The notes under the pieces were generated by a model. The model searched no databases. It saw only the letters and a program-made list of their open reading frames with translations, and was not told where the DNA came from. 46,537 nucleotides of DNA, taken from the NCBI GenBank assembly GCA_902778995.1, contig CACYZW010000055.1, positions 1-46,537 of the forward strand, in the 5' to 3' direction. Below, one piece after another: positions 1 through 46,537 of the stretch; positions within the stretch are counted from its first letter, which is position 1, and each line of letters begins with the position of its first letter. Made by a program: the position numbers and the translations under genes. The DNA is from an uncultured Eubacteriales bacterium. Its GTDB lineage: Bacteria; Bacillota; Clostridia; Christensenellales; Aristaeellaceae.

Positions 1-129
1 TTGGCGGTATTTCTTGCCTTTCTCTGCCGGAAAATCTCCACCCTCCACCTTGACAGCTTCCTTCCCGAAAATCTGTTACCGATGCTTGACGCCAATAGAG
101 CAATCGCCCCGCGCTGTCGTTGGGCAGGG

Positions 130-158
130 TTGATGTTTTTCCTGGGATATGCTATACT
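130..158 (+). promoter_or_regulatory. Promoter of the PIN-domain gene pair
   Basis: TTGATG (130-135) and TATACT (153-158) are separated by 17 bases, a near-consensus housekeeping promoter. Transcription would start near 165, shortly before the Shine-Dalgarno GGAGGA at 172-177. The first 129 bases hold no gene that I can support. Confidence 0.7.
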
Positions 159-185
159 GATCTGTACAGTTGGAGGATAACTAAG

Positions 186-635
186 ATGCGCGTGTATCTG
201 GATAATTGCTGTTATAATCGCCCATATGATGACCAGACGCAGCTCAGGATTTCTTTGGAGTCGCAGGCAAAGCTATATGTACAAGAATTGATCAAAGATG
301 GGAAATTGGAGTTGGCGGGCTCATATGTATTGATTTATGAAAATTCGAAGAACCGTTTTGAAGCAAAGCGGACAGCGATCACACGTTTTCTTGAGGACAA
401 TGTATCGATCTATATCGATAATTCCTATAGCACACAGGTGGAGGCCATTGCGAGCTCGATCCAACAAACAGGTGTCAAGGCTTTCGACGCATTGCATACC
501 GCATGCGCGATTATCGCTCAATGCGATTACTTCCTGACTACCGATGACAGATTGCTAAAATATCACACAGACAGAATTCAGATTGTGGATCCGACCGAAT
601 TCATTCGTCGATGCGGAGGTGAGTATGATGAATAG
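186..635 (+). CDS. PIN-domain protein, probable RNase toxin
   Basis: 149-residue protein that opens with MRVYLDNCC, the first strand of a PIN fold with its conserved acidic residue (D5). A C-terminal block reads AFDALHTACAI and then DYFLTTDDRLLK, matching the D-x-x-H/A and T-x-D-x-x acidic motifs of PIN nucleases. PIN proteins cleave RNA with Mg2+ or Mn2+ and are often toxins of type II modules. The start at 186 is chosen because GGAGGA (172-177) is correctly spaced and a promoter ends at 158; an upstream start at 120 would precede the promoter. Its stop overlaps the start of the next gene, so the two are translationally coupled. Base composition is clearly AT-richer than the rest of the window, which suggests transfer. 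The toxin role is inferred. Confidence 0.75.
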   Translation: MRVYLDNCCYNRPYDDQTQLRISLESQAKLYVQELIKDGKLELAGSYVLIYENSKNRFEAKRTAITRFLEDNVSIYIDNSYSTQVEAIASSIQQTGVKAFDALHTACAIIAQCDYFLTTDDRLLKYHTDRIQIVDPTEFIRRCGGEYDE

Positions 636-846
636 CACTGTGGAAATCTTGGATAAGGGTATCAATTGTCTTCTGGAAAATCTTGGAACGATGGAGACGG
701 AACGCTTCATCTCTGCCATCATTCGAGAACGCTTCGACTATACCCAATGGCGCAGAGCATCCTTTGGCGATCTGACCGTCGAAGAAATCAACCGGGCTGC
801 AGCGGAGCATGATCAGCATCGTCCGTTTCAAGGTGGGAAAATATGA
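625..846 (+). CDS. Small partner of the PIN protein, candidate antitoxin
   Basis: 73-residue protein starting MMNSTVEILDKG. The start ATG at 625 (or 628) lies inside the last codons of the PIN gene, 11 bases before its TAG end, with GGAGGTGAG just upstream. The chain looks helical, with a conserved-looking core FDYTQWRR and a C-terminal EEINRAAAEHD stretch. I recall similar small proteins next to PIN genes in Firmicutes but know of no assigned function. It has no visible DNA-binding motif such as AbrB or RHH, so if it is an antitoxin it would be of an unclassified kind. Codon use is AT-rich like its neighbour. Confidence 0.6.
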   Translation: MMNSTVEILDKGINCLLENLGTMETERFISAIIRERFDYTQWRRASFGDLTVEEINRAAAEHDQHRPFQGGKI

Positions 847-877
847 ATTGACACGGACGACGTATAAATATAGAAGA

Positions 878-907
878 CAACCAATAAGTATGCAACCAAT
901 AAGTATG
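878..907. repeat. Perfect 15-bp tandem duplication
   Basis: CAACCAATAAGTATG occurs at 878-892 and again at 893-907 with no mismatch. It sits between the PIN pair and the terminator hairpin at 910-954. It could be a slipped-strand duplication or two protein-binding repeats; nothing decides between these. Confidence 0.85.
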
Positions 908-909
908 AA

Positions 910-954
910 ACGCTTTAAGCACCCCGTTGCCGCGCAACGGGGTGCTTAAAGCGT
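910..954 (-). terminator. Long hairpin between convergent PIN pair and MATE gene
   Basis: A perfect 21-bp stem (910-930 with 934-954) closes on a 3-base loop. On the minus strand it follows the MATE stop by 4 bases and is trailed by GTTTCATACTT, only weakly T-rich. It probably stops transcription from both sides. Confidence 0.65.
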
Positions 955-958
955 GCTT

Positions 959-2341
959 CTATATGCCTTTGGCCTGATCCCCGCTTCGCGCCGCCATCTC
1001 TGCGTCCATCTCCCGGAAGGTACTCAGCTGCAGCGGTATCGCGGCGGCGAAGGTGACGACATCGGCCACGGGCTGGCTGATTTGCAGGCCGAGGAGGCCC
1101 AGGAGCCGGGGCAGGATCAGCACGGCGGGCACGAAGAATATCCCCTGCCGCGCCATCGCCAGGAAGGAGGCGCGCACCGATTTGCCGATGGTCTGCATCA
1201 TCATGTTGCTCAGCGTGATCCAGGCGGAGAGGGGGAAGGTCAGGCACTGGGCCCGCAGCGCCACCACGCCGATGGCCTTGACCTGTTCGTCGCCCCTGCG
1301 GAACATCTCCACCAGCGTGGGCGCGAAGGCAAAGGCGATCACCGCCGCGCAGCACAGGAAGATCGTGGCCGCCCGGACGCAGAACCAGAAGGCCGCCTTC
1401 ACCCGGTCGTACTTCTTCGCGCCGTAGCAGAAGCCGCACACCGGTTGAAAGCCCTGGCCGAAGCCGATCACGCAGCTGTTGGCAAACACCACCAGCCGCC
1501 CGACGATGCTCATGGCGGCGATAGCCGCGTCGCCGTAGACGCCCGCGCCATGGTTCAGGAAGATGGTGCCCACGCTGTTGAGCCCCTGCCGGCACAGCGA
1601 GGGCATGCCGCCGTTGACGATGGCCAGCAGGTATTTCCCGCTGGGCGTGAAGTTTTTCAGCCGAATGATGAGGTTGCCGCCCCTGCGCGTGCCCGCCAGC
1701 AGCAGGCAGAAGCTGACGAGCTGGCTGATGATCGTGGCCAGCGCCGCCCCCGCGATGCCCATGTGACAGGCGAAGATCAGCAGCGGATCCAGGGCGATGT
1801 TGATCACCGCGCCTGTGGCGATGCCGATCATGCTGTAGAAGGCGCTGCCCTGGAAGCGGAGCTGGTTGTTCAGCACCAGCGACGCCATCATCCACGGCGC
1901 GCCGATCAGTATGATGCGCATGTAGTCCATGGCGTAGGGCAGTATCGTTTCGGTGGAGCCTAGCAGACGCGCCAGCGGGCGGATAAAGGCGTTGCCTAGC
2001 GCGGCCAGTACCGCCCCGGTGATCAGCGCGCAAAAGAAGCCCATGGCGGCCATCCGCGCGGCGGAGTCGTCCTGCCCGGCCCCCAGTGCCCGTGAGATGA
2101 AGTTGCCCGAGCCGTGGCCGAAGAAGAAGGCGCAGGCCTGTATGATGGCCATTATCGGAAACACCACGCCCACTGCCGCCGAGGCGCTGGTGCCGATGCG
2201 TCCCACGAAGAAGGTGTCCGCCATGTTGTAAAAGGCGGTCACCAGCATGCTGATCATCGTCGGCACCGCCAGCCGCGTCACCAGGCCGGGGATGGGGGCG
2301 GTGGTCATTCGGGTGAATTTGTCGGTGGGCTTTTTGTACAT
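959..2341 (-). CDS. MATE-family efflux transporter
   Basis: 460-residue integral membrane protein of the multidrug and toxic compound extrusion family, which exports cationic drugs or metabolites using Na+ or H+ gradients. The opening PGLVTRLAVPTMISMLVTAFYN and the following NMADTFFVGRIG block are typical of the first helix and loop of MATE proteins. The half-repeat signature returns in the middle of the chain, and about 12 hydrophobic helices are visible. Length is normal for the family. The start at 2341 is preferred because AAGGAGCC precedes it on the minus strand; the longer frame to 2395 runs into an intergenic repeat. It lies downstream of polC on the same strand but is separated by a structured region, so it is probably transcribed separately. 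Substrate unknown. Confidence 0.9.
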   Translation of the reverse strand: MYKKPTDKFTRMTTAPIPGLVTRLAVPTMISMLVTAFYNMADTFFVGRIGTSASAAVGVVFPIMAIIQACAFFFGHGSGNFISRALGAGQDDSAARMAAMGFFCALITGAVLAALGNAFIRPLARLLGSTETILPYAMDYMRIILIGAPWMMASLVLNNQLRFQGSAFYSMIGIATGAVINIALDPLLIFACHMGIAGAALATIISQLVSFCLLLAGTRRGGNLIIRLKNFTPSGKYLLAIVNGGMPSLCRQGLNSVGTIFLNHGAGVYGDAAIAAMSIVGRLVVFANSCVIGFGQGFQPVCGFCYGAKKYDRVKAAFWFCVRAATIFLCCAAVIAFAFAPTLVEMFRRGDEQVKAIGVVALRAQCLTFPLSAWITLSNMMMQTIGKSVRASFLAMARQGIFFVPAVLILPRLLGLLGLQISQPVADVVTFAAAIPLQLSTFREMDAEMAARSGDQAKGI

Positions 2342-2670
2342 GGAAGGCTCCTTTGGCGGTGAGGAAAGACGGAACAGGGAACAGGCATAGGGCAACTTCT
2401 CAGTCGTCGGCTGCGTCGACGACAGATCCCCTTGAAAGGGGAGCCGAGGCTACCGTGCGAAAACAGTGGCTTGCCGGGGGGTACAGGGGGCGGAGCGCCC
2501 CTGCTTTCAATCGTTGCCAGCGACATGTGCGGTGGCAACGCGAGCTTTTTTGCGGCGGGAAGCCTGTCGACCAGAGCAAAAAAGGTTTCCTTACAGATTT
2601 GCCGCACGGAAATCGCTTGCGCTTTCAGGCAAATCTGAGGGGGTTGTATTGAAGGGGGACGCGTCCCCCT
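2342..2670. other. Structured intergenic region without a gene
   Basis: This stretch between the MATE gene and polC has no credible coding frame. It holds a short heptamer array (GGAACAG twice at 2371-2384), the two-hairpin repeat at 2481-2540, an inverted pair CAGATTTGCC and GGCAAATCTG near 2596-2640, and the long palindrome at 2649-2674. No clear MATE promoter was found. Confidence 0.6.
2481..2540 (+). repeat. Two-hairpin dispersed repeat, copy 1
   Basis: Hairpin 1 is CAGGGG (2484-2489) with CCCCTG (2498-2503). A linker containing TTCAATCGTT (2506-2515) leads into hairpin 2, CGTTGCC (2512-2518) with GGCAACG (2534-2540), around a loop containing GACATGTGCGG. The same arrangement with different but still pairing arms occurs at 46471-46537. 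Function unknown; the pattern suggests selection on folded RNA or cruciform DNA. Confidence 0.7.
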
Positions 2671-2674
2671 TCAA
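2649..2674. repeat. 26-base perfect palindrome containing the polC stop codon
   Basis: The two 13-base halves (2649-2661 and 2662-2674) are exact reverse complements around a central CG. The TGA stop of polC (2673-2671, minus strand) is inside it. The left flank GTATTGAAGGGGG resembles the first hairpin of the repeat at 46471, so it may be a partial member of that family. No T-run follows, so it is not a classical terminator. Confidence 0.75.
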
Positions 2675-5600
2675 ACAGTAAACTCGAACAGCGTCACCTG
2701 GCTGGTCTCAGGGATGCCGTTCAGGCAGCCGGCGAGGCGAAGCTGCTCTACCATGGACTTGTTCACCTTTCGGCGCACCATGTCGTCCTGGCTGATGAAG
2801 GGGCCGGCCTCGCGGGCGGCCACAAAGCCCTCCGCCGCCGCCTGGCCGATGCCGGGCAGGGAATTGATGGGGGGCACGATCTCGCCGTCGTCGTCGATGA
2901 AGAACTCCGAGGCCCGGGACTTGTATATGTCGATGGGCTTGATGTGGATGCCCCGCAGGTTCATCTCGATCAGGATTTCCAGTATGGTCATCTCGTCGTC
3001 CTTGGTGGCGGTGCGCTCCGACTTGTCCAGCGCCTTGATGTCGTCGATCATGCCCCGCAGGGCGTCCACGTCCCGGGTAGTCATGCGGGTGGCGTCGAAG
3101 CTCTCGGCGTTGCGGGCCAGGTAGCAGCAGTAGTAGGCCGCCGGATAGAACACCTTGAAATAGGCGATGCGCAGCGCCATGGTCACGTAGGCCACCGCGT
3201 GGCCCTTGGGGAACATGTACTTGATCTTCTTGCACGTGTCGATGTACCACTCGGGGCAGTTCGCCGCCCGCATGGCCTCCTCCATCTGGGGCGTCAGGCC
3301 CCGGCCCTTGCGCACGGCCTCCATGGTCTTGAAGGCCATGGACGCCTCCACGCCGCTGGCGATCAGCGCGTTCATGATGTCGTCGCGGGTGCAGAAGCAT
3401 TCCCGCAGGGGAATGCCCTGGCGCACCAGATCCTGGGCGTTGCCCAGCCAGACGTCCGTGCCGTGGGAGAGGCCGGAGATGCGCACCAGCTCCTCCATGG
3501 TGCTGGGTTTGGTCTCCTTCAGCATCCCTCGCACGAAGCTCGTGCCGAACTCCGGAACGCCCAGCGTGCCGCTCTCGGACACGCCCAGCGCCTCCGCCGT
3601 CAGCCCCAGCGCCTCGGGGCCGGTGAACAGGGAGATGATCTTGCCGAACACCTCCGGGTCGTGAAGGGGCACGTCCTGGGGCGCGATGCCTGTGATGTCC
3701 TGGAGCTTGCGCAGCATGGTGGGGTCGTCGTGGCCGAGCACATCCAGCTTCACCAGCACGTCGTGCATGCTGTTGAAGTCGAAGTGGGTGGTGATGGTGG
3801 GCGTGTTCTGGTCGTCTGCGGGGTGCTGAATCGGGGTGAACTGGTAGATTTCGTATTCCTTGGGCAGCACCACCATGCCCGCAGGGTGCTGGCCCGTGGT
3901 GCGCTTGACGCCGGTGATGCCCCGCGCCAGGCGCTCCATCTCGGCCTTCGGCAGTGTGATGCCCTTTTCCTCGCAGTATTTCAGCACATAGCCGTAGGCC
4001 GTCTTCTCGGCGATGGTGCCGATGGTGCCGGCCCGGAAGCAGTACTGCTTGCCGAAGAGCTCCTGGATGTAGCTGTGCGCCCGGGGCTGGTATTCGCCGG
4101 AGAAGTTCAGGTCGATGTCGGGCACCTTGTCGCCCTTGAAGCCCAGGAATACCTCGAAGGGGATGTTGAACCCGTCCTTGTTCATCATCGCGCCGCACTC
4201 GGGGCAAACCTTGGGCGGCAGGTCCAGCCCGGTGGTGTAGCGGGGGTCGGGATCGAATTCGGTGTGGCGGCACTTGGGACAGGCGTAATGGGGCGGCAGG
4301 GCGTTGACCTCGGTGATGCCCGACAGGAACGCCACCAGCGACGAACCCACGGAACCCCGGCTGCCCACGATGTAGCCATCGGACAGGCTCTTGGCCACCA
4401 GCTTCACCGCGATCATGTACAGCGTGGAGAAGCCATAGCCGATGATGGCCCCCAGCTCCTTGTCGATGCGCTTCTGCACGATTTCGGGCAGCGGGTCGCC
4501 GTAGAGGGCATGGGCCTTGTCGTTCACCAGCTGGCGCAGCTCGCCCTCGGCCTCGGGCCAGAAGGGCTGGAAGGTCTCCTTGCCCTCGGGATGGGGGATG
4601 AATATCTTCACGTCGCCGATTTGATCGGCGATGGCGTTGGGATTCGCGATCACGACCTCCCGGGCCTTCTCCCGGCCCAGGTAGCCGAATTCCTCCAGCA
4701 TCTCGTTGGTGGTATGGAAGTACAGCGGGGGCTGTTCGTCCGCGTCCCTGTAGCCCTCCTTGGTGAGCAGTATGGCCCGGTAGACGCTGTCGGTGGGGTT
4801 CAGAAAGTGCACGTCGCCTGTGGCGCACACGGGCTTGCCCAGCGCGTCGCCCAGGGCCACGATTTTTCGGTTCAGATCCCGAAGGCCCTCGTCGTCCGCA
4901 ACGACGCCCTCCCGCTTCAGGAAGGCGTTGTTGCCGATGGGCTGTATCTCCAGGTAGTCGTAGAAGGACGCGATGCGCTTCAGGGTCGCCTCGTCCCGGT
5001 CGTCCAGCACCGCCTGGAACAGCTCGCCGGCCTCGCAGGCGCTGCCCACGATCAGCCCCTCCCGATACTTGGCGATCAGGCTGCGTGGAATGCGGGGGCG
5101 GCGGTGAAAGTAATTCAGGTGTCCCTCGCTCACCAGGCGGTAAAGGTTAGTCATGCCCGTCTGGGAGGCGGCCAGCAGTATGATGTGGTAGCTCTGCTTG
5201 GCCGCGTCGGTGGGATAGCAGGTGTTCAGCTGGCCCAGCTGGGTGATGCCCTTCTGGGCGCGCACCTCCGCCAGCACCTTCATCAGCATCAGCCCCGTGG
5301 CCCGGGCGTCGTGCACGGCCCGGTGGGCGTTGAGCAGCGATATGCCCAGCTGCTTGCACATGGCGCCCAGTTTGTGGGTCTTGAGCTGGGGGTACTGATT
5401 GCGCACCAGGGCCAGCGTGTCCAGCACGGCGAAGCGATAGGGCAGGTTCGCCTGTTTGAAGGCCCGGCGGAAAAAGGCCGTGTCGAATGCGGCGTTGTGG
5501 GCCACCAGCACGGCGCCCTCGCAGAATCTGGCGAATTCGGGCATGACGTCCATCAGCGTCCGCCTGTCCCGCAGCATTGCGGTGGTGATGCCGGTGATCT

Positions 5601-6996
5601 CCACCACCCTGTCGGGCACCGGGCGGCCGGGGTTGATCAGCTCGCTGAATTCGGCGACCTCCTCGCCGTTTTCGATGCGCACCGCGCCGATCTCGATGAT
5701 CTCATCGGTGCGGGTGTTCAGCCCGGTGGTCTCCACGTCCAGCACCACGAAGGCCGTGCCGTCCAGGGGGATGTCCCCGGCGTTTTCCACGATGGCCGCG
5801 TCGTCGTCGATCAGATAGCCCTCGCAGCCGGGGATCAGCTTGACGTTGTTCTTCTTTGCCGCGCCGAAGGCTTCCGGGAAGGCCTGCACCACGCCGTGGT
5901 CGGTGATGGCGATGGCCTTGTGCCCCCATGCCGCCGCCTGCTTGATCAGGTCGGTGGCCGAGGCGCAGGCGTCCATCGTGCTGTAGTTGGTGTGCAGGTG
6001 CAGCTCCACCCGCTTTTCGGCGCTGGTGTCCTCCCGCACGGGCTTGGTCGCCTCCACGATGTTGTCCACCATCAGCACCATCTGGCTGGAAAAGCTGTCG
6101 AAGCTGTATTTGCCCTGCACCTTGGCCCACTTGCCCGGCTTCAATGCCGCCGAGATGGTTTCGGCCTGGGCCTGCACGCTGACGGCGTTTTCCCGGCTGC
6201 GGCGGGCGCTGAGGAACAGCTTGCAGTTTACGGAGCCGGTATAGTCGGTCATGGCGAAGGTGACGATCTTGGTCTCGCCGTTCTTGGCGTCCTTGATGTC
6301 CAGGCTGACGATCTCGCCCTTTACAGCGCAGCGGCCCACGTCCTCGGTGATTTCTCCCATGGGGACGACGGGATCGTGGATCATGCGGCCGTACAGGGCT
6401 TCGCTGGGGGCGGCCTTCTTCGCGGCCTGGGGCTGGGCGATGGCGGCGGTGGCCGCGATCAGCTCGGCCTCCCGGGCCCGGGCCTCGGCGATCTGGCGGA
6501 TGCGCCGCTCCTCGTCTCCGGCGACCTCCACCCGCACGCGGGCCTGTATGCCGAACAGGTCGTTCAGCTTGTCGGCCAGTATGGCGTCCACCCTGCGGGC
6601 TTTCAGGAAGTCCGCGCCCTCCTTGCTGGACACCCGCACCGTCAGGATGCCGTCCTCCAGCGTCCAGCCCTTGCCGCTCCAGTCGATGAAGGGCATGCAG
6701 CCGGGACTCTCGTGGCGCACCAGCGACTGCATCAGCCCGCTGGCCACGGAGATGTCCTCCAGGACCCGCTCCCGCAGGGCGGGGTATTCCAGCTGCACCT
6801 TCACGCCCACGGCGGGGAAGGCCGCGGCGATGCGGCGGCTGGCGCACTCAAACTGGGCGTCGTTGAGGATGCGGTCGCAGCGCAGCCGCACCCTCATCGC
6901 GCCGGTCTTTTTCGATATGCTCACCCTTGAAAGCTCCAGCGCCTCCGCCAGCGCCGGATCCTCCTGGGCGATCAGGTTTTTCCAGAGTTCAGACAT
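2671..6996 (-). CDS. polC: DNA polymerase III alpha subunit, PolC type
   Basis: 1441-residue replicative polymerase of low-GC-type Gram-positive bacteria, acting at the fork with the sliding clamp. Order of domains: N-terminal region with OB fold (about 1-325); PHP domain beginning ELHLHTNYSTMDA (about 328); inserted DEDD 3'-5' proofreading exonuclease with DVETTGLNTRTDEIIEIG (about 418), HNAAFDTAFF and HRAVHDA; then the PolC palm, thumb and fingers, with a zinc-binding CPKCRHTEFD...CPECG segment and the catalytic DIDLNFSGEYQ stretch. All key motifs are intact and the length is typical. The start at 6996 is chosen because AAAGG precedes it and the -10 box of its promoter (7043-7048) covers the upstream alternative ATG at 7044. 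It carries its own promoter rather than following ispG directly. Confidence 0.98.
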   Translation of the reverse strand: MSELWKNLIAQEDPALAEALELSRVSISKKTGAMRVRLRCDRILNDAQFECASRRIAAAFPAVGVKVQLEYPALRERVLEDISVASGLMQSLVRHESPGCMPFIDWSGKGWTLEDGILTVRVSSKEGADFLKARRVDAILADKLNDLFGIQARVRVEVAGDEERRIRQIAEARAREAELIAATAAIAQPQAAKKAAPSEALYGRMIHDPVVPMGEITEDVGRCAVKGEIVSLDIKDAKNGETKIVTFAMTDYTGSVNCKLFLSARRSRENAVSVQAQAETISAALKPGKWAKVQGKYSFDSFSSQMVLMVDNIVEATKPVREDTSAEKRVELHLHTNYSTMDACASATDLIKQAAAWGHKAIAITDHGVVQAFPEAFGAAKKNNVKLIPGCEGYLIDDDAAIVENAGDIPLDGTAFVVLDVETTGLNTRTDEIIEIGAVRIENGEEVAEFSELINPGRPVPDRVVEITGITTAMLRDRRTLMDVMPEFARFCEGAVLVAHNAAFDTAFFRRAFKQANLPYRFAVLDTLALVRNQYPQLKTHKLGAMCKQLGISLLNAHRAVHDARATGLMLMKVLAEVRAQKGITQLGQLNTCYPTDAAKQSYHIILLAASQTGMTNLYRLVSEGHLNYFHRRPRIPRSLIAKYREGLIVGSACEAGELFQAVLDDRDEATLKRIASFYDYLEIQPIGNNAFLKREGVVADDEGLRDLNRKIVALGDALGKPVCATGDVHFLNPTDSVYRAILLTKEGYRDADEQPPLYFHTTNEMLEEFGYLGREKAREVVIANPNAIADQIGDVKIFIPHPEGKETFQPFWPEAEGELRQLVNDKAHALYGDPLPEIVQKRIDKELGAIIGYGFSTLYMIAVKLVAKSLSDGYIVGSRGSVGSSLVAFLSGITEVNALPPHYACPKCRHTEFDPDPRYTTGLDLPPKVCPECGAMMNKDGFNIPFEVFLGFKGDKVPDIDLNFSGEYQPRAHSYIQELFGKQYCFRAGTIGTIAEKTAYGYVLKYCEEKGITLPKAEMERLARGITGVKRTTGQHPAGMVVLPKEYEIYQFTPIQHPADDQNTPTITTHFDFNSMHDVLVKLDVLGHDDPTMLRKLQDITGIAPQDVPLHDPEVFGKIISLFTGPEALGLTAEALGVSESGTLGVPEFGTSFVRGMLKETKPSTMEELVRISGLSHGTDVWLGNAQDLVRQGIPLRECFCTRDDIMNALIASGVEASMAFKTMEAVRKGRGLTPQMEEAMRAANCPEWYIDTCKKIKYMFPKGHAVAYVTMALRIAYFKVFYPAAYYCCYLARNAESFDATRMTTRDVDALRGMIDDIKALDKSERTATKDDEMTILEILIEMNLRGIHIKPIDIYKSRASEFFIDDDGEIVPPINSLPGIGQAAAEGFVAAREAGPFISQDDMVRRKVNKSMVEQLRLAGCLNGIPETSQVTLFEFTV

Positions 6997-7042
6997 GGCT
7001 TGCCTTTCAGGAGTGTAGATTTGGATATTGGGCCACGCATCC

Positions 7043-7072
7043 ATTTTAGCCCCGCTTTTGTCTCGCTGTCAA
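7043..7072 (-). promoter_or_regulatory. polC promoter
   Basis: On the minus strand TTGACA (7072-7067) and TAAAAT (7048-7043) are 18 bases apart. It is back to back with the promoter of the gene at 7140; the two -35 boxes are only 3 bases apart, so the two transcripts may compete for polymerase. Confidence 0.8.
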
Positions 7073-7075
7073 GGG

Positions 7076-7105
7076 TTTACAAGATAACTGCCGGTATAGT
7101 ATAAT
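7076..7105 (+). promoter_or_regulatory. Promoter of the membrane protein gene at 7140
   Basis: TTTACA (7076-7081) and TATAAT (7100-7105) with 18 bases between. Initiation near 7112 excludes a GTG start at 7110 and favours the ATG at 7140. Confidence 0.75.
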
Positions 7106-7139
7106 ATCCGTGGAAATACCGTGGAAAGGCGACGACGAT

Positions 7140-8318
7140 ATGAGCGAGGAGAAGGGCAGGGCGCGCAAGGGCTTCGCAAAGCTGTACGAACACGGCCACC
7201 ACGACGACATACGCTACCGGGGGCCGCTGTCCTATCAGTCGTTCCAGATGTTGGGCTGGCTTTGCATCGTGGCGGCGACCGCCGCGATGATGATCAATCT
7301 GGGTATTCGGATCAATCCCGACCTGAAGAGCCGGCTGAGCCGGTCGGGCAATCTCATGGAGACGTTTGCCGACCTGGCGCTGCCCCTGCTGCTGATCGCC
7401 AACTTCGCCAGGATACTGGGCAATTCCGAGGGCTACGGGCAGCAGCTGCTGGGCAACGGTCTGGCCATGCTGGGCGTGTTCGCGGCGTTTAATGTGACCT
7501 TCTACCACTTTTTCGTCGGGTCGTTGAAGTTGGTCAGCGCCAAACCCGGCGAGGTCATGCCCCTCGTGATGGAGACGTTCCATAACGCGAACGGATTTGG
7601 CTTCACGGCCTTCAACCTGTTCGTCGACCTGTTCCTGTGCACGCTGTTCATGTTCTTCCTGAACCATCGCCCCAGGCGGGTCTTTATCGGGAAATGGTTG
7701 ATCGCGTTCAGGCTGTTCGCGGTCCTGCCCGTGGGCTATGAAATCGCGAGCATACTGCTCAGGGCCGCGAGCGCTACCGGCAGTATCAGGCTGCCGGTCT
7801 GGTCGTTCCCGCTGCTGACGGTGAAACCGCCCATCGCCTTTATCGTGTTCATGCTGATGGCCCTGTTCATCAAGATACGCGAATGGCGCTATTGCAGGAA
7901 CGGCAATACCCACGCGGATTACGAGGCGTTTCTGCAAACCAGCCGGAACTCCCTGCACTTTTCCATGTTCATGGCCTTCCTGCTGGCCATCGCCGGAATC
8001 GTCGATTTTTGCCTGCTGCTCTATGTGATGGACGCCTCCAGGGTCGCAAACACCATGACGTTTGCCGCCGCAGCGGGGATCGGCGAATCAACGCCCCTGT
8101 TATTCGTCGCGCCGCTGATGCTGCTGCTGTCCTATACGCGCAAGCCAAGGCTGAAGGACATCGACATGCTGATTCCCATCGCGGGCCTCGCGCTGGCGCT
8201 GATCGTCGTGCTTCAGGGCGGCTACCAGATACTGGCCGTCTCGAAGGTTCCTCCCATCGATTTCCAGGCGATCAAGGCGTTGTTCCAGGAATTGACCCTG
8301 CTCATGACGATGCGATGA
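7140..8318 (+). CDS. Multi-pass membrane protein of unknown function
   Basis: 392 residues. After a charged cytosolic N-terminus (MSEEKGRARKGF) there are about 8-9 hydrophobic helices, the first FQMLGWLCIVAATAAMMINL and the last IAGLALALIVVLQGGYQIL. I recognise no catalytic or transport motif. GGAAAGG at 7122-7128 supports the start. It is followed 19 bases later by a second membrane gene and then by a K+-channel pore, so all three may form one unit serving an ion-transport or membrane-potential role; that is inference from neighbourhood only. Confidence 0.7.
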   Translation: MSEEKGRARKGFAKLYEHGHHDDIRYRGPLSYQSFQMLGWLCIVAATAAMMINLGIRINPDLKSRLSRSGNLMETFADLALPLLLIANFARILGNSEGYGQQLLGNGLAMLGVFAAFNVTFYHFFVGSLKLVSAKPGEVMPLVMETFHNANGFGFTAFNLFVDLFLCTLFMFFLNHRPRRVFIGKWLIAFRLFAVLPVGYEIASILLRAASATGSIRLPVWSFPLLTVKPPIAFIVFMLMALFIKIREWRYCRNGNTHADYEAFLQTSRNSLHFSMFMAFLLAIAGIVDFCLLLYVMDASRVANTMTFAAAAGIGESTPLLFVAPLMLLLSYTRKPRLKDIDMLIPIAGLALALIVVLQGGYQILAVSKVPPIDFQAIKALFQELTLLMTMR

Positions 8319-8337
8319 CCACCGGGGGAGGGGACGG

Positions 8338-8940
8338 ATGGTGAAACGTTCACATAATATCAGCGTCAGTTTGCCGGTCGTCGGCGATGTGCTGTGTTCG
8401 CTGCTCACGCTGCCGACGGGTCTGCAATGGGTCTATGAGGGCTACGATATGGAGCGCGGCGTCCTCAGGACGGAATACCTCGTGGCTGCGCTGCTCCTCA
8501 TGGGCCTCGCGCGGCTGTTCCGCGCCTTCCGACTGCGCGAAAGATCCCGGGCGGATTTCTACAGGTTCCTGATCTACGGGACGGTCATGCTGCTTGCGCT
8601 GGTCTTCTGGATCTTTCGCCCGAATTACCGCGTCGGCAATCTGGTTGTCTTCCTGTCGTACTGGGGCACCCTGGTGTCGGATCGCATGATTGCCATCGTC
8701 CGCAATCGAAGCCTACGCAGCGTCATATTGAATGGTATCGCCATCGCCCTCCTCGTCCTTTTGATTCCCTTCATATTTGTCAATTATGCCGATGTCGACC
8801 CGTATGACATCATGCTGGACATGACGGTGTTCATCGGGGCGTACCACGCGCTGGCGACCATTGCGAGCGTCGTTTTTGCCCGCGTGAACGGGGAGGTGTT
8901 GAGGACGATCATCCGCCGCACCTATGCGATGGAGTACTGA
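8338..8940 (+). CDS. Membrane protein, N-terminal part of a split K+-channel-like gene
   Basis: 200 residues with about five or six hydrophobic segments, including EYLVAALLLMGLARLFRAF, FLIYGTVMLLALVFWIF and IAIALLVLLIPFIFVNY. GGGGGAGGGG precedes the ATG. The frame ends TYAMEY then TGA at 8938-8940. Reading on in the next frame from the same point gives LIGLLLLMLSFAYILRF and then a complete K+ pore (8949-9206). One extra base after the TAC codon would join the two into a single channel of about 286 residues with upstream helices and a C-terminal pore. It may therefore be a broken gene, a sequencing or assembly error, or a true two-subunit arrangement. Confidence 0.65.
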   Translation: MVKRSHNISVSLPVVGDVLCSLLTLPTGLQWVYEGYDMERGVLRTEYLVAALLLMGLARLFRAFRLRERSRADFYRFLIYGTVMLLALVFWIFRPNYRVGNLVVFLSYWGTLVSDRMIAIVRNRSLRSVILNGIAIALLVLLIPFIFVNYADVDPYDIMLDMTVFIGAYHALATIASVVFARVNGEVLRTIIRRTYAMEY

Positions 8941-8948
8941 TCGGTCTG

Positions 8949-9206
8949 TTGCTGCTGATGCTGTCCTTCGCCTACATTCTGAGGTTCACGGAGCCAAGCA
9001 CGCCGACCTTCAAGGACGCCCTGTGGTACTGCTTCGCCATCGTCACCACCATCGGCTTCGGCGATGTGGCCGCGACGTCCACCGAGGGCCGGATCATATC
9101 GGTGATTCTCGGCGCATACGGCATCGTCGTCGTCGCCCTGATCACCTCCATCATCGTCAACTTTTACGGCGAGATGAAGAAGAAGGATGCGCCGGAGGAG
9201 AAATGA
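8949..9206 (+). CDS. K+-channel pore module, TM1-P-TM2
   Basis: 85 residues from a TTG at 8949 (ATG at 8958 also possible). It contains a first helix LLLMLSFAYILRF, a pore helix FKDALWYCFAIVTT, the selectivity filter TIGFGD, and a second helix IISVILGAYGIVVVALITSI, ending in a short charged tail. This is the K+-selective ion-channel fold. No Shine-Dalgarno lies at a good distance from either start, which argues that it is normally translated as part of the preceding frame. Confidence 0.75.
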   Translation: MLLMLSFAYILRFTEPSTPTFKDALWYCFAIVTTIGFGDVAATSTEGRIISVILGAYGIVVVALITSIIVNFYGEMKKKDAPEEK

Positions 9207-9256
9207 GGGCGGGCCTATATTTTTCAGCGCTTGCGTGAAGCCGCAGGCGCGCATCG

Positions 9257-9286
9257 GGGACGGGTTGTTTTCCCACAACCCGTCCC
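9257..9286. terminator. Hairpin between convergent genes
   Basis: GGGACGGGTTGT (9257-9268) pairs with ACAACCCGTCCC (9275-9286), a 12-bp stem with a 6-base loop. It lies between the K+ channel and the end of the long minus-strand operon. No T-run on either side, so termination is probable but not certain. Confidence 0.55.
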
Positions 9287-9345
9287 TGAGGCGCGTCCGC
9301 TGACGAAAAGGGATCAGATTTTTACGGAGTTCAGACTTTTGCAAG

Positions 9346-9978
9346 TCAAGAAATCAGCCGTCTGATGGCCTGCGCTACCGCGTTAAGGTCGCTGCATGTG
9401 AGCAGTGGGATGAGACGGTTGATTTCATCGATCTCCTTGTCCCACCACTTCCATTCCAGCAGCAGGGCGATCAGCGCGTCGTCAAAGCGCTTGCGGATGA
9501 CCCGGGCCGGGTTTCCGGCGACGACGGTATAGGGGGCCACCTCGCCGGCGACCACGCTGCTGGCGCCAATGATCGCCCCGTCGCCGATGCGCGTCCCGGG
9601 CAGTATCACCGCGTTCTGGCCGATCCATACGTCGTTGCCCACGACGGTGTCGCCCTTCTGCGGCAGGTCCGACGGCGCGGGCGGGTCCATCGCCCAACCC
9701 TGGAGCGTGTAAAAGGGGAAGGTGGACACGGCGTTCATCTGGTGGTTCGCCCCGTTCATCACGAATTCCACACCCGAAGCAATCTGGCAGAATTTGCCGA
9801 TGATGAGCCGGTCGTTGAGAAACGGGTAATGGTGGGTCACGTGGCGTTCAAATTCCGAATCGGCGATGTAAGTGAAATCGCCGACGGTGATGTTGGGATT
9901 TTTCAGCGTCGGCTTCACATAGATTTCGCCTTCATAGCCCGGAATGGGGTGGATGGCGTCGGGATCGGGGCGGCTCAT
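9346..9978 (-). CDS. CatB/Vat-like O-acetyltransferase (hexapeptide repeat)
   Basis: 210 residues of the xenobiotic acetyltransferase group, trimeric left-handed beta-helix enzymes that move acetyl from acetyl-CoA to hydroxyl groups of streptogramin A or chloramphenicol. Visible are hexapeptide turns (VVGNDVWIGQNAVILPGTRIGDGAIIG), the expected catalytic histidine H79 in NGANHQMNAVSTFPF, and the C-terminal VAGNPARVIRKRF helix start. GAGGAG supports the start. It is the last gene of the operon, 24 bases after the flavin-fold gene. Resistance is possible, but many chromosomal members act on unknown metabolites. Confidence 0.85.
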   Translation of the reverse strand: MSRPDPDAIHPIPGYEGEIYVKPTLKNPNITVGDFTYIADSEFERHVTHHYPFLNDRLIIGKFCQIASGVEFVMNGANHQMNAVSTFPFYTLQGWAMDPPAPSDLPQKGDTVVGNDVWIGQNAVILPGTRIGDGAIIGASSVVAGEVAPYTVVAGNPARVIRKRFDDALIALLLEWKWWDKEIDEINRLIPLLTCSDLNAVAQAIRRLIS

Positions 9979-10002
9979 GGGGCGTCATCTCCTCGGGAAA
10001 CG

Positions 10003-10479
10003 CTATTTCTCGTTGACCAGCTTTCCGGTCATGTGCTCCGGTATCAGCCTGAACACCAGCACGCCGGGGCCGGAGCGCCGGATTTCATCGTCGATGTACG
10101 CCTCGTCGGCGGTGAATTTGCGGCTCAGCCTCCGGGTGATCTCCAGCGCCCTTTCGCGATCCGCCACGACCTCCAGCCGTCCGAACACGATCACGCTCCG
10201 GATGTTCAGCGCCCAGTCCCCCGGCTTGACGAAGCCCTGGTCCCAGACGCAGAAGCAGGCCTTGTCACAGCGGGCCATGGCGTCGTTGCGGTGGCCCTTT
10301 CTGCCGCTGTGGAAATACAGGCAGCCGTCGTCCTCGCTATAATAATGGTTGATGGGCGCGCCGTAGGGATAGCCTTCGTCGCCCAGGACGGAAAGCACGC
10401 CCCGCTTTTCGCCTTTCAAAATCTCCACGCACTCGGCCTGGCTGAGCTGCTGCTTCCTTCGGTTCATTTCACGAAACAT
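10003..10479 (-). CDS. Pyridoxamine 5'-phosphate oxidase-fold protein, NimA-like
   Basis: 158 residues with the split-barrel flavin-binding fold. The stretch GVLSVLGDEGYPYGAPINHYY, followed by LYFHSGRKGHRNDAM, is characteristic of the small flavoproteins grouped with 5-nitroimidazole reductases (Nim). Members bind FMN, haem or F420; the cofactor cannot be read from sequence. It lies 3 bases from the GNAT gene and 24 bases before the CatB-like gene, all on one transcript. Role in detoxification is inferred from the family and its acetyltransferase neighbours. Confidence 0.85.
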   Translation of the reverse strand: MFREMNRRKQQLSQAECVEILKGEKRGVLSVLGDEGYPYGAPINHYYSEDDGCLYFHSGRKGHRNDAMARCDKACFCVWDQGFVKPGDWALNIRSVIVFGRLEVVADRERALEITRRLSRKFTADEAYIDDEIRRSGPGVLVFRLIPEHMTGKLVNEK

Positions 10480-10482
10480 GGG

Positions 10483-11028
10483 CTATGCCTCCTTCAATCG
10501 TCCGTACACCGCGCAATCCTTCCATTCTCCGTCGTGCCATGTATGCGCCCTCAGCAGGCCCTCCTGGACGAAGCCGCACTTTTCAAGCACCCGGCGGGAG
10601 CCGATGTTTTCCGCAAGGCAGCTGGCGGTGACGCGGTGGGCGTCGAGGGCAAGGATGTAATCCAGCGCGGCGCGGACGGCCTCGGTAGCGCAGCCCGCGT
10701 TCCACAGGTCCCGGCGCACGAAGTAGCCCAGGCCGTAGTGGACGCTTCCGGCTTCGCCTTCGATCACGTGCAGCCCCACCGAGCCCGCGACATGGCCGGT
10801 GGTCTTTTCCTCAATAATCAGGTTGTAGCGCAGGCGCGGACAGACATGGGCGTCCCGCATCACGGAGCGGAGGTAGGCGTCGGTCTCGGCAAGGTCGCCC
10901 TTGCGCATGTCGGGGATATACCACGTGGTCGCCGGGTCGCTGAGCATGGCGTGGAGCGCCTGCAGGTCCTCGGCGCGGTGCTCCCGCAGGATCAGCCTCG
11001 GGGTCGTGAGCCACAGGCCGTCAGCCAC
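10483..11028 (-). CDS. GNAT N-acetyltransferase, RimJ/RimL-like
   Basis: 181 residues. The opening LTTPRLILREHRAEDLQAL and the acetyl-CoA binding segment YFVRRDLWNAGCATEAVRAAL, followed by NIGSRRVLEKCGFVQEG, place it in the RimJ/RimL type of the GCN5 family, which acetylates N-termini of ribosomal proteins or small amines. The start is GTG at 11028 and overlaps the final codons and stop of ispG by 8 bases, showing translational coupling. Substrate not predictable. Confidence 0.88.
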   Translation of the reverse strand: MADGLWLTTPRLILREHRAEDLQALHAMLSDPATTWYIPDMRKGDLAETDAYLRSVMRDAHVCPRLRYNLIIEEKTTGHVAGSVGLHVIEGEAGSVHYGLGYFVRRDLWNAGCATEAVRAALDYILALDAHRVTASCLAENIGSRRVLEKCGFVQEGLLRAHTWHDGEWKDCAVYGRLKEA

Positions 11029-12076
11029 GGTTTTCGACCATCCGGCGTATCTCGGCGATCAGCGCGGCGGCCAGGTCGCCGCCCTTGATGGGCCGGGGCG
11101 GCTGATCCTTCACGAACAGAATCCCCGCGCCGTCCCTGCCTCCGGCCACGCCCAGATCGGCCTCCCGGGCCTCGCCGGGGCCGTTGACCACGCAGCCCAT
11201 CACGGCCACCTTCAGCGGCACGCGGATGTCGGCGGTCTCGGCCCGCACCCGGCGGGCGATGCCCTCCACGTCGATGCCCGTGCGGCCGCAGGTGGGGCAG
11301 GAGATGATCTCCACGCCGTCCCGTCGAAGCCCGCAGGCCCGCAGGATCGAAAGCCCTGCGGGTACCTCCTGCACCGGGTCGCCGGACAGGGACACGCGGA
11401 TCGTGTCGCCAATGCCCTCCAGCAGCAGCGCGCCGATGCCCACGGCGCTCTTGACGATGCCCACGTCCGCCGTGCCAGATTCGGTGACGCCGATGTGCTG
11501 GGGGTAGTCGCAGGCCTTCGCGGCCAGGCGGCAGGCGGCCACCATCTTTTGAACGTCCGTGGCCTTGAAGGACAGCACGATGTTGTCATACCCCGCCCGT
11601 TCCAGCATCCGGGCGTGGTTCAGGCCGCTCTCCACCATGCCCTCGGGGGTGACGCCGCCGTGCTTTTCCAGGATCTCCTTTTCGATGCTGCCGGAATTCA
11701 CGCCGATGCGCACCGGGATGCGGTGGGCCTTCAGGCAGTCCGCCAGTTCCTTTACGTGGGCCTCGCCGCCGATGTTGCCGGGGTTGATGCGCACCTTGGC
11801 GATGCCGTTTTCGACGGACGCGATGGCCAGCCGGTGGTTGAAGTGGATGTCCGCCACCAGCGGCACCGGGCTGCCGTCCACCAGCGCGCGCACGGCCTTC
11901 GCGCAGGCCTCGTCGTAAACCGAGACGCGCACGATGTCCGCGCCCGCCGCTGCCATGGCGCGGATCTGTGCGAGGGTGGCCGCCACATCCCGGGTGTCGG
12001 TGTTGGTCATGGTCTGTACGGAAACCGGCGCGCCGCCGCCGATGGCGACGGGGCCGACGTGGACGGTTCGGGTCAT
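11021..12076 (-). CDS. ispG: 4-hydroxy-3-methylbut-2-enyl diphosphate synthase (IspG/GcpE)
   Basis: 351 residues. It converts MEcPP to HMBPP in the non-mevalonate isoprenoid pathway using a [4Fe-4S] cluster. The TIM-barrel part opens VHVGPVAIGGGAPVSVQTMTNTDT; cluster ligands are the two cysteines of SCPTCGRT and the cysteine of VAVMGCVVNGPGEA, all present. Length is normal for the bacterial form. AAAAGGAGC on the minus strand fixes the start. It follows dxr and rseP in the operon, so two pathway steps are co-transcribed with undecaprenyl diphosphate synthesis, the main consumer of the product. Confidence 0.97.
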   Translation of the reverse strand: MTRTVHVGPVAIGGGAPVSVQTMTNTDTRDVAATLAQIRAMAAAGADIVRVSVYDEACAKAVRALVDGSPVPLVADIHFNHRLAIASVENGIAKVRINPGNIGGEAHVKELADCLKAHRIPVRIGVNSGSIEKEILEKHGGVTPEGMVESGLNHARMLERAGYDNIVLSFKATDVQKMVAACRLAAKACDYPQHIGVTESGTADVGIVKSAVGIGALLLEGIGDTIRVSLSGDPVQEVPAGLSILRACGLRRDGVEIISCPTCGRTGIDVEGIARRVRAETADIRVPLKVAVMGCVVNGPGEAREADLGVAGGRDGAGILFVKDQPPRPIKGGDLAAALIAEIRRMVENRG

Positions 12077-12111
12077 GGCTTTTGCTCCTTTTTTATGTGT
12101 GAACAGGGGTA

Positions 12112-12146
12112 AATTCTGATTTGCCGCATTGCGCCAAATCAGAATT
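12112..12146. repeat. Hairpin overlapping the rseP stop codon
   Basis: AATTCTGATTTG (12112-12123) pairs perfectly with CAAATCAGAATT (12135-12146) around an 11-base loop. The TGA stop of rseP (12141-12139) lies in the stem. It sits upstream of the ispG ribosome site inside the operon, so it may stabilise the upstream message or tune downstream translation rather than terminate. Confidence 0.7.
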
Positions 12147-13206
12147 TGAACCCTCCTCCGATCAATTTTACAATATCGTGGAAGGTCAGCACCACGAACA
12201 GGCCCAGCAGCAGCACCATGCCGGCGGCGTGGACCATGCCCTCCTTCTCCGGGGGAATGGGCTTGCGGCGGATGGCTTCGACGATCAAAAACAGCAGCCG
12301 CCCGCCGTCCAGCGCGGGGATGGGCAGCAGGTTCATGATGCCCAGGTTCAGGCTGATGATGAAGATCAGCCACAGCACCATGTACATGCCCTCCCGGGCC
12401 TGCTGGGCCACCACGGCGATGATGCCCACGGTGCCGGCGGTGTCCTCCAGGCCCTCGCCCTTGAAGATCAGGTTTTTCAGGCTCTCCAGCATCATGCCGG
12501 TGGTTTCCACCATGTAGCTGCCTGCTTCCTTGATGGATTCGAAGAAATTGTAGGTGCGGCTGGAAAACACGATGCCGATCTGATAGCGGGTGACCTGTCC
12601 GCTCTCGTCGGTCACGGGTGCGGCGGTCATGGAATAGGAAAGCCGTTTGCCGTCGCGCTCGACCACCAGGTCGATGGGCTTGTTCAGGTCGCCGGACTGT
12701 ATCGTCTTTATCATCTGATTGACCCCGGCGGTGTCGTTGGTGAGGGCCTCGCCGTTGACCTCGAGGATGCGGTCTCCCGGCATGAGCCCCGCCTCGGCGG
12801 CGGGCTGGCCGGGCATGACCTGATTCACGATGGGATAGGTCTCGGCGATGAAGTAGCCGTTCAGCATGATGGCGCAGGCGACAAAGGCCAGCACGAAGTT
12901 CATAAATGGCCCCGCCAGCACGGTCAGAAAGCGCTTCCAAACCGGCTGGTTGTTCATGGCGCGGGGGTCGTCGTTGCGCTCGTCCTCGCCCACGAAGGCG
13001 CAATAGCCGCCCAGCGGTATCGCCCGCAGGGAATACTGTATGCCCTTGCGCTTCCAGCCCAGAAGCCTCGGGCCGAAGCCCACGGAGAATTCCACGATGC
13101 CGATGCCGCACAGCCGGCCGACGCAGTAGTGTCCGAATTCATGCACCGTCACGATGATGCCCAGCATGACGATGGCGAGAAGGATGTAGAGTATGTTTGA
13201 TGCCAT
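12139..13206 (-). CDS. rseP: RIP metalloprotease RseP (site-2 protease family)
   Basis: 355 residues. An intramembrane zinc protease that cuts transmembrane anti-sigma factors and leftover signal peptides. Zinc ligands are in HEFGHY (H22, E23, H26) of the first helix; a PDZ domain with PGQPAAEAGLMPGDRILEVNGE lies near residue 120; the third zinc ligand is in the NLLPIPALDGGRL helix near residue 300; a last helix ends the chain. CGGAGG lies 5 bases before the ATG. It is placed between dxr and ispG as in most Clostridia. Targets in this organism are unknown. Confidence 0.96.
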   Translation of the reverse strand: MASNILYILLAIVMLGIIVTVHEFGHYCVGRLCGIGIVEFSVGFGPRLLGWKRKGIQYSLRAIPLGGYCAFVGEDERNDDPRAMNNQPVWKRFLTVLAGPFMNFVLAFVACAIMLNGYFIAETYPIVNQVMPGQPAAEAGLMPGDRILEVNGEALTNDTAGVNQMIKTIQSGDLNKPIDLVVERDGKRLSYSMTAAPVTDESGQVTRYQIGIVFSSRTYNFFESIKEAGSYMVETTGMMLESLKNLIFKGEGLEDTAGTVGIIAVVAQQAREGMYMVLWLIFIISLNLGIMNLLPIPALDGGRLLFLIVEAIRRKPIPPEKEGMVHAAGMVLLLGLFVVLTFHDIVKLIGGGFKF

Positions 13207-13223
13207 AGGTGCCTCCGGTTCTT

Positions 13224-13378
13224 GATGAGGAATTGGGAATGAGGGATTATGGATGCATGATGGAATCCCTGCGGATTCCTTTGATTATAAATGAAATGCA
13301 TTGAGCCAATATAAACAAATCCCGGAGGGATTTGCTCCGCCATTCCTCATTCCTCATTCCCAATTCCCAATTCCCGTC
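13224..13378. repeat. Inverted heptamer arrays between dxr and rseP
   Basis: On the plus strand 13224-13245 reads GATGAGGAATTGGGAATGAG. The facing block (13341-13375, read on the minus strand) is five heptamers: GGAATTG twice, GGAATGA twice and GGAATGG. Between them lie two small hairpins with arms GGAATCC and AAATCCC. The right block overlaps the 3' end of dxr and codes for its last residues. Confidence 0.75.
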
Positions 13379-14498
13379 TCGCGGCCCGGCGCGCCGCAGC
13401 GTCCGCCGCATACACGTCAGCGATTGAGCGAATCGGCGCGACGGGCACGCCGTCCAGTGCGGCGCGGATGATTTCAGGAATGCGGCCAAAGGGGATGCGC
13501 TCCTTCAGGAACGCGCCCACGGCGACCTCGTTGGCCCCGTTCAATATCACCGGGGCGCTGCCGCCCGCCTTCAGCGCTTCGATCGCCATCAGCAGGGCGG
13601 GGAAGCGGTCGGTGTCGGGGGCGGCGAAGTCCAAGTGGCCCAGGGCGGCGAAATCCAGGGGCCTGGCCTCGTAGGGCATGCGCTCGGGATAGCCCATGGC
13701 ATAGCCGATGGGGCCGCGCATGTCCGGGTTGCCCAGCTGGGCCAGCACCGCGCCGTCCTCGAACTCCACCATGCTGTGGACGATGCTCTGGGGATGGACG
13801 ACCACATCGATCTTTTCACCAGGCATTTGGAACAGGTGGTGGGCTTCGATGATTTCAAGGCCCTTGTTCACCATGCTCGCGCAGTCCACGGTGATCTTGC
13901 CGCCCATGTTCCAGGTGGGATGGGCCAGCACGTCCTTCACCGTGGCGTTGTAGATGGCCTCCTTCTTCCAGCTGCGCAGCGCGCCGCCGGAGGCGGTGAG
14001 CAGCAGCCGCCGGACGGGGTTGCCCTGCCGGCCCTGCAGGCACTGGAAGATGGCGGAATGCTCACTGTCCACCGGGAGCATGGGGATGCCCTTCCGGGCG
14101 GCCTTTTCCATCACCAGGTCGCCGCCGGTCACCAGCGCCTCCTTGTTGGCCAGCAGCACCCGCTGGCACACGTCCAGCGCCGTCCACACGGCGTCCAGCC
14201 CCGCGATGCCCACGATGGCGCACAGCGCGTCCTGCGGCTTCGCGGCCAGCAGCGCCTTCACGGTGGAATCCGGCCCGAAGACCCAATGGCAGAAGCGCAC
14301 GTCCTCCGGGATATGCTCGGGCGGGTTCACCAGCGCGGCCACGTCGGGGCGGAATGCCCGAACCAGTTCAAACAGCTTGTCCGACGCGCTGTGGGCGGTC
14401 AGGCAGTTGGCGCGGAAGCGCTCGGGATAGCGGCGCACGATGTCCAGCGCCTGGGTGCCGATGGAGCCGGTTGCGCCCAATATGGCTATTGTTCTCAT
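13347..14498 (-). CDS. dxr: 1-deoxy-D-xylulose 5-phosphate reductoisomerase
   Basis: 383 residues. It makes MEP from DXP with NADPH, the committed step of the pathway finished by ispG. The Rossmann motif ILGATGSIGTQALDI opens the protein; LLANKEALVTGG and the metal-binding PVDSEHSAIFQCL (acid and Glu residues) are intact; the C-terminal helical domain follows. AGAGGAAAG precedes the ATG. The last residues (RELGIGNEE) and the stop are read from the heptamer repeat array at 13341-13375, so the natural tail seems to have been replaced or extended by repeat DNA. It is 12 bases after cdsA. Confidence 0.97.
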   Translation of the reverse strand: MRTIAILGATGSIGTQALDIVRRYPERFRANCLTAHSASDKLFELVRAFRPDVAALVNPPEHIPEDVRFCHWVFGPDSTVKALLAAKPQDALCAIVGIAGLDAVWTALDVCQRVLLANKEALVTGGDLVMEKAARKGIPMLPVDSEHSAIFQCLQGRQGNPVRRLLLTASGGALRSWKKEAIYNATVKDVLAHPTWNMGGKITVDCASMVNKGLEIIEAHHLFQMPGEKIDVVVHPQSIVHSMVEFEDGAVLAQLGNPDMRGPIGYAMGYPERMPYEARPLDFAALGHLDFAAPDTDRFPALLMAIEALKAGGSAPVILNGANEVAVGAFLKERIPFGRIPEIIRAALDGVPVAPIRSIADVYAADAAARRAARRELGIGNEE

Positions 14499-14510
14499 AT
14501 CTTTCCTCTG

Positions 14511-15380
14511 TTATAAGCCGTAGATTTTGAAGAATACATAGCAGGCCACGCCGCAGAACAGTATACCGTCCATGCGATCCATCATGCCGCCGTGGCCCGG
14601 GAAGATGGTTCCGAAGTCCTTGATCCCGCAGTGGCGCTTCACCAGCGAGGCCACCAGGTCGCCGATCTGGGACAGTCCCCCCGCGATCAGCCCCAGTATT
14701 CCAAAGGCCCACAGCGGCGGCAGCGGCGACGCGGCGAGATCGGCGCTCATCCGGGGATGGCCGGCGGCGATCAGCCGGGTCACCCAGGGCGCGAGCATGG
14801 CGAAGGCCACGCTTGCGATCAGGCCCGCGATGGAGCCCTCTACGCTCTTCTTGGGGCTGATTTCCGGGGAAAGCCTGTGCCTGCCGAAGCGGAGCCCGAT
14901 GAACAGCGCAAAGGTGTCGTTGACCGACGCGATGAAGAAGGTCAGCACCAGCGCCAGCGTCGAGGCCGTGCGGGTGCTCAGGTCCTGCAGGGGAATTATC
15001 AGCGAGAAGAACAGCCCGGGATAGAGCATCGGAAACACGGTGCTCATCAGGCTGTCAAAGGCCACCTTGCCCTTGAATATGATGACCGTCATCGCCAGCA
15101 GCAGCCCGATGATCAGCGCGAACATGGGCGGGCTGATGGCGGCGAACACGCCGCCGGTCAGCGTGGCGTAGTAGGCCTGGGCCAGCACCGCCAGCACGCA
15201 GTAAACGTAGCCGGACCAGCGCACGGGGTCGTAGTTGATGCGCCGGAAGGCGCGGTACATCTCGCTGGTGGACATCAGCATGCTGACCAGCAGTATGATG
15301 CGCAGCGGCCAGCCCTGGAACCATATGCCCAGGGCCATGATGATGATGAGCACCGCCGCAGTGATGATGCGTTTGATCAA
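14511..15380 (-). CDS. cdsA: Phosphatidate cytidylyltransferase
   Basis: 289 residues, multi-helix membrane enzyme making CDP-diacylglycerol from phosphatidate and CTP for phospholipid synthesis. The family signature near the C-terminus is visible as SQIGDLVASLVKRHCGIKDFG, then PGHGGMMDRMDG with its metal-binding Asp residues. The start is TTG at 15380, in the overlap TTGA with the uppS stop and after GGAGG; longer frames would run through uppS. The tail GILFCGVACYVFFKIYGL is the expected last helix. Confidence 0.95.
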   Translation of the reverse strand: MIKRIITAAVLIIIMALGIWFQGWPLRIILLVSMLMSTSEMYRAFRRINYDPVRWSGYVYCVLAVLAQAYYATLTGGVFAAISPPMFALIIGLLLAMTVIIFKGKVAFDSLMSTVFPMLYPGLFFSLIIPLQDLSTRTASTLALVLTFFIASVNDTFALFIGLRFGRHRLSPEISPKKSVEGSIAGLIASVAFAMLAPWVTRLIAAGHPRMSADLAASPLPPLWAFGILGLIAGGLSQIGDLVASLVKRHCGIKDFGTIFPGHGGMMDRMDGILFCGVACYVFFKIYGL

Positions 15381-16237
15381 GTGGCATCCTCCTTGTCGGG
15401 GGTGTCCGTGGAGGGCATTTGCCCCTTCACGCCGCCGAAGCGCCGGTCCCGACCGGCGTAGACGGACAGGCACTTCATGTATCGGGTCCGGTCAAAATCC
15501 GGCCAGAGGCAGTCGTCAAACACCATCTCGGCGTAGGTCAGCTGCCAGGGCAGGAAATTTGAGGTGCGCATCTCACCGCTGGTGCGGATCAGCAGGTCCA
15601 CGTCCGGCAGGCCGGCGGTATACAGCCGCGCCGCAAAGGCATCCTCGTCGATGTCCTCCGGCTCGATCTCACCGTCCCTGACCGCCTGCGCCAGCAGACG
15701 CGCCGCCCGGGTCAGCTCCGCCCGGCCGCCGTAGTTCAGGGCAATGTTCAGCCGCAGCCCCGTGTTCTTCGCGGTGCGCTGCATGGCCCTGACGAGCGCA
15801 TCCCGCTGGGGCTCGGGCATGCCGTCCACGTCGCCGAGTATGGTGATGCGCACGTTCTTCTCGTCCAGCTCGTCGATCTCGGAGGTGAAGTATTTGAGCA
15901 GCAGGCCCATCAGCGCGCCGACTTCCTCCTTCGACCGCGACCAGTTTTCCGTGGAGAAGGCATACAAGCTCAGCGCCCCGATGCCCCAGTCGTCGCTGGC
16001 GCGGATGATTTCCCGCAGCGCTTCGGTGCCCGCGGCGTGACCGGCGGAGCGGGGCAGGCCCCGGCCGGTGGCCCAGCGCCCGTTGCCGTCCATGATGATG
16101 GCGACGTGCCGGGGAAGCGCCTGGGGCGGCGGCAGCACCGGCTCGGCGGACTTGTCGGTCACGGGCGTGACCGTGATGTACCTGGGCTTCGGGTTAAACA
16201 TGTCGCCCAGGGCGCGGGTGAGCTTGTCAAGGGACAT
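15377..16237 (-). CDS. uppS: Isoprenyl transferase (undecaprenyl diphosphate synthase)
   Basis: 286 residues. It adds isopentenyl units in cis to farnesyl diphosphate, giving the C55 lipid carrier for wall polymers. HVAIIMDGNGRWA carries the catalytic Asp (about D49), followed by LYAFSTENWSR, and DLLIRTSGEMRTSNFLPWQ binds substrate near the C-terminus. The N-terminus is about 25 residues longer than usual before the first motif and proline-rich at PVLPPPQALP. GGAGG before the ATG supports this start, so the extension seems genuine. It is coupled to cdsA by a 4-base overlap. Confidence 0.97.
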   Translation of the reverse strand: MSLDKLTRALGDMFNPKPRYITVTPVTDKSAEPVLPPPQALPRHVAIIMDGNGRWATGRGLPRSAGHAAGTEALREIIRASDDWGIGALSLYAFSTENWSRSKEEVGALMGLLLKYFTSEIDELDEKNVRITILGDVDGMPEPQRDALVRAMQRTAKNTGLRLNIALNYGGRAELTRAARLLAQAVRDGEIEPEDIDEDAFAARLYTAGLPDVDLLIRTSGEMRTSNFLPWQLTYAEMVFDDCLWPDFDRTRYMKCLSVYAGRDRRFGGVKGQMPSTDTPDKEDAT

Positions 16238-16271
16238 ACGGGAACCTCCATAGGGTATTTTATGAATGTCG

Positions 16272-16421
16272 GTTACTGCTCAGGGTTCCCCTTTCCAATC
16301 GGGGGGCGGCGGCGTGTACGCCGACCCCGCAGGCATTTTTATGGCGGAAAATCCCATTTTCCAGAAGAAAAATGCCTTCCTTGCAGATTTTGCGGCCAGA
16401 AGCCGGAGGCTGAGCAGTAAC
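16272..16421. mobile_element. MITE-like element with 12-bp inverted ends and 8-bp target duplication
   Basis: GTTACTGCTCAG (16272-16283) and CTGAGCAGTAAC (16410-16421) are exact inverted repeats. GAATGTCG occurs immediately outside both ends (16264-16271 and 16422-16429), as expected for an 8-bp target duplication. The 150-bp interior has no plausible gene. Eight-base duplications are known for families such as IS66, ISL3 and IS1595; I cannot assign the parent. It lies between frr and uppS. Confidence 0.85.
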
Positions 16422-16468
16422 GAATGTCGTTGGGCGGAGAAATCGCGTCGTCGACGAACGCGTTCTTT

Positions 16469-16532
16469 GGGAACAGGGAACAGGGAACAGGAATAGCCGG
16501 GTACGTTCCCCTGTTCCCTGTTCCCTGTTCCC
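16469..16532. repeat. Heptamer array hairpin, three plus three units
   Basis: GGGAACA is repeated three times at 16469-16489 and TGTTCCC three times at 16512-16532. Together with two further bases they form a perfect 23-bp stem around an 18-base loop. It lies between the MITE and the end of frr. It may impede transcription from frr into uppS. Confidence 0.85.
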
Positions 16533-16534
16533 TT

Positions 16535-16558
16535 CGCATTGCGCATAAGCGCAATGCG
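16535..16558 (-). terminator. Short perfect hairpin after frr
   Basis: CGCATTGCGC pairs with GCGCAATGCG around ATAA, 3 bases after the frr stop on the minus strand. There is no T-run, so it could be a stabilising 3' structure within the operon rather than a terminator. Confidence 0.5.
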
Positions 16559-16561
16559 ACC

Positions 16562-17119
16562 TTATACGGACATGATCTCCTTTTCCTTTTCCGCGCCGAT
16601 CTTTTCAAGCTCTTCGATGTGGGTGTCGGTGACCTTTTGCAGCTCCTTCTCGGCCACCTTCTGGTCGTCCTCGGTGATGGTGGAATCCTTCTTCATCTTC
16701 TTGATGCCTTCCATGGCGTCCCGACGGATGTTGCGGATGGCCACCCTGCCCTCTTCGACCATCTTCTTCACCTGCTTGCACAGCTCCTTGCGGCGCTCGC
16801 CGGTCAACTCCGGCACCAGCAGGCGGATGACCTTGCCGTCGTTGGAGGGATTGATGCCGATGTCGGATTTCTGGATGGCCTTTTCGATGGGCCCGATCAT
16901 CTTCGGCTCCCAGGGCGCGATGACCAGCAGCCTGGGCTCCGGCGAGGAGATGTTGCCCACCTGGTTCAGCGCGGTGGGCGTGCCATAGTAATCCACGGTG
17001 ATCTTGTCCAGAATTTTCGGGTTGGCACGGCCTGCGCGCAGCGTAGCCAGATCGTTCTGAATGTTGGCGATGGTCTTGTCCATCCTGCTGCCTGCGTCTT
17101 TGATGGTCTCCTTATACAT
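16562..17119 (-). CDS. frr: Ribosome recycling factor
   Basis: 185 residues, the normal length. It splits post-termination ribosomes together with EF-G. The coiled-coil start MYKETIKDAGSRMDKTIANIQNDLATLRAGRANPKILDKI and the hinge VDYYGTPTALNQVGNIS are nearly textbook, followed by RRKELCKQVKKMVEEGRVAIRNIRRDA. The start at 17119 is preferred over 17149 because GGAGG lies 9 bases before it. First gene of the operon in this window; pyrH, often upstream, is absent and the gene has its own promoter. Confidence 0.98.
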   Translation of the reverse strand: MYKETIKDAGSRMDKTIANIQNDLATLRAGRANPKILDKITVDYYGTPTALNQVGNISSPEPRLLVIAPWEPKMIGPIEKAIQKSDIGINPSNDGKVIRLLVPELTGERRKELCKQVKKMVEEGRVAIRNIRRDAMEGIKKMKKDSTITEDDQKVAEKELQKVTDTHIEELEKIGAEKEKEIMSV

Positions 17120-17173
17120 GCTTTCTACCTCCGCAATCCTAAAGCGCATTCCGCGCCATTATTTCTGTATTAT

Positions 17174-17202
17174 ATTTTAGCGTAAATGCGCGGAATTGGC
17201 AA
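17174..17202 (-). promoter_or_regulatory. frr operon promoter
   Basis: Minus-strand TTGCCA (17202-17197) and TAAAAT (17179-17174) are 17 bases apart, with a second AT-rich TATAAT just downstream. It would drive frr through the CatB-like gene. Confidence 0.75.
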
Positions 17203-17283
17203 GTATAAATTTTGCGGGCGCCTGTCCGTAAAACGGCGGAGATTGAATCATGAAAAATTACCGCCCTCTTATCACGGGGGCCC

Positions 17284-17312
17284 TTGACCGCAAACCCATA
17301 TTTTACTATACT
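17284..17312 (+). promoter_or_regulatory. Promoter of the CapA-like gene
   Basis: TTGACC (17284-17289) and TATACT (17307-17312) with 17 bases between, divergent from the frr promoter. Confidence 0.8.
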
Positions 17313-17377
17313 CGCAGGGAAATCCCATGTCGATATACCGACGCTGAAACAGCTGTTTGCCTCTGGAGGATGGAGAC

Positions 17378-18583
17378 ATGAACACAAAAGCAATGCGGCG
17401 CTGCGCGCTGATGATGTCGGGGCTGATCGCCCTGCTGACGACGGTCGTCGCCCTCGGGCTGACGGCGCTGCGGCTGAGCCTTCCGGGGCCGGGAACGCCT
17501 GGCGGCGCCATTCAGGAGACCGCGCCAGCCCCCCAGCCGATGCCGGCGCTTCGCAGCGCGCGCGTCCGGGCCGTGGGCGACGTGATCACCCACCGGATCC
17601 AGCTGGACAACGCCCGCCGAGCGGATGGCAGCTACGACTTTTCCCTCCAGTTTGTGCGAATCGCCGACGCCCTGGCCGATGCGGACTACACCATCGCCAA
17701 TCTGGAGACCACCATTGGCCGGAAGGACAACAAGGCGTATTCCGGCTTTCCGATGTTCAACACCCCCGAATCGCTGCTGGTTGCATTGAAGGGCGCGGGC
17801 GTGGATTTTCTGACCCTGGCCAACAACCACATACTGGACCGGGGCTTTGAGGGGCTGAAGCTGACCGTGGACAACGTGGAGCGGTACGGCTTTGACTTCG
17901 CCGGGGCGAACCGCACGCCCGAGGAGAAGGAGAGGGCCACGTTGGTGGACGTGGGGGGCGTGCGCGTGGGCATGCTGTGCTACACAGAGATGACCAACGG
18001 CATGAAGAAAAAGAAGGACAAGAGCCCGGCGCGACAGTACGGCGTGAATTATATGAAAGACGCGGACTTCAACGCGGATGTCCAAAGGCTTCTCGACGCC
18101 GGCGCCGAGGTCATCATCGCCCTGCCCCATTGGGGGGTGGAGTACCGCCGGGAGCCCACCCAGAGCATGGTGACGACGGCCCAGGCGCTGATCGCCGCGG
18201 GGGTGGACGTGGTGCTGGGCAGCCACCCGCACATGGTTCAGCCGGTGACCACCGTCGAGGTGACCACCGAGACCGGTCAGACGCGCCGGGGCCTGGTGGC
18301 CTACAGCCTTGGCAACTTCATCAGCAACCAGGGCAAGCATGACACCGACTGGGGCATAATGTTGGATTTCACATTAAAGGAGCGCGAGACGGGGGGCTTC
18401 GACATAGCCAATGTCAGGGTGATGCCCACCTTCTGCTGGCGGCAGTCGGGCGTGATACAGCCCCTGCCCGCGCTGCAATACTACGACGCCCCGCCCGAGG
18501 GCATGGACGACGGAACCTGGCAGCGCCTGCGGGCGAGTGTCGACGACCTGAGGCAGATGGTCGGGGAGCTGCCGTTGATCTGA
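17378..18583 (+). CDS. CapA-family metallophosphoesterase, membrane-anchored
   Basis: 401 residues. An N-terminal hydrophobic helix (about 14-32, MSGLIALLTTVVALGLTAL) acts as signal anchor. The calcineurin-like CapA domain follows: RAVGDVITH, IANLETTIG, LTLANNHILDRG, then ALPHWGVEYRREPTQ, VVLGSHPHMVQPV and AYSLGNFISNQ, giving the metal-binding His, Asp and Asn set. CapA relatives act in poly-gamma-glutamate export or retention, and others trim wall polymers. No capB or capC is nearby, so the gene alone does not imply a capsule. GGAGGATGGAGAC before the ATG decides the start. Confidence 0.9.
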   Translation: MNTKAMRRCALMMSGLIALLTTVVALGLTALRLSLPGPGTPGGAIQETAPAPQPMPALRSARVRAVGDVITHRIQLDNARRADGSYDFSLQFVRIADALADADYTIANLETTIGRKDNKAYSGFPMFNTPESLLVALKGAGVDFLTLANNHILDRGFEGLKLTVDNVERYGFDFAGANRTPEEKERATLVDVGGVRVGMLCYTEMTNGMKKKKDKSPARQYGVNYMKDADFNADVQRLLDAGAEVIIALPHWGVEYRREPTQSMVTTAQALIAAGVDVVLGSHPHMVQPVTTVEVTTETGQTRRGLVAYSLGNFISNQGKHDTDWGIMLDFTLKERETGGFDIANVRVMPTFCWRQSGVIQPLPALQYYDAPPEGMDDGTWQRLRASVDDLRQMVGELPLI

Positions 18584-18593
18584 GGAAGCGCTG

Positions 18594-18704
18594 CTGCTCA
18601 GCCTGCGGCTTCGCAGTGACGGTTTCCTCTGGAAAATGAGTTTTTCCGCCAGAAAATGCCTGCGGGGTCGGCGTACACACCGCCCCCGATTGGAAACGGG
18701 AGCT
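18594..18704. repeat. Decayed inverted relative of the MITE at 16272
   Basis: The minus-strand reading shares TTTCCAATCGGGGG, then GTACGCCGACCCCGCAGGCA, a TGGCGGAAAA stretch, CATTTTCCAGA and a final GGCTGAGCAG with the element at 16272-16421. The terminal repeats are degraded. It follows the CapA-like gene by about 10 bases. Confidence 0.75.
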
Positions 18705-18755
18705 CAAAGCTGAACGGGGAAGCCGTAATCTTTCGATGTCGCCGCTTATTGGGGG

Positions 18756-18784
18756 TTGTGCGGCGCGGAAAAATGTGTTATAAT
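18756..18784 (+). promoter_or_regulatory. tRNA-Leu promoter
   Basis: TTGTGC (18756-18761) and an extended -10 TGTTATAAT ending at 18784, with 17 bases between the boxes. The start would be a few bases before the mature tRNA, so the 5' leader is very short. Confidence 0.75.
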
Positions 18785-18794
18785 CCCCTTGCAT

Positions 18795-18878
18795 GCGGCA
18801 GTGGCGGAATCGGCAGACGCCTCAGACTTAAAATCTGATACCCGATTGGGTGTGCGGGTTCAAGTCCCGCCTGCCGCA
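18795..18878 (+). tRNA. tRNA-Leu (anticodon TAA)
   Basis: 84 nucleotides. The acceptor GCGGCAG (18795-18801) pairs with CTGCCGC (18871-18877), with discriminator A. The anticodon stem TCAGA and TCTGA encloses the loop CTTAAAA, giving TAA, which reads UUA leucine codons. A long variable arm (CCCGATTGGG) marks a class II tRNA. The TTC-containing T loop is present. CCA is not encoded. Confidence 0.97.
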
Positions 18879-18882
18879 CTGT

Positions 18883-18924
18883 GAACGAAAGCGCGATCCG
18901 ATGAAGGCTCGCGCTTTTTCGTTC
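18883..18924 (+). terminator. Terminator after tRNA-Leu
   Basis: GAACGAAAGCGCGA (18883-18896) pairs with TCGCGC, TTTTTCGTTC (18909-18924), allowing a small bulge. T-residues are part of the 3' arm. Confidence 0.65.
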
Positions 18925-18930
18925 AATAAA

Positions 18931-18960
18931 GCGACGCCGCCGGATTTTCGGCGGCGTCGC
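18931..18960 (-). terminator. Terminator of the 5'-nucleotidase gene
   Basis: GCGACGCCGCCG (18931-18942) pairs with CGGCGGCGTCGC (18949-18960), a 12-bp GC stem. It lies 20 bases past the nucleotidase stop on the minus strand and is followed by TTTATT, so it suits that gene best. Confidence 0.8.
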
Positions 18961-18980
18961 GCGCAATGGGCGACAGGGCA

Positions 18981-20684
18981 TTACGTGGCGGGTTCGACCG
19001 CTTCCTCCTCTGCCGTCTTGAGCGGTATGATGGTCAGCGAGCCGCGGGGCTGGCCGTACTGCTCTGCAGTGATCCTGCAGTCCAGCACCTCGGAGATGTA
19101 TTCCACTACGGTCTCGTCCAGCTGGATGCCGGTGTCGAAGCCTGTACCGGCGACATAGGCACGGTTGAACGCGTTGTAGGTGTCGCCGCCGGCGGCAATG
19201 AAGTCGTTGGTCACAACGGCGTAGGTGGCCGAGGGATCAAAGGGCTTGCCGTTGATGGCGGTGACGGTCACGCGTTCGATGCTGGCGGGGCTGAAATAGG
19301 AGGTATCCTTGCCGTTCAGCTTGTAGAGACTGCCCTTGGCGTAGGGCCTGTTGCAATCCAGGGCCCACTCGATGCCGCAGGTCTGCGGGAAGCCGCCGAC
19401 CTGTTCGGGGTTGCAGAAGGTGGAGGCCTCAAGCGCTTCCAGCAGCTCCGCTCCGGTGACGTTAATCACGGCGAGGGTGTCGTCGAAGGGCAGCACGGAG
19501 TTGATGGACTCCATGGACACGTCGCCCGCTTCGATGGAGGCGCGGATGCTTCCGCCGTTGACGATGCTCACCACCTGGCTGGGTTCGGTGTTCGCAACGC
19601 CGCCCCCCTTCATAATTTTCCATATGAGGGCATCGGCGATCAGGTCGCCCATGTTGGTCTCGCTGGTGCGGCTGGGGATGCGTTCGCCCTCGAGGCGTAC
19701 CTCGGTGGTGGCAAAGGGCGTGTTGTATTCCTCGTCCACGGCGTCTATGATTGCCTGGGCCGCGGCGGCGACCGTCTCATCCCTGGTCAGGTTGGCTGTG
19801 GACAACAGGAAGTTGTTCTCGATTTTCTTGGTGACGTCGTCGATCACCACCACGCCCACATACGCGAACTTCGTGCCGGTGGATTGCACGGGCAGGCCGT
19901 ACTTGGCGCTGGACATCACGGTGTGGGAATGGCCGTCGATGGCGAAGTCGATGCCGTCCACCGTGTTCAGCAGATCGACGGAGCGATAGCCGTTGGACGC
20001 GGCTTCAGTGTTCACGCCCAGGTGGGTCAGGCCGATGACCACGTCGCAATCATTGCGAATGGCGTCTACCGCCAACTGAACCGCCTCATACAGCTTGCCG
20101 AAGGTGGAAAAGCTGATGATATTGGCGAGCAGAGAGGGGTGCACCTTGGTGGCCGTCTCAGGGGTTTCGACACCCACGAAGCCCAACTTCAGGCCGGATT
20201 TGGTCTCGATGATCGCGGAGGGGGGCAGTATGGTTTCATTGGTCTCGTCTGAATAGACGTTGCAGCAGATGGTCTGAAACCTGGCGTCCTTCAGGTTCTC
20301 CATCAGCTGGGGAAGGCCGAAGTCAAACTCGTGATTGCCCAGTGTCACCACGTCGTAGCCCGCCGCGTTCATCATGTCGATGGCGGCCTTGCCCCTGTTG
20401 ACGCTGACGTATATTTCGCCCTGAGAAAAGTCGCCCGCGTCCACCAACAGCACGTCGGAGGCGCCCTGCTTCAGGAATCGCTCGCGCAGCGCGGGCATGT
20501 AGGCATAGCCGTCGATGGCGCCGTGCACGTCGTTGGAGTGCAGGATCACGGTCTTGCCTCTGAAATCAGACGGGAAGGTCATGATGACGGGCAGCAGGTC
20601 GGAATAGTAATCCGCAAGCGCGGTCGAGACCATGGCCAATACCAGTGCAATCGCGAGGACGAGGGGGAATATCTTTTTGCGCAT
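18981..20684 (-). CDS. Secreted 5'-nucleotidase / UDP-sugar hydrolase family protein
   Basis: 567 residues. A signal peptide ends near STALA (about residue 24). The N-terminal metallophosphatase has VILHSNDVHGAID, LVDAGDFSQGE, TLGNHEFDFG, IGLTHLGVN and DGHSHTV, so all metal ligands are present. The C-terminal substrate domain includes TNMGDLIADAL, NGGSIRASIEAGD, PFDDTLAVINVTG and TNDFIAAGGDTYNAF. Such enzymes release phosphate and nucleosides from extracellular nucleotides. The strong AGGAGGAA before 20684 fixes the start; the frame is open further upstream but without a signal sequence there. No wall-anchor motif is seen at the acidic C-terminus. About 120 bases separate it from yfcE, with an inverted repeat GTCGTG and CACGAC in between. 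Confidence 0.93.
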   Translation of the reverse strand: MRKKIFPLVLAIALVLAMVSTALADYYSDLLPVIMTFPSDFRGKTVILHSNDVHGAIDGYAYMPALRERFLKQGASDVLLVDAGDFSQGEIYVSVNRGKAAIDMMNAAGYDVVTLGNHEFDFGLPQLMENLKDARFQTICCNVYSDETNETILPPSAIIETKSGLKLGFVGVETPETATKVHPSLLANIISFSTFGKLYEAVQLAVDAIRNDCDVVIGLTHLGVNTEAASNGYRSVDLLNTVDGIDFAIDGHSHTVMSSAKYGLPVQSTGTKFAYVGVVVIDDVTKKIENNFLLSTANLTRDETVAAAAQAIIDAVDEEYNTPFATTEVRLEGERIPSRTSETNMGDLIADALIWKIMKGGGVANTEPSQVVSIVNGGSIRASIEAGDVSMESINSVLPFDDTLAVINVTGAELLEALEASTFCNPEQVGGFPQTCGIEWALDCNRPYAKGSLYKLNGKDTSYFSPASIERVTVTAINGKPFDPSATYAVVTNDFIAAGGDTYNAFNRAYVAGTGFDTGIQLDETVVEYISEVLDCRITAEQYGQPRGSLTIIPLKTAEEEAVEPAT

Positions 20685-20803
20685 GTGAAAAATTCCTCCT
20701 TCTGCAATTATGCTGTCGTGATGCGTTTGACACGACCCGCTCATGGATATGCTTCGCCTCCGCAGGGCTTGCGCACAGGCGCTTTGCCGGAGAAAGCGGC
20801 GCT

Positions 20804-21367
20804 TTATTCGGGATTTCTCCCTTCCCATAGCCGCTCGCGCATAAATTCGCCGCCCTCCAGATCCTTCCAGACCATCGTTTCGGCCTCCAGTACGGCGTAG
20901 CTGTGGGGGGTGTTTTGCTTGGGAATGGCGACGGAGCCGGGGTTGGCGTATATGAATCCCTCGTGGCGGCGGCAGCAGGGAACGTGGGTGTGTCCGCACA
21001 GCAGCACATCGCCCGGTTGCAGCGGCGGGGGATTGCCTTCGTTGTGGACGTGACCGTGGGTGGCGTACAGGGCGTGTCCCTCTGCGAACAGAACGCCGTA
21101 GTCGGCCATCACCGGGAAGGCAAGCACCATCTGATCCACCTCGGCCTCGCAGTTGCCCCGAACGCACAGTACGTGGGGCGCGACGCCGTTCAGCATGGCG
21201 ATGACCTCCTTGGGGGCGTAGGCCTCCGGCAGGTCGTTGCGGGGCCCGTGATACAGCAGGTCGCCCAGCAATATGAGCCGTTCGGGCGCTTCCCGCCGCC
21301 AGGCCTCCAGCATCCTTTCGCACCATCTGGCGGAACCGTGGATATCCGACGCGATCATGAGCTTCAC
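20804..21367 (-). CDS. yfcE: YfcE-type phosphodiesterase
   Basis: 187 residues. A small cytosolic metallophosphoesterase with MIASDIHGS, LLGDLLYHGPRN, CVRGNCEAEVD, THGHVHN and LCGHTHVP, the complete MJ0936/YfcE set that binds two metal ions. The family hydrolyses model phosphodiesters; the natural substrate is unclear. The start is GTG at 21367, 8 bases after GGAGG. The C-terminus is slightly longer and charged (EGGEFMRERLWEG). Upstream of, and same strand as, the nucleotidase. Confidence 0.92.
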   Translation of the reverse strand: MKLMIASDIHGSARWCERMLEAWRREAPERLILLGDLLYHGPRNDLPEAYAPKEVIAMLNGVAPHVLCVRGNCEAEVDQMVLAFPVMADYGVLFAEGHALYATHGHVHNEGNPPPLQPGDVLLCGHTHVPCCRRHEGFIYANPGSVAIPKQNTPHSYAVLEAETMVWKDLEGGEFMRERLWEGRNPE

Positions 21368-21685
21368 GGGCAAACCCTCCGATTGTATGTTCTGTATGTA
21401 TGTTCTGCACTTTATCATACCACCCTTTTGGCCTTCGCGCAAGTGCACAAACATGGTATTGAAAACCATATTAAACGATCTCAAAAACGTGTATAATAAA
21501 AAATAGAACTATGTGGTATTAATGCACGGTTATTATTTGCACCCAGCGCGTTGAGTTTTGCGAAACAGGGGCTTTCATCACTGGTATTCTTGGCAAATGT
21601 GTGTTAGAATAAGCTGATTTGTATTAATTTGCGCTGGCGTTGCCGCGACCGGCGTAAAATAAGTATATCGAGGGGGGATTGACGG
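21368..21685. other. AT-rich divergent intergenic region
   Basis: It holds the yfcE promoter at 21414-21442. On the plus strand TATAAT at 21492-21497 is a possible -10, but its -35 (TTAAAC, 15 bases away) is poor. TAAAAT at 21655-21660 is another candidate before the gene at 21686. I see no gene or known riboswitch. Confidence 0.5.
21414..21442 (-). promoter_or_regulatory. yfcE promoter
   Basis: Minus-strand TTGCGC (21442-21437) and TATGAT (21419-21414) are 17 bases apart. Confidence 0.7.
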
Positions 21686-22564
21686 ATGGCAACGCCGCAG
21701 AAGCGGATGGGGGATCGCTTCGACGCGACGCTGGTGCGTGATATCGATCCGCTGCACTGGTTTATGCCCTACTTATATCCGAACCGGGCCGACAACGAGG
21801 CCTTTATCCAAGAGGAATTCGACCTGACCAATCTGGAAGCCTTTCTGGAAAAGAAGAACGCGAACCTGGACAAGGCGCACCGCTATACCATCTTCCACGC
21901 GATCTGCGCGGCAGTGGTCAAGACCTTTACGCTGCGGCCCAAGATGAATCGTTTCATCAAAGGGTGCCGCCTGTACCAGCGGGACGAGCTGAGCCTGGGC
22001 TTTGTGGTGAAGAAGCAGTTCAAGGACGATGCGGGCGAGGGGCTGGCGTTCATCAAGTTCCCGCCGGAAACCACCATCGACAGCCTGCACGAGCGCATCA
22101 TGCAGGAGATCTTCGAATGCCGGCGCGAGGATGCGACGGACAATTCCACCAAGGGCATGGAGATGTTCACCCATCTGCCCCGGTGGCTGATGCGCATCGT
22201 CATTCACATATTGCACCGGCTGGACTTCTACGGCCGTGTGCCCTACGACCTGATCAAGGCCGATCCCAATTACGCCACGGTGTTCCTGACGAACCTGGGC
22301 AGCATCAGGCTGAACGCCGGCTATCACCACCTGAGCAACTGGGGCACCACATCGGTGTTCGTGGTGATCGGCGAAAAGGTTCGCAAGCCCGTGTTCAAGG
22401 CGGACGGAACCTTTGAAATGCGCGACACGCTGGACGTGGGCATCACCCTGGACGAGCGCATCGCCGACGGCTATTACTACGCCAGGACCGTGCACCTGCT
22501 GAAAAAACTGATCGAAGAGCCGGAATTGCTGGATCGCCCCGCCAATGAGGAGGTTGACTACTGA
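21686..22564 (+). CDS. E2/CAT-fold acyltransferase-like protein lacking the usual catalytic His
   Basis: 292 residues. It has the fold of the catalytic domain of 2-oxo acid dehydrogenase E2 and chloramphenicol acetyltransferase: an N-terminal EEFDLTNLEAFLEKKN, HAICAAVVKTFTLRPKMNRF, a central hydrophobic domain, TVFLTNLGSIRLNAGYHHLSNW and the C-terminal active-site strand TLDERIADGYYYARTVHLL. In true enzymes this last motif is HxxxDG; here the His position is E257 while D261-G262 remain. No lipoyl or E3-binding domain is present. It overlaps no gene but its stop lies 1 base before the ligase ATG, so the two are co-translated. AGGGGGGATT supports the start. Biochemical role unknown. Confidence 0.75.
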   Translation: MATPQKRMGDRFDATLVRDIDPLHWFMPYLYPNRADNEAFIQEEFDLTNLEAFLEKKNANLDKAHRYTIFHAICAAVVKTFTLRPKMNRFIKGCRLYQRDELSLGFVVKKQFKDDAGEGLAFIKFPPETTIDSLHERIMQEIFECRREDATDNSTKGMEMFTHLPRWLMRIVIHILHRLDFYGRVPYDLIKADPNYATVFLTNLGSIRLNAGYHHLSNWGTTSVFVVIGEKVRKPVFKADGTFEMRDTLDVGITLDERIADGYYYARTVHLLKKLIEEPELLDRPANEEVDY

Positions 22565-22565
22565 T

Positions 22566-24299
22566 ATGGAAAACGCTGTTAAGACCCCGTGGGCGCCCTT
22601 TATGGGCGAGATTCCCATGCACCTTGATTATTTTCAGGGCACCATGACCGAAGCCGTCGAGCGAATAGCCGAAAAGTACGCCAATATCACCGCCTGTGAA
22701 TTCATGGGAAGCCGCATTACCTACGCCAGACTGGTGGAGCAGATTTACGCCTGCGCCAGGGCGTTGCGGCAGATGGGCATCAAGGAGGGCGACAAGGTCA
22801 CCATCTGCATGCCCAACGCGCCCCAGACCGTGGTGATGTTCTATGCGGTGAACATGGTGGGCGCGATTGCCAACATGGTGCACCCCCTTTCCGCCGAGGG
22901 TGAGATCAAATTCTACCTGAACGATTCGGAATCCGTCGCGGCGCTGACGCTGGATCAGTTTTATGGCAAGTTCGCCGCCATTCGCAGGGACACCCCCTGC
23001 CTGAAGCACCTGATCATCGCCACCGTGAAGGACGCGCTGTCCCCGCTGATGAAGCTCGGCTACGCGCTGACCCAGGGCCGCAAGATTCCCAAGGTGCCCA
23101 AGGGCGCCGACGTGGTGCGCTGGAAGGACTTCATCGCCTCGGGCAGGGACTTTGCGGGCGATCCCCGCGTGCCCCGCAGGGCCGACGACCCGGCGGTCAT
23201 ACTCTACAGCGGCGGCACCACCGGCATCACCAAGGGCATACTGCTGTCCAACCTGAACTTCAACGCCCTGGCCGCGCAGATTATCGCCGCGAATCCCTTC
23301 TGCCAGCCCGGCGACACGATGCTGGCCATCATGCCCATGTTCCACGGCTTCGGCCTGGGCGTCAGCATCCATTCCATGCTGGCCAACGGCGCGACCTGCA
23401 TCCTGGTGCCGCGGTTTACGCCCCAGACCTACGCCGAGCTGCTGCGCAAGTACAAGCCCAATCTGATTGCCGGCGTGCCTACGCTGTACGAGGCGCTGCT
23501 GCGCATCCCGAACCTGGACGACCTGGACCTGTCCTGCCTGAAGGGCGTGTTCTCCGGCGGCGACAGCCTGCCCATCGAATTGAAGCGGCGCTTTGACAAG
23601 TTCCTGAAGGACCACGGCGCGACGATCGAGGTGCGCGAGGGCTACGGCACCACCGAATGCGTCACCGCGAGCTGCCTGACCCCGCTGACCAAGGCCAAGG
23701 AGGGCTCCATCGGCATCCCCTTCCCGGACATGTATTACAAGATCGTGAAGGTTGGCACCGAGGACGAGGTGCCCTACGGCGAGGAGGGCGAGATTTGTCT
23801 GGCCGGCCCGACCGTGATGCTGGAATACGTGAAGCACCCCCAGGAGACGGCCCAGACCCGGCGCGTACACGCCGACGGCATGACCTGGATTCACACCGGC
23901 GACCTGGGCGTCATGGACGAGGAGGGCTTCATCTACTTCCGCCAGCGCATCAAGCGCATGATCATCACCAGCGGCTACAACGTATATCCCTCCCAGATCG
24001 AGAACATACTCGACGCCCACGAGGCCGTGCACATGAGCTGCGTCATCGGCGTCCGCGACCCCTACAAGATGCAGAAGGTCAAGGCCTTCGTGGTGCTGAA
24101 GCCGGGCTACGAACCCTCCGATGCCACCCGCGAGGCGCTGATGGATTACTGCCGCAAGCACATCGCCAAGTACGCCCTGCCCTATGACATCGAGTTCCGC
24201 GACGACCTGCCCAAGACCCTGGTGGGCAAGGTGGCCTATCGCGTGCTCGAGGAGGAAATGGAGAAAAAGACTCCCGCATCCATGCTGGCGCACGCCTGA
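22566..24299 (+). CDS. AMP-forming acyl-CoA synthetase / acid ligase family protein
   Basis: 577 residues of the ANL superfamily. Visible motifs: the phosphate loop YSGGTTGITKG (about 212), GYGTTECV, WIHTGDLGVMDEEGF and the hinge plus A10 region FRQRIKRMIITSGYNVYPSQIE, with the catalytic lysine in PKTLVGKVAYRVL near the C-terminus. These enzymes activate carboxylates as adenylates and usually load CoA. The sequence resembles long-chain fatty acid ligases. Paired with the E2-fold protein just upstream, the ligase may supply an acyl group to it; no acyl carrier protein is near. GAGGAGG precedes the ATG but at a longish spacing, as expected for coupled translation. Confidence 0.88.
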   Translation: MENAVKTPWAPFMGEIPMHLDYFQGTMTEAVERIAEKYANITACEFMGSRITYARLVEQIYACARALRQMGIKEGDKVTICMPNAPQTVVMFYAVNMVGAIANMVHPLSAEGEIKFYLNDSESVAALTLDQFYGKFAAIRRDTPCLKHLIIATVKDALSPLMKLGYALTQGRKIPKVPKGADVVRWKDFIASGRDFAGDPRVPRRADDPAVILYSGGTTGITKGILLSNLNFNALAAQIIAANPFCQPGDTMLAIMPMFHGFGLGVSIHSMLANGATCILVPRFTPQTYAELLRKYKPNLIAGVPTLYEALLRIPNLDDLDLSCLKGVFSGGDSLPIELKRRFDKFLKDHGATIEVREGYGTTECVTASCLTPLTKAKEGSIGIPFPDMYYKIVKVGTEDEVPYGEEGEICLAGPTVMLEYVKHPQETAQTRRVHADGMTWIHTGDLGVMDEEGFIYFRQRIKRMIITSGYNVYPSQIENILDAHEAVHMSCVIGVRDPYKMQKVKAFVVLKPGYEPSDATREALMDYCRKHIAKYALPYDIEFRDDLPKTLVGKVAYRVLEEEMEKKTPASMLAHA

Positions 24300-24338
24300 A
24301 GCGGCGCAGCCTGAGACAATATAAATATTGACAGACGG

Positions 24339-24362
24339 GGCTGCCTCAAAAGAGAGGCAGCC
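24339..24362 (+). terminator. Terminator after the ligase gene
   Basis: GGCTGCCTC (24339-24347) pairs with GAGGCAGCC (24354-24362), then TCTTTGCT. A 9-bp stem with a modest T-run. Confidence 0.7.
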
Positions 24363-24396
24363 TCTTTGCTATGAAGAAGGAGAAAAAAGTAAAGGG

Positions 24397-24436
24397 GCTG
24401 AATCAAAATGACCTGAAGCGGTCATTTTGATTCAGC
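24397..24436 (-). terminator. Strong hairpin, probable terminator of the RsfA-like gene
   Basis: A perfect 17-bp stem (24397-24413 with 24420-24436) around a 6-base loop. On the minus strand it is followed by CCCCTTTACTTTTTTC, a T-rich tail. The gene it would serve ends at 24593, and the MITE-like element at 24441-24577 lies between them. Confidence 0.65.
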
Positions 24437-24440
24437 ACCT

Positions 24441-24577
24441 TTAAGGAAATACCGCACAATGCTCATGGCGCATTAACGGCTGAATTTCAGCCGCCTGCTG
24501 TCTGCTGATTTCTTGACTTGCCGCCAGCAAGCCTTCGAATCGTTACTGCACGACTCGATTATGCGGTATTTCCTTAA
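24441..24577. mobile_element. MITE-like family A, complete copy (137 bp)
   Basis: TTAAGGAAATACCGCA (24441-24456) and TGCGGTATTTCCTTAA (24562-24577) are perfect 16-bp inverted ends. The interior carries the palindrome GGCTGAATTTCAGCC and CTTGACTTGCCGCCAGCAAG. No gene inside. Shorter or altered copies occur at 28123, 39031 and 39107. A target duplication longer than TTAA is not evident. Confidence 0.85.
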
Positions 24578-24592
24578 AAATCCATGTCGGCG

Positions 24593-25381
24593 CTATGCGT
24601 CCGTCTCGTCCAATCGCTCCTCCAGCGCACCGATGCGCCGGGCGATGTCGTCGCAGAAGGCCTCGGCGGCCTCCATGCGCGCGTCGGAATCCAGGGCCAC
24701 GAACGCCTTGATGGGGGCGATGAGCGCCCGGGCGGCATCCGCCACGCCCTCGTCGCCGGCGCCGGCGCGACGGTTCTGCAGGTACTGGGTCAAAACGTCG
24801 CAGGCCCGGGCGAGCTCGCGGTCGCCGCTGCGCCGCGCCTCGCTGACCAGCGCCTCGCCGGATTGCTGCAAATCGGCGCGAATGCGGTGGTTGACCTGGG
24901 GCGTTTCACACGCCACGCCCTGGGATTTCAGCCTTTCCACGATGTCCTGCACATAGTCCGGGCGGCTCTTGATCACGGCACGGTATTTGTTCTGGTAGCG
25001 CAGCATCAGGCTGTGGTCGCCGCCGGACAGCTTTTGCAGACAGGAGCGCACCGACTGTCCCGCCGAGCGGGCGACCAGCACCTGCTCCATCAGCCAGTCC
25101 ACCTCCTGCTGTGTAAAGGGCACAAACCGGGCCGGACGCTCCACGCCGCCGTCGTGCTCGCGCACCTGTGCGTAATAGTAGTTGCGTATGCTGTTGGGGC
25201 GACGTCCCGTCTGACGGGCAATCTGCTCAAATACGGCTTTCAGCGGCAGTCCCTGCTGCTGCGCTTCATCGGCGGTCTCCCAAAGCAGCTTGTTTTCCAC
25301 GTCGCTCCAACCCGCGCGCCTGCCCGCCCGGGGGAACGCCATGCGGCCGCTTCCTTCGTGGATGATAGCCTGCTGATCCAT
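24593..25381 (-). CDS. Myb/SANT-type DNA-binding protein resembling RsfA
   Basis: 262 residues. Near the N-terminus, RAGWSDVENKLLWETADEAQQQG followed by LKAVFEQIARQTGRRPNSIRNYYYAQ is a Myb/SANT helix-turn-helix like that of RsfA/YlbO prespore regulators, with the tryptophan at the first helix. A second block with an FTQQEVDWLMEQVL start may be another such repeat. The C-terminal third is helical and charged with predicted coiled-coil character. The start at 25381 follows GGAGGGG. The promoter just upstream matches the forespore sigma-G/F form, which would fit an RsfA-like role in sporulation; this is inferred. Confidence 0.7.
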   Translation of the reverse strand: MDQQAIIHEGSGRMAFPRAGRRAGWSDVENKLLWETADEAQQQGLPLKAVFEQIARQTGRRPNSIRNYYYAQVREHDGGVERPARFVPFTQQEVDWLMEQVLVARSAGQSVRSCLQKLSGGDHSLMLRYQNKYRAVIKSRPDYVQDIVERLKSQGVACETPQVNHRIRADLQQSGEALVSEARRSGDRELARACDVLTQYLQNRRAGAGDEGVADAARALIAPIKAFVALDSDARMEAAEAFCDDIARRIGALEERLDETDA

Positions 25382-25410
25382 TTGATCCCCTCCAAACCGT
25401 TGATGATACA

Positions 25411-25440
25411 GAGTATGCGCTTCGTGTGCCGGGAATATAC
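25411..25440 (-). promoter_or_regulatory. Possible sigma-G/F-type promoter of the RsfA-like gene
   Basis: On the minus strand GTATA (25440-25436), 18 bases, CATACTC (25417-25411). The forespore sigma-G consensus in Bacillus is GHATR, 18 bases, CATHHTA, so only the last base differs. Initiation near 25404 leaves a short leader with GGAGGGG before the ATG. A dyad GGAATAT and ATATTCC (25432-25449) overlaps the -35 and could be an operator. Confidence 0.5.
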
Positions 25441-25542
25441 TCATATTCCGGATTGTCAAAACTTCTTAATGGTTCGCCGCGCATGCCGCGTCGGTGGCAA
25501 TATAGACAGTATATGCGGATGAAGGTGATTTAATGACAGGGA

Positions 25543-25571
25543 AAACCCGCCGGAGGATTACCGGCGGGTTT
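25543..25571 (-). terminator. luxS terminator
   Basis: AAACCCGCCGG (25543-25553) pairs with CCGGCGGGTTT (25561-25571), an 11-bp stem. On the minus strand it follows the luxS stop by about 33 bases and ends in TTTT. Confidence 0.75.
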
Positions 25572-25604
25572 GATCGGCGCGCAAGAGCGCGGGGCGGCGA
25601 CGTA

Positions 25605-26129
25605 TTACGAATCGTAGAAATGCTGTCCGTCCTCGGTCACGAGGCGCTCCGTCTTGGGGTATTCAAAGGTTTCGGGCTTATCGGCGTTCGCGGCGAGATG
25701 GTCCGCAAATCGCGCCGCGTACCACTTCGCCATGTCGAGATTGTGCATGCGGTAATAGCCGCAGTTCTTTGCTGTCGCGCCGGGAACGCTCTGGCAGGTC
25801 TCCACAGACCGAAACGCCCGGAGCAGCAGGTCGTAAATCTCCCGCGACGGACGGTTGCCCTTCAAAATGAGATAAAACCCGGTCAGACAGCCCATGGGCC
25901 CCCAGTAGATGACCTCATCCTTCCAGTCGGGGTCGTTGCGAAGATAGGTGGCGATGATGTGCTCCAGGGAGTGCATCGCCGCCACGTCGACGACGGGTTC
26001 TATGTTCGGCCGCATGAGCCGCACGTCATAGGTCGTGACCGTGCCGTTTTCAACCGTGTCCACCCGGCTGGTGAATATGCCCGGGACAATCGCCCTGTGA
26101 TCAACGGAAAAGCTGGGTATCAGATCCAT
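25605..26129 (-). CDS. luxS: S-ribosylhomocysteine lyase
   Basis: 174 residues. It cleaves S-ribosylhomocysteine to homocysteine and the autoinducer-2 precursor DPD in the activated methyl cycle. Metal ligands H53 and H57 with E56 are in HSLEHIIAT, the catalytic Cys is in YWGPMGCLTGFY, and the third ligand is the Cys of TAKNCGYYRMH. Length is standard for the long, Clostridia-type LuxS. AAAGGAG before the ATG decides the start. It is monocistronic with its own promoter and terminator, and the partner nucleosidase gene is not in the window. Confidence 0.97.
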   Translation of the reverse strand: MDLIPSFSVDHRAIVPGIFTSRVDTVENGTVTTYDVRLMRPNIEPVVDVAAMHSLEHIIATYLRNDPDWKDEVIYWGPMGCLTGFYLILKGNRPSREIYDLLLRAFRSVETCQSVPGATAKNCGYYRMHNLDMAKWYAARFADHLAANADKPETFEYPKTERLVTEDGQHFYDS

Positions 26130-26187
26130 GGTGTGTTCTCCTTTCGCGGTTAAGACGAAATACATTGTGTCGGCGTTATTCCTGTAA

Positions 26188-26216
26188 AAAATAGCATAAA
26201 AGGTGTGAAATGTCAA
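26188..26216 (-). promoter_or_regulatory. luxS promoter
   Basis: Minus-strand TTGACA (26216-26211) and TATTTT (26193-26188), 17 bases apart. Confidence 0.75.
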
Positions 26217-26256
26217 TACGACGGGCTTTTTTTGGCCCCTGAGCCCGTTCTTTGCC

Positions 26257-26284
26257 TTGACTTTGCAGCTGATTTGGGTAAAAT
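26257..26284 (+). promoter_or_regulatory. Promoter of the nucleotidyltransferase gene
   Basis: TTGACT (26257-26262) and TAAAAT (26279-26284), 16 bases apart, divergent from luxS. An inverted repeat ACGGGC and GCCCGT (26220-26248) lies between the two promoters. Confidence 0.7.
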
Positions 26285-26311
26285 GGAGGCAGAATACTTT
26301 CAAGGGAGAAT

Positions 26312-27244
26312 ATGAAATTGGAGACGACTGTGAACAGCAAGCCGACCCTCGTCATCATGGCGGCGGGCATGGGCAGCCGCTTCGGCGGCAACAAGCAGAT
26401 CGCGCCCGTGGACGACGCCGGGCACATCATCATTGACTTTTCGATCTACGACGCCATTCGCGCAGGCTTTGGCCGCGTGGTGTGCGTCATCAAGCCAGAG
26501 ATGGAGGCGGACTTCCGCGCGGCCATCGGCGACGCCGTCGCCCGGCATGTGGACCTGCGCTACGCCTACCAGACCCTGGACGCCATTCCGGCGGGTGGTT
26601 CGATCCCCGAGGGGCGTCAGAAGCCCTGGGGAACGGGCCACGCGGTGCTGTGCGCGCTGGATCAGGTGGACGGCCCCTTCGCCGTGATCAATGCCGACGA
26701 TTTCTACGGCGCGGACGCCTTCCGGGCGGCGGGGGAATTCCTGGCCGCGCCCGGCGACGCCGACGAGCACGCCATGGTGGGCTACAACATCGAAAACACG
26801 CTGACGGAAAACGGCTCTGTATCCAGGGGCGTCTGTGCCGGGGCGGACGGCTACCTGACCGACATCACCGAGCGCACCGTTATCGAGCCCAGGCCTGGCG
26901 GCGCGGCCTTCACCGAGGACGGCGGCGCGAGCTGGACCTTCATCCCTGCGGGCACGCCGGTCTCGATGAACCTGTGGGCCTTCCGGGAGGGCGTGAAGGA
27001 GGCGTTCCCGAGGATGTTCGCGGACTTCCTGCGGGATGTCGTGCCCGGCAATCCGCTGAAGGCCGAGTTCTATCTGCCTAACGTGCCCAAGGCGCTGATT
27101 GCCGCCGGGACGGGCCGGGTGCGCCTGCTGACCACCGGTGAGCGCTGGTACGGCATGACCTATCGGGAGGACGCCGAAGCCGTCCGGGCCGCCATCGCCG
27201 GAATGAAGGCGCGGGGCATCTATCCGGAAAGACTGTGGAGGTGA
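26312..27244 (+). CDS. Nucleotidyltransferase (sugar-phosphate NTP transferase fold)
   Basis: 310 residues. The N-terminal nucleotide-binding signature VIMAAGMGSRFGGNKQ, with its conserved Arg and Lys, and the metal-binding INADDFYG match the GT-A type sugar-1-phosphate nucleotidyltransferases. Such enzymes make NDP-sugars or CDP-alcohols; the closest specific substrate cannot be read. No sugar-modifying genes are nearby. AAGGGAG precedes the ATG. Five bases after its stop a secreted SH3 protein begins, so both are on one transcript. Confidence 0.85.
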   Translation: MKLETTVNSKPTLVIMAAGMGSRFGGNKQIAPVDDAGHIIIDFSIYDAIRAGFGRVVCVIKPEMEADFRAAIGDAVARHVDLRYAYQTLDAIPAGGSIPEGRQKPWGTGHAVLCALDQVDGPFAVINADDFYGADAFRAAGEFLAAPGDADEHAMVGYNIENTLTENGSVSRGVCAGADGYLTDITERTVIEPRPGGAAFTEDGGASWTFIPAGTPVSMNLWAFREGVKEAFPRMFADFLRDVVPGNPLKAEFYLPNVPKALIAAGTGRVRLLTTGERWYGMTYREDAEAVRAAIAGMKARGIYPERLWR

Positions 27245-27249
27245 CTGGA

Positions 27250-28125
27250 ATGAAAAAGCTGCTTTGCTGCCTGTTGATGCTGGCCGTGCTGAGCGCGCCC
27301 GTCGCGCTGGCGGACGTCGGGACGCGGCTGCGCGTGACGCACTGCAACGAATACATCACCCTGCGCGAAGCGCCGAGCACCTCGGCGGCGTCGCTGGCGC
27401 GGATGCCGCTGGGCGCGAAGGTGGATGAGCTCTACGATGTGGAGAACGGCTTCATGTGCGTTTGCTATCAGGGCAAGACGGGCTACGCGCTGTCGAAGTA
27501 CCTGACGGAAGCGGACAACTACGAGGGCGAAACGGTAAATCCGACGGATGAGCAGCGCTACAACATCAACCTGTTCCTCTCCAATTTCACCGAGGCGGGT
27601 TTCATGTTGAACGGCTGCTACGACGCGAGTTATGAGGACAAAGCGGCGCTGACCGTATTCGGCATCGAGCATTGCTGGTTCAACCGCCCGAACAGCCTGG
27701 AGTGGGGCGAATATTTCGACGGCAATAACGTGCGCGTGTCTGAGGACGCGATATCGTCGGTCGTGAAGAAGTACTTCGGCATATCCCGCTTCAAGCCCGA
27801 TCACAGCCGTGTACCGCACGATTACCGAAAGGGATATTACTACTGGCAGGAGACCGGCGGAAATACCAAAATGGGCTTTGCCTGCCTGTACAACGTGGAA
27901 AAGCTGGAACATAACCGCTATAGCGTCTGGTTCAATATCTTCGCTATGGGCAATGATTGGAACAACGACGTGTGCAATTACAAGACCCAAGAGGCGGAGA
28001 AAGCCTATCCGTTGGACGGCTTCATACCCCAGGGCCGCGCCGTGATCGACGTGGGCTCCGGCGACCTGGGCGACTGCTCCGACTGGAAGGTGGTCCGCTA
28101 CGCGGTGGCTAACGATTACGAATAA
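27250..28125 (+). CDS. Secreted protein with SH3-like domain
   Basis: 291 residues. The signal peptide MKKLLCCLLMLAVLSAPVALA ends near residue 21. A bacterial SH3 domain follows (RVTHCNEYITLREAPSTSA, then GYALSKYL, about 25-85), a fold that often binds wall peptides. The remaining 200 residues are rich in aromatic residues (YYYWQETGG, SVWFNIFAMG) and have no motif I recognise. GGAGGTG at 27237-27243 gives the start. The stop TAA coincides with the first bases of a MITE-like element, so the true gene end may have been set by the insertion. Confidence 0.8.
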   Translation: MKKLLCCLLMLAVLSAPVALADVGTRLRVTHCNEYITLREAPSTSAASLARMPLGAKVDELYDVENGFMCVCYQGKTGYALSKYLTEADNYEGETVNPTDEQRYNINLFLSNFTEAGFMLNGCYDASYEDKAALTVFGIEHCWFNRPNSLEWGEYFDGNNVRVSEDAISSVVKKYFGISRFKPDHSRVPHDYRKGYYYWQETGGNTKMGFACLYNVEKLEHNRYSVWFNIFAMGNDWNNDVCNYKTQEAEKAYPLDGFIPQGRAVIDVGSGDLGDCSDWKVVRYAVANDYE

Positions 28126-28252
28126 GGAAATACCGCACAATGCTCATGGCGCGTTAACGGCTGAATTTCAGCCGCCTGCTGCCTGCTGATTTCTTGACTT
28201 GCCGCCAGCAAGCCTTCGAAATCTGCAGTTTGCAATCGACTAAAATTCATCT
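28123..28252. mobile_element. MITE-like family A, copy with replaced right end
   Basis: The left end TAAGGAAATACCGCA and interior match the copy at 24441 with few changes. After CAGCAAGCCTTCGAA it continues into AATCTGCAGTTTGCAATCG, also present at 39206-39224, and lacks the right inverted end. Its first TAA is the stop codon of the SH3 protein. Confidence 0.8.
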
Positions 28253-28271
28253 TTAAGACGATGCGTGTGGG

Positions 28272-28327
28272 GGGCGGACGGTTACCATTCACCATACGGG
28301 CGAATGGTAACCGTCCGCCCTTTTTTT
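28272..28327 (+). terminator. Very strong intrinsic terminator
   Basis: A perfect 19-bp stem (28272-28290 with 28302-28320) around an 11-base loop is followed by seven T (28321-28327). It ends the nucleotidyltransferase/SH3 transcript. Part of the left arm and loop, GTTACCATTCACCATA (28281-28296), recurs at 46439. Confidence 0.92.
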
Positions 28328-28337
28328 GCGCCCCGTC

Positions 28338-28366
28338 TTGTGAATCGGACGGGGCTGTGCTATAAT
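28338..28366 (+). promoter_or_regulatory. zapA operon promoter
   Basis: TTGTGA (28338-28343) and an extended -10, TGCTATAAT ending at 28366, with 17 bases between the boxes. Confidence 0.8.
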
Positions 28367-28399
28367 CAAAGTGGATTTTTGTATGCTATGGAGGCGTCT

Positions 28400-28702
28400 A
28401 TGCAGAAGATTCGCACCACCGTCCGCATCGCGGGCAAGGAATACACCATCGCCAGCACCGACAGCGAGGCCTATGTGAACCGTGTGGCGGCTTGGGTGGA
28501 TCGCAGGATGACCGAGCTGGCCGCAGCGACCCGCCTGCCTGCGACGCAGCTGGCCGTGCTGACCGCGGTGAACGCCGCCGATGACATGATGAAGTCGCGG
28601 GATGAGATCCGCCGCCTGGAGGCCGAGCTGGACGTGCTGCGGGCCCGCCTGGAGCAGCCCGCCGCCGAGCCTTCCGCAAAGGAAGCGGCGCCGGAGACGT
28701 AG
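28400..28702 (+). CDS. zapA: Cell division protein ZapA
   Basis: 100 residues. ZapA cross-links FtsZ filaments at the division ring. The N-terminal TTVRIAGKEYTIASTDSEAYVNRVAAWVDRRM and the following MMKSRDEIRRLEAELDVLRARLEQ coiled coil are the known layout. TGGAGG precedes the ATG at 28400; an ATG 12 bases upstream is less well placed. The gene order zapA, U32 protein, mutS2 is common in Clostridia. Confidence 0.93.
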   Translation: MQKIRTTVRIAGKEYTIASTDSEAYVNRVAAWVDRRMTELAAATRLPATQLAVLTAVNAADDMMKSRDEIRRLEAELDVLRARLEQPAAEPSAKEAAPET

Positions 28703-28711
28703 TCCGTTATC

Positions 28712-31102
28712 ATGGGAAATACATCCACATTCCCCATGGAGCTGCTGGCTCCGGCGGGGGACGCGCAGGCGCTGGTGGCGGCGGTGCAGAACGGCGCGGA
28801 CGCGGTGTACCTGGGTACCGGCGCGTTCAATGCCCGCCGCAACGCTGCAAATTTCGATGGCGACGCCCTGGACAGGGCCGTCGCATATTGTCATGCCCGG
28901 AACGTGAAGGTGCACGTGACGCTGAACACGCTGGTCACGCCCCAGGAGCTTCCCGCGCTGTCCGAGGCGATAGACGCCATCCGGCGCAGCGGTGCGGACG
29001 CGGTGATCGTGCAGGATTTCGGCGTGGCCAGAGCGGTCCGCCGGCTCGCCCCGGAATTACAGCTCCACGCCAGCACCCAGATGGCCGTGCACAACCGGCA
29101 GGGCGTGGCCTTCCTGGCCCAAAACGGCTTTGACCGCGCCGTGCTGGCCAGGGAGCTGACCTTTGTGGAGATGGCCGCATGCGCGGCCCAGGGCATCGAA
29201 ATCGAGACCTTCGTCCACGGGGCGCTGTGCGTGGCCTGCTCGGGCCAGTGCCTGATGTCCAGCCTGGTGGGCGGGCGCAGCGGCAACCGAGGCCTTTGCG
29301 CCCAGCCCTGCCGATTGCCCTGGAGGCTGGACGGGCGGGAGGGGTATCTGCTGTCGACCCGTGACCTGTGCGCCATCGACGACCTGCCCCGTCTGCGGGA
29401 CGCGGGCGTCTCAAGCCTGAAAATCGAGGGGCGCATGAAGCGGGCGGAGTACGTCGCCGTGACGGTGGCCGCCTATCGCCGGGCGCTGGACGCGCTGTAT
29501 GAGGGCAGGCGCATCGACCTCGATGCCGAACGGGCTGAGCTCCTGCAGATGTTCAACCGCGGCGGCTTCACCCGGGGCTACGGCCCGGGCGTGGCCGAAT
29601 CCGACCTGATGTGCCCCGAGCGGCCCAACCACATGGGCGTGGCGGTGGGCCACAGCCGAAGCCGGGGCGAGGTGACGCTGGAAGCGGACGCGCAGTACGC
29701 CGACGCGCTGGCGCTGAGACGCCCGGGCGGCGAGGACATACCGGTGCAGCTGTCCGGACGCTGGGGCGAGCATGTGAAGTGTCCCGCCGCGAGGCCGGGA
29801 GACGCGCTGATCCGGCTGGTCAGCGCTGCCCAGATGCGCAGGGCGCGGGAGAGCTGCGAGGGCGAGCATCGCCAGATCCCGGTGCGCATGCGGGCTGCGC
29901 TGCGGGTGGGCCAGCCCGCGAGACTTTGGGTCGGCGACGGCATCTATGAGGCTGAAATCTCGGGGGAGGTCGTCCAGCAGGCCACGGGCCGGGGCCTGGA
30001 TGTGGCGCGGGCGTCGGCTCAGTTGAAAAAGACCGGCGGCACGCCCTATGCCGTATCGGCCCTTGAGGTCGATGCCGACGGCAACGCCTTCTGTCCCGCT
30101 TCGATGCTCAACGCCCTGCGCCGGGACGCGCTGGCGGCGCTGGAGGGGTTGCGGACGAAGGCCCGCAGCGGCGGCAATCCGTCGCCGTCAACCGTCGACG
30201 CCGAGCCCGATCGCCGGGGAGATCGTAAGGCGACGTGCCTTGGCAGGGCTGCGGCTCCAGCCGCCCGCCCCCTCCTGCTGGCCCAGTCCGACGACGTCCG
30301 CCAGCTGGAGACCGCGCTGGCAAACGGCGCGGACATGGCTGTGTTCGCGCCGTGGGACGTGCGCCGGGAGACACTGGAGGCGGTCGACCTGTCGCCGCTG
30401 GGAGAACGTATCGCGCTGGCCCTGCCTGCGGTGCTGACCGCCGAGGCGCTGGACGGGCTGAACGCCTGGGCGAAAAGCCGCCGCTTTGCCGCGACGTTCC
30501 TTTCCAACGTCGGCCAGTTCGCGCTGGATTGGCCCGGGGAGCGGGTCGGGGATATGCTGCTGAACGCGGGCAACGACCTGTCCGTCGAACAGCTTCGGGA
30601 TTGGGGCATGGGGGCCTATACCCCCTCCGTGGAGCTGACCGCCGCTCAGGTTGGCGCTCTGAACGGGCGAAAGAGCCTGGTCGTCTGGGGCAGGCTTCCG
30701 CTGATGCACCTGCGGCACTGCCCGCTGCGGGCGGCCGAGGGCATGAAGGGCAGGCACGCCGACTGCCGCCACTGCGACGGCTGCAAGCCCTTGCAGCGGT
30801 TGGACGGCAGGGCCATGACCGACCGCAGGGGCGCGGCCTTCCCGCTGAAGCGGCTGGCCATGTCCGGCGGTTGTGTGATCCAGGTGCTGAACAGCGTGCC
30901 GCTGATGCCGCTGAAGCGTCTGAACCGCCTGCCGGGGGCGGAGAGCTGGCGGCTGCTGCTGTCGGCGGGAGAGCCCGTGACGGCCATCGCAAAGGTCTAT
31001 CGTGCGGCGCTGGACGGCGGGGATTTCAGGGCGCTGCCGGAATGGGCGACGCTTGAAACGATGAATACGACTTCGGGGCACTACTTCCGGGGGGTGGAAT
31101 AG
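28712..31102 (+). CDS. U32 peptidase-family protein, probable RNA hydroxylation enzyme
   Basis: 796 residues. The N-terminal half has the TIM-barrel U32 signature MELLAPAGDAQALVAAVQNGADAVYLG and the cluster cysteines of CVACSGQC and GLCAQPCR, then SLKIEGRMKRAEYVAV. Relatives RlhA (23S rRNA C2501) and TrhP (tRNA U34) of E. coli hydroxylate RNA using an iron-sulfur cluster; the 'peptidase' label is historical. A C-terminal domain of about 370 residues follows, the DUF3656-containing long form, with a further Cys cluster (HCPLRAAEG...CRHCDGC). The start has only a weak GGAG; MELLAPAG at 28736 is an alternative. Stop is 2 bases before mutS2. Confidence 0.9.
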   Translation: MGNTSTFPMELLAPAGDAQALVAAVQNGADAVYLGTGAFNARRNAANFDGDALDRAVAYCHARNVKVHVTLNTLVTPQELPALSEAIDAIRRSGADAVIVQDFGVARAVRRLAPELQLHASTQMAVHNRQGVAFLAQNGFDRAVLARELTFVEMAACAAQGIEIETFVHGALCVACSGQCLMSSLVGGRSGNRGLCAQPCRLPWRLDGREGYLLSTRDLCAIDDLPRLRDAGVSSLKIEGRMKRAEYVAVTVAAYRRALDALYEGRRIDLDAERAELLQMFNRGGFTRGYGPGVAESDLMCPERPNHMGVAVGHSRSRGEVTLEADAQYADALALRRPGGEDIPVQLSGRWGEHVKCPAARPGDALIRLVSAAQMRRARESCEGEHRQIPVRMRAALRVGQPARLWVGDGIYEAEISGEVVQQATGRGLDVARASAQLKKTGGTPYAVSALEVDADGNAFCPASMLNALRRDALAALEGLRTKARSGGNPSPSTVDAEPDRRGDRKATCLGRAAAPAARPLLLAQSDDVRQLETALANGADMAVFAPWDVRRETLEAVDLSPLGERIALALPAVLTAEALDGLNAWAKSRRFAATFLSNVGQFALDWPGERVGDMLLNAGNDLSVEQLRDWGMGAYTPSVELTAAQVGALNGRKSLVVWGRLPLMHLRHCPLRAAEGMKGRHADCRHCDGCKPLQRLDGRAMTDRRGAAFPLKRLAMSGGCVIQVLNSVPLMPLKRLNRLPGAESWRLLLSAGEPVTAIAKVYRAALDGGDFRALPEWATLETMNTTSGHYFRGVE

Positions 31103-31104
31103 AG

Positions 31105-33477
31105 ATGAACGAACGCAATCTTCGCGTGCTGGAGTTTCCGAAAATACTTGAAATGCTGGCGGCGCTGACGGTCACCGAGCCGGGCCGGGAGACGGCCAGG
31201 GCCCTCGAGCCCTCGGGAGACGCGGCCACCGTGCGGCGCTGGCAGGCCGAGACCGAGGAGGCCACCAGCGTGACCGCCTACACCGGCGGAAATCCTATGG
31301 CGTACTTTACCGACGTGCGCCCCTTTCTGAAGCTGGCGAAGGCGGGCGGAATCCTGTCCCCCAAGGCGCTTTTGCAGGTGGCGGACGCATTGAAGGCGGC
31401 GCGCACCGTGCGCAGCGCCCTGGTCACCGACCGGGAGGACACGCCCTATCTTACGGAGATGGGTTCGCGGCTGGCCACCAACCGGGGGCTGGAGGAGGAG
31501 ATCTTCGACGCCATCATCTCCGAGGACGAGATCAGCGACCACGCCAGCCCCGACCTGTACGACATCCGCCGGAAGATGCGGCTGCTGAACGACCGGGTGC
31601 GGGATAAGCTGAACGGCATCATCCGCTCCGCCACGATGCAAAAATACCTGATGGACGCCATCGTCACCATGCGCAACGGGCGGTATGTGGTGCCGGTGAA
31701 GGCCGAGTGCCGCGCCTCGGTGCCCGGCATCGTCCACGACCAGTCGGGCACCGGCTCCACGCTGTTCATCGAGCCCATGGCCGTGGTGGAGGCGGGCAAC
31801 GAATTGAAGCAGTGGACGATCAAGGAGAAGAACGAGATCGAGCGCATCCTCGGCATGTTCTCCCAGAGCATTGCCCCCGACGCGGACCTGATCGCCAACA
31901 ACCTGGACCTGCTGGCGCGGCTGGACGTGATCTTCGCCAAGGCGTCCCTCGCCCGGCAGATGCGAGCCGTGCCGCCGAAGCTGAACGAGGAAGGACACGT
32001 GCGCCTGATCCAGGCCCGTCACCCGCTGATCGACCCCGAGCAGGTGGTGCCCTCCACGCTGTGGCTGGGGGAGGAATTCACCACGCTTGTGATCACCGGC
32101 CCCAACACCGGCGGCAAGACGGTGACGCTCAAGACCGTGGGCCTGCTTTCGCTGATGGCCCAGGCGGGCCTGCAGATTCCGGCGGCCTACGGCTCGGAGC
32201 TGGCGATATTCGACGAGGTGTTCGCCGACATCGGCGACGAGCAGTCCATCGAACAGTCCCTGTCCACCTTCTCCTCCCACATGACCAACATCGTGGAGAT
32301 ATTGAGGCAAGTGACGCCCCGGTCCCTGGCCCTGTTCGACGAGCTGGGCGCGGGCACCGACCCCACCGAGGGCGCGGCGCTGGCCATGGCGATACTGAAC
32401 CACCTGTTGAACATGAAGGTCACCACCATGGCCACCACCCACTACAGCGAATTGAAGGTGTTCGCCCTGAGTACGCCGGGGGTGGAGAACGCCTCGGTGG
32501 AATTCAACGTGGAGACCCTGCGGCCCACCTACCGGCTGTCCATCGGCGTGCCGGGCAAGAGCAACGCCTTTGAGATTTCCCGCAAGCTGGGCCTGCCGGA
32601 GTTTTTGATCGAGGACGCCGGCAAGCGCCTGAGCCAGGACGCCGTGCGCTTCGAGGATGTCATCGCCAACGCCGAGTACCACCGGCAGATCGCCGAGAAG
32701 GAGCGGGAGCTGGCGGAGCAGGCGCATATAGAGACCCAGAGGCTTCGGGACGAGGCGGAAAAGCTGCAGCGGGAGCTGGCCGCCCGCCGGGAGACGGAGC
32801 TGCGCAAGGCGAAGGAGGAGGCCCGCAAGGTGCTGCAAAAGGCCCAGCGGGAGAGCGAGCAGATCATCGCCGATTTGAAGAAGCAGCGCAGCGCAGGGGT
32901 GAAGGAGCACGAGCTGCACAACCTTCGCGCCCAGCTGCAGGGCGCCATCGACGAAAACACCGAGAAAATTGCCGCCGACGAGGGCTTGGGAAGCGTGCCC
33001 ACCAGCCTGAAGGTGGGCGATACCGTGCTGCTGGTGAACCTGAACACCAAGGCCACGGTGGTCACCGCCCCCGACGCCAGGGGGGAATGCACGGTACAGG
33101 CCGGGGCGCTGAAATTGAAGGCCAACATGGCCGACATGCGCACCGCCCGGCCCGACAAGCCCGAAAAGCCCAGGGGTCGCCAGCCCGCGAAGGGCAACGG
33201 CGGCGGCGCGTATGTGAACATCGCGCCCCGCGCGGTTCAGACCGAGTGCGACGTGCGGGGCATGAACCTGGAGGAGGCCATCGCCGAGGTGGACGCCTTC
33301 CTGGACAGCGCCCTCATCAACAAGCTGAGCCAGTTGTACATCATCCACGGCAAGGGTACCGGCACCCTCAGGAGCGGCATACAGCAGCATTTGAAGCGCT
33401 GCGGCACGGTGAAATCCTTCCGCCTGGGCAAGTATGGCGAGGGCGAGGACGGGGTGACGGTGGTGACGCTGAAATGA
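31105..33477 (+). CDS. mutS2: Endonuclease MutS2 / ribosome rescue factor RqcU
   Basis: 790 residues. The family acts on collided ribosomes and stalled nascent chains in Bacillus and was earlier linked to suppression of recombination. A helical core precedes the ATPase with Walker A TGPNTGGKTVTLKT (about 330) and Walker B ALFDELGAGTDPTEG. A long coiled coil rich in Glu/Arg (about 520-620) is followed by a KOW-like segment (VGDTVLLVNLNTKATVV) and a C-terminal Smr domain (about 710-790) with ECDVRGMNLEEAI and IIHGKGTGTLR. All parts are intact and the length is standard. Confidence 0.97.
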   Translation: MNERNLRVLEFPKILEMLAALTVTEPGRETARALEPSGDAATVRRWQAETEEATSVTAYTGGNPMAYFTDVRPFLKLAKAGGILSPKALLQVADALKAARTVRSALVTDREDTPYLTEMGSRLATNRGLEEEIFDAIISEDEISDHASPDLYDIRRKMRLLNDRVRDKLNGIIRSATMQKYLMDAIVTMRNGRYVVPVKAECRASVPGIVHDQSGTGSTLFIEPMAVVEAGNELKQWTIKEKNEIERILGMFSQSIAPDADLIANNLDLLARLDVIFAKASLARQMRAVPPKLNEEGHVRLIQARHPLIDPEQVVPSTLWLGEEFTTLVITGPNTGGKTVTLKTVGLLSLMAQAGLQIPAAYGSELAIFDEVFADIGDEQSIEQSLSTFSSHMTNIVEILRQVTPRSLALFDELGAGTDPTEGAALAMAILNHLLNMKVTTMATTHYSELKVFALSTPGVENASVEFNVETLRPTYRLSIGVPGKSNAFEISRKLGLPEFLIEDAGKRLSQDAVRFEDVIANAEYHRQIAEKERELAEQAHIETQRLRDEAEKLQRELAARRETELRKAKEEARKVLQKAQRESEQIIADLKKQRSAGVKEHELHNLRAQLQGAIDENTEKIAADEGLGSVPTSLKVGDTVLLVNLNTKATVVTAPDARGECTVQAGALKLKANMADMRTARPDKPEKPRGRQPAKGNGGGAYVNIAPRAVQTECDVRGMNLEEAIAEVDAFLDSALINKLSQLYIIHGKGTGTLRSGIQQHLKRCGTVKSFRLGKYGEGEDGVTVVTLK

Positions 33478-33501
33478 TATGGAGGGGCGGGATGAGGATA
33501 A

Positions 33502-33670
33502 GGAATTAGGAATTAGGAACCAGGAACCAGGAACTAGAAATAGTGGCTGCCGCGTATTGATACAGATTTTCAGTTATTAATGGAGTTATGCCGCGGGAAC
33601 GCAACGACCGTTGTTCTTACTCCTATAGTGCGCGGCTTTTCCTAGTTCCTAGTTCCTAGTTCCTGGTTCC
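33502..33670. repeat. Inverted heptamer arrays after mutS2
   Basis: The left array has GGAATTA twice, GGAACCA twice and GGAACTA (33502-33536). The right array has TAGTTCC three times and TGGTTCC (33643-33670). They pair over about 28 bases. The 106-base interior contains no gene I can support. Confidence 0.8.
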
Positions 33671-33699
33671 TCTCCGCACTATATCAGAATTTGAAAAAA

Positions 33700-33732
33700 G
33701 TTCATACCCTGTTCACGACTTTATGCTATCCT
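33700..33732 (+). promoter_or_regulatory. Response-regulator-type promoter with 11-bp direct repeats
   Basis: GTTCATACCCT (33700-33710) and GTTCACGACTT (33711-33721) are 11-bp direct repeats of GTTCAY, the spacing used by OmpR/PhoB-type regulators. A -10-like TATCCT follows at 33727-33732, and there is no good -35. This suggests activation of the two-component genes by their own regulator. Confidence 0.5.
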
Positions 33733-33761
33733 GAATCCGTCAAATCGTAGAGGTGATTGCC

Positions 33762-34454
33762 ATGATGAACACGAAGATACTGCTGGTGGACGACGATCCG
33801 AACATCCGCCAGCTGGTCAACCTGTACCTGGTCAAGGAGGGCTTCGAGGTCGATATGGCCGAGCGCGGGGACGAGGCGCTGAAAAAGGTGTTGGCCTCCC
33901 CGCCGAACCTGATGCTGCTGGACGTGATGCTGCCCGGCATGGACGGCTGGCAGGTGCTCCGGGAGACGCGCAAGACTTCCAACGTGCCCATCATCATGCT
34001 CACGGCCAAGGACGAGACCTTCGACAAGGTGCTGGGGCTGGAGCTGGGCGCGGACGATTACATCGCCAAGCCCTTCGACATGAAGGAGCTGGTGGCCCGC
34101 ATCAAGGCGGTGGTGCGCCGCTATCAGATGCCGGAAGCCCCGGAGGCGAACAAGGCGCTCTCCTTTCCCGGCCTGACGGTGAACATCAATCAATATACCG
34201 TCAACTACATGGGCAAGGAGCTGGAGATGCCCCCCAAGGAGCTGGAGCTGCTGAACTTCCTGGCCAGCCATCCCAATCAGGTGTTCACCCGGGAACAGCT
34301 TTTGGAGCAGGTGTGGGGCTATGACTACTTCGGCGATTCCCGCACCGTGGACGTGCACGTCAAGCGCCTGCGGGAAAAGCTGACCGAGGGCGAAAAGCTG
34401 GGCTGGCAGATCAAGACCGTGTGGGGCGTCGGCTATAAGTTCGAGGTGAAATGA
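33762..34454 (+). CDS. OmpR/PhoB-family response regulator
   Basis: 230 residues. The receiver (1-120) has ILLVDDDPNIRQLV with the acidic pocket, phosphoacceptor D54 in LMLLDVMLPGMDG, T in MLTAKDE and K in YIAKPFD. A winged-helix DNA-binding domain follows (about 140-228) with MPPKELELLNFLASHPNQVFTREQLLEQVWG and RTVDVHVKRLREKL. AGAGGTG before 33762 fixes the start. The stop overlaps the kinase start by ATGA. Resembles PhoP/WalR/SrrA-type regulators; the exact signal is unknown. Confidence 0.94.
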   Translation: MMNTKILLVDDDPNIRQLVNLYLVKEGFEVDMAERGDEALKKVLASPPNLMLLDVMLPGMDGWQVLRETRKTSNVPIIMLTAKDETFDKVLGLELGADDYIAKPFDMKELVARIKAVVRRYQMPEAPEANKALSFPGLTVNINQYTVNYMGKELEMPPKELELLNFLASHPNQVFTREQLLEQVWGYDYFGDSRTVDVHVKRLREKLTEGEKLGWQIKTVWGVGYKFEVK

Positions 34455-35920
34455 GCATGCGCAGGAGCCTCTTCTGGCGCACCTACAGCGTGCTGCTGGC
34501 GGCGCTGCTGGCGACCATCGCCATCTTTACCGGCGTTTTGGTGGCGTCCCGGCGGCAGACCATGCAGCAGAGCTACGAATCCGAGGTCCGTTTGCAGGCC
34601 AGGGAGGTCGCGGACTACATGGCCAACCTGAACACCCTCAGCTATGTTCAGAACAATGCCACGATGCGCTACCTGATCCGCCGCAAGATCGCCAGCATTT
34701 ACAATACCTACAACGCCGACATCTGGATCGTCAGCTACGATTCGGGCACGGCCTATGTGCAATACCTGGATAAATCCTGGAACACCACCCAGTATCTGGC
34801 CTCGGAGGCGGTGAAGGAGCAGCTTTCCAAGGTCAAGGAGGGCAGCGAGATTCGCGTCACGGGCCTCTTCCCGGAACTGGAGGACGGGGACAGGATCGTG
34901 ACCATCGGCGTGCCCTGGCGCTACGGCGACGACACCGTGGTGGGCGCGGTGCTGCTGCACATTCCCACGGCCTCGCTGGAAGTCAGCCTTAAGAGCGTCA
35001 TCATCCAGATACTGCCCCCGGCGCTGCTGGCGCTGACCCTGGGCACGATACTGGCCTTCTTCCTGGCCCGCAGCCAGATTCGCCCCCTGAAGGAGATGTC
35101 CAGCGCGGTCAGCGAGTTTTCCAAGGGCGATCTGACCCGCCGGGTGGAGGTGCATTGCGGCGGCGAGCTGGAGGAGCTGGCCGATTCCATCAACCGCATG
35201 GCGGAGGAGCTGTCCCGGCTGGAGGATTCCCGCCGCAGCTTCGTGGCGAACGTGTCCCATGAGCTGCGCTCGCCGATGACCTGCATGCGCGGCTACGTAC
35301 AGGCCATGCTGGACGGCGTGATCCCCCAGGAGGACATGCCCCGCTACCTGCAGATCGTGCTGGATGAGACCGACCGGCTGACCGAACTGGTTCGGGATCT
35401 GCTGGACCTGTCCCGGCTGGAATCGGGCAAGTTCCCGCTGACGCTGGCTCCCTTCGACGCCAACGAGCTGATGCGCCGCGTGCTGGTCAATTTCGAGCCC
35501 CGCATCGACGGGAAGGGCATCGAGGTGTCCGTGGAGCTGGCGGAGGGTCCGCTGTACGTGATGGCCGACGCCAACCGCATCAATCAGGTGGTGTCCAACA
35601 TCATCGACAATGCCGTGAAATTCATGGATGGCGAGGGCAGCCGCCTGACCGTGCGGACGCGCCTCGAGGGCAGGCAGGTGCGCTTCACCATCGCCAACAA
35701 CGGGCCGAGGATCGCCGAGGCCGACCTGCCCTATATCTTCGAGCGCTTCTACAAGGCCGATAAGGCCCATACCTCGGGCCAGGGCACGGGACTGGGGCTG
35801 TCCATCTGCCAGCGCATCATGCAGCAGCACGATTCCGAGATTACTGTGCGCTCCGACGACGAAGAGACCGCCTTTGAATTCCTGCTGCCGGCCGCCGACG
35901 CGCCGTCGGCGGGCGCGTGA
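34451..35920 (+). CDS. Sensor histidine kinase with HAMP domain
   Basis: 489 residues. Two membrane helices (about 10-32 and 185-207) flank an extracellular sensor region of about 150 residues with YNADIWIVSYDSGTAYVQYL. A HAMP linker follows (IRPLKEMSSAVSEFSKGDLTRRV), then HisKA with H270 in FVANVSHELRSPMTCMRGY and a HATPase with NQVVSNIIDNAVKF, IANNGPRI and GQGTGLGLSICQRI. It phosphorylates the partner just upstream. An HtrA-like protease follows about 100 bases later, which hints at an envelope stress sensor; that link is inference. Confidence 0.94.
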   Translation: MSMRRSLFWRTYSVLLAALLATIAIFTGVLVASRRQTMQQSYESEVRLQAREVADYMANLNTLSYVQNNATMRYLIRRKIASIYNTYNADIWIVSYDSGTAYVQYLDKSWNTTQYLASEAVKEQLSKVKEGSEIRVTGLFPELEDGDRIVTIGVPWRYGDDTVVGAVLLHIPTASLEVSLKSVIIQILPPALLALTLGTILAFFLARSQIRPLKEMSSAVSEFSKGDLTRRVEVHCGGELEELADSINRMAEELSRLEDSRRSFVANVSHELRSPMTCMRGYVQAMLDGVIPQEDMPRYLQIVLDETDRLTELVRDLLDLSRLESGKFPLTLAPFDANELMRRVLVNFEPRIDGKGIEVSVELAEGPLYVMADANRINQVVSNIIDNAVKFMDGEGSRLTVRTRLEGRQVRFTIANNGPRIAEADLPYIFERFYKADKAHTSGQGTGLGLSICQRIMQQHDSEITVRSDDEETAFEFLLPAADAPSAGA

Positions 35921-35946
35921 ACATGGTAAAGTTCACATTACTTTCC

Positions 35947-35975
35947 TTGGCAAACGCGTTGGGGCGTTGTATAAT
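35947..35975 (+). promoter_or_regulatory. Promoter of the HtrA-like gene
   Basis: TTGGCA (35947-35952) and TATAAT (35970-35975) with 17 bases between. GTTCAC at 35931-35936, 11 bases before the -35, matches half of the direct repeat upstream of the response regulator and could be a single regulator site. Confidence 0.8.
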
Positions 35976-36023
35976 AAAAGCGGAGTTGTGTGATTTGACC
36001 GACGACAGAAAGGATACTGAACC

Positions 36024-37163
36024 ATGAAAAACATCAACGTCTACGCGCGCTGCCTGACGCTGCTGCTGGCCGCGCTGATGCTTTCGGGCATGCTGGCAGT
36101 GGCGGAGCCTGCCGCCGAAACCGCAGCGGGGGAGAATCCCTCCTACGACATCATCTATTCCAGCAACAATCCCATCCCCGAAATCGCCGAGCGGGTGCGC
36201 CCGGCCATCGTGCAGCTGAACACCAAGCAGGAGAGCTGGGATCCCGAAACGCGGGTGGCGAAGGTCGAGGAGGTCGGCGGCGGCTCGGCATGCTACATCC
36301 GCAGGATCGAAGGCGACGTCCCCGGCGGCTACATGCTGACCAATTACCATGTGGTCAAGGATGCCGACGCCTATACCGCCCTGTGGCTGGACGGCACCCA
36401 GACCGATTTGGAGCTGGTGGGCTATGACGACGGCTCCGACATCGCGGTGTTGAAATTCTCGGGCGAGGCCCCCGGCGACGCCCAGCCCATTCCCATGGGC
36501 GATTCCGACGCCCTGCGCATCGGCGAGCTGGCCATCATCATCGGCAACCCCGGCACCATGGACGAGGTCTTCTTCGGCAGCGTCACCGCCGGCATCATCT
36601 CCGGCCTGGAGCGCGAGGGCGTCAACGCAGACAATTTCAGCCACAGCATCACCACCATACAGACCGACGCGCCCATCAACGGCGGCAATTCCGGCGGCGC
36701 GCTTCTGAACGCGAAGGGCGAGCTGGTGGGCATTCCCACGCTCAAATACATGACCATCTACGAGGGCATGACCTTCTGCATTCCCATCAGCGTGGTCAAG
36801 GGCTTCATCGACCAGATCATCGACAACGGCAGCGTGGTGCGCCCCCGTATGGGCGTCACCGTCACGTCCATCGACGGGCCCGAGGAGGCCATGCGGCGCT
36901 TTCCGCCCTGCGGCGCGCAGGTGTACAGCGTGGAGCCCGGCACCCCTGCGGACAAGGCGGGCCTGATGGAGAAGGACGTGATCACCATGGCCAACGGCGC
37001 GCGGATCAAGTCCAGCCAGGATATGGTCGCAGCCGTGGACCGCTGCGGCGAGGGCCAGCCGATGGAGCTGACCATCTACCGCTATAAATACGACGCCGAC
37101 GGCAACGTCAAGGGCGGGTACGAGGAATTGCATGTGACGCTGCAGCTGCAGATCATCGATTGA
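36024..37163 (+). CDS. Secreted HtrA/DegP-like serine protease with PDZ domain
   Basis: 379 residues. An N-terminal signal segment (LTLLLAALMLSGMLAVA, about 10-27) precedes a trypsin-like domain with catalytic H109 (LTNYHVVKDADAY), D139 (DDGSDIAVLKF) and S223 (NGGNSGGALLN). A PDZ domain with VEPGTPADKAGLMEKDVITMANG occupies about 275-370. HtrA proteases clear misfolded exported proteins. The N-terminus looks cleavable, unlike the single-anchor HtrA of Bacillus, though an anchor cannot be excluded. GAAAGGA precedes the ATG. It follows the two-component genes with its own promoter. Confidence 0.92.
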   Translation: MKNINVYARCLTLLLAALMLSGMLAVAEPAAETAAGENPSYDIIYSSNNPIPEIAERVRPAIVQLNTKQESWDPETRVAKVEEVGGGSACYIRRIEGDVPGGYMLTNYHVVKDADAYTALWLDGTQTDLELVGYDDGSDIAVLKFSGEAPGDAQPIPMGDSDALRIGELAIIIGNPGTMDEVFFGSVTAGIISGLEREGVNADNFSHSITTIQTDAPINGGNSGGALLNAKGELVGIPTLKYMTIYEGMTFCIPISVVKGFIDQIIDNGSVVRPRMGVTVTSIDGPEEAMRRFPPCGAQVYSVEPGTPADKAGLMEKDVITMANGARIKSSQDMVAAVDRCGEGQPMELTIYRYKYDADGNVKGGYEELHVTLQLQIID

Positions 37164-37270
37164 TCGGGATAAGCGCGGCATCGTGCGACAGGCTGTCTCA
37201 AAAGGGCATGCCGGCCTCCGGTGCCGCGTTCAATTTCGAGGGAACCCACAGGATGACATCAAAAGAACCA

Positions 37271-37313
37271 AAAGCCACCGGCCCGGCGCGATTTGCGCCG
37301 GGCCGGTGGCTTT
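37271..37313. terminator. Bidirectional terminator between htrA-like and transglutaminase-like genes
   Basis: A perfect 19-bp stem (37271-37289 with 37295-37313) around a 5-base loop, with AAA at one foot and TTT at the other, serving both convergent genes. Bases 37164-37270 hold nothing recognisable. Confidence 0.85.
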
Positions 37314-37322
37314 GTGGGATGG

Positions 37323-38891
37323 TTATTTCTTAACCACGATGTAGACGTAGGTGCTCTTGCCGTTGGCCGTTGTGACGGTGATCTTCGCCTTGGTTCCCGC
37401 CTTGGCGCTCTTGCTCACCGTTACCTTGCCGTTTTTCACGGTGACGGCCTTCTTATTGCTATTCCAGGTCAGGGTGGTCTTCGCGCCGCTGGGCGACACC
37501 ACGGCCTTCAGCGTCAGCGACTTGCCCCGCTTCAGCGAAAGCGACTGGCCCTTTTTCAGGGTCTTGGTTCCCTTCTTCAGCTTGACGCTCTTGACGACCT
37601 TCACCTTGCTGGGGTCAAAGTCGCTGGTCGCCAGCTTCAGCACGCTCGCCGGGTAGGTTCTGAGCGTAACATCGTCGAATATATATAAAACTTCGCCCGC
37701 GACGGAGTATTGATTGCTGGATTGCGAGGGTTCGACGCCGCACAGGAACGCCTGAGTGAGGCCGCCGTCGACGAAGGTGATGTCCACATGGTAGTTCTTG
37801 CCGTCGCCCATGGTGACGACGTTCCACATGTGCCCCCCGCCGCCGGATCTCTGACGGACATCACCCTCGACGATGTGACTCTGCACACCAGTCGAGAAGG
37901 ACGACAGATCGCACAGGTACTGGAAAGCCTTGGAGTAGCCCTCGCAGACCACCTTGGTGCTGGGATCCCCGTCGAACACCCAGATCAACTGCCAGGGATT
38001 GCCGTAGGGCCAATTGGGATCGGCGGCCGCGTCGTCATTGTAGTCGTTCTCTTTGCAGATGAAATCCCTGTAGCCGCACAGCTTCTTGTAGTCGGAGACC
38101 CCGGCGTACTTCTTCACGACGCTCTTGGCCTTCTTGACGGCGACTTGGGCAGAACCGATCAACTGCGCGTCGGTCTTGAAGACGTAATAATTGCTGGCAT
38201 CGGCTGCGAGGGCGTATTCCTGCGCCACCGGGAACCATATATAGAACCCGTTGTCATAGTCATACCCATATTGGACATAATAGGATATCTTGTCGAACCA
38301 GAACAGATGATAGGGGAAGTCCACCAGAAGCGCGTCGAGGACACTGACAGCTTCTTTATACGCCTCTTTCATGGAAGAATAGGGAACAACGCTCTGGGGA
38401 ATGTAGAACTGGGTGTCGCTCAGGGTTCCCGCAGCCACCTTCTTTATCTGCTTGGCCAGATAATTGTAGGTGTCCGCCGCCACGCCGGTGAGCCTGTCGC
38501 CAACCCAGCCGTTGCGCTGCAGGCCCAGCGTATCCTGCTTGCCAAACAGCATATCGACATAGCCGGCGAACAGGGCGTCGTTGTCCCAGCTGCCCTGGGG
38601 CTGGTAATTGCTGGCAACTCCGCCTTCGGCTGCGCCGTTGTTCTCCACGGCGCCGGCGAGACCGTCGGAAAGGTCGTTTGAAAGGTCGAGGCCGGGCAGA
38701 TCGACGTCGATCCCATCCATGTCGATGCCCGGGTCAAGGGTCAGTCCGCCGTCGTCAGTGGCGATGCCCTCCGGCATCTCCAGAGCTGCGCCGTCGGCCA
38801 GCTCCACGTTCAATTGATCCGCGAAAGCGGGGCATGCCATCGCCAGCAGGGCGACGACGAGCAACCATGCGAGTGCGCGCGCCTTCTTCAT
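37323..38891 (-). CDS. Secreted transglutaminase-like protein with Ig-like C-terminal domain
   Basis: 522 residues. The signal peptide MKKARALAWLLVVALLAMACPAFA is followed by an acidic low-complexity segment (LDPGIDMDGIDVDLPGLDLS). The transglutaminase-like core has the Cys-His-Asp triad as C316 (VVCEGYSKAFQYLC), H354 (GGGGHMWNVVTMG) and D370 (YHVDITFVDG). From about 435 a lysine-rich bacterial Ig-like (BIG2) domain, VKLKKGTKTLKKGQSLSL to the end, probably binds the wall. Prokaryotic members are often peptidases or cross-linkers of surface polypeptides; which applies here is unknown. CGGAGGG marks the start. Confidence 0.88.
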   Translation of the reverse strand: MKKARALAWLLVVALLAMACPAFADQLNVELADGAALEMPEGIATDDGGLTLDPGIDMDGIDVDLPGLDLSNDLSDGLAGAVENNGAAEGGVASNYQPQGSWDNDALFAGYVDMLFGKQDTLGLQRNGWVGDRLTGVAADTYNYLAKQIKKVAAGTLSDTQFYIPQSVVPYSSMKEAYKEAVSVLDALLVDFPYHLFWFDKISYYVQYGYDYDNGFYIWFPVAQEYALAADASNYYVFKTDAQLIGSAQVAVKKAKSVVKKYAGVSDYKKLCGYRDFICKENDYNDDAAADPNWPYGNPWQLIWVFDGDPSTKVVCEGYSKAFQYLCDLSSFSTGVQSHIVEGDVRQRSGGGGHMWNVVTMGDGKNYHVDITFVDGGLTQAFLCGVEPSQSSNQYSVAGEVLYIFDDVTLRTYPASVLKLATSDFDPSKVKVVKSVKLKKGTKTLKKGQSLSLKRGKSLTLKAVVSPSGAKTTLTWNSNKKAVTVKNGKVTVSKSAKAGTKAKITVTTANGKSTYVYIVVKK

Positions 38892-38981
38892 GTGAATCCC
38901 TCCGTTAATAAGATGTGTTCGTTGGTGCGGCGCGTCCCCGCAGGGCGGCGGACGCGCCTTCTCAACAATAATCCTACATTT

Positions 38982-39010
38982 ACCATAACACAAATGTCAT
39001 AAAATGTCAA
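38982..39010 (-). promoter_or_regulatory. Promoter of the transglutaminase-like gene
   Basis: Minus-strand TTGACA (39010-39005) and TATGGT (38987-38982), 17 bases apart. A second TGACATTT repeat lies in the spacer. Confidence 0.75.
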
Positions 39011-39030
39011 GTTCAGTGTGCGTTGTTTCT

Positions 39031-39110
39031 TTAGGAAAACACCGCAAATGTGACCGTTTGCCCGCAGGACGAATCATAACGCATAAATCGATTATGCGGT
39101 ATTTCCTTAA
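39031..39110. mobile_element. MITE-like family A, short internal-deletion copy
   Basis: TTAGGAAAACACCGCA (39031-39046) and TGCGGTATTTCCTTAA (39095-39110) are imperfect inverted ends of an 80-bp element. Its last TTAA is shared with the next copy, so the two abut head to tail and their junction makes a long palindrome. Confidence 0.75.
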
Positions 39111-39266
39111 GGAAACACCGCATAATGCTCATGGCGCATTAGCGGCTGAATTTCAGTCGCCTGCTGCCTGCTGATTTCTTGACTTGCCGCCAGCAAGCCT
39201 TCGAAATCTGCAGTTTGCAATCGACTAAAATTCATCTCGTTACTGCACGACTCGATAAAGCGGGAA
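39107..39266. mobile_element. MITE-like family A, long copy with decayed right end
   Basis: It starts TTAAGGAAACACCGCA and contains both the GCAGTTTGCAATCG segment seen at 28228 and the CGTTACTGCACGACTCGAT segment seen at 24541, so it is the fullest internal version. The right end reads AAGCGGGAAT instead of ATGCGGTATT. A possible ilvB promoter begins at this edge. Confidence 0.75.
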
Positions 39267-39275
39267 TGTTATACT
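39267..39275 (+). promoter_or_regulatory. Extended -10 element before ilvB
   Basis: TGTTATACT (39267-39275) is an extended -10. The matching -35 position (39247-39252) falls inside the MITE remnant and is a poor match. If used, transcription starts about 10 bases before the leader ORF. Confidence 0.45.
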
Positions 39276-39292
39276 TTTTATCAGGAAATCGG

Positions 39293-39379
39293 ATGCGCCC
39301 GCGGGCCTGGACCTGGGACCGGGGGCGCTTTTGGGTTATTGTGATCGTCGACGACAGCGGGGAGGAAACGCCATGCTGA
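39293..39379 (+). CDS. Putative leader peptide of ilvBN
   Basis: A 28-codon frame with AGGA 6 bases before its ATG. Codons 15-19 read GTT ATT GTG ATC GTC, that is Val-Ile-Val-Ile-Val, after an Arg/Trp-rich start (MRPRAWTWDRGRFW). Its stop TGA (39377-39379) overlaps the ilvB start ATG (39373) in the string ATGCTGA. Leader peptides rich in the regulating amino acids are known before ilv operons of enterobacteria (ilvL, ivbL). An inverted pair GCGCCC (39295-39300) and GGGCGC (39323-39328) followed by TTTT lies inside the frame. Whether control would be transcriptional or by coupling is undecided; the frame could also be chance. Confidence 0.45.
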   Translation: MRPRAWTWDRGRFWVIVIVDDSGEETPC

Positions 39380-41076
39380 TGACTGGTGCGCAGATATTGA
39401 TGGAATGCCTGCTGGAGCAGGAGGTGGACACCGTTTTCGGCTTCCCTGGGGGAACGATCATGCACGTCTATGACGAGCTTCTGAACTACCCCGCCATACA
39501 CCACATACTCACGGCCCACGAGCAGGGCGCCTGCCATGCGGCGGACGGCTATGCCCGTTCCACCGGCAGGGTCGGGGTATGCTTCGCCACCTCGGGGCCC
39601 GGGGCGACCAACCTGGTCACCGGCATCGCCACGGCATACATGGATTCCTCTCCGGTGGTCTGCATCTCCTGCAACGTGAGCCTGTCCCTGCTGGGCAAGG
39701 ATTCCTTTCAGGAGGTGGACATCACCGGCGTGACCATGCCCATCACCAAGTGCAATTACCTGGTGCGGGATGTGGGAGACCTGGCCGACACCGTGCGCGA
39801 GGCCTTCGCCATCGCCCGCAGCGGCAGGCCCGGCCCGGTGCTGATCGACATTCCCAGGAACGTGACCCAGGACATGGCCGATTACACGCCGCTGGCCCGG
39901 GACGGACACGGCAAGGTGGGACGGCTGGGCCAGCTGATGAAGCGCTCCAGCCAGAACTTTCGGGCCGCCGAGCCGGATTATCGGGACATCGACATACTCG
40001 TTGACATGATACGCGCCGCCCAGCGGCCCATGGTGATCTGCGGCGGCGGCGTGGTGCGCAGCCGGGCGGACCGGGAATTGGAGACCTTCGCCAACCGCAT
40101 CGACGCCCCCGTGGGCATCACCGTGATGGGCGCGGGCGGCTTTCGGGGGCTGAATCCGCTGGCGACGGGGCTGGTGGGCATGCACGGCAGCCAGGCCAGC
40201 AACATGGCCGTGGACGCCTGCGACCTGCTGATCGCGGTGGGCTGCCGGTTTTCCGACCGGGTGGCGCTCAGGCCCAGGAGCTTCGCCCGCAACGCGAAGG
40301 TGGTGCAGATCGACATCGACCGCAGCGAGATCAACAAGAACGTGGAGACCGATCACCACATCGTCGGCGACGCGAAGCGGGTTCTGGCGCTGCTGAACGA
40401 GCGCCTGGAGCAGATGGACCACGCCAAGTGGAAGGAATATGTGTTTTCCTACAAGACCCAGACGGAGTACGACGAGGCCGCAGATCACATGACCCCCGGC
40501 CAGGTGCTGGACGCCATCGCCCGCATCGTGCCGAACTACACCATATTCGCCACCGACGTGGGCCAGCACCAGATGTGGGCCATACAGCACCTGCATTTCG
40601 AATACTGCGGCCAGCTGGTGACCTCCGGCGGCTACGGCACGATGGGCTTCGGCCTGGGCGCGGCCATTGGGGCCCAGGTGGGCAACCCGGAAATGCCCGT
40701 GGTGCTGATCACCGGCGACGGCAGCTTCCGTATGAACCTGAACGAGCTGTCCACGGTGCAATACTACGGCCTGCCCATCATCGTCGTGCTGTTCAACAAC
40801 GGGACGCTGGGCATGGTGCGCCAGTGGCAGACGCTGTCCTGCAACGGCAGGCACAGCCAGACCACGCTGGATCGCGGCCCGGACTTCGTGAAGCTGGCGG
40901 ATGCCTATGGGATCAAGGGCTTCCGGGTGACGGATGTGACGGAGCTGGAGGCGGCCTTGACGGAGGCCTTCGTGGCCAGGGTTCCCGCAGTGATCGACTG
41001 CGCCATCGACATCGACGAGATGGTGCGGCCCATGGTGGGCGGCGGCAGCCATATCACCAGGTTCATGGTGGATTGA
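39373..41076 (+). CDS. ilvB: Acetolactate synthase, large catalytic subunit
   Basis: 567 residues. It condenses two pyruvates, or pyruvate with 2-oxobutyrate, in the first shared step of valine, leucine and isoleucine synthesis, using ThDP, Mg2+ and FAD. The catalytic Glu is E50 in LTAHEQGACHAADGYARSTG; the central FAD-binding region and the C-terminal ThDP motif GDGSFRMNLNELSTVQYYGLPIIVVLFNN are intact. The anabolic assignment is supported by the regulatory subunit 13 bases downstream. GGGGAGGAAACG decides the start. No ilvC or ilvD is present in the window. Confidence 0.96.
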   Translation: MLMTGAQILMECLLEQEVDTVFGFPGGTIMHVYDELLNYPAIHHILTAHEQGACHAADGYARSTGRVGVCFATSGPGATNLVTGIATAYMDSSPVVCISCNVSLSLLGKDSFQEVDITGVTMPITKCNYLVRDVGDLADTVREAFAIARSGRPGPVLIDIPRNVTQDMADYTPLARDGHGKVGRLGQLMKRSSQNFRAAEPDYRDIDILVDMIRAAQRPMVICGGGVVRSRADRELETFANRIDAPVGITVMGAGGFRGLNPLATGLVGMHGSQASNMAVDACDLLIAVGCRFSDRVALRPRSFARNAKVVQIDIDRSEINKNVETDHHIVGDAKRVLALLNERLEQMDHAKWKEYVFSYKTQTEYDEAADHMTPGQVLDAIARIVPNYTIFATDVGQHQMWAIQHLHFEYCGQLVTSGGYGTMGFGLGAAIGAQVGNPEMPVVLITGDGSFRMNLNELSTVQYYGLPIIVVLFNNGTLGMVRQWQTLSCNGRHSQTTLDRGPDFVKLADAYGIKGFRVTDVTELEAALTEAFVARVPAVIDCAIDIDEMVRPMVGGGSHITRFMVD

Positions 41077-41089
41077 GGAGGCGGCGGCG

Positions 41090-41641
41090 ATGAATGAAAT
41101 CAAGAGGCATACCCTGGCGGTGCTGGTGGACAACGAGGCGGGCGTGCTGTCCCGCGTGGCGCGGCTGTTCTCCGGCAAGGGCTACAACATCGAATCGCTG
41201 GCCGTGGGGACCACCCACGACCCGGCCGTTTCCCGCATCACCATCGAGGTGTTGACCGACGAGAAGCAGGCGGGGCTGATCTGCAGCCAGCTGCGCAAGC
41301 TGATCTGCGTGCATTCGGTCAAGCGGCTGGACGCGGAGCGCACCATCCGGCGGGAGCTGGTGCTGATCAAGGTGTCCGCCTCCACCCACGAGGCGCGCAA
41401 CGAGATCGTACAGATCGCCAGCCTCTTCCACGCGTCCATCATCGACGTGTCCACCGGCTCGCTGACCATCGCCCTGATCGGCGACGAGAGCCAGGCCGAG
41501 ACCATACAGACCCTGCTGGGCGAAATCGGCATCATGGAGCTGGTGCGCACCGGCATGGTGGCCCTGGAGCGCGGCCAGTATACCATCGACGAGCAGACCA
41601 AGGAAAAGGACGAGTTCGATTACGGGAAGAACGTCCTGTGA
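41090..41641 (+). CDS. ilvN: Acetolactate synthase, small regulatory subunit
   Basis: 183 residues. The N-terminal ACT domain HTLAVLVDNEAGVLSRVARLFSGKGYNIESLAVG, with its effector-binding loop, senses valine and activates the large subunit. A second ACT-like C-terminal domain (ELVLIKVSASTHEARNEIVQIA onwards) follows. This is the long form with about 180 residues. GAGGAGGCGG precedes the ATG; 13 bases after ilvB. Confidence 0.95.
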   Translation: MNEIKRHTLAVLVDNEAGVLSRVARLFSGKGYNIESLAVGTTHDPAVSRITIEVLTDEKQAGLICSQLRKLICVHSVKRLDAERTIRRELVLIKVSASTHEARNEIVQIASLFHASIIDVSTGSLTIALIGDESQAETIQTLLGEIGIMELVRTGMVALERGQYTIDEQTKEKDEFDYGKNVL

Positions 41642-41667
41642 CATAAAATAACAGACATAGATATAAT
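41638..41667 (+). promoter_or_regulatory. Possible promoter of the NYN/LOTUS gene
   Basis: GTGACA (41638-41643) and TATAAT (41662-41667), 18 bases apart, overlapping the ilvN stop codon. It would let the next gene be expressed apart from ilvBN. Confidence 0.55.
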
Positions 41668-41683
41668 ATAGGAAGGATAAGCT

Positions 41684-42664
41684 ATGGGGAAATCCAATTT
41701 TGCGGTATTTGTGGATCTGGAGAACGTGGGGGCGAAGGAATCGCTGCTGCTCTCCATCATTGAAAAGGTCAAGATACGCGGGGACATACTGCTGGGGAAG
41801 GTGTATGGCTACACCGACCGCTATACCGATCTAAAGCCGGTGCTGCTGTCGAACACCTTCGCGGTGGTGCCCTCGCTGCGCTGGGGGAAGGTACAGAAGA
41901 ACAACCTGGACATACAGCTGGTGATCGACGCCATGGAGGTGGCCTACACCAATCCGCTGATCGACAGCTTTTGCATCGTGTCCGGCGACAGCGATTACAC
42001 GCCCCTGGTGGGACGGCTGAAGAGCATGGGCAAGCATGTGCTGGGCATCTCCCGCTCGGAGGCGGCCTCCGGGATATTCGTCAACGCCTGCAACGAATTC
42101 GTGTTTCTGGAATCCGTGGCCAAGCGCCCGCCGAAGAAGACCAAAAAGCAGGAGAGCACCTCCGAGGACGGGGACATCAACGCGCTGGTGGGCCAGGTGG
42201 AGACCATCGTGGGCGACCAGGACGAGGAGCAGATGTATGCCAGCGAGCTGAAAAACACACTGCTGCGCCTGCGTCCCGATTTCTCGGAGAAGAGCTATGG
42301 CTGCGCGACGTTCGGAAAACTGGTGGAGCAGATCACCAAGCATTCCGACAAGCTGGTCTCCTGGACGGAAAACTCGGCGCTGGTCATCGGCCTTGAAGCC
42401 GAGCCGGAGGAGAAGGAGCCCAAGCTGGACAAGAACAACTGGCTGCCCGCCTTCGAGCAGGCCCTGGAGCACTTCAAGGACGAGGGCTTCGAGCGCGTGA
42501 ACCCCTCCATCCTCAAGGCCACCATACAGGCCGACTATCCCAGCTTTGAAGAGAAGCAGATCGGCTTCAAGCGCTTCAGCGACGTGATGAAGGCCCTTGA
42601 AAAGAAGGGCCTGCTGGTGATCGAGATGGACGACGCGCACACGATGCTGCTGAGGATATGCTGA
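41684..42664 (+). CDS. NYN-domain RNase-like protein with LOTUS/OST-HTH domains
   Basis: 326 residues. The N-terminal NYN (LabA/DUF88) domain has FAVFVDLENVG, NNLDIQLVIDAMEVAY and IVSGDSDYTPLVGRLKSMGKHVLGI, so the PIN-like acidic residues D11, D74-type and D103-type positions appear intact. After a charged linker (KKTKKQESTSEDGD) come two winged OST-HTH/LOTUS-like regions, about 170-235 (SELKNTLLRLRPDFSEKSYGCATFGKLVEQ) and 250-326 (the QIGFKRFSDVMKALEKKGLLVIE segment). LOTUS domains bind RNA, and combined NYN/LOTUS proteins are thought to process RNA. GAAGG before the ATG. Function in bacteria is poorly known. Confidence 0.87.
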   Translation: MGKSNFAVFVDLENVGAKESLLLSIIEKVKIRGDILLGKVYGYTDRYTDLKPVLLSNTFAVVPSLRWGKVQKNNLDIQLVIDAMEVAYTNPLIDSFCIVSGDSDYTPLVGRLKSMGKHVLGISRSEAASGIFVNACNEFVFLESVAKRPPKKTKKQESTSEDGDINALVGQVETIVGDQDEEQMYASELKNTLLRLRPDFSEKSYGCATFGKLVEQITKHSDKLVSWTENSALVIGLEAEPEEKEPKLDKNNWLPAFEQALEHFKDEGFERVNPSILKATIQADYPSFEEKQIGFKRFSDVMKALEKKGLLVIEMDDAHTMLLRIC

Positions 42665-42685
42665 CTGTCATATGGAGGAACAGAA

Positions 42686-44446
42686 ATGACCTGGGATCTT
42701 TCCAAGCTCTATGCGTCCTTTGACGCACCGGAATACCTGAATGATGTCGAGGAGATGAAAAAGACTGCGGAAGCCGCAGTGGTACAAGCTCGGGATATGG
42801 GAGCAGTGACTGTGCCTGCGCTGGAGGAGGCGATCCGCGTAAACGAAAAAGCGGTGACGCTGGCCACAAAGACCATGTCCTTCGCCCAGCTGTCGCTGGC
42901 GGCGGATGCGGGCTGCGAGGCGGCTGCGGCGGCCTATACCCGGCTTTTGCCGGTGATGAACCGCATGGAGGAGGCGTCCAGCGCCCTGAGCGCAAAGCTG
43001 GGGCCGGTGGAGGACTTGGACGCGCTGATCGCCGAAAGCCCGTTGCTGACAGCCCACGCCTTCCTTTTGAAGCAGTATCAGCGCAACGCCAGGCACGTGA
43101 TCGACCCGGCGCTGGAGCCCACGGTGCTGAGGATGCAGATGACCGGCGGCTCCGCCTGGGAGCAGCTTCGGGATCAGCTGGACGGTACCCACATGGTGGA
43201 TATGGCTGTGGACGGGGAGACGCGCGCGCTGCCCCTGTCTGAGGTGCGGGGCATGGCCTACAGCCCGGACGCGTCGGTTCGCAAGGCGGCCTACGAGGCC
43301 GAGCTGGCCGCCTATCCGAAGATGGAGATCCCGATGGCGGCCTGCCTGAACGGCATCAAGGGCGAGGCGCTGACGCTTTGCGCGCTGAAGCATTACGATT
43401 CGGTGCTGGACATGGCCCTGGACGGGGCCAACATGGACCGGGCCACCCTTGACGCGCTGATAGGGGCCATGGAGGAGAGCCTGCCCATGTTCCGCAGGTA
43501 CTTCCGGCTGAAGGCGAAGCTGCTGGGCTACGAGGGCGGCCTGAAATTCTACGACCTGTTCGCCCCGGTGGGGAAGGCGAAGGGAGATTACACCCCCGAG
43601 GACGCCCGGGCCATACTGGTTCGTGAGCTTGGCGCGTTCAGCCCCCGCATGGCGGATATGATCGATCGCGCCTTCGACGAGCGCTGGATCGACATGTTCC
43701 CCCGGGAGGGCAAGGGCGGCGGCGCGTTCTGCAGCGGCGTGCATCCGCTGGGCATAAGCTACGTGCTGACCAATTTCGACGGCAATTACGGCTCTGTCAG
43801 CACCCTGGCCCACGAGCTGGGCCACGCCTACCACAACGAGTGCATGCGGGACGTGCCGATCCTGATGGCGGACTATCCCATGCCCCTGGCGGAGACGGCC
43901 TCCATATTCAACGAAACCCTTCTGGCGCAGACAATGCTGGAAAAGGCCGACAGGGACACGCGCATTGCCCTGCTGGAGCAACAGCTTTCCGACGCCGCCC
44001 AGGTGATCGTGGACATTCTCAGCCGCTACCTGTTCGAGCGCGAGGTCATCGCCCGCCGCTCCGACGCCACCCTCAGCCCCCGGGAGCTGTGCCAGGTCAT
44101 GCTGGAGGCCCAGAAAAAGACCTATGGCGACGGCCTGGACCCGGATTGCATGCACCCCTACATGTGGGCCTGCAAGAGCCACTACTATTCCACCGCCGTG
44201 CACTTCTACAACTTCCCCTACGCCTTCGGGCAGCTGTTCGCCGTGGGCGTGTACGCGCTGTACGCGCAGAAGGGCCCGGACTTCCTGCCCGACTATGAAA
44301 AGCTGCTGCGCTTCGCCGGCAGCGGCAGTGTGCGCGATGTGGCCGCCTCGGTGGGCATCGACGTGACGGACGTGGGCTTCTGGCGGGGAAGCCTGAAGGT
44401 GTTCGAGGAAAAGCTGGACGAGCTGGAGCGCCTGACAGGGGCTTGA
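42686..44446 (+). CDS. pepF: M3-family oligoendopeptidase (PepF type)
   Basis: 586 residues. A cytosolic zinc metallopeptidase that degrades oligopeptides of about 6-20 residues. The zinc motif is HELGHAYHNE (H376, E377, H380), with a downstream E in ETASIFNETLL as third ligand. The helical prolyl-type groove domains around it are as expected and length is close to 600. GGAGGAACAGAA precedes the ATG. It follows the NYN gene by 21 bases and its stop overlaps the possible TTG of the TIR gene. Confidence 0.95.
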   Translation: MTWDLSKLYASFDAPEYLNDVEEMKKTAEAAVVQARDMGAVTVPALEEAIRVNEKAVTLATKTMSFAQLSLAADAGCEAAAAAYTRLLPVMNRMEEASSALSAKLGPVEDLDALIAESPLLTAHAFLLKQYQRNARHVIDPALEPTVLRMQMTGGSAWEQLRDQLDGTHMVDMAVDGETRALPLSEVRGMAYSPDASVRKAAYEAELAAYPKMEIPMAACLNGIKGEALTLCALKHYDSVLDMALDGANMDRATLDALIGAMEESLPMFRRYFRLKAKLLGYEGGLKFYDLFAPVGKAKGDYTPEDARAILVRELGAFSPRMADMIDRAFDERWIDMFPREGKGGGAFCSGVHPLGISYVLTNFDGNYGSVSTLAHELGHAYHNECMRDVPILMADYPMPLAETASIFNETLLAQTMLEKADRDTRIALLEQQLSDAAQVIVDILSRYLFEREVIARRSDATLSPRELCQVMLEAQKKTYGDGLDPDCMHPYMWACKSHYYSTAVHFYNFPYAFGQLFAVGVYALYAQKGPDFLPDYEKLLRFAGSGSVRDVAASVGIDVTDVGFWRGSLKVFEEKLDELERLTGA

Positions 44447-44466
44447 CGGCAGAGGTTTACTCTACA

Positions 44467-45873
44467 ATGGAAGAATTCGCGTATGACGCTTTTATCAGCT
44501 ATTCTCATCGCGACCTTAAATGGGCGCGCTGGATACAGGAGAAGCTGGAGACCTTCCACATACCCGACGAAGAGGGGGAACCGTTCACGAAACGCCGTCG
44601 CCTGCGCGTGTTCCGGGATCAGACGGATCTGGCCGGGGTGGAGGTGACGGCGTCGCTGCGCCGGGAACTGCGCGCGTCGCGGTATTTGGTGGTCGTATGC
44701 TCTCCCAACAGCGCTGCTTCCCGGTGGGTCAACGATGAAGTGGTCTACTTTGAAAGTCTGGGGCGGCGGGATCAGATCGTCGCCTTTATCGTTTCCGGCG
44801 AGCCGGACAGCGACGCGGCGGCGTTGGAGTGCTATCCACCCGCCATGCGCGCCACCGACGATCGCCATCTGCTGGGCGCGAACGTGCAGGAGATTGGTCG
44901 GAACAAGGCGTTTTTGAAGGTCGTTTCCCTGCTGATTGGCATGCGCTTCAACCGGCTGGTGGATCGGGAGAAGCAGCGCAGGCGAAGAAGCATCGCGAGC
45001 GTTGCGGCGGTGCTGCTGGTCGTTTCGGCGTCGATCGCGGCGCTGCTCTGGCGCAACGCGGCGATTTCCCGCCGGAATCGGGCGCTGTCGAAGGACGCCT
45101 ATGGCGCCGCCATCGTCGCCTTTGCCCAAAGCGATGCCATCACGCCGGAGGATTTTGAGCGCATCAGGGATTCGGCGAAGGCTGGGAACACCTATGCCGC
45201 GACGCTGCTCGGGGACTGCTATGGCAAGGGCTGGGGCGTGGAACGGGACGACGCGCAAGCCTTTGAATGGTACAGGCGGGCCGCAGAGGGCGGAGAGACC
45301 ATAGGGATGATCGCCCTGGCGAACTGCTATATTTTCGGCACGGGCACCGAGGCCGATCCCGGGGAATCCTTCAAATGGAACATGCGCGCCGCAGAAACGG
45401 GCTCGGCGGAGGCCATGCTGAACGTGGCCCTGGACTACGAGGGGGGCCACGGCACGGAAAGAGACCCGGAAGCGGCGTTCAGATGGTACAGGGAATCCGC
45501 GTTGAAGGGCTATGACCTTGCCATGTATAACCTGGCGCGCTGCTATCGCGCCGGCATCGGCACGAAGGTCAACCTTGTGAAGTCATTTTATTGGATGCGG
45601 GAGCTGGCGAACCTGGAAAATGCCGAGGCCATGTACAATCTGGCGGTCATGTATCAACACGGCTACGGCACGCCGAGGAATCCGAAAGCGGCCTATGCCT
45701 GGTACCGAAGGGCTGCGGACAGCGGCGACGGCGACGCCCTTTACATGACGGGCTGGTGCATCGAGAACGGATTCGGCGTCGATGAACCCGCCCTGGAATG
45801 GTATGAGAAGGCGGCGGCAGCCGGCAGCGGGGAAGCGGCGGCGGCGCTGGAAAGGCTGGGCGCCTCCCGTTGA
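44467..45873 (+). CDS. TIR-domain protein with transmembrane helix and Sel1 repeats
   Basis: 468 residues from the ATG at 44467 (a TTG at 44443, overlapping the pepF stop, is an alternative). The TIR domain (about 1-140) reads YDAFISYSHRDLKWARWIQ, FRDQTDLAGVEV and LVVVCSPNSAASRWVNDEVVYF; E91, after W87, is where NAD-cleaving TIRs place the catalytic Glu. A basic stretch QRRRRS leads to one membrane helix (about 176-196, IASVAAVLLVVSASIAALLW). About six Sel1-like repeats fill the rest (GDCYGKGWGVERDDAQAFEWYRRAAEGG and similar), a protein-binding array. With the basic residues inside, TIR would be cytosolic and Sel1 outside. Such mixes occur in immune or signalling proteins; role unproven. Confidence 0.85.
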   Translation: MEEFAYDAFISYSHRDLKWARWIQEKLETFHIPDEEGEPFTKRRRLRVFRDQTDLAGVEVTASLRRELRASRYLVVVCSPNSAASRWVNDEVVYFESLGRRDQIVAFIVSGEPDSDAAALECYPPAMRATDDRHLLGANVQEIGRNKAFLKVVSLLIGMRFNRLVDREKQRRRRSIASVAAVLLVVSASIAALLWRNAAISRRNRALSKDAYGAAIVAFAQSDAITPEDFERIRDSAKAGNTYAATLLGDCYGKGWGVERDDAQAFEWYRRAAEGGETIGMIALANCYIFGTGTEADPGESFKWNMRAAETGSAEAMLNVALDYEGGHGTERDPEAAFRWYRESALKGYDLAMYNLARCYRAGIGTKVNLVKSFYWMRELANLENAEAMYNLAVMYQHGYGTPRNPKAAYAWYRRAADSGDGDALYMTGWCIENGFGVDEPALEWYEKAAAAGSGEAAAALERLGASR

Positions 45874-45910
45874 TCGCCGATTATCCTGAACGCCAAAGGG
45901 GTGAGAGGGG

Positions 45911-46396
45911 ATGCAGAACAGGCTTTTCATGGCCCTGTTTATATATGCCTTCCTGTCCTCCGTGGGCTGGATATTTATCTATACCGGTATAAAGGACGTA
46001 TTCGACTGGCGGAAGCGGCGGGCGCGGGAATGTGTGCCTGTCAGCGGCGTGATCGTGGACTACGTCAGGCGCGAAAAGCGCGTAAAAAGAGCAAGGGGAA
46101 GGAATCAGATCAGGACGGTGGAAGTGCGTGTCAGATGGTATCCCGTCGCGGAATACCGTGTCGGCGAACGGGTTTACCGGCGTGAATGCGAATTCAACTA
46201 CCGGGACGTCCTTGACGACAGGCCGCCCGTGGGCGAAACGCTGGACATCCGGTACGATGCGGACGATCCCTTACGCTTTCATTTAAGGGAGCAGGCGGAG
46301 TGGGCAGAGCGATTCAATGTTCAGACGATCGTGCTCGGAACGGCCTGGGTCGCCGTTTCCGTCCTCCTTACGCACCACTGCTGCCCGCTGGGTTGA
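45911..46396 (+). CDS. DUF3592-type membrane protein
   Basis: 161 residues. Two hydrophobic helices (about 5-27, FMALFIYAFLSSVGWIFIYTG, and 138-155, IVLGTAWVAVSVLLTH) flank a domain rich in beta strands: PVSGVIVDYVRREKR, VRVRWYPVAEYRVGERVYRRE and GETLDIRYDADDPLRF. The GETLDIRYDADDP phrase is typical of DUF3592. The domain may be extracellular. GAGAGGGG precedes the ATG. It lies 37 bases after the TIR gene on the same strand, so they may form a pair. Confidence 0.75.
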   Translation: MQNRLFMALFIYAFLSSVGWIFIYTGIKDVFDWRKRRARECVPVSGVIVDYVRREKRVKRARGRNQIRTVEVRVRWYPVAEYRVGERVYRRECEFNYRDVLDDRPPVGETLDIRYDADDPLRFHLREQAEWAERFNVQTIVLGTAWVAVSVLLTHHCCPLG

Positions 46397-46438
46397 GAGT
46401 GCTGTTGCCGCTCAGGGTACAACAACACTAACAGATTC

Positions 46439-46454
46439 GTTACCATTCACCATA
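46439..46454 (+). repeat. Short dispersed repeat, second copy
   Basis: GTTACCATTCACCATA is identical to the segment at 28281-28296 in the strong terminator. Here there is no matching right arm, so no terminator is formed. Confidence 0.7.
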
Positions 46455-46470
46455 TAAGCAAACTATGCAG

Positions 46471-46537
46471 GGAGGTATTGGAGGGGAGCAGCCCCTCCAA
46501 TGTTCAATCGTTCCCGGCGGCATGTACGGCGGGAACG
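46471..46537 (+). repeat. Two-hairpin dispersed repeat, copy 2
   Basis: Hairpin 1: ATTGGAGGGG (46477-46486) with CCCCTCCAAT (46492-46501). The linker again contains TTCAATCGTT. Hairpin 2: CGTTCCC (46509-46515) with GGGAACG (46531-46537) around GGCGGCATGTACGGC. Compared with copy 1 the arm bases differ yet still pair. The window ends at the last base of hairpin 2, so the element may continue. Confidence 0.7.

Follow-up and report, generated by a model that had tools for sequence, protein, structure and literature searches.

Immediately upstream of ilvB in the window, by which we mean the whole 46,537-nucleotide stretch of DNA analyzed here, lies a 28-codon frame that carries five consecutive valine and isoleucine codons, and the question is whether this frame is a leader peptide that adjusts ilvB expression to the supply of branched-chain amino acids (BCAAs). 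A sequence-only reading had proposed this and had described the locus correctly. The frame and its V-I-V-I-V codons are present, its TGA stop (39377-39379) overlaps the ilvB start, with the ATG at 39373, a plausible ribosome site (AGGAAA, 39283-39288) precedes its own ATG at 39293, and the codon run is placed after the terminator-like stem and its TTTT. The features are listed in Table 1.

Table 1. Features around ilvB in the window and the leuA attenuator on another contig (C34) of the same genome
Feature	Position	Strand	Basis or remark
HtrA-like protease	36024-37163		
Transglutaminase-related gene, divergent, between HtrA-like protease and ilvB	37326-38891	-	NF045980 E 1.4e-12, below its cut-off
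TATACT, extended -10 (TGTTATACT), 19 nt 5′ of hairpin; -35 (ACGACT) poor	39270..39275	+	promoter score 8/12
28-codon frame ATG...TGA, MRPRAWTWDRGRFWVIVIVDDSGEETPC	39293..39379	+	translation; probably incidental
Hairpin GCGCCCGCGGGCC / GGACCGGGGGCGC, interpreted as the terminator (segment 3:4) from a putatively lost attenuator	39295..39328	+	inverted repeat, fold, model R1
T tract, TTTT then GGGTTATT; modest intrinsic-terminator tail	39329..39332	+	sequence, fold
V-I-V-I-V codons GTT ATT GTG ATC GTC	39335..39349	+	in fast-changing spacer from hairpin to ilvB
ilvB ribosome-binding site GGGGAGGAAA	39359..39368	+	sequence
ilvB, acetolactate synthase large subunit	39373..41076	+	TIGR00118 E 2.8e-200
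ilvN/ilvH, acetolactate synthase small subunit, next operon gene	41090..41641	+	TIGR00119 E 7.6e-46
leuA attenuator: leader MMNLFALYILGLILSIILLLTQLGIMPKVVPECGRARS, segment 1 TTAGCATTATTCT, segment 2 GGAATAATGCCGAAAGTC, terminator ACCCGCGACCTGACTTTCAGGTCGCGGGT + T tract	C34:10486-10684 (L172:1462-1660)		

The V/I run is unusual, yet it was chosen by eye out of 46 kb. Runs of at least five V/I codons occurred three times in the 93,070 six-frame codons of the window, and runs of at least five V/I/L codons 16 times; at the window's rate, a V/I/L run is expected in approximately 1 of 200 frames of 28 codons. The frame need not start at the ATG at 39293, because it is also open further 5′, up to a TTG at 39179. 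The sequence-only reading had held that related genomes lacking the frame or its V/I codons would speak against a leader peptide, and this is what the genus revealed. The comparison comprised 28 ilvB upstream rows including the window, scanned for frames of at least eight codons starting within 160 nt; two rows were from one genome (L019 and L030, G004), L015 and L019 had only 130 and 68 nt 5′ of ilvB, respectively, and a second fragment of G027 (L029) and a distant paralogue (L031) were left out. The search of the genus found ilvB in 27 of its 28 genomes, and the relatives compared were other species, the nearest ilvB being 87% identical to that of the window. An upstream frame with at least four consecutive V/I/L codons was found in the window alone (1/28 rows). 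In the three closest relatives (L003, L004, and L005), the same ATG reads ATG CGC CCG CGG GTC TGA, that is, five codons and then a stop; L003 and L004 possess a 27-codon frame over the hairpin that is in another register, ends on the ilvB start, and carries no V/I run, and L005 has no frame over the hairpin that ends there. The window's own frame over the hairpin and its V/I run were thus both absent from the other 27 rows. Frames of at least eight codons ending on the ilvB start occurred in 15 of the 28 rows, window included, so an overlapping stop is cheap and not distinctive. The closest relatives lack a conserved frame overlapping the ilvB start, as would be expected of a translationally coupled uORF. 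Because the V/I run lies 3′ of the terminator, stalling there cannot decide, as it does in classical attenuation, whether the terminator or the antiterminator forms; by simple arithmetic, a ribosome stalled on the run would reach toward the ilvB ribosome site and would be more likely to impede ilvB than to induce it. A leader peptide at 39293 was therefore rejected for both its lack of conservation and its geometry. The five-codon frame was likewise rejected as a conserved minimal leader, being found only in L003-L005. Among the 28 rows, the 28-codon frame and its V/I run look private to the window's genome, and the frame is probably incidental, having arisen in the variable spacer between the hairpin and ilvB.

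Within 39293-39379, conservation falls on the hairpin and not on the frame. Eight genus ilvB rows, window included, carry a hairpin and T tract just 5′ of ilvB. The window's hairpin folds with -23.5 kcal/mol, and the whole stretch 39240-39400 folds just slightly better than shuffles (z -1.17). In the seven related rows, 94.0% of cells were paired, five pairs were changed on both sides, and the covariation was 0.381 versus 0.215 in shuffles, none of 500 being as high; three of these rows are near-identical to each other, and two more likewise. A covariance model built from the seven rows with the window left out (R1) matched the window at 39291-39336 with 33.1 bits (E 1.6e-6), and no other site in the genome gave a match at E up to 1 among the 150 of 840 first-look candidates that were scored. 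Outside the training set, R1 also matched contig C89 of G019 (40.8 bits) near the contig end, and the ilvB contig of G019 also begins close to its own end. The hairpin was thus located before ilvB, or in G019 at the contig end, in 9 of the 28 genus genomes. The T tract of the genus hairpins has 3-6 T; the window hairpin is one base shorter than those of L003-L005, and its T tract is short. On the ilvB tree, the hairpin is scattered across several genus subgroups, and by labels assigned by eye 18 of the 28 rows carry neither hairpin nor attenuator, indicating that the hairpin is dispensable. An alternative pairing of GCCGG, 5′ of the hairpin, with its 3′ arm was inconsistent in the genus by eye and was rejected.

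The hairpin is accompanied by a predicted promoter in the genus. In eight of the nine hairpin rows, the promoter scored 11-12/12 with a TGn motif, a level reached by 0/500 shuffles in each row; these relatives' promoters comprise TTGACA, 17-18 nt, and TGnTATAAT or TGnTATACT, located 19-32 nt before the hairpin. The window's score was reached by 324 of 500 shuffles, and its TGTTATACT sits where the eight relatives have their promoters. Judged from the TATACT, transcription would start at about 39280-39283, placing an intrinsic-terminator-like hairpin of predicted activity between a promoter recognized by position and the first BCAA gene. As separate observations, the divergent intergenic region contains a palindrome near 39091-39126 with 18-nt arms that are 94% complementary (ATTATGCGGTATTTCCTT/AAGGAAACACCGCATAAT), a possible operator, part of which recurs 76 nt upstream as an 82% copy (sites 39019-39046 and 39091-39126). 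Several members of the genus have a frame with a common C terminus, HtrA-like by eye, that ends 69-124 nt 5′ of ilvB.

Searches for other regulators gave little at this locus. Rfam at cut-off detected nothing near ilvB, and in the window only a tRNA far away. A T-box, a ppGpp riboswitch, and other Rfam families at ilvB were rejected, as gathering matches were absent and low-threshold matches lay far below cut-off. The sequence-only reading had seen no T-box, in agreement with the absence of RF00230 matches before ilvB and on the whole contig. T-boxes commonly control amino acid genes in Firmicutes and are present in the window's genome (G000), with 18 matches at E up to 0.001, five of them above cut-off, but not at the window's ilvB. 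The best T-box of the genome (107 bits, C83:7508-7754, L163) lies directly 5′ of a LeuA-family gene at C83:7838, the product of which is 33% identical to the LeuA of contig C34. CodY (PF06018) had no match in the assembly, which is 83% complete.

Related lineages carry what looks like a complete ribosome-mediated BCAA attenuator at the same place. From 375 ilvB loci in GTDB genomes, the best 80, which are the nearest ilvB relatives and no random sample, were examined for the joint occurrence of a segment 2 motif, a downstream partner holding CTTT, and an overlapping frame with at least six I/L/V in 10 codons. This combination was found at 32 of the 80 loci, in 0/80 reverse complements, and in 2/1600 dinucleotide shuffles. 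By this joint rule, a leader ORF with a BCAA run spans the start of segment 2 at the 32 loci, for example, MLISRVFDNSILGVLSIILVRLIKLENSAESYGLQCNA in L084 and MHFAYALNSIIIVSIILVLVVKNAKNSAKSYALSCKAMEF in L120; taken alone, the I/L/V density was reached by at most 5 of 100 shuffles at 21 of them and by more, up to 64, at 11. Alignment of the 32 loci (A3) revealed three mutually exclusive helices. Helix 2:3 (CTGAAAGTT with AACTTTCAG) had 96.5% of cells paired, and one of its pairs is G-C in 16 rows and A-U in 14, differing between close loci (G-C in L081 versus A-U in L082; G-C in L098 versus A-U in L092). Helix 1:2 was 93.2% paired, and helix 3:4 was 83.5% paired, 12 of its 15 pairs showing changes on both sides. 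The covariation score of each helix exceeded 500/500 shuffles; for helix 2:3, neither changes on both sides (260/500 shuffles as high) nor further pair types (472/500) were above shuffles. Segments paired better with their own partners than with foreign ones (of nine pairs, 8.84 versus 8.46 for 2:3 and 8.16 versus 7.77 for 1:2), and the own mean was reached in 0/10,000 permutations for both helices. Since the 32 loci were preselected on 2:3 pairing, its pairing level is partly built in, and covariation is the better evidence. Helix 1:2 was weak, with at most 7 of 9 pairs, in eight loci (L083, L087, L092, L094, L098, L109, L111, and L114), and these were left out of a model of the 5′ module (R2), which was built from the other 24 attenuators and performs weakly on the L088/L092 type.

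On these features, the relatives would translate a short leader peptide that contains a run of Ile, Leu, and Val. With an ample supply of charged BCAA-tRNAs, segment 1 (GCATTATTCT, located among the BCAA codons) would pair with segment 2 (AATAGTGCT), so that the terminator 3:4 would form and ilvB would be off; a ribosome stalled on these codons would instead leave segment 2 (CTGAAAGTT) to pair with AACTTTCAG, which lies in the loop of the terminator, and ilvB would be transcribed. With this predicted switching, the element appears to belong to the known class of ribosome-mediated BCAA attenuators, and Rfam 15 has no family that matches it at gathering score: at 20 of the relatives' ilvB loci, 18 of them with the full rule combination, only one tRNA was detected. 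The sequence-only reading had assigned such leaders to enterobacteria, a premise now out of date. According to excerpts of the respective papers, Rli60 of Listeria monocytogenes is a ribosome-mediated attenuator of ilvD-leu, as shown by mutants (PMC5864092), and a leader attenuator of Staphylococcus aureus ilvD is supported (PMC5794164). Compared by the descriptions in these excerpts, Rli60 shares with the relatives' ilvB leader a BCAA-rich peptide, four segments with 2:3 versus 3:4 pairing, and downstream BCAA genes, but differs in the gene (ilvD), the 13-residue peptide, and a CodY layer, whereas the window keeps segment 3:4 only; the S. aureus leader likewise has a 26-residue Ile/Leu-rich peptide, a terminator, and an antiterminator in a Gram-positive BCAA operon, but differs in gene order and a CodY layer. 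uORF attenuation of ilvB itself has been described for Corynebacterium (PMC10272879), and Corynebacterium ilvB-II, ilvB-OMG, and the Leptospira ilvB motif (PMC10272879, PMC11109978, and PMC8632094) each comprise a BCAA-codon-rich uORF upstream of ilvB, ilvB-II also having a terminator stem like the clostridial element; these three are from other bacteria and were compared only through the Rfam 15 scan at gathering scores. In searches of the open-license PMC literature, no paper was recognized as describing the clostridial ilvB attenuator.

The genus hairpin shows kinship with the terminators of these attenuators. Over the 80 ilvB loci, R1 matched the ilvB-proximal hairpins of L088, L092, L098, L082, and L111 (E 2e-9 to 3.7e-5), and leader frames lie upstream of the matched hairpins in these five loci. 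Of the 32 loci with the full rule combination, R1 detected 4 at E up to 1e-4, gave weaker matches to another seven (L087, L086, L084, L085, L081, L114, and L083), and missed 21 at E up to 5; L134 was matched at 0.003 and has no attenuator. The best match outside the genus, L088, fails the rule because its segment 2 is degenerate, and its leader score was reached by 30/100 shuffles. As R1 misses most of the 32 loci, homology rests on the nearer genera, the position, and the shared 5′ arm CCTGCARGTCTGA. R1 had a match at E up to 1 somewhere in 23 of the 28 genus genomes, and nine further genus matches inspected among the weaker ones (L041-L045 and L055-L058) do not precede ilvB and resemble ordinary 3′ terminators by eye, indicating that R1 is not specific by score alone. 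Similarly, 31 of 300 family genomes had a match at E up to 1e-4; among the 21 other-genus family loci inspected, 5 lie before ilvB (L142, L143, L148, L149, and L154) and 16 lie elsewhere and resemble ordinary 3′ terminators. The R1 matches away from ilvB, in genus and family, had E values of 1e-6 to 1e-4. In the ilvB trees, the genus forms one clade; one of these trees, which is not rooted by itself, places it beside the attenuator-bearing L081/L082 with a support of 82. From this evidence we infer that the genus hairpin and the attenuator terminator are homologous, and by sequence and position the hairpin is a putative transcription terminator linked with branched-chain attenuation.

What the genus locus lacks is the sensing half. 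R2 found nothing at E up to 0.1 on the window's contig C55 (150 candidates per genome scored), and in both strands of the 28 genus genomes its only matches at this level were a leuA site in G000 and in G011. The loop motif CTTT, needed for 2:3 pairing, was absent from 9/9 genus hairpins, and the stems stay paired. The window has no segment 2 that would pair with the terminator loop, and no leader ORF with regulatory codons before the terminator, its codon run following the stem in a frame that is not conserved. As two defining features, the leader before the terminator and the antiterminator, are missing, the window site is best called a remnant terminator. We thus read the hairpin, with a probability of roughly 0.72, as the terminator arm of a BCAA attenuator that is kept complete in related lineages and has lost its sensing half here, the 28-codon frame being incidental. 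Of the branched-chain attenuation proposed by the sequence-only reading, the mechanism class stands, since the terminator appears to belong with such a system, and the element that it had chosen, the frame, does not. The simplest account is that the leader peptide and segment 2 were lost and the terminator was retained, the promoter now lying 19-32 nt before the hairpin; an internal deletion joining promoter and hairpin would fit the order promoter-leader-terminator at L207. At most, the remaining hairpin would be a constant terminator close to the promoter, reducing ilvB transcription with no sensing of BCAAs. The direction of loss, the activity of promoter and terminator, and the lack of regulation at the window are deductions from sequence. 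Within 330 nt 5′ of ilvB, L149 (G175) has a promoter-like sequence, a short frame poor in BCAA codons (MCRFSTSMPVRLRRAALRL..., by eye), and a hairpin without a CTTT loop; this leader is possibly an intermediate in attenuator decay.

A complete attenuator occurs in the same genome before leuA. R2 matched C34:10525-10583 (E 2.4e-6), and the gene 3′ of the attenuator is leuA by its TIGR00973 match. By eye and from translations, leuA is followed by leuC, leuD, leuB, TRAP-transporter, and ilvD-like genes, and a recombinase-like gene lies upstream of the attenuator. The leuA stretch is 97.4% identical to that of G011 over 10.6 kb, and leuA itself is 99% identical in G011 and G012, the G012 contig ending inside the leader of leuA, whereas the other 25 genomes gave distant matches only (35% or less); the leuA operon was therefore either recently transferred or represents shared assembly contamination. 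The R2-type module is patchy in its spread, with matches in 1 of 391 genomes class-wide (G000 itself; about 13 candidates per genome scored), in 3 of 40 genomes of a family sample including G000, and in 1 of 41 of a phylum sample, G000 only.

Several other explanations of the hairpin were weighed. The promoter-proximal terminator might still be regulated by an RNA-binding protein or trans factor that reads its 5′ arm and purine-G mismatch: in eight relatives (L039 being outside the alignment), a near-perfect promoter immediately precedes a covarying hairpin whose 5′ arm is shared, and a strong promoter closed by a fixed terminator is odd without relief. We consider this unlikely, as the loop varies between subclades (CTGATACTGGG, CAAACATACAG, and CTGGACCTGGG), descent from an attenuator also explains the conserved arm, and the 18 genus rows without the hairpin manage without it. 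Translation of any short frame over the hairpin could instead melt the terminator and couple to ilvB, a constitutive translation-dependent antitermination. In favor of this view, the window, L003, and L004 each have a frame of 27-28 codons that runs across the hairpin and stops on the ilvB start, but the registers over the hairpin differ, L005 has no such frame, inspection by eye showed no ribosome site ahead of the ATG in L003 and L004, and overlapping stops are frequent in the genus, which makes this quite improbable. A stem at the extreme 5′ end of an mRNA can protect the transcript, and for this reason we also considered a mere 5′ mRNA stabilizer, or a chance terminator, with no tie to attenuation, in keeping with the R1 matches to ordinary terminators and with the 21 loci that R1 misses. 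The T tract kept in the genus hairpins and their sequence kinship with ilvB terminators at the same place in attenuator-bearing genera leave little room for this explanation. That the 28-codon frame is a true BCAA leader of new design, in which stalling after the terminator keeps the stem open or alters coupling to ilvB, is highly improbable, because the rarity of its V/I run, its AGGAAA, and its span from the terminator to the ilvB start are outweighed by its absence from the other 27 rows, the stop after five codons in the closest relatives, a run 3′ of the terminator on which stalling would crowd the ilvB ribosome site, and a predicted transcript with only 10-13 nt of 5′ end before the ATG.

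For the window, reading the hairpin as a remnant terminator removes a tempting but probably wrong interpretation of a Val/Ile codon run. For the wider group, the comparison points to several clostridial lineages of gut and rumen in which ilvB is preceded by a BCAA leader attenuator with three covarying, mutually exclusive helices. A doubtful extension is that deletion has shrunk the attenuator in this rumen genus to a leaderless stub, consisting of a strong promoter, a terminator within about 20-30 nt, and ilvB, that may be switched by a factor reading the hairpin; if true, this would be a BCAA control element that needs no peptide, no aptamer, and no antiterminator strand. The loss of the sensing half from a retained terminator suggests a route by which such attenuators may decay, in which the stem of the terminator persists after the sensor has gone and the loop sequence for antitermination is lost.
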